Below are positions 1 to 26,777 of a DNA stretch of 26,777 nt, piece by piece (the first letter of the stretch is position 1; the number at the start of each line of letters is the position of its first letter). A program made the position numbers and the translations under genes. Below the pieces are notes generated by a model. The model saw only the letters and a program-made list of their open reading frames with translations, was not told the DNA's origin and did no database searches. This DNA comes from a virus. The stretch spans positions 1 through 26,777 of IMG/VR virus record IMGVR_UViG_3300002835_000915, one strand, 5' to 3'.

Positions 1-1005
1 AAGAAAAAAGATTTTACAGATATTAAGAAAAAGTTTTCCACATCCGCTAAATACAAGCCTCAAGAGTACTTTGATTTAGGCCGTGAATTTTTGGATGCCG
101 TTGGCTTACCAGGTCCAGCGATTGGTCACATCAATATGTTACTCGGTCACTCTGACACGGGAAAAACCACCGCATTAATCAAAACAGCGATTGATGCTCA
201 AAGGAGAAATATTCTACCCGTATTTATTATAACCGAACAGAAATGGGATTTTGGTCATGCAAAAATGATGGGTTTCGAATGTGAAGAAATTGTTGATGAG
301 TCGACAGGTGAAATAGATTGGGAGGGGTTCTTTTTATTCAACAATAATTTTTTGTACATAGAACAAATCACAGATTATATCAATGAAATTTTGGATGCCC
401 AGGAAAAAGGAGAAATTGATTATGATTTAGTTTTCCTTTGGGATAGTGTGGGATCGGTACCTTGTAAAATGACTTATGATGGAAAAGGTGGTAAACAACA
501 CAATGCATCTGTTCTATCTGATAAGATTGGTATGGGTATCAATCAAAGAATTTCTGGAACAAGAAAATCTGAATCAAAATTTCAAAACTCATTGGTAATT
601 GTTGCCCAACCTTGGGTTGAGCTTCCTGATAATCCATTTGGTCAACCCAAAATCAAGAGTAAAGGTGGTGAATCTATTTGGTTAAACTCATCGATCGTAT
701 TTTTGTTCGGGAATCAAAAGGGTGCTGGTACAACTAAAATTACGGCAACCAAGGACAAGAGAACTGTCAAATTCGCATCTCGTACCAAAATTTCAGTATT
801 GAAAAACCACATTAATGGTTTGGGTTATGAGGATGGTAAAATCATTGTAACGCCTCATGGGTTTATTTCGGGTAAAGATAGTACCGAAGAAAAAACTTCT
901 GTTGAAAAATACAAAAAAGAATACGCCGATTATTGGAAAGAAATTCTCGGATTGGAAGGTGATTTTACATTGAAGGAAGAAACTGAGATAGATAATGAAC
1001 AATAG
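1..1005 (+). CDS. uvsX: UvsX/RecA-like recombinase, 5'-truncated by the window edge
   Basis: Strand-exchange ATPase for recombination-dependent replication and repair. The frame is open from base 1 with no ATG before the core fold, so the true start lies upstream and 334 residues are visible. Counting from base 1, Walker A is GHSDTGKTT (49-57). The catalytic glutamate is probably E79 in IITEQKWDF, the place of RecA E96. Walker B is YDLVFLWDS (141-149, D148). A Gly-rich segment KSKGGES (219-225), after VAQPW, sits where the DNA-binding L2 loop of UvsX/RecA lies. The C-terminus is acidic, as in T4 UvsX. The stop shares one base with the start of the next gene, a T4 RNase H-type nuclease, so the two are probably translationally coupled. 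The RecA-superfamily call is firm. UvsX rather than another phage RecA paralogue is inferred from length, motif spacing and neighbours. Confidence 0.85.
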   Translation, partial: KKKDFTDIKKKFSTSAKYKPQEYFDLGREFLDAVGLPGPAIGHINMLLGHSDTGKTTALIKTAIDAQRRNILPVFIITEQKWDFGHAKMMGFECEEIVDESTGEIDWEGFFLFNNNFLYIEQITDYINEILDAQEKGEIDYDLVFLWDSVGSVPCKMTYDGKGGKQHNASVLSDKIGMGINQRISGTRKSESKFQNSLVIVAQPWVELPDNPFGQPKIKSKGGESIWLNSSIVFLFGNQKGAGTTKITATKDKRTVKFASRTKISVLKNHINGLGYEDGKIIVTPHGFISGKDSTEEKTSVEKYKKEYADYWKEILGLEGDFTLKEETEIDNEQ

Positions 1006-2012
1006 TGAAAACATTATTAATTGATGGAGATAATTTATTCAATCTCGGATTCTTTGGTGTCAGAGACTTCTTTGTTGACGGAACACACATCGGTGGATTA
1101 TACCATTTCATCGACGCCATTCGTAAACAATTGGACGAACACGATTACGACAAGGTATTTGTGGTTTGGGATGACGAACATAACTCAAGTAGGCGACGAG
1201 AAATATACCCTTACTATAAGTTAAATCGTAGAGAAAGACTGAATGAGTTCCAAAGAGAATCATTCAATATTCAAAAAAACAAAGTCCAAAATTATCTAGA
1301 GGAGTTTTTTATAAGACAACTTAAAGTTCCTTACAATGAGGGTGATGATTTAATTTCCTACTATTGTCTACACGCAGAAAAAGAAACAATTACCATTTTT
1401 TCTTCAGATAAAGATTTACTTCAACTTTTAAATTCACGAATTAGTGTTTATTCTCCACTTCACAAAAAATATTTTTACGAAGGTGACAAAATAAAACTTG
1501 ATGAAATAGAAGTTCCTCACGTTAACTTACTACTTGCTAAAATTTTATTAGGCGACAAATCTGATAATGTTTTTGGAATATTAAACTTCGGTGAAAAAAC
1601 TTTGGTTAAATTTTTTCCAGAGGTATTGGAACATCCAACAACACTTGAACATATTCTAAGTAAAACAACAGAAATATATCAAACTAAAAAATTGAAGGGG
1701 TTAGAAAATCTGATGAGTGGTAGATGTAAGAATTCGGAAGAGGGACTAGAGTTTTTCAATAAAAGAAGAATGATTATGGATTTACACAACCCTATGATAA
1801 CTGAAAACGCAAAAGAGTTGGTTCTAGAAAACATTCGAGATAATATAGACCCTGAAGGAAGAAGTTACAAAAATGTTATTCGAATGATGACACAAGATGG
1901 GTTTTTTAAGTATCTCCCTAAAACAGATGAAGGGTTTGTTGAGTTCCTTCGTCCGTTTATGAAACTAACAAGAAAAGAAAAAAGAAAATTCAACAGAGAA
2001 GAAAAAAGTTAA
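1005..2012 (+). CDS. rnh: T4 RNase H-type 5'-3' exonuclease / flap endonuclease
   Basis: PIN/FEN-family nuclease of 335 residues (T4 Rnh has about 305) that removes RNA primers and 5' flaps from lagging strands. Metal-binding acidic residues are visible: LLIDGDN (D7, D9), WDDEHNSSRRR near 55-65 with the basic arch residues that follow, GDD (113-115), SSDKD (133-137) and GDKSDN (183-188), then a helix-hairpin-helix-like region. The segment SPLHKKYF closely matches SPMHKKWV of T4 RNase H from memory, which supports Rnh over a generic Pol I exonuclease domain. The start is GTG at 1005-1007, overlapping the preceding TAG by one base. The ATG at 994 is in another frame and the protein begins naturally at MKTLLIDGD. 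No Shine-Dalgarno sequence precedes it, so translation probably relies on coupling to uvsX. Confidence 0.87.
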   Translation: MKTLLIDGDNLFNLGFFGVRDFFVDGTHIGGLYHFIDAIRKQLDEHDYDKVFVVWDDEHNSSRRREIYPYYKLNRRERLNEFQRESFNIQKNKVQNYLEEFFIRQLKVPYNEGDDLISYYCLHAEKETITIFSSDKDLLQLLNSRISVYSPLHKKYFYEGDKIKLDEIEVPHVNLLLAKILLGDKSDNVFGILNFGEKTLVKFFPEVLEHPTTLEHILSKTTEIYQTKKLKGLENLMSGRCKNSEEGLEFFNKRRMIMDLHNPMITENAKELVLENIRDNIDPEGRSYKNVIRMMTQDGFFKYLPKTDEGFVEFLRPFMKLTRKEKRKFNREEKS

Positions 2013-2017
2013 AAAAA

Positions 2018-2048
2018 TTTGAAAAACCCAAAAAAAACCTTATATTTT
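2018..2048 (+). promoter_or_regulatory. Bacteroidota-type promoter (-33/-7)
   Basis: TTTG at 2018-2021, a 19-base spacer, then TATATTTT at 2041-2048. The known Bacteroidota primary sigma consensus is TTTG, 19-21 bases, TAnnTTTG, so the only mismatch is the last base. It lies in a 53-base A/T-rich gap just upstream of the ATG at 2066 and would drive the unknown gene, the helicase and perhaps nrdB-nrdA. A chance match in AT-rich DNA is possible, but position and spacing are right. Confidence 0.5.
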
Positions 2049-2065
2049 AATAAATTCAATAAATT

Positions 2066-2515
2066 ATGAAAGAACAAGATTTAACTAAGTTAGAATTCCT
2101 TATCACATTGAATAACAATATTGTTATTCAAAGATATTTCAATGTGAAAAATTACAATCCCGTGGCTGAGAGATCACTCGAAGTTTATGATTACATGAAA
2201 TATTTTGTCGAAGAGTTTCTTACGGAACAGAAAATGAGGACCACAGTTTATATGATGGATCTCGTGAATGAGATTATGGAGGATCCTACAATATTGGAAA
2301 CCTCTATGACCGATGGACCTGAAATTTTTCACTTCAAAATAATGAAAGAAAATATGACAATTTGTCATAGATCACTAGATGCAAAAATTTTTCCACCTAA
2401 AATAAGATACACCGTAGACATACGTCAGCAAGTAAAAAGTGTACTTAAGGACCTTACTGACATTTTTGCAGCGAAAGATTTTGAGACAAATTACCTTGAC
2501 TATAGTCTAGTTTGA
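2066..2515 (+). CDS. Phage protein of unknown function between rnh and helicase
   Basis: I do not recognise this 149-residue protein. It is soluble-looking, with no signal peptide, membrane segment or Cys cluster. It is rich in charged residues and probably mixed alpha/beta, with helical stretches such as YDYMKYFVEEFLTEQK and an amphipathic C-terminal helix VDIRQQVKSVLKDLTDIF. It follows a Bacteroidota-like promoter and stands 31 bases before the helicase gene, with the recombinase and RNase H just upstream. Its ATG is preceded by an A/T-rich stretch, as elsewhere in the window. Position suggests a replication accessory role, such as a helicase loader, a single-strand-binding factor or a regulator, but no motif supports any of these. 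It is about 70 residues shorter than T4 gp59 and shows no clear likeness to it. Confidence 0.75.
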   Translation: MKEQDLTKLEFLITLNNNIVIQRYFNVKNYNPVAERSLEVYDYMKYFVEEFLTEQKMRTTVYMMDLVNEIMEDPTILETSMTDGPEIFHFKIMKENMTICHRSLDAKIFPPKIRYTVDIRQQVKSVLKDLTDIFAAKDFETNYLDYSLV

Positions 2516-2546
2516 TTGTATTTATCAATACACAAAAGAAAAAATT

Positions 2547-3929
2547 ATGTCGAGAAACTTTGAATATCTAGGAGAAACTTTCCAATTACAACTAATCAAT
2601 CAACTTATTGTTGAGAAGGATTTCTCACACACTATTCTCGACGTGTTAGAATCAACACACTTCGAAAACAAGTATTTCAAAACACTTGTTCAACTGATAA
2701 AAGAGTATTACATCAAGTATGAATGCTCTCCTTCCTTTGAAACACTTTATCAAATTGTTAAAAGTGAATTTCCACAAGAACTGATGTTGAAGATATTGAA
2801 TGATACAATATCAAAAATTCAAAAAGCCCCCATCGATGGTCTTGCCTTTGTACAAGAAAAAGCCCTGAAGTTCTGTAAACAACAAGAATTACAGAAAGCC
2901 ATTACCAAATCGCAAAAGATATTGGATAGTGGGGAGTTCGAAAATTACGACAAGTTAGAGGAACTGATTAAATCGGCTCTTCAGATTGGAGAAAACAACA
3001 AAAACATTGTAGATGTTTTCGATGATCTCGAGGACCTTCTTAAAGAAGATTTCAGACACCCAATTCCTATGGGTATACCTGGTATCGACAACCTATTAAA
3101 AGGTGGACTAGCAAAGGGAGAATTGGGTGTAATACTCGCTCCGACAGGGGTTGGTAAATCGACCATTCTTACTAAGATCGCAAACACAGCGTTCAACTTA
3201 GGATTCAACGTACTTCAAATATTTTTTGAGGACAACTTGAAAGTAATCCAAAGAAAACACTTCACACTTTGGACTGGAATCTCTCCCGATGACTTACCAA
3301 ATCATAAAGAAGATGTAATTGCTAAAGCTGAAGAAATCCAAAACACTTCTCAAAATAATTTATACCTTAAAAAACTAGCATCAGATACATATACTATGAC
3401 TCAAATCAAAAGTATGGTAAGAAAAATGATAGCCGATGGTAACCCAATCGATATGATTGTTTTGGATTATATCGATTGTATTGTTCCTGATAAAAACTTG
3501 GGAGATGAATGGAAAAGTGAAGGTTCTGTGATGAGGGGATATGAGGCGATGTGTCATGAAATTGGTGTTGCAGGTTGGACTGCAACCCAAGGAAATAGGA
3601 GTAGTATATCCTCTGAGATCGTAACTACCGATCAAATGGGTGGATCTATTAAGAAAGCACAAGTTGGTCACGTAATTATTACAGTTGCTAAGACCTTACA
3701 ACAAAAAGAAGCGGGTCTTGCGACAATGGCCGTTACGAAGTCTAGAATAGGTAAGGATGGAGTGGTATTTGAAAATTGTAAATTTGATAATGAAATGCTC
3801 GTTATTGATACAGAAAATTCTGTAACTTTCTTAGGATTCGAAGAGAACAAAGAAGAAAGAAAAAGAGACAGAATTAAAGAACTTATGGAACAAAGACAAC
3901 AAAGATTGTCAGAAAAAACAAACAACTAA
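2547..3929 (+). CDS. dnaB: DnaB-like replicative helicase (T4 gp41 type)
   Basis: Hexameric 5'-3' helicase of the replication fork, 460 residues (T4 gp41 is about 475). Residues 1-150 form the helical N-terminal domain. A linker follows, then the RecA-fold motor. Before Walker A comes [20 protein letters not shown], typical of DnaB. Walker A is APTGVGKST (198-206). The catalytic Glu is probably in FFEDN (about 227). Walker B is MIVLDYID (303-310). The ATQGNRSS segment with [11 protein letters not shown] (about 350-372) matches the DNA-binding loop region, and KSRIGKDG (about 398-405) holds candidate arginine-finger residues. The C-terminus is a highly charged Arg/Lys/Glu tail. The ATG at 2547 follows AGAAAAAATT, an A-rich initiation region typical of Bacteroidota. 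It lies 16 bases before nrdB, consistent with one operon. Confidence 0.9.
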
Positions 3930-3945
3930 TTTAAATTTAATAACT

Positions 3946-4908
3946 ATGGAAAAGATTTTACAAGAAAATCCGAATCGTTTTGTCCTATTCCCAATCCAAC
4001 ATGAAGATTTGTGGAAACTCTACAAACAAGCTCAATCTTGTTTTTGGACAGCGGAAGAAATTGATCTACAACAAGATCTAACTGATTGGGAAAAATTAAA
4101 TGAGGGTGAAAAATATTTTGTCAAGAATGTATTGGCGTTTTTCGCCGCCTCAGACGGGATCGTAAATGAAAACCTTGCTGAAAACTTCGTAAAAGAAGTT
4201 CAGTATACTGAAGCAAAGTTTTTTTACGGGTTTCAAATCATGATGGAAAACGTTCACTCAGAAACTTACTCTCTGTTGATTGACACCTATATCAAAGATA
4301 AAGAAGAACAAAATATATTGTTCAATGCAATAGAAACTATTCCTGCCGTTAAGAAGAAAGCGGACTGGGCACTTAAATGGATTGGATCGTCCTCCTTTAC
4401 GGAAAGGTTAATTGCCTTTGCGGCAGTAGAGGGTATATTCTTTTCTGGTTCATTTTGTTCAATCTTTTGGCTTAAAAGACGTGGATTAATGCCTGGGTTG
4501 AGTTTTTCCAATGAATTAATATCTCGGGATGAGGGACTACATACCAATTTTGCGGTTCATTTGTATCGCCATCACATCCAAGACCAACTATCAAAAGAGA
4601 GAGTTTTAGAGATTCTAACCTCAGCACTTACGATTGAAAAAGAGTTTATTACCGAATCACTTCCAGTCGATTTAATCGGTATGAACTCTAAACTAATGTG
4701 TCAGTACTTGGAGTATGTTACTGATAGACTGTTAGTTGATTTGGGTATTGGTAAAGTTTATAATTCAGAAAACCCATTTGATTTTATGCAAAATATTGCA
4801 TTAGAAAACAAAACAAACTTTTTTGAAAAACGAGTATCTGATTATTCTAAACGAGGGGTGGGGGATGTAATTGAAACCAAAGAAATAAATTTTGAAGAAG
4901 ATTTTTAA
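3946..4908 (+). CDS. nrdB: Class Ia ribonucleotide reductase, small (beta) subunit
   Basis: Di-iron tyrosyl-radical subunit that partners NrdA in making dNDPs from NDPs; 320 residues. All cofactor residues can be placed on the E. coli scheme with conserved spacing: D70 (E. coli D84), E101 and H104 (E115, H118) in MENVHSETY, the radical tyrosine Y108 (Y122), E162 in VEGIFF (E204), and E196 and H199 in RDEGLH (E238, H241). The C-terminal tail EINFEEDF resembles the short acidic, Phe-ended peptide that docks into the large subunit of eukaryote-like class Ia enzymes. It is followed after 12 bases by nrdA. With the radical tyrosine and all metal ligands present, it should be active. NrdB before NrdA is the reverse of the usual E. 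coli order. Confidence 0.97.
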
Positions 4909-4920
4909 AAATAAAAAGTA

Positions 4921-7377
4921 ATGGAAGTTGTAAAAAGAGACGGAACAAGAGAATATGTGAAATTTGAAAAAATTTCATCAAGAATCAAAAAGCAAACATA
5001 TGGTTTGAATGAAGATTATGTTGATTACTTTGAAGTATCAAAAAAAGTAATTGCTGGTTTATATGACGGAGTGACAACGGAGGAACTAGATCGATTGGCT
5101 GCGGAAACATCAGCATCACTAGTAACTAATCATCCTGATTATTCTACCTTGGCGGCACGTATTGCGATTACGTCGTTGTATAAAAGAGTCGATAAAAGGT
5201 TCACTGCTACAGCAGATAAGTTATATCATTACATCAATCCTAAAACAGGAGAGAAAGCGGGTATGATTTCAGATGAAGTGTACAAAGTAATTGTTCAACA
5301 CGGAAAAGAATTGGATGCGATGGTTGTCCATGATCGTGATTTTAATTTTGATTACTTTGGTTTCAAAACCTTAGAAAAAAGTTATCTACTTAAAATGTTT
5401 GGTGAGGTTGCAGAAACCCCCCAACATTTATACATGAGGGTTGCTGTAGGTATTTGGCTTGATAATTTGGAAATGGTACAAAAAACCTATGATATGTTAT
5501 CACAAGGGTTATTTACCCATGCAACACCTACGTTATTTAACGCTGGAACCAAACGACCTCAATTGAGTTCTTGTTTCTTGTTAGATATTGATGATGATTC
5601 TATTCCTGGAATTTACAAGACATTATCAGATTGTGCGGTGATATCTCAAAATGCTGGAGGTATAGGTGTAAATATTCACAAAATAAGAGCTAAAGGTGCT
5701 TATATTAAAGGAACCAATGGATCTTCAAATGGTATTATTCCTATGTTGAAGGTGTTTAATGAAACTGCCCGGTATGTTGATCAAGGCGGCGGGCGTAGAA
5801 AAGGTTCTATTGCTGTATATCTTGAACCTTGGCATGCCGATGTATTTGACTTTTTAGACCTTAGAAAAAACCATGGTAAGGAAGAAATGAGAACTCGTGA
5901 TTTGTTTTTAGCTATGTGGACACCAAACCTATTTATGGAAAGAGTTGAGAGTGATGGACTATGGTCTTTATTTTCACCTGATGAAGTACCTGGTTTGATT
6001 GATGCATATGATACACCTGATTCGAAAGCTTTCACTGAGCTTTATACAAAATACGAACGGGAAGGTAGAGCCATCAAAACGATCAAAGCTCGTGAACTTT
6101 GGGAAAAGATTTTGGATTCACAAATCGAGACTGGTACTCCATATATGTTGTACAAAGATGCAGTCAATTACAAAACTAACCAAAAAAATTTGGGTACAAT
6201 TAAATCGTCAAACCTCTGCACAGAGGTCTGTCAATATACAGACAAAAACGAGATCGCGGTTTGTAATTTAGCGTCAGTAGCACTTCCTAAATTTGTGGAC
6301 ATTCCATCAGGAAAAGTACGTGAGAAAAACAAAAAGTTACGGACTTACAACTTCCAAAAGTTATATGAAGTTGTTTATCAAATGACAATTAACTTGAATC
6401 AAGTAATCGATGTAAATTTTTATCCTACAGTTGAAACAAGAAATTCAAATTTCAAACATAGACCCATAGGACTAGGAGTACAAGGTTTAGCGGATACCTT
6501 TGTAATGTTATCCTTACCTTTTGAAAGTCCTGAGGCTCAAAAATTGAATAGTGAAATATTTGAAACAATTTATTTTGCGGCGTTGTCAGCATCAAAAGAT
6601 TTGGCAATGAAACATGGTCCATATGAAACATACGAAGGATCACCAGCATCATTTGGAAAGTTACAGTTTGATTTGTGGGATGTCAGTATGGAGAATCTTT
6701 CTGGTTTATGGGATTGGAGTACGTTAAAGTCTCAAATTGAAAAACATGGACTTAGAAATTCCTTACTTGTAGCTCCGATGCCTACCGCGAGTACCGCACA
6801 AATTCTTGGTAATAACGAATGTTTTGAACCTTTTACAACTAACCTATACAAAAGAAATGTATTAAGTGGTGAATTTGTAATTATCAATAAACATTTGGTT
6901 GAGGATTTGGTTAACCTTGGACTTTGGAACGATAGAATTCGATTGAAACTATTTGACGGAAATGGTTCAGTCCAAAAGATAGATGAAATACCATCTGAGA
7001 TCAGAGAAGTTTACAAAACTGTTTGGGAAATGAAGGGTAAAACTATTTTGGATATGGCTCGAGACAGAGCAATTTTTATTGACCAATCACAATCTCTAAA
7101 CATTTTTATGCAAGATGTAACACAATCTAAGTTATCTTCGGCACATATGTACGGATGGAAATTAGGATTGAAAACAGGAATGTATTATTTGAGAACTAAA
7201 GCTAAAGCTGCGGCGATTAAAGGATTGGGTGTTGATATGTCAGCGTTGAATACTCCAGAAACACAAGAAAGTTTCAAACCCAAACCACTCGTAAATAATA
7301 ATTTGACATTGACAGAAGATATGATAAATAAAGTTTGTTCTTTGGATGATCCAAATTGTTTGACATGTAGTTCTTAG
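4921..7377 (+). CDS. nrdA: Class Ia ribonucleotide reductase, large (alpha) subunit
   Basis: Catalytic and allosteric subunit of ribonucleotide reductase, 818 residues, close in length and style to eukaryotic RNR1. An ATP-cone (about 1-90, starting EVVKRDGTREYVKFEK) gives overall activity control. The active-site cysteines are all present: C218 in SSCFLL, C433 in the NLCTE motif with N431 and E435, and C448 in VCNLAS. The substrate-binding signature PMPTASTAQILGNNECF is intact. The C-terminus ends CLTCSS, the swinging CxxC pair (C813, C816) that re-reduces the active site. Allosteric specificity-loop sequence follows SQNAGGIGVNIH. There is no intein, intron or domain insertion. A perfect inverted repeat spans its stop codon. 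This enzyme with NrdB would supply dNTPs for phage replication. Confidence 0.97.
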   Translation: MEVVKRDGTREYVKFEKISSRIKKQTYGLNEDYVDYFEVSKKVIAGLYDGVTTEELDRLAAETSASLVTNHPDYSTLAARIAITSLYKRVDKRFTATADKLYHYINPKTGEKAGMISDEVYKVIVQHGKELDAMVVHDRDFNFDYFGFKTLEKSYLLKMFGEVAETPQHLYMRVAVGIWLDNLEMVQKTYDMLSQGLFTHATPTLFNAGTKRPQLSSCFLLDIDDDSIPGIYKTLSDCAVISQNAGGIGVNIHKIRAKGAYIKGTNGSSNGIIPMLKVFNETARYVDQGGGRRKGSIAVYLEPWHADVFDFLDLRKNHGKEEMRTRDLFLAMWTPNLFMERVESDGLWSLFSPDEVPGLIDAYDTPDSKAFTELYTKYEREGRAIKTIKARELWEKILDSQIETGTPYMLYKDAVNYKTNQKNLGTIKSSNLCTEVCQYTDKNEIAVCNLASVALPKFVDIPSGKVREKNKKLRTYNFQKLYEVVYQMTINLNQVIDVNFYPTVETRNSNFKHRPIGLGVQGLADTFVMLSLPFESPEAQKLNSEIFETIYFAALSASKDLAMKHGPYETYEGSPASFGKLQFDLWDVSMENLSGLWDWSTLKSQIEKHGLRNSLLVAPMPTASTAQILGNNECFEPFTTNLYKRNVLSGEFVIINKHLVEDLVNLGLWNDRIRLKLFDGNGSVQKIDEIPSEIREVYKTVWEMKGKTILDMARDRAIFIDQSQSLNIFMQDVTQSKLSSAHMYGWKLGLKTGMYYLRTKAKAAAIKGLGVDMSALNTPETQESFKPKPLVNNNLTLTEDMINKVCSLDDPNCLTCSS

Positions 7378-7385
7378 AACTACAT
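7365..7385. repeat. Perfect inverted repeat spanning the nrdA stop codon
   Basis: Arms ATGTAGTTCT (7365-7374) and AGAACTACAT (7376-7385) are exact reverse complements around a single T. As RNA it would form a 9-bp stem with a 3-base loop, the UAG stop lying at the top. No U-tract follows, so it is not a classic intrinsic terminator. It may instead stabilise the 3' end, act as a processing site or bind a dimeric protein. Confidence 0.7.
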
Positions 7386-7404
7386 CACAAAATTCAAGGT
7401 GATA

Positions 7405-7414
7405 TATTTATAAT
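7405..7414 (+). promoter_or_regulatory. Intergenic TATTTATAAT element
   Basis: The same ten bases recur at 26078-26087, directly before another gene start. Related TATTTAT elements sit in the gaps at 2519, 10012 and 19341. It could be a late promoter core (it contains a TATAAT-like end), but no -33 TTTG element lies at the right distance. It resembles the reverse complement of the T4 late promoter rather than the promoter itself. Confidence 0.3.
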
Positions 7415-7419
7415 AAATC

Positions 7420-7462
7420 CACCTTCAAACCCATCGGTCTTTACATGATAGGTTTGAAGGTG
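7420..7462 (+). promoter_or_regulatory. 12-bp perfect stem-loop downstream of nrdA
   Basis: Arms CACCTTCAAACC (7420-7431) and GGTTTGAAGGTG (7451-7462) pair perfectly around a 19-base loop. AAGGTG at 7396-7401 could pair instead with CACCTT at 7420-7425, giving two mutually exclusive folds. Downstream is an A-run, not a U-run, so a standard terminator on this strand is unlikely. It may be part of an attenuator, an RNA-processing element or a longer structured RNA. Confidence 0.6.
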
Positions 7463-7634
7463 TGAATTGACTAAAAAAAACCAAATGAAAAACATCCAAA
7501 TTAAAGGATATAAACAAACATCGTCAAGAACTGACGATTACAGACGTGGAGATGCAACACTCGTTGGTACAATCAATGAAGCGTCCAAAATTCTGAACTT
7601 AGTTTCAGAATCCCAACCATCTTTAGTGGTTGGG
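7420..7634 (+). ncRNA. Candidate structured RNA or long structured leader
   Basis: In 215 bases there are four perfect stem-loops: 12 bp (7420-7431 with 7451-7462), 7 bp (ATCGTCA 7520-7526 with TGACGAT 7532-7538), 8 bp (ATTCTGAA 7590-7597 with TTCAGAAT 7604-7611) and 8 bp (CCCAACCA 7612-7619 with TGGTTGGG 7627-7634). The last two abut without a spare base, so they could stack coaxially. GACG at 7543-7546 could also pair with CGTC at 7582-7585 as a closing stem. It sits between nrdA and the first baseplate gene, where a late transcript would be expected to begin. I recognise no known RNA family. A 50-codon frame overlaps it, so coding is the competing explanation. Confidence 0.35.
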
Positions 7635-7637
7635 TAG
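7485..7637 (+). CDS. Possible small protein of 50 residues, unknown
   Basis: An ATG frame of 50 codons ending TAG at 7635-7637, 9 bases before the next gene. It encodes a basic, polar peptide starting MKNIQIKGYKQTSSRTDDYR and ending QPSLVVG, with no membrane segment or Cys. In favour: codon choice is ordinary, an A-rich stretch (CTAAAAAAAACCAA) precedes the ATG as at other starts here, and the spacing fits an operon. Against: three perfect hairpins lie inside it, and its base composition is above that of the tail genes that follow. I do not recognise a family. It could be a real small gene, a leader peptide, or a chance frame over a structured RNA. Confidence 0.4.
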   Translation: MKNIQIKGYKQTSSRTDDYRRGDATLVGTINEASKILNLVSESQPSLVVG

Positions 7638-7646
7638 TTCAAACAT

Positions 7647-8099
7647 ATGGCTCAAGGAAAGACATATGGGATAAGTTTTCCATTCATGGAAAGTATCGAA
7701 GGTAAATATTTGGAACTTACAGAATTTGCTGCTGAAGAAATTAGAGCAAATCTTATTCATCTTTTATTGACAAGAAAAGGTAGTAGATATTTTCTCCCAA
7801 ATTTTGGAACAAATTTGTATCAATTTATATTTCAACCTATGGATGGTCCTACTTTTCAGGACATTGAATCTGAAATAAGAGATTCAGTTGAAACTTTTAT
7901 GCCAGAATTACAAATTACAGATATAAATATCTCACCTGCGAACAATGATCCTATAAGTACAACAACATTAAATACACAAAATAATGAATTTACTGTTGTA
8001 AACCATAATGTAACTGATTATACTGCTAAAGTTAGAATTGATTATGTTGTTTCTAATGATGTTTTTAATCCTAAAGATTTTATAATTATAAACATATAA
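7647..8099 (+). CDS. Baseplate wedge protein, T4 gp25 / P2 W-like
   Basis: Small lysozyme-like wedge protein that initiates sheath assembly on contractile baseplates; 150 residues (T4 gp25 is about 132). The family signature is clear: EIRANLIHLLLTRKGSRYF (31-49), then the PNFGTNLYQFIF segment (51-62) and a D-rich helix FQDIESEIRDSVETF (70-84), followed by a beta-rich tail. The family keeps the lysozyme-like fold but is structural, not lytic. The start ATG at 7647 has no Shine-Dalgarno sequence, and an 8-bp hairpin ends 12 bases upstream, so its translation might be sensitive to that structure. Its stop shares one base with the ATG of the gp6/J-like gene, which is the same W-J order as in P2. 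Confidence 0.93.
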   Translation: MAQGKTYGISFPFMESIEGKYLELTEFAAEEIRANLIHLLLTRKGSRYFLPNFGTNLYQFIFQPMDGPTFQDIESEIRDSVETFMPELQITDINISPANNDPISTTTLNTQNNEFTVVNHNVTDYTAKVRIDYVVSNDVFNPKDFIIINI

Positions 8100-9940
8100 T
8101 GTCACAAAAAAAAATATCTTATACTGTTAGAGATTTTGCAGCAATCAGACAAGAACTCGTTAATTACACTAAAACTTATTATCCTGAATTAATTGATAAC
8201 TTCAATGACGCTGCGGTATTTTCGGTTTTTTTAGATTTAAATGCAGCAATTTCGGATAATTTACACTACAATATAGATAGAAGTATTCAAGAAACTGTAT
8301 TACAATTTGCACAACAAAGATCTTCAGTTTACAATATTGCTCGAACTTATGGGTTAAAAATCCCAGGTCAAAGACCCTCTGTAGCACTAGTGGATTTTTC
8401 CATTGTTGTTCCAGCTTTTGGGGATAAAGAAGATGAGAGGTATTTAGGAACAATAAGATCTGGAGCTCAAGTTATAGGGGCTGGCCAAGTATTTGAAACA
8501 ATTTCAGATGTTAATTTTGCATCACCATTTAATTCTGACGGTTACCCAAACAGACTTAAGATACCAAACTTTGACGGAAATGGAATATTGATAAATTATA
8601 CAATTACAAAAAGAGAAACCGTAGTAAATGGAATTACAAAAGTTTATAAAAGAACAATATTACCAAATGATGTTGTTCCCTTTTTTAATTTTTTTTTACC
8701 AGAAAAAAACGTTTTAGGAGTCACCTCGATCATTCAAAAACAAGGAACTGCGTATTCTAATGTTCCTTCGGCACAAGAATTTTTAGGAACTCAGGGAAGA
8801 TGGTATGAAGTTTACGCCTTAGCAGAAAGTAGAATTTTTGTTGAAGATCCATCTAAACCAAGTAATGATCCATCAATAAAAGTAGGTAGGTATATTGAAA
8901 CTCAACAAAGATTTATGACAGAGTACACTCCAGAAGGTTTTTTTAAAATAACTTTTGGTGGAGGTACAAATACGGCAGATGATCAATTGAGAGAATTTAC
9001 TTCGTTAGGGATTCCGATGAATGTACAAAAGTATCAAAATAATACATTTTCTTTAGGGTCGATTCCGCAATCCAATTCTACAATTTTTGTTCAATATAGA
9101 ATTGGTGGTGGTATAGGAACTAATATAGGGGTTAATGTAATTAATCAAATCGGTGTTATTGATTTTTTTGTAAATGGACCATCAGAAACAATTAATACTC
9201 AAGTTGTTAATTCATTAACTTGTATTAATCCTACTGCCGCAATAGGTGGTGCTGGATATCCCACTACAGAAGAAGTGAGACAATATGTTACGTTTAACTT
9301 TGCTGCTCAAAAAAGAGCCGTTACAATTAACGATTATGAGGCAATCATTAGAAATATGCCGTCATTATTTGGTGCTCCGGCTAAAGTAAGTATTACTGAA
9401 AATAACAATAAAATAAATGTTAATGTTTTATCATATGATGCTGACGGTAAACTAATTACCGAGATATCACAAACATTAAAAAATAATATTGCTGAATATC
9501 TTTCTAACTATCGAATGATAAACGATTATATTTCGGTTGGTGCGGCACAAGTAATTGATTTAGCTATTGATATAGCGGTTGTTTTAGATGGAACTCAGAA
9601 CCAAGGAATTGTAATTAGTGATATAATTGATAGAGTTACAACATTTTTCAGTCCTGGAGTTTTGAATTTAGGACAAAATGTTTCAATATCTGAATTAAAT
9701 AGAATAATACAATCCGAAAATGGTGTTTTGGGTGTCAATAGTATCGATGTTTATGGTAAGGTAGGCGGGCAATATTCTTCAGATCAGACCTCAATGAGTT
9801 ATGACAATGAATCTACCAAAAGGATAAAGCTAATAGATAATACATTATTTGCTGAACCAAACCAAATATATCAAATTAGATTTCCAAATAGAGACATCAC
9901 GGTCAGAACTAAAAATTATCAAACCACCATATTTTCTTAA
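8099..9940 (+). CDS. Baseplate wedge protein, T4 gp6 / P2 J-like (baseplate J family)
   Basis: Wedge ring protein of the contractile baseplate, 613 residues (T4 gp6 is about 660). The N-terminus YTVRDFAAIRQELVNYTKTY (about 6-25) and a helical DLNAAISDNLHYNIDRSIQE segment match the long-gp6 start that clamps neighbouring wedges. The baseplate J hallmark is GGAGYPTTEEVRQYV followed by QKRAVTINDYEAIIR (about 384-420), where the family usually has a RAVT..DYE core. A beta-rich C-terminal domain follows. It overlaps the gp25-like stop by one base (TAATG type), so the two are probably made in matched amounts. A 146-base gap rich in hairpins separates it from the giant gene downstream. Confidence 0.9.
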   Translation: MSQKKISYTVRDFAAIRQELVNYTKTYYPELIDNFNDAAVFSVFLDLNAAISDNLHYNIDRSIQETVLQFAQQRSSVYNIARTYGLKIPGQRPSVALVDFSIVVPAFGDKEDERYLGTIRSGAQVIGAGQVFETISDVNFASPFNSDGYPNRLKIPNFDGNGILINYTITKRETVVNGITKVYKRTILPNDVVPFFNFFLPEKNVLGVTSIIQKQGTAYSNVPSAQEFLGTQGRWYEVYALAESRIFVEDPSKPSNDPSIKVGRYIETQQRFMTEYTPEGFFKITFGGGTNTADDQLREFTSLGIPMNVQKYQNNTFSLGSIPQSNSTIFVQYRIGGGIGTNIGVNVINQIGVIDFFVNGPSETINTQVVNSLTCINPTAAIGGAGYPTTEEVRQYVTFNFAAQKRAVTINDYEAIIRNMPSLFGAPAKVSITENNNKINVNVLSYDADGKLITEISQTLKNNIAEYLSNYRMINDYISVGAAQVIDLAIDIAVVLDGTQNQGIVISDIIDRVTTFFSPGVLNLGQNVSISELNRIIQSENGVLGVNSIDVYGKVGGQYSSDQTSMSYDNESTKRIKLIDNTLFAEPNQIYQIRFPNRDITVRTKNYQTTIFS

Positions 9941-10051
9941 AACATGATTCAACTATCCAAGTATTGAAAAAAATGTTTGAAATCTCTATACTTCAAAAGT
10001 AGTAAAATTACTATTTATGTTATCTCCCCCTGAAAACTTATAAAGTTTCAG
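9940..10051 (+). promoter_or_regulatory. Hairpin-rich leader before the giant structural gene
   Basis: The 146-base gap holds several inverted repeats. AAACAT (9940-9945) pairs with ATGTTT (9973-9978), enclosing TTCAA (9948-9952) with TTGAA (9964-9968). TAGTAA (10000-10005) pairs with TTACTA (10008-10013). CTGAAAACTT (10030-10039) pairs with AAGTTTCAG (10043-10051) with one bulged A. A TATTTATG element at 10012-10019 recalls the other intergenic TATTTAT motifs. It is probably an RNA leader or a promoter region; no coding frame was seen. Confidence 0.4.
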
Positions 10052-10086
10052 TTGATGAAGTAAAAAGTAATTTAAAAAATTTGAAT

Positions 10087-13000
10087 ATGTCAAAAAGTTT
10101 TAGAATTAGAACACAAGTAGGTGTAGATAGACAAGTGAATTTTGATTTGAAACAAGATTTTGATCAATTAGAAATTCTATCAATAAAACTTAGACAACAA
10201 GACATTTATCCAAAATCATGTGCCGATTTTGGAGTTATAGTAGGACGAGTATTCGTAAATAATGGTTTTGGATTACCAAATGTAAAAGTAAGTGTTTTTA
10301 TACCACTTGATAATGTCGATTCACAAAATTTATTAACATCATCTGTTTATCCTTATACTGATTTATCAGTATCTAATGACGATGGTTATCGATATAATTT
10401 ACTACCTTACGAAAAACAACATTCGGGTCATGTCCCAACTGGAACATTTGTGTCCAAAAATGATATTCTTCAAAACCCATTACTTGGTGAAGTATATGAC
10501 AAATATTATAAATTCACAGTAAAAACCAATGAAAGCGGTGACTATATGATTATGGGAGTTCCGCCTGGTAATCATACCGTGGTTATGGATTGTGATCTTT
10601 CGGATATAGGAGAATTTTCTCAATCACCACAAGATATTATCGATATGGGTTTGGGAACATCTGAGCAAATTACAGGAGCCACTTTTTCAAGTAGTAGTGA
10701 TTTATCGACTCTTCCTCAGATAGTATTCCAATCCGCAACAGTTGAGGTTAATCCCTTTTGGGGCCAAGAAAATGTTTGTAGATCTTCAATAGCTCGAAAA
10801 GATTTTAATCTAACCGAATCAGGTGTAAAAATTACACCATCGGCAGTTTTTATGGGTTCTATTTTTACAAATCCAAATGATTATTCGTTAAAAAAGTCAT
10901 GTAGACCTGCAAAAAAAATTGGTGAACTATGTACATTACAGACAGGTCCTGGAGAGATTATAGGTGTTAGACAAACAATTTTTAATGACGAAAATGGATA
11001 TCCATTATTAGAAACTGCAAATTTACCTAAAAAAGGGAAAGTTATTGATTCAAATGGGGTATATGTGTTTAATGTTCCTATGAACATGGATTACGTTACC
11101 ACCGATGAAAATGGTCAACAAGTTTTAAGTTTAAATCCTGAAGTAGGAATACCTACAACTGGAAAATATCGTTTTAAGATAAAATATTCACAACCAAGTT
11201 CTTTCGAAAAACGTGAAGTCAGAAGAGCATACTATTTGGTACCTAATGTAAAAGAATATGGTTGGGTAAATTCAGAATCAGACCCATCTGACATTGTAAA
11301 TACAAATGATAATAACTATAAAAAATTTCAAAGTTCTTACTATTTTGGTTTAGATTGGAGTGGATATACAAACGGTTTTTTATTAGGTACAGAATTAAAT
11401 AACCGAATGATGGAAATGATTAATTGTGAGGATGTTTTTTATCAATTAAGATATAAAAAAGTGTACACCACAGCATCAATTATCGATAATTTCAAAAAAG
11501 GTTTGAGTAGACAAAGATTTTTGTCCATAAAAGATATAACAAACGAAGAATGTGAAAGTACAATTAACAGATTCCCAACCACGGACGCTTTTTATAAATT
11601 TGATTGGTTGTTTTTTATAGTGAATTTATTCATGATTATATTAGGAATTGTAATGTATGTTTTGGTTATAGTTTTACATGCTCTATGGGTTATATTACAA
11701 ATAGTGAAAGTAATATCTGTTGCTATTTGGTTTTTATGGTGGACTCTTTACCTTGTTTGTAAATTAGTAACATTTGGATTTGGAAATTGTGGTGGTGAAC
11801 CACCTAGTTTAAACGAATGGTGGGACGCATTTCCAACCATTTCAAAAATAACTTTACCAGTATTACCATATCCAGATTGTGAAGCCTGTGATTGTTCAAT
11901 GGACTCACAAGTAGGAGTTACTGGAGAAGGTTTAGATAGTTTTAGTTGTAATGCAGACTTTTTTTCACCTCAATTTTGGAGTTCAACAGGAGACGATGAT
12001 TCTGAAGTAGATAAGGAAACCTGGATGTTTGCAGGTTGGGGGTATGACCCTCAAACTCCACGTGGTTATGAATACCTAAAACGTGTACCGATAGTTCATA
12101 GGTATTATGACAGAGATGGGGGTCAATTAACAAGTAGAAATAGATATCAATATTTTATAACAGAACTACCCGTTTGGGAAAATATAAATAAGTTTGCTTT
12201 AAAAGATAAATATTTTAATCCATCATCGACTGATAGGTTACAAGGAAGTAATAGAATACGAGTGGCATTTAATCCACAATCAAACTTAAATAAATATCAT
12301 TTTGATAACGTTATAGCACTTATAGTAGATACTAATTGTTTGGAAAATATGAATGCTGGAGATTTGTTTACATTTGTAGACCCTTCCAAAACTTTTGATT
12401 TAAATGTATCTTCATCAACTTCAGGTAATGTTTCGACCTATAAAACAATTACTGTAACATATGCAGATCCTAACGGAATAAACAATCAAAATTTAACTCA
12501 AACTTATAATATTGGTGTACCACCATCAGGGTCAAATTTACCATATACTGCCAAGACCTACAATTTTGCTTCAGACTTAGAGTATTACCAAGTAATAACT
12601 GGTATGACATTAGATAATTTTAAATCAGTAGCTAATTTATTAAAACCAAATCAAACCCCTCAAAATCAACAATGGTCTTTGGTGAACAGTTTATATCCTA
12701 GGCGATATAGAATTAATCAACAGGATTGGAGGTCATTTACAGTGTTAGCTTTTGCACCTCAAGGACGTACAGTAGATTTTGATGAATGTCTTAGTCAAAC
12801 TTATTTAGAATATTTTAATACGGAATCAACATCAATAATGTTTTTAATACGTGGAGTAGATCCATGGAGTGGAAAACATGAAGTCACTTATGATTTATCA
12901 CGAATATTTGGTTTTGATACATGGGGTCATAACAACAATCAATTTGTTTACAAATCAAAATATTACCTTAATGTCCCAATACAATCAGGTAGTATTTGTT

Positions 13001-15096
13001 CAAGACAAGATTTACTTACTTCTAATGTCACAACTCAAAATAATAACCCAAATATCTATTTTGAATCTTATTTATTTTCAGCGAGTACATCGGTAAGTGC
13101 GTACACCACAACAAATCATTTATATTATTCATCTCTAGATGGACTTCAAATTAACAATACATTTAGACCACCGTCTTCACCCCAAACATTAAATTCTTCG
13201 TGGTCAGTAACTAATAGTAGTAGTGGTTTAAGAGTAAACAGATCAGGTAGTAATGGAGTTCCTAATATTGGACCTCTAAATAACTACTCATCCAATGAAT
13301 ACATTGAAGGTGGTTCATATATTTTATATGAGGAGGATAATGATGGAGATGGTCCTTTACTTGAACCTATAGGAAATTATGATGATGATGAATGCGGAAT
13401 TGATAATAATTTTATAAGACCTGTTCGATATGTTGGTCCAACATACATAGCTGGAAATTATTCTTCTGGGCAAAATTTTCCAAATAAACCGACAATACAA
13501 ATACAAAGAACTAAATTAGTATTGAGGTCAGATAGACTACCTACAGGTAGTGATTTAGATCAAATTTGTGATAGAAATGGAAATTGTAATACATTTTGTT
13601 TACAAGCATCTAATACATTGACCTATTATGTGCTAGGCGAGACTGGTACTTCTGTTAAAGAAGTGAGTACATTTAATACAGGGTTTGGTGATGGGAGGGG
13701 GGATGATTACGTTTCAGGAAATTCTCAAGTGGATTTGATTTTACAATCAACAACATGTTCGGGTATGAGAAGTTTAGATTGCTACCAATACAATCCGCCA
13801 ACAATAAATGTCTTACCAGCAACAAATGATTGTAACACAAATGTTACAAATAATCAGGTAATGAAAGGTGGGTGTTATGTTTTATTGAATCCTCCAATTT
13901 TGAGTATGTTCGGTCGTAATAACGACTTTCAATTGGTCTCTGACTGGAAATTGAGATTTAGAATGAATTTTGCATTATGTAGAGGTGTTATAGGTCAGAC
14001 CTTTAAAAATGCTTGGATTAACGGTACATTGTTTGCATATCCTTTTAGTACCAATGTATTTTTTGATAGAAACAACAAACCATTTGTGAGGTTCATAAAT
14101 ACATTTGGTAACGTTAAATATACATTCTGTCCTAGTCAAATTGTATATGAAAATAATTCAAACAATTTTTACTATAGGTCATCACCATATAATACCACCA
14201 ACGGCTTTATCGGAGCTAAATACGATCATCTTTTTCAGATGAACGACAAATATCTTAAAAATCCTACAACAATAGTGGATTTAGGACCACAATATTTTTG
14301 GACAAGAGAGGTTTATTTTTCAGACGAATATTTTGGTTATCAAGTAGATAGGTTGGATGGCACTTCATTTAATCCATTGGAAGACATTACACTCATATTT
14401 TCATTATCAAGAGTAGTTAATGCAAGTAGAACTTTTAATGGAGGAATAGTCAAATCTCTTTTTTCAAGAAATGGTGGGACATTATTTAATGATTGTGCTG
14501 TAGATGGGGATTATGCACAAATGATACAAATTAATAGTAAGTACTCTATATTTCCATTTGGTCTTGAAAATTATGACGACCCAACAAATAATGCGGCTTA
14601 CTTTGGATTAGATTCGAATGGGGATTCTTTTTTTGGTTTATTTCTGACAGGAGATACTTCGTCTCAGGATTTAATTTCACCTAAAAGATTAAATTTTCAA
14701 ACGACAGGAACAGTTACTAATTTTTTAAATCGTTCCTATAAATTACCAGTTAAAACTCAAAAGACCCCAAATTATAGATGGAATATTACTAATTTCAGTA
14801 ATACAATTTTTGGTAATCAAGATAATAATTGGCAAACCAACAATTTTACAACCATGGAACATCAAAGAATGGATAGATTGTTTACTCCATTTTTCCAAGG
14901 TCAAAATCTAAATGTTCAATATTCTCAAGGACACATTTTTAATGTTGGTAACAATGGACTTAATTTACCGATTAAACCATCAGGTTCAAATAATACGAGT
15001 ATTATTAATACAGGTCCTTGGTATTTTTATTTTGGAGTTGTGATTGGAGAAACCGCAATAGATAAATTTAGAGAATTATACGTACCAGAAATATAA
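10087..15096 (+). CDS. Giant baseplate/tail protein with Ig-like N-terminus and central membrane-helix block
   Basis: 1669 residues, the largest gene here. Its place after the gp6-like gene is that of T4 gp7, a wedge protein of about 1030 residues, but I see no sequence match. The N-terminus has transthyretin/carboxypeptidase-regulatory-like pieces: GRVFVNNGFGLPNVKVSVF (about 52-70), NESGDYMIMGVPPGNHTVV (about 148-167) and a second set around 317-345. Residues about 504-568 are almost purely hydrophobic, from FDWLFFIVNLFMIILGIVMY to LWWTLYLVCKLVTFGFG, enough for two or three membrane helices. A Cys-rich patch follows (NCGG, then CEACDC near 600). The remaining 1000 residues are Asn/Ser/Tyr-rich and beta-like. 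There is no signal peptide. I chose ATG 10087 over TTG 10081 because MSKSFRIR is a natural start. A role in the virion and at the host membrane is inferred, not shown. Confidence 0.85.
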   Translation: MSKSFRIRTQVGVDRQVNFDLKQDFDQLEILSIKLRQQDIYPKSCADFGVIVGRVFVNNGFGLPNVKVSVFIPLDNVDSQNLLTSSVYPYTDLSVSNDDGYRYNLLPYEKQHSGHVPTGTFVSKNDILQNPLLGEVYDKYYKFTVKTNESGDYMIMGVPPGNHTVVMDCDLSDIGEFSQSPQDIIDMGLGTSEQITGATFSSSSDLSTLPQIVFQSATVEVNPFWGQENVCRSSIARKDFNLTESGVKITPSAVFMGSIFTNPNDYSLKKSCRPAKKIGELCTLQTGPGEIIGVRQTIFNDENGYPLLETANLPKKGKVIDSNGVYVFNVPMNMDYVTTDENGQQVLSLNPEVGIPTTGKYRFKIKYSQPSSFEKREVRRAYYLVPNVKEYGWVNSESDPSDIVNTNDNNYKKFQSSYYFGLDWSGYTNGFLLGTELNNRMMEMINCEDVFYQLRYKKVYTTASIIDNFKKGLSRQRFLSIKDITNEECESTINRFPTTDAFYKFDWLFFIVNLFMIILGIVMYVLVIVLHALWVILQIVKVISVAIWFLWWTLYLVCKLVTFGFGNCGGEPPSLNEWWDAFPTISKITLPVLPYPDCEACDCSMDSQVGVTGEGLDSFSCNADFFSPQFWSSTGDDDSEVDKETWMFAGWGYDPQTPRGYEYLKRVPIVHRYYDRDGGQLTSRNRYQYFITELPVWENINKFALKDKYFNPSSTDRLQGSNRIRVAFNPQSNLNKYHFDNVIALIVDTNCLENMNAGDLFTFVDPSKTFDLNVSSSTSGNVSTYKTITVTYADPNGINNQNLTQTYNIGVPPSGSNLPYTAKTYNFASDLEYYQVITGMTLDNFKSVANLLKPNQTPQNQQWSLVNSLYPRRYRINQQDWRSFTVLAFAPQGRTVDFDECLSQTYLEYFNTESTSIMFLIRGVDPWSGKHEVTYDLSRIFGFDTWGHNNNQFVYKSKYYLNVPIQSGSICSRQDLLTSNVTTQNNNPNIYFESYLFSASTSVSAYTTTNHLYYSSLDGLQINNTFRPPSSPQTLNSSWSVTNSSSGLRVNRSGSNGVPNIGPLNNYSSNEYIEGGSYILYEEDNDGDGPLLEPIGNYDDDECGIDNNFIRPVRYVGPTYIAGNYSSGQNFPNKPTIQIQRTKLVLRSDRLPTGSDLDQICDRNGNCNTFCLQASNTLTYYVLGETGTSVKEVSTFNTGFGDGRGDDYVSGNSQVDLILQSTTCSGMRSLDCYQYNPPTINVLPATNDCNTNVTNNQVMKGGCYVLLNPPILSMFGRNNDFQLVSDWKLRFRMNFALCRGVIGQTFKNAWINGTLFAYPFSTNVFFDRNNKPFVRFINTFGNVKYTFCPSQIVYENNSNNFYYRSSPYNTTNGFIGAKYDHLFQMNDKYLKNPTTIVDLGPQYFWTREVYFSDEYFGYQVDRLDGTSFNPLEDITLIFSLSRVVNASRTFNGGIVKSLFSRNGGTLFNDCAVDGDYAQMIQINSKYSIFPFGLENYDDPTNNAAYFGLDSNGDSFFGLFLTGDTSSQDLISPKRLNFQTTGTVTNFLNRSYKLPVKTQKTPNYRWNITNFSNTIFGNQDNNWQTNNFTTMEHQRMDRLFTPFFQGQNLNVQYSQGHIFNVGNNGLNLPIKPSGSNNTSIINTGPWYFYFGVVIGETAIDKFRELYVPEI

Positions 15097-15097
15097 G

Positions 15098-16822
15098 ATG
15101 AGTAATTCTGAATTAATAATTGTTAAACCAAACTTATTGAGTGCTGCCGCGCCCAAAACAGACATTTATTTGAATACTGAATTGGTACAAACTCAATCTG
15201 AAATAATAGAGTTTGATAAAACAACAAACATAAGTTTGTTAAATGTGTTTGATAATGAGCGACAAAAATCAACCATTTTCAGACCAATTACCAAAATATC
15301 TTATGTATATGACAATAATATTCAAGGGTTTTGTCCACCTAATAACACATGGTTTAATTATAATAACAATTTATTTTACACTGATCCAGAAACGTCAATT
15401 AACTCTCTTGTTTGGACAGGTCTTCCATCTTACCAAGAATTTGAGTTTATAAGAACTGACGTTTCGAACCCACAATTAAATTTTACACAATTTGGTAACT
15501 TTTCAACAAAAAGTGCAACGTCTTATAATTGGAACGTTAGCATATCATATCCTTTTGAAAATATTACAGGTTTTACAATGTCTTGTAACTTTGGAGGGGG
15601 ACGTATTATACAATGGAAAAATTCAGATGGAATACCCTTTATTATTTCTCAAGGTACGGACAATGGATTACCAATAATACAATTTGTATGTCCAGTTCCT
15701 CATAATTTAAAAGTCGGAGAATATGTTGAACTATCGACAGCATTTACATATAACAGTATTAATACTTTCCAAGTTTCTAGTTTGGGTAATAATACTTATG
15801 ACTCCGAAAAGTATATTTTTAATATGGAAAATGTTGGATTTTTGGGAGTGACATTTAATTCAGGAAGAATGGGAACTTTCAAAAGAATTACAAACATATT
15901 TAATTCAGGTGAAACCAAATCCAAGTATTATATTAGAAATCATAAAATTATTACATCAACTTCTGATATGATTTTGACCAAAAATGGATTTGAAAAAAAT
16001 TCATTTTCAGATAGATCAGTATACCAATTATCCGCTCTTACCCCAAATGGGGTTTCTAACGTAATTAAATTTCAGAGTTCAAATACCTATAATTTAACTT
16101 TTGAAAGAGATATTGATATAAACGGGTTACTCGATAATAATGGAAAACCAATTACACAACTTTTTGTCAGTTTTCAGTGGTGTGGTTATTTTGGGTGGCA
16201 CGATAAATTGAGAAGAGGTTGGGGGTTTAATATGCAAACAGGGTCAACCAACAATTGGTTCGATACTACAAATATAGAATCTGAGGAATTACTAACACAT
16301 TTAACTTATACTAGACAAAGTGGGGGGACTTTTAATTTTCTAATCAACAAACCAAAAGAAACTGATGAGACATTTTATGGAGATTTTTGTGAATACAATG
16401 ATATAGAACAAACTGAATATGTTATTTCAAATTACATACATAAAATGACATATAATCAAAGATTATTTACGACAGATACTACCACCAATCAGAGTAATCC
16501 AAAAGGATATTATTATCAGGTACATTATCCTATAACTATTAAAGTTTTTTCAGACTATGTTGAATCAACTTCTAGTTTTAATCTAACAGAGTTACCAAAT
16601 TATGCATTCTATTCACGTAATCAAAATTTATGGTTATGGAGAGATATCTATACATATGGGTTTTTTAATGAATTAGGTCAAGGAGTTGACTATCCTTTTT
16701 TGAATGAAGCACATTATCCTTTTACAAATATAATTTTTAAATTGTATGGTCAAGGATCTTCATTTAATATCCTAGATTATTACCAAATAACGATTGAACC
16801 AATTTCAGACCCCTGTGAATAG
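15098..16822 (+). CDS. Structural (baseplate/tail) protein, unknown family
   Basis: 574 residues, starting two bases after the stop of the giant gene, so probably co-translated. The sequence is Asn/Thr/Tyr/Phe-rich with many short beta-like strands and almost no Lys/Arg clusters, as usual for virion beta-sandwich proteins. No signal peptide, membrane segment or catalytic motif is seen. The middle (PVPHNLKVGEYVELSTAF, about 198-215) looks like part of a beta-barrel or Ig-like unit. In T4 order the next wedge gene would be gp8, but I cannot support that from sequence. Its end overlaps the next gene. It is a virion part by context only. Confidence 0.8.
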   Translation: MSNSELIIVKPNLLSAAAPKTDIYLNTELVQTQSEIIEFDKTTNISLLNVFDNERQKSTIFRPITKISYVYDNNIQGFCPPNNTWFNYNNNLFYTDPETSINSLVWTGLPSYQEFEFIRTDVSNPQLNFTQFGNFSTKSATSYNWNVSISYPFENITGFTMSCNFGGGRIIQWKNSDGIPFIISQGTDNGLPIIQFVCPVPHNLKVGEYVELSTAFTYNSINTFQVSSLGNNTYDSEKYIFNMENVGFLGVTFNSGRMGTFKRITNIFNSGETKSKYYIRNHKIITSTSDMILTKNGFEKNSFSDRSVYQLSALTPNGVSNVIKFQSSNTYNLTFERDIDINGLLDNNGKPITQLFVSFQWCGYFGWHDKLRRGWGFNMQTGSTNNWFDTTNIESEELLTHLTYTRQSGGTFNFLINKPKETDETFYGDFCEYNDIEQTEYVISNYIHKMTYNQRLFTTDTTTNQSNPKGYYYQVHYPITIKVFSDYVESTSSFNLTELPNYAFYSRNQNLWLWRDIYTYGFFNELGQGVDYPFLNEAHYPFTNIIFKLYGQGSSFNILDYYQITIEPISDPCE

Positions 16823-17681
16823 AACGAAAATTTTATTTAATGAAAAGGATAAAGAGATTGTTATTCCAATTGAAATGACATGGGATTTTTATGGACAACA
16901 GGATTCAGTCAATGAGTACGAACAGACAGTAATTGAAGAAATTTTGAATTCAGATCAAGATTTTGAGATTACTAGATTTGAACACAATCAATACAGTGAT
17001 GATGTTAGTCCTTCTATTAAAAGAACAGACATAAATTATGAATTTTATTTTTATAATCCATCAGTGATAATTAACCCTACTTTTAAATTACCTGGTCAAT
17101 GGCAAAATTCATATTTACCTAAGTTTCAAGTAAATGAAATAAATTTTGTGGGTTCACCAAATTTACCAAACAACACCTTGACGTATAATCCACTTTCATT
17201 TAAAAAATCTTTTTGGAAATTAGATTTATATGATTATGTAAACCCACTGATTCAAAAAAATTATATTACAATAATCTTACCTACTCATCAGGGGTTAACA
17301 CAGATTACTAGTACTGGATTTAATAATCAAATACCTGTGGAAATTAAAAAACCAAAATATCTTTTGGATTATTTGGGAGATAAAGAGGGGTTTTTCATTT
17401 ATTGGTTGAAAAAAAGAGATTATTTAAACATTGATACTTTTTTTATGAGTGCCAAATTTTTTGACGCAAAAAAAGGTCAATTTATACGAATGACAAATCG
17501 TGCTCAAAATTCATTATCGAATAATGTGAACCCCTTCATATTAAATGGAGATGATTATTTTTATTATAAAGTTTTATTAAATTATACAAATCAAAAATAT
17601 GAAGTTTGGAATTATAATCAAACTGAAAAATTTGGTACAAATATAAAACCAATTGTTTGGTATGAATACGTGAACCCTTAG
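16815..17681 (+). CDS. Structural (baseplate/tail) protein, unknown family; start uncertain
   Basis: About 288 residues from GTG 16815, which overlaps the previous stop (TAG 16820-16822) by 8 bases. Other in-frame starts are TTG 16794 (7 residues longer, 29-base overlap) and ATG 16875 (20 residues shorter, removing a well-formed N-terminus). GTG is preferred because it gives MNRTKILFNEKDKEIVIPIE with the smallest overlap that keeps this start. The protein has an acidic N-terminal part (EYEQTVIEEILNSDQDFEI) followed by aromatic-rich beta-like sequence with many Asn and Tyr. I recognise no domain. Tight packing among tail genes argues for a virion or assembly role. Confidence 0.78.
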   Translation: MNRTKILFNEKDKEIVIPIEMTWDFYGQQDSVNEYEQTVIEEILNSDQDFEITRFEHNQYSDDVSPSIKRTDINYEFYFYNPSVIINPTFKLPGQWQNSYLPKFQVNEINFVGSPNLPNNTLTYNPLSFKKSFWKLDLYDYVNPLIQKNYITIILPTHQGLTQITSTGFNNQIPVEIKKPKYLLDYLGDKEGFFIYWLKKRDYLNIDTFFMSAKFFDAKKGQFIRMTNRAQNSLSNNVNPFILNGDDYFYYKVLLNYTNQKYEVWNYNQTEKFGTNIKPIVWYEYVNP

Positions 17682-17685
17682 ATAT

Positions 17686-19332
17686 ATGGAAACACAATTT
17701 GTAAGTTTAAGAATATCTCAAGAATCACTGTTAACTAATAGAGTAAAAGTTGATTTCTCTGGTGATACCATAGGTATTTACTCCGGTATTCCCCAAATGA
17801 TGACCGCTTCTACCTATAACGGTGCGCCGTCATCATTATTTACTGGGCTTACAATACCAATTCTACTTACTCAGACAGCTACTAATATTGGATATTATCA
17901 TACATTTGATGGAGCCATTTCACAAATAGATGTTGTTACTAATTTTATATTTTCATCAACAACTTCTGACCCATACAAGTGGTATGTGTACAACACCTCA
18001 GATGTTAAACTTAATCAATTTTTATCTTTATCAAATTATACTATAGATTGGGGTGATGGATCTGTTCAAACATTTAATACCTATTCACCAAATTCATTAT
18101 CGCACCTTTACCCGTCTAACCCAAGTGGTTATACAATCACAATGAGACAAACAAATCCATGGGGAGTTACTACTGTTACAAAAAACATAAAAACACCATA
18201 TCAAATAGTACCTATTTTAGACTCTAAAGGTACTGCATATTTTACTCCAATAGTCGGGTCTTGGACAGGTACTCCAATATCATATGATTTCATTTTTAGT
18301 GGAGATACCATTTGTGAATTCTGTTTAGACCAATCTAATTCCTATATTCAATTACCTTTTTCAATCACAGGTGTTACAACATCAAGATTGAATGAATTAT
18401 CAAATTACGGACCAAATAAGTTTTTGATTAATGCACCAATAATTCAGAACGGTGAAGTCTATGGTGTTGTCACTACTATAACTACAATTTATACTGGATA
18501 TACAATACAAAACGTAGATTATTACGATTATAGCGATGGAACAACAATCTATGCGTTACAAACTTCAGGACTCACTTGTGATAGTAATCAAGTTATTAAT
18601 ATACCAACCACCCCAACCCCTGTTCCTTGTTCACCTCAAGGTTATACTTGTAGACAAATATTAATTTTTTTATTGACCCCAGTGTCAACCCCAATAGCAT
18701 ATCACTATTATGATTGTGATTTAAGTGGGTTTACCACACAATATATCAGTTCAGGTAACGTAACAAAAAATTATGTTTCAGATTTTGGTATATTTTTTAT
18801 TGATCCAAATAATGTCGCTTTTGTAAGTCTTAGTCCAAATAGTTCTGGTATAGCAATTTTATGTCCTCCAACACAGTATACAGGATGTTGCCGTAGATAT
18901 CAAGCAAATAATTCTATTGGTAGTTCATCATCAGTTAAAATTACATATTCAAATTGTATTGCGACATTTCCAAATGATATAAGTTTAAATCCAGGAGACT
19001 TAATAAGTTTTTGTAGTTGTTCACAACCAACATATCCAACTCAACCACCTTCGGTAATATTCAATATTGTAGACATAGGACCATGTTTACCATCACCGAC
19101 ACCAACACCACAACCCCCTATTGTACCGACTCAGGTACCACAATTATGTCAACCAATTTATAAAAACGAAGCGTTTATTAATGTAATATCAGACGCACAA
19201 GTACAATCAAATATTTTCATAGACAGAGGAAAAATATCGGCTTTGGAAAACATACAAAGAATTGGTGAAGTTGACGGATTACGTGATCTAGAGACTTATG
19301 GATATGGTTTTTTTAAAATAGTTAAAACTTAA
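17686..19332 (+). CDS. Tail surface protein with PKD domain and Pro/Thr linkers
   Basis: 548 residues, ATG at 17686 just after the previous stop. Around residues 95-170 lies a PKD-type Ig-like domain: the signature DWGDGS (about 121-126), then SHLYP and ITMRQTNPWGVTTVTK as the final strands. Short Pro/Thr linkers occur at about 306-317 (IPTTPTPVPC) and 469-485 (PSPTPTPQPP). Between them is a Cys-containing beta domain (CPPTQYTGCCRRYQ; CSCSQP), perhaps disulphide-stabilised. The last 60 residues change character to a charged helical module (FIDRGKISALENIQRIGEV, then LETYGYGFFKIVK), which may be the anchor to the baseplate. PKD domains mediate carbohydrate or protein contacts in surface proteins, so adsorption is a reasonable inference. 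The start has no Shine-Dalgarno sequence. Confidence 0.82.
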   Translation: METQFVSLRISQESLLTNRVKVDFSGDTIGIYSGIPQMMTASTYNGAPSSLFTGLTIPILLTQTATNIGYYHTFDGAISQIDVVTNFIFSSTTSDPYKWYVYNTSDVKLNQFLSLSNYTIDWGDGSVQTFNTYSPNSLSHLYPSNPSGYTITMRQTNPWGVTTVTKNIKTPYQIVPILDSKGTAYFTPIVGSWTGTPISYDFIFSGDTICEFCLDQSNSYIQLPFSITGVTTSRLNELSNYGPNKFLINAPIIQNGEVYGVVTTITTIYTGYTIQNVDYYDYSDGTTIYALQTSGLTCDSNQVINIPTTPTPVPCSPQGYTCRQILIFLLTPVSTPIAYHYYDCDLSGFTTQYISSGNVTKNYVSDFGIFFIDPNNVAFVSLSPNSSGIAILCPPTQYTGCCRRYQANNSIGSSSSVKITYSNCIATFPNDISLNPGDLISFCSCSQPTYPTQPPSVIFNIVDIGPCLPSPTPTPQPPIVPTQVPQLCQPIYKNEAFINVISDAQVQSNIFIDRGKISALENIQRIGEVDGLRDLETYGYGFFKIVKT

Positions 19333-19369
19333 GTTTTAATATTTATTAATAAAATAAAAATCAAAAAAA
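19333..19369 (+). promoter_or_regulatory. Short A/T-rich gap with palindrome
   Basis: This 37-base gap contains the palindrome TTTATTAATAAA (19342-19353), overlapping a TATTTAT element at 19341. The A-run AATCAAAAAAA lies directly before the ATG at 19370 and is probably the A-rich initiation region used in place of a Shine-Dalgarno sequence. Confidence 0.3.
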
Positions 19370-20278
19370 ATGGCTACAGGAACTTATGGAACTATAAGAC
19401 CAGCGGATTGTTCACCCGAAGACGTTGAAATTTTAATGAATTTTACACCATCAAGAGATGTAACAAACAATTATGAATTAACAAAATTGGACGCTACTGA
19501 AATTCTACGACCCTACTTTAATAATAGTGCGACAGGTGGAAACTCAAATGAAATCTTGGGTGGTTTGTATAATTTACGATTACCTGCCGAGGTATTTACT
19601 CAATTAGGTATTTATACCCTTTATATTAGACCAGCGCAAATAAGAACGGTTATAACTGATTGTAATGTATTATCTGCTCTACCAAACATAAGAGGTATTA
19701 TAATAGATTTGTCAAACGTCCCAAGTCAATATGTAAATAAATTTCAGGCGCAAGGACTTGTTGGATTCAGAATTGAATATTTAGACGCTAGTGGATCTAA
19801 AATACCAAATTTTTTTAGAATTATAACATCTAACTTTTTTTGTGAGGTAATTGTTCAAAATTTAACAAATACATCTCAAAAAGCAATTAGATATAGGTAT
19901 ACTGAAGGACAAACAAATTTAGTTTTTTGTACATTATCACCAAGTAGTTCTCCGAGTAATAACCCAAATTCTATACCATTTATAGGACAACCAGGACAAA
20001 CAATCATTTTGAGTAATACTTTTTTCAATCCAATAACTATGGAAATTCAAATGACTCAGTTTGATTTGGAAACACTCAATATTGCTTTTTACGGAAATCA
20101 AACTAAATCAATGGAGGATGGAATTTATACGATATACGATTCTCAAAACAATATTTACCAACAATATAATCTTTATGAAATTAAAGATGATTTTGATGAA
20201 TTATTATATGAAGTTAAAGAAAATAGAAATGGAAACATCGATTTTAGTAAATCTTTTCAAATTATAACGCAACAATAA
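19370..20278 (+). CDS. Structural (tail/baseplate) protein, unknown family
   Basis: 302 residues starting MATGTYGTIRPADCSPEDVE. The N-terminal third looks globular and mixed alpha/beta. A strand-rich middle follows (TLYIRPAQIRTVITDC). Then a Ser/Asn/Pro stretch (SPSSSPSNNPNSIPF, about 191-205), like a short linker, leads into a C-terminal acidic region EIKDDFDELLYEVKENRNG. I recognise no domain. It lies 8 bases upstream of the P2 I-like gene and may form part of the connection between baseplate and fibre. A phage origin is supported by context, AT-richness and codon style; the role is not known. Confidence 0.8.
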   Translation: MATGTYGTIRPADCSPEDVEILMNFTPSRDVTNNYELTKLDATEILRPYFNNSATGGNSNEILGGLYNLRLPAEVFTQLGIYTLYIRPAQIRTVITDCNVLSALPNIRGIIIDLSNVPSQYVNKFQAQGLVGFRIEYLDASGSKIPNFFRIITSNFFCEVIVQNLTNTSQKAIRYRYTEGQTNLVFCTLSPSSSPSNNPNSIPFIGQPGQTIILSNTFFNPITMEIQMTQFDLETLNIAFYGNQTKSMEDGIYTIYDSQNNIYQQYNLYEIKDDFDELLYEVKENRNGNIDFSKSFQIITQQ

Positions 20279-20286
20279 ATAATTAA

Positions 20287-23200
20287 ATGGCTAAACAATT
20301 TTTTCGGACTAATGGAGCTTCAGGTGCTGACACACCCTTTGATAATATTGTCGGATTACAGACAGTACGAGGGGGTGGACTCACACAAGGAAATTTTGAA
20401 TTTGAAGTTGCGGTATCTGAAAAAAATAATAGAAATTTTTTTTTAGGTGTTTTTGGTGATCCAATATCATTAGATGATTTAGACGTTGATTCAGTAAATC
20501 AATCTAGACTTATACAATCAAGAGAATTTAGAGTATTTCCAAATATTGATTTATCTTTAGTAACAAATTTTACATTGTATGGATCATTACAAAAAAGAAT
20601 TGAAGTATCTATACAGAAGATTTTAAATTTTTTTCCAGCAGGGTTACAGGTTAATTATTATAATCTAGATTTATCAACAGGTTATACCGCTTATGATATA
20701 ACATATGATTCTGAATTTGATCTTACAAATCTTAAAATTGAGGTAAATAAAATTCAAAATCCGTTTTCGATAGATTTTACATATAATTCTAAAATTAATT
20801 TACAAACTCGTGAATTTGAATTTTCACCTTTAAGAGATTTAACAAATCGGTATACTGATTATATCCTATTAGTAGATGAAAAACAATTTCCAATAATTCA
20901 ATTTTTCCCATCAAATAGTTTATTTTCAGGATCAATCGGAATGGTCGTAAAAGGAAATCCTTTTGGCCCTATAGTAAATGTAACTAGTATTAAAAATTTA
21001 CTCATAAGACCTACAGATCTAATTAGTGAAAAAGTTTTTTCAGAAGAATTCAATTTAGTTGAGGGATTTTTATTGAATAGGTATTCTAACCCGATATACA
21101 CCGCAACTTTTGCTGTACCAATAGAAGGGAACGACGGTGTAGCTTCCATTCAAAGTCAAAATTTAACATTTCCATTAGATGGTGATTGGAATTTAGATAT
21201 TAGAAGTGCAAATTTCGAAGATTATTTGATTAAATTAAACAATATTTGTGAAAATTTTGATATTTTTAAAACTAATTTGGTAACTAGATTTTTGACAACA
21301 AATTCGTTCATAGATTTTGACACTCCAGATCAAAAAGTTTACAAAGTATTACAAATATACGGTAGAAGTTACGATCAACTTAAATTATACATTAATGCTT
21401 TGTCAACTATGACAAATGTAATGTATCAAAATGGAAATACAATTCCTGACGAACTTATTAAATATTTGGCACAAACTATAGGGTATGGCACAAATATATC
21501 ACCAGTACTTTTTCAAAATTTCATAAATTCAACCTTTTCTGTTTCTGGTAAATCGCAATTTGAAGGGTATTCTGTACAATTTACCGATGATGAAATTAAT
21601 TTTCAATTTTATAGAAATTTAATTTTAAATGCTGCTTATCTATTCAAATCAAAGGGTACTAGAAAAGCGGTCGAATTTATTATGAGATTTGTTGGAATTC
21701 CTGAAGCAATGATGGAATTTAATGAATACGTTTATCTTGCGGATCAAAGAATTGATATGAATCAGTTCAATAAAGAATACGAAGAATTATCAAGTGGTAA
21801 TTTTGTCGATATTATCACTACTTTAGATAGTGGAAACACATATAATATTTTAGGTACTCAATACACAGCATTTACATCATCAACAATTGTTGAGACTGCT
21901 ACATTAAGTTTTGAAGACTATCCTGTAGATAAATTTGGATTCCCAAAAGCCCCGAGAGAAACGAATGATTATTTTTTTCAAAAAGGTGCTGGGTGGTTTG
22001 AGTCGACACCACAACACAGGAGTCCTGATGAAGTAAATCCAACTTTTTCTGTTTTTACAGGGTCAAGTCCAAATGTTCAAACAAATCTTTTACCATTTAC
22101 TTATGGACAAGAGTATTTTGAAAGATTCAAGAATTTCCCGTATATGAATTTGGGTTATAACTTAAAATTAAGTATCGACAATAAAAAATCTTGGCAACCA
22201 CCAATTATAAGAAGTAGTACTGAATCAGGATTTAATGCATATTATGTTGTTCAGTCAGATAAATTTGTAATTAACACTAAAAATACCGAAATATTTATTA
22301 ACCCTAGTCAAGCATTGTTGTATGATGTTTGGTATATCTCGAGAAATTTTAATTATCCAATTCCGAATTCTGGACTCACACCATCATATCCAAGTTTGAA
22401 TAGTTATAATTGGAGTTTTATTAATCCTCAAGCTAACAAAAAAAACTTTTTCGATTTCCAATTAGATTTTATAAGATCTACAATAAATGTTAGAGATCGA
22501 TGGTTTGAAAGTGATGGAAAAACAAGTGGATATTCCACTCTTTTATCTATTTATTTTAACTTTCTTTATTCACAACAAAATGCAAACGTAACAAATTATG
22601 GGTTCAAATATTCAAATTTAATAGAGTATGCACAAGGATTTGGGCCTAGTTGGGTAAGATTAGTGGAACAATTTGTGCCTGCAAGTACAATTTGGAACAC
22701 TGGGGTCAGGTATGAAAATTCTGTTATGAATAGACAAAAATACAAATGGAAAAAACAAATTCCGTGTAGTATTGCCTATTCTTCGTCAACAATCAATCCA
22801 AATCCGACAAATCCTGTACAACCGACACCAACAGTTACTAATACTCAAACGTCGACCCCAGTCCCAACATTACCAACACCAACAGTTACTAATACTAATA
22901 CACAAACACCAACGAATTTTAATATAATATGTAGTATCAATAACATATCTGGGTGTGTAAATCAAGAGGTTGAAGTACCAGTATATTTAAATACCATTGG
23001 TACTACTTCAATTAGTGCAATTTCTTTGGCGATTGATTTTGATAATACAAAATTATCTGCGACTACAAATCCATCTGTTACCTCCCTCGCACCTACTTTT
23101 GCGGGAATGATCACCAATGTTGCATTTTTCTCTGGATTACAACCAAACCCTCCATTCAATTCTACAACACGAAAACAATTCAGAGCAGGATGGTCTCGAA

Positions 23201-23379
23201 TTAACCCAGTTCAGTACACTGGGGTGATCTTCAAAATTAGATTTAAAATTTTGATTGCAGGAACACACAGTGTGAAATTTGACCTAACAACCCTAGGAAA
23301 TTGTGAATTTGCAGATGAATTTACAAATGTAATAAACGGAGTACAATTTATCGATGGACAAGTACAATCAAATTGTTAA
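20287..23379 (+). CDS. Tail protein I-like baseplate protein fused to a Thr/Pro linker and cohesin-like domain
   Basis: 1030 residues in three parts. The N-terminal part (about 1-330) is beta-rich and unidentified. Around 330-485 is a helical region like P2 tail protein I: LQIYGRSYDQLKLYINALS, then PDELIKYLAQTIGYG, then AAYLFKSKGTRKAVEFIMRF, where the kGT-helix pattern is the family hallmark. This protein class links the J-like wedge to fibres. A Thr/Pro/Asn linker (about 835-877) leads to a C-terminal domain (about 878-1030) that looks like cohesin: VNQEVEVPVYL, SAISLAIDFDNTKLSA, then FKIRFKILIAGTHSVKF. The coding DNA of this last domain is less AT-rich than the rest. The I-like and cohesin-like calls are from memory of the families and need a profile search. 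Confidence 0.82.
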   Translation: MAKQFFRTNGASGADTPFDNIVGLQTVRGGGLTQGNFEFEVAVSEKNNRNFFLGVFGDPISLDDLDVDSVNQSRLIQSREFRVFPNIDLSLVTNFTLYGSLQKRIEVSIQKILNFFPAGLQVNYYNLDLSTGYTAYDITYDSEFDLTNLKIEVNKIQNPFSIDFTYNSKINLQTREFEFSPLRDLTNRYTDYILLVDEKQFPIIQFFPSNSLFSGSIGMVVKGNPFGPIVNVTSIKNLLIRPTDLISEKVFSEEFNLVEGFLLNRYSNPIYTATFAVPIEGNDGVASIQSQNLTFPLDGDWNLDIRSANFEDYLIKLNNICENFDIFKTNLVTRFLTTNSFIDFDTPDQKVYKVLQIYGRSYDQLKLYINALSTMTNVMYQNGNTIPDELIKYLAQTIGYGTNISPVLFQNFINSTFSVSGKSQFEGYSVQFTDDEINFQFYRNLILNAAYLFKSKGTRKAVEFIMRFVGIPEAMMEFNEYVYLADQRIDMNQFNKEYEELSSGNFVDIITTLDSGNTYNILGTQYTAFTSSTIVETATLSFEDYPVDKFGFPKAPRETNDYFFQKGAGWFESTPQHRSPDEVNPTFSVFTGSSPNVQTNLLPFTYGQEYFERFKNFPYMNLGYNLKLSIDNKKSWQPPIIRSSTESGFNAYYVVQSDKFVINTKNTEIFINPSQALLYDVWYISRNFNYPIPNSGLTPSYPSLNSYNWSFINPQANKKNFFDFQLDFIRSTINVRDRWFESDGKTSGYSTLLSIYFNFLYSQQNANVTNYGFKYSNLIEYAQGFGPSWVRLVEQFVPASTIWNTGVRYENSVMNRQKYKWKKQIPCSIAYSSSTINPNPTNPVQPTPTVTNTQTSTPVPTLPTPTVTNTNTQTPTNFNIICSINNISGCVNQEVEVPVYLNTIGTTSISAISLAIDFDNTKLSATTNPSVTSLAPTFAGMITNVAFFSGLQPNPPFNSTTRKQFRAGWSRINPVQYTGVIFKIRFKILIAGTHSVKFDLTTLGNCEFADEFTNVINGVQFIDGQVQSNC
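22825..22896 (+). repeat. Two exact 21-base direct repeats in the linker DNA
   Basis: Copies at 22825-22845 and 22876-22896, 51 bases apart, each reading ACACCAACAGTTACTAATAC plus T. Both encode TPTVTNT in frame. The spacing is 17 codons, so gain or loss of a unit would keep the frame and change linker length. Confidence 0.85.
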
Positions 23380-23388
23380 TTAAAATTT

Positions 23389-23889
23389 ATGAGAATTATT
23401 AATCCAAGTAACAGAATTATATTACCTAACAATGATAGTACTGCTCAAGGACAGTTGTTCAAATATGATTGTGATTACAAATATTTAACTACAGATATTT
23501 TTCCGTGGACAACAAGTCAAAATGGTGTTTCATCTTTTTATGATATCTTGTTTATTTTACTAAATGAATATTTAAATGAAATTGGACTTGAGTTAAATGA
23601 ATGTATCACAAATACACTTAAAACTTATTGGTCTGTCAACTTGAGTTTAAATAACCAAATAATTTCTTCAGTTCCATTTTTTAATGGTATAACCATATCT
23701 CAAGTTCCAAATAATAATCAGTGGTTAAATGGACTTACAAATGCATTAAATTCAATCGTTAATAATGGTATATCATATTATTATGACTCCAATAATGTTG
23801 TAATATATTCACTAATTTGTAATAATGACCCTAATTTTGAAAATTTTAAAATAGATACTGGAATTAATTTCAGTATTGAATGTAATTAA
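23389..23889 (+). CDS. Small tail protein sharing a module with the adjacent fibre C-terminus
   Basis: 166 residues. Its body (about 27-166) aligns with the last 130 or so residues of the next protein: an aromatic start (CDYKYLTTD versus SGYKVYTMTD), helices ending in Cys (LNEC versus YSGC), the block ISQVPNNNQWLNGL versus LTDVPNDEQWYSII, and the end FKIDTGINFSIEC versus FKIDLIIDYVIFC. The two adjacent genes therefore probably arose by duplication of this module, with the neighbour also carrying a repeat array. No known domain is recognised. The module may be the assembly or attachment part. A0T-rich spacing of 9 bases before and 5 bases after fits an operon. Confidence 0.8.
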   Translation: MRIINPSNRIILPNNDSTAQGQLFKYDCDYKYLTTDIFPWTTSQNGVSSFYDILFILLNEYLNEIGLELNECITNTLKTYWSVNLSLNNQIISSVPFFNGITISQVPNNNQWLNGLTNALNSIVNNGISYYYDSNNVVIYSLICNNDPNFENFKIDTGINFSIECN

Positions 23890-23894
23890 ATTAT

Positions 23895-25979
23895 ATGCCA
23901 ATATCGGTTTCATACGTTGCAACAGGTAGTTGTTTTAACTATTCAACAGGAAGTGTACAAATTGTTGTAACTGGAGGTACACCTCCATATTTTTATACAT
24001 GGACTAACCCAACAGGGTTTACTGGTTCGTTTCTGACGGGATTAGCACCAGGGAATTACAGTTTAATAGTTAACGATAGTCAAGCACCAACTAACAATAC
24101 TGCTATTTTAGGGATTTCAGTTTCTAGTGGAATGTGTTTGAGTTTGGACTCTGTAACCAATACTTCATGTGGATTTAATAATGGTAGAATTGTTGTTGAG
24201 GCCGAATCTGATAATTATGAAATTACGTATAATTTACTGAATGATCAAGATTTGTTAATCGAGTCGCAATTTATAAATGGTGGTTACGCTACTTTTACAA
24301 ATTTAAGCGCTGGTACATATTACGTAGAGTCATCTAATATGGCTGGATGTACAGCTAAAACTGAATCTATAATTGTTGGATCAGGTAAAACGTTAGAATT
24401 TGGATTTTATGTGGTAAACGATACACAATGTGATCCCAACCCAACAGGTAAATTATTTATTACTGGTTTAACTGGTGAAGGTCCATTTAATATCCAGTGG
24501 TCAAATAGTCAAACAGGTACTACTATCACTGGTCTTACTGCAGGTTTGTATAGTTGTACTATTACTTCAAGTGATTTTTGTGAGTTAAATAAAAATGTTT
24601 TAGTAGAATACCAACCAGAATTAGGATTAAATTATTGGAGTGCAATTACCCCAACATGCTTGAGTAGTGATGGTCAACTTACTCTTGTTATAACAGGAGG
24701 TACAGGACCATACTATTATTCAGCATCTAATGGATCTATTCAAATAAGTTATGCACAAATACAAACTTATACTGGGTTAACTACAGGACCATTTTCAGTT
24801 TTGGTCACCGATGCAACATTCTGTAAACAAACATTTTCAACTACGTTACAAATTGAAAATAGTATTAATTATGTTGATGTATCAACTATAAATTCAATAT
24901 GTAGTGTTTCTGGTGGTTCGATAAATGTTTTAGTTTATGGAGGAACTGCACCATATACTTACACTATTTCATCATCAACTTTTAATCAACAGATTACCAC
25001 AAATAGTAGTACAAATGAATTTACAAATTTATTTGCAGGTCTATATGAAGTATCGGTTTCAAACATTGGAAGTTGTTTTTTTTCAAAACAAGTTCAAATA
25101 TTTACAGAACAAAAGTTTGTTAGTTTTACATCGGTAACTGGAGCTACTTGTGGTATTAATAATGGAAAAGTTGAAATTTCGATAACATCTGGAGGAACTC
25201 CACCATACGTTTATTCCATTAGTAATGGATTTTCAACTCAAAATAACGACAATAGAGTTATTTTTGAAGGAATGGCTTTTGGTCTTTATCAATATCAAGT
25301 TGTTGATAGTGAGGGGTGTTCTCAAAGTGGTATTATAAACATCACAAACACTCCTGCGGTTAATTTTGAATTATATCCTGTATCATGTATAAATGGAAAT
25401 AATGGTTCAATAACTGTTTTATTGAGTAGTGGAATACCTCCATTTACCTTTTTTTGGTCTGACAATGTACCTGGAAACCCACAAGAAGTATATGTGACAG
25501 GTTTAACAAAAGGAATTTATACCTTGAATATTACAGATGCTAATAATTGTTCTTTTTCTGCAGAAACTATTATAGATTGTATTGAGGTTTTTTCAGGATA
25601 CAAAGTATACACCATGACAGATAAAGAATTTTTAAGTATTTCAGCATCAAAAATTGGGATGATTGAAATGGTTAATAAAGGATATCAAAATTTAATAAAT
25701 AGTTATAGTGGGTGTGTATTGAGTGCAACAACTTTTACCGTAGAAACAAACTTGAATGGAAATTTATTTACAAATCAATTTTATACAGGTTATACATTGA
25801 CTGATGTTCCAAATGACGAACAATGGTATTCTATAATAAGAGCGATGACAATTCCTTTTGTAAATACAGTGACAATAAATTCAGATAATTCTTCTATCAT
25901 TTTAAATCAAGATACAAACAATATCAATCGAACTTTTAAAATTGATTTAATCATCGATTATGTAATTTTTTGTCTTTGA
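23895..25979 (+). CDS. Tail fibre with seven SprB-like Ig repeats and a C-terminal anchor module
   Basis: 694 residues, mostly about seven tandem repeats of 70-90 residues resembling the SprB repeat of Bacteroidota gliding adhesins: a Cys-x-x-x-x-G start, a GGTPPYxYxW strand, then GLxxGxYxxxVxDxxxC. Examples are VTGGTPPYFYTWTNPTG, ITGGTGPYYYSASNG, VYGGTAPYTYTIS, ITSGGTPPYVYSIS and SGIPPFTFFWSDN, with LSAGTYYVESSNMAGC and LTKGIYTLNITDANNC as closing strands. After about residue 566 comes a different module shared with the upstream 166-residue protein. There is no signal peptide, unlike secreted host SprB, so it is a virion protein rather than a host adhesin. It is likely the receptor-binding fibre or its shaft. 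Repeat family and role are inferred from sequence style and context. Confidence 0.85.
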   Translation: MPISVSYVATGSCFNYSTGSVQIVVTGGTPPYFYTWTNPTGFTGSFLTGLAPGNYSLIVNDSQAPTNNTAILGISVSSGMCLSLDSVTNTSCGFNNGRIVVEAESDNYEITYNLLNDQDLLIESQFINGGYATFTNLSAGTYYVESSNMAGCTAKTESIIVGSGKTLEFGFYVVNDTQCDPNPTGKLFITGLTGEGPFNIQWSNSQTGTTITGLTAGLYSCTITSSDFCELNKNVLVEYQPELGLNYWSAITPTCLSSDGQLTLVITGGTGPYYYSASNGSIQISYAQIQTYTGLTTGPFSVLVTDATFCKQTFSTTLQIENSINYVDVSTINSICSVSGGSINVLVYGGTAPYTYTISSSTFNQQITTNSSTNEFTNLFAGLYEVSVSNIGSCFFSKQVQIFTEQKFVSFTSVTGATCGINNGKVEISITSGGTPPYVYSISNGFSTQNNDNRVIFEGMAFGLYQYQVVDSEGCSQSGIINITNTPAVNFELYPVSCINGNNGSITVLLSSGIPPFTFFWSDNVPGNPQEVYVTGLTKGIYTLNITDANNCSFSAETIIDCIEVFSGYKVYTMTDKEFLSISASKIGMIEMVNKGYQNLINSYSGCVLSATTFTVETNLNGNLFTNQFYTGYTLTDVPNDEQWYSIIRAMTIPFVNTVTINSDNSSIILNQDTNNINRTFKIDLIIDYVIFCL

Positions 25980-26088
25980 GTACTTGACTAGTAAAATTTC
26001 TAGTTTTTCGTTTGGTTTTTTTAAAAAAAAATTCTAAAAAAAAAAATAATGATGTAATGATATTCTAAACTCTATCTATTTATAATCA
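25980..26088 (+). terminator. Possible weak terminator and A-rich promoter gap
   Basis: A short stem ACTAG (25987-25991) with CTAGT (26000-26004) is followed by TTTTTCG and a T7-A9 tract (about 26016-26031), a weak intrinsic-terminator-like arrangement. Further on, TATTTATAAT (26078-26087) directly precedes the next ATG and matches the element at 7405. The gap therefore may end one transcript and begin another. Confidence 0.35.
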
Positions 26089-26777
26089 ATGGCATTTATA
26101 GAGATTTCATCAATCACAGGTGTTTCACCATATGAGGTATACGTTTCAGATATTTACGGTAACAATGAAACTTTCATAGGATCATTTTCTGGTACAATAC
26201 CACCATCGAGATATTTTGATTTACCAATTTTATTTGATACCGCACCTATTGTACTTATTAAAGTTATAGACGCAAATAATTGTCAAACATTTCATCAGGC
26301 TAGTTGTCAAATCATTTTACAAAGTCCAACACCTACACTCACACCTAATTTTACACCTACACCTACACCTTCGATTACACCAACAAAAACACCAGATGGA
26401 ACACCACCACCAACACCGACTTTAACACCTACAACTAGTTTAACACCAACACTTACGTCAACTCCAACAATTACACCAACACCATCAACAGTATTTATTT
26501 ATGCATATTTGTTTATAGAACCATTCTCAGGATCAACTGACATTGGTAACTATATGGCAAATGTGGGTAGTGGTTTCTATGGATTCACAAATGGTTTTGG
26601 TCCAGACACTTCATCACCAAATCAATTTAATATTGATATGAATGAATATGTTTCGTATAGTGGTTGGACAAATAATTTCCCTTCAGTTAGAAGTCAATTA
26701 ATACCAATATCATCAGGAGGTTTAGATTCATTTGGTAATGCAAAAATAGCATACAACTTCACAACACATGAGGTTCC
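26089..26777 (+). CDS. Thr/Pro-linker tail protein, 3'-truncated by the window edge
   Basis: The frame starts at ATG 26089 and stays open to the last base, giving 229 complete codons with no stop; the gene continues beyond the window. Residues about 1-78 form an Ig/SprB-like unit ([16 protein letters not shown], then [10 protein letters not shown]). Residues about 79-136 are a long Thr/Pro linker ([18 protein letters not shown] and similar). From about 137 a new domain begins ([20 protein letters not shown]) that I cannot identify. The same plan, domain then Thr/Pro linker then domain, is seen in the P2 I-like and PKD proteins upstream. Its start lacks a Shine-Dalgarno sequence and lies one base after the TATTTATAAT element. 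It is likely another host-contact tail protein. Confidence 0.8.
26325..26500 (+). repeat. Low-complexity hexamer repeat (Thr-Pro codons)
   Basis: The DNA is dominated by ACACCT and ACACCA hexamers, which encode the Thr-Pro linker of the last gene. Imperfect units and interruptions (GATGGA, AGTTTA) suggest old expansion followed by drift. Such repeats can change length by slippage or recombination. Confidence 0.75.

Follow-up and report, generated by a model that had tools for sequence, protein, structure and literature searches.

To our knowledge, little is understood of how contractile phages move their DNA through the inner membrane once the outer layers have been pierced by the tube, and for phages of Bacteroidota this step is almost unstudied. 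The Anabaena thylakoid contractile injection system (tCIS) is anchored by a membrane helix of its Cis13 protein (PMC8894136), whilst the type VI secretion system (T6SS) of Bacteroidota uses a separate membrane complex, TssNQOPR (PMC10781749). In the tape measure protein (TMP) of TP901-1, the first hydrophobic region is required for infection (PMC5099701). Moraphages, large aquatic phages reported in 2025 with predicted Bacteroidota hosts, have no recognised tape measure protein (PMC12619734).

Here we analyse a window of 26,777 nucleotides (the whole stretch of IMG/VR virus record IMGVR_UViG_3300002835_000915 under study) that encodes a very large protein, hereafter X. Like Cis13, X would be a contractile-baseplate protein with a helix that contacts a lipid bilayer, and like the TP901-1 TMP, a virion protein, it carries hydrophobic segments. 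Cis13 is tail-fibre-like, with a C-terminal helix that sits in the producer's own membrane, whereas X belongs to phages, ranges from 1100 to 2800 aa across its family and carries an internal hydrophobic block. X also differs from TMPs in being beta-rich, in having no long repeat helix and in being encoded after gp6, and a separate tape-measure candidate is present. Moraphages resemble the window's phage in their aquatic origin, in their predicted Bacteroidota hosts and in tail genes of T4 type, among them gp25, gp6 and the sheath; X and its block go unmentioned in the passages of their description that we consulted (PMC12619734).

Results

Gene neighbourhood of protein X

X is encoded by an open frame on the plus strand that runs from an ATG at 10087 to 15096 and yields 1669 aa, with a TTG at 10081 as an alternative start. 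The genes around it, on the same strand, belong to a baseplate module. A gp25-like baseplate wedge protein is encoded at 7647-8099 (Pfam GPW_gp25 E 7.8e-13; PHROG wedge E 1.9e-15) and, as the immediate 5' neighbour of X, a gp6 or Baseplate_J wedge protein at 8099-9940 (PHROG E 1.8e-19; Pfam E 1.6e-5). Directly downstream is a 574-aa partner gene recognised from conserved gene order (15098-16822), and a 1030-aa Tail_P2_I-like protein is encoded at 20287-23379. The baseplate-region location proposed for the block protein in an earlier note on this DNA was thus borne out, the gp25 and gp6 neighbours being real. The order gp25, gp6, X and then products of 574, 295, 548, 302, 1030 and 694 aa was kept, within the reach of each contig, in the 80 closest IMG/VR loci. 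Among 164 more distant loci, gp6 preceded X in 157, and five of eight long X-bearing contigs contained a contractile sheath gene. In two close relatives (L005 and L007), dnaB was found upstream of the baseplate genes, and neither nrdA nor nrdB was detected in the interval. Searches for RNA families and tRNAs found none within the window.

X directly follows gp6, the position held by gp7, and the earlier note took it for a wedge protein at that position. This identification did not hold. The X profile showed no similarity to T4 gp7 (probability 0.3%), and X had no match in Flavobacterium phage immuto, Microcystis phage Mel-JY01 or LR756508. The large proteins encoded after gp6 in these three were matched by the profile of the 1030-aa protein (E 1e-8 to 5e-4; for Mel-JY01, hmmsearch E 1e-8 and hhalign E 6e-7) and have a KGT motif in common with it, in addition to the weak Tail_P2_I match of the window protein. 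The 1030-aa protein did not match T4 gp7 directly, and its gp7 label therefore comes only from position and shared relatives. With the 1030-aa product as the post-gp6 counterpart and X matchless, X is an additional protein encoded between gp6 and that counterpart. On the strength of the profile comparison and of this counterpart we rejected X as a gp7 homologue, and T4 gp10 was rejected as a homologue because no match was found. In the window the 1030-aa protein carries a C-terminal cohesin-like domain (Pfam E 5e-6) that is absent from the 22 other members scanned.

According to the earlier note, no such hydrophobic element is known for T4 gp7. This picture is incomplete: the GenBank entry annotates the C-terminus of gp7 with a predicted integral membrane domain, and our scan found a borderline segment at 879-900. 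T4 gp7 and X are therefore alike in following gp6 and in the membrane domain predicted for gp7. They are unlike in that the gp7 segment is C-terminal and weak, and in having no sequence or profile similarity to one another.

The hydrophobic block of X

The block comprises 62 residues at 11602-11787 (DWLFFIVNLFMIILGIVMYVLVIVLHALWVILQIVKVISVAIWFLWWTLYLVCKLVTFGFGN). It confirms the hydrophobic stretch of about 60 residues that the earlier note had placed at 11596-11790 in the 1669-residue protein, and its hydropathy is far above that of shuffled sequence: the Kyte-Doolittle mean over 60 residues is 2.11, whereas 2000 shuffled versions of X reached no more than 1.33. The block contains only two Lys and one each of Asp, His and Gln.

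Membrane insertion was scanned on a hand-coded version of the biological scale; glycophorin A (-1.45) and M13 coat (-0.95), run as positive controls, scored as expected. Two segments were predicted in the block, at residues 507-531 (about 11599-11673; insertion energy -3.2) and 534-558 (about 11680-11754; -1.3), counting the TTG as residue 1. They are separated by His533 on the same count, which is near-invariant in the window's clade. The scan detected no further membrane segment in the rest of X, and the sole segment in the other 16 window proteins was a weak one (+0.6) in the small ribonucleotide reductase subunit. As a yardstick, 21 of 23 T4 structural proteins scored above +2.4, with gp7 (+0.15) and the tape measure protein gp29 (+0.31) borderline; none reached the values of the X block. 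Measured against two relatives (L002 and L003), dN/dS of the block was 0.09-0.13. The block is under purifying selection, and because this ratio is similar to that of the remainder of X, it is a genuine coding segment.

Distribution and shared features of the X family

Relatives of X were found at 80 close IMG/VR loci, at 160 more distant loci and on four GTDB MAG contigs. The distant loci came from scans with two divergent relatives, and many lie on rumen-type contigs of up to 412 kb; one scan of IMG/VR gave at least 596 confirmed X-matching stretches. The family consists of the window's clade (the 80 close loci) and two further clades, for one of which the label 'rumen' was inferred from a few named relatives. 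No tblastn match was found in cultured phages for the X, L090 or L091 proteins, no PHROG, Pfam or NCBIfam family matched X above the cut-off, and solved structures gave no sequence match to it. The X family is large, uncharacterised and found solely in uncultured phages. In one relative (L018:3052-7877) X is divided into two overlapping frames, which reflects a frameshift or else a misassembled contig.

The clades share four marks. The beta-rich N-terminal domain (10087-11265 in X) has a pairwise identity of 0.66 in the window's clade, and its profiles match between the window and rumen clades with E 6e-109 over 490 columns, running into the block. It includes a weak carboxypeptidase-regulatory-like stretch at about 10513-10587 (Pfam CarboxypepD_reg E 9e-4, below the cut-off). 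An N-x-x-P-x-N-type motif precedes the block; in alignments of the window's clade it reads N-x-F-P-x-N/T-D and lies immediately 5' of the block (11566-11586, NRFPTTD in X), in the rumen clade it is NPxPYN or NPVPFN, and a looser form occurred in 218 of 235 long family members. The W-x-N-G motif (14008-14025, NAWING) is kept in rumen members and in L090, a relative that has no block. Near the C-terminus, the YFYFG...G.TAIDKF motif (15019-15069) is common to the rumen clade and present in looser form in L090. Directly 3' of the block, X also has a Cys cluster, C-x2-C-x-C (11878-11895, within YPDCEACDC), whose first two Cys are invariant in the window's clade and which is possibly a metal site.

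Conservation of the block

None of the peptide patterns with which relatives were sought came from the block, so its presence in those relatives is not a circular result. A strongly hydrophobic segment was found in region 400-750 in 133 of 136 non-redundant members. Predicted segments outside this region occurred in only three of the 136. The number of segments per member was one in 84, two in 31 and three in eight; the other 13 had none below the energy cut-off, and include the three true absences, L090, L093 and L096. This variation from one to three argues against a single fixed transmembrane topology and for a hairpin, a re-entrant element or a loose membrane anchor. The flank charges of the block showed no clear positive-inside pattern.

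In the window's clade the block is among the least sequence-conserved parts of X. Its two halves have pairwise identities there of 0.31 and 0.18, against 0.66 for the N-terminal domain. Its composition in the same clade is 85% nonpolar and about 6% charged, compared with 61-64% nonpolar and 14-22% charged in the main domains (61% and 22% in the N-terminal domain). Across the family its length varies between about 24 and about 100 residues. Several rumen members have a shorter segment that contains Lys or Arg. The helical moment is low for so hydrophobic a segment, with no polar face. Lipid-facing segments hold their hydrophobicity while sequence and length drift, unlike a specific packing core. 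The combination of low identity and high hydrophobicity in the window's clade therefore points to selection on hydrophobicity and not on specific packing.

The three members that have no block form long, deep and weakly placed branches of the tree. L090 retains an FPFN motif with nothing hydrophobic behind it. No replacement membrane protein was found beside X in L090 or L096, and in L093 an unrelated lipoprotein-like gene lies beside X on the opposite strand. As the block is missing from three members, two of them with no replacement next door, it is not strictly essential.

Structure prediction

The AlphaFold model of window residues 3-1180 was of moderate quality (pLDDT 64). In it the block forms one continuous helix of 59 residues (about 11605-11781; pLDDT mostly 73-80) between poorly predicted flanks. 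A short relative with a deep alignment (L212) gave a better model (pLDDT 77, pTM 0.81), in which a strand is followed by a helix of 30 residues (pLDDT about 82-89), about the thickness of a membrane, and then by a linker of some 70 residues that is disordered. The predicted helix has the length and the nonpolar character needed to cross a bilayer. Outside the block X is mainly beta-strand in both models, and the beta regions that the earlier note had described on either side of the block were found as beta-rich flanks. Foldseek returned weak matches to pilin, adhesin and carbohydrate-binding beta-sandwich folds. It also gave a clear match over part of X to A0A8S5LA66 of Myoviridae sp. ctPuP5 (E 4e-27; 41% sequence match), a metagenome-derived protein that is itself uncharacterised and unannotated.

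Other membrane and tape-measure candidates

Strong predicted membrane segments were confined, among the large proteins encoded in the virion-gene regions of two X-bearing contigs (95 and 109 kb), to X. Weak hits again fell on the small subunit of ribonucleotide reductase, and in the 109-kb contig (G001) proteins of 544 and 321 aa, encoded outside the baseplate region, had N-terminal segments. A helix-rich protein of about 650 aa whose gene adjoins a hub gene is the best tape-measure candidate, assigned by position and composition only; no membrane segment was predicted in it. X itself was rejected as a tape measure protein, being mainly beta-strand outside the block and not long and mostly helical. 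Two further large products were noted in relatives: a 1693-aa tail-module protein with a weak OmpA match (L256:809-5887; E 0.005, below the cut-off), and a 1761-aa frame of very low helix-former content that looks repetitive and has an overlapping alternative frame of 436 aa (G002:3918-9200, L254).

Host

The 694-aa protein encoded at 23895-25979 contains five SprB repeats (Pfam E 9e-34), and SprB repeats also occur in a relative in G002. The SprB repeat is a gliding-adhesin repeat of Bacteroidota. Distant X relatives lie on MAG contigs that carry the labels Paludibacteraceae and Bacteroidota, with Wolfebacteria and Mycoplasmatota as other labels. Together, the MAG labels and the SprB repeats make Bacteroidota the likely host of the window phage.

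Discussion

Our preferred reading, to which we give a probability of roughly 0.4, is that X associates with the baseplate and has a helix or hairpin that interacts with a membrane, most likely for host entry. Hydrophobicity is kept in about 130 diverged relatives, and this pattern of sequence change suggests that the block touches a membrane. Because the tape-measure candidate has no membrane segment, X may supply the membrane function, and the position of X in the baseplate module, taken with the lack of an obvious tape-measure membrane segment, makes host entry the leading use. We infer that X is present in the virion, that it contacts a membrane and that it does so at entry. X would be an extra baseplate-associated protein of contractile-tailed phages whose hosts are probably Bacteroidota. 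It would hold an internal helical element between its conserved N-terminal beta domain and its variable C-terminal beta domains, and the form of this element would differ by member: a single helix in some, a hairpin or three segments in others. The element would most likely be shielded in the free virion and become exposed when the baseplate rearranges. Once exposed, it could anchor to a host membrane, or help to breach it, during DNA delivery.

The block may instead be a buried hydrophobic core or an oligomerisation helix, with copies of X bundling inside the baseplate and never meeting lipid. Virion proteins are normally soluble, the baseplate protein gp7 of T4 has a borderline hydrophobic segment of its own, and the modelled 59-residue helix exceeds the thickness of a membrane and would suit a long bundle. 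A packing core should, however, keep its sequence, its length and a heptad or polar pattern; the block is poorly conserved in sequence, varies in length and has a low moment, and three members have no block at all. We consider this alternative rather unlikely.

Segments like the X block would be recognised by the host insertion machinery during synthesis, which would favour a role in the infected, producing cell. Anchored there in the membrane, X would serve as a platform for tail assembly and act before release and not at entry. Membrane-anchored contractile systems are known, both in Cis13 of the tCIS (PMC8894136) and in TssNQOPR of the Bacteroidota T6SS (PMC10781749). For an assembly factor, though, X is of very great size, and its variable beta parts resemble adhesin or pilin-type surface domains, so that such a platform seems improbable to us. 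The same weak resemblance to beta-sandwich, pilin and adhesin folds, and the long variable C-terminal extensions of the rumen clade, would fit a protein that is mainly a receptor-binding or peripheral baseplate adhesin, its block being a hinge or greasy patch with no membrane role. That would leave the retention of hydrophobicity over such divergence unexplained, and we judge it very unlikely.

A more far-reaching and decidedly speculative possibility concerns this whole uncultured group of contractile phages, jumbo phages among them and Bacteroidota their probable hosts. In the group, the membrane-active function in DNA delivery would no longer belong to the tape measure; it would have passed to a baseplate protein of very large size dedicated to it, whose own membrane helix or hairpin would be released on contraction. 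The X family is widespread, with at least 596 matching stretches in IMG/VR, and carries no functional annotation. Its conserved membrane-type block, together with the members that naturally have no block, offers a specific protein and a specific segment for study.
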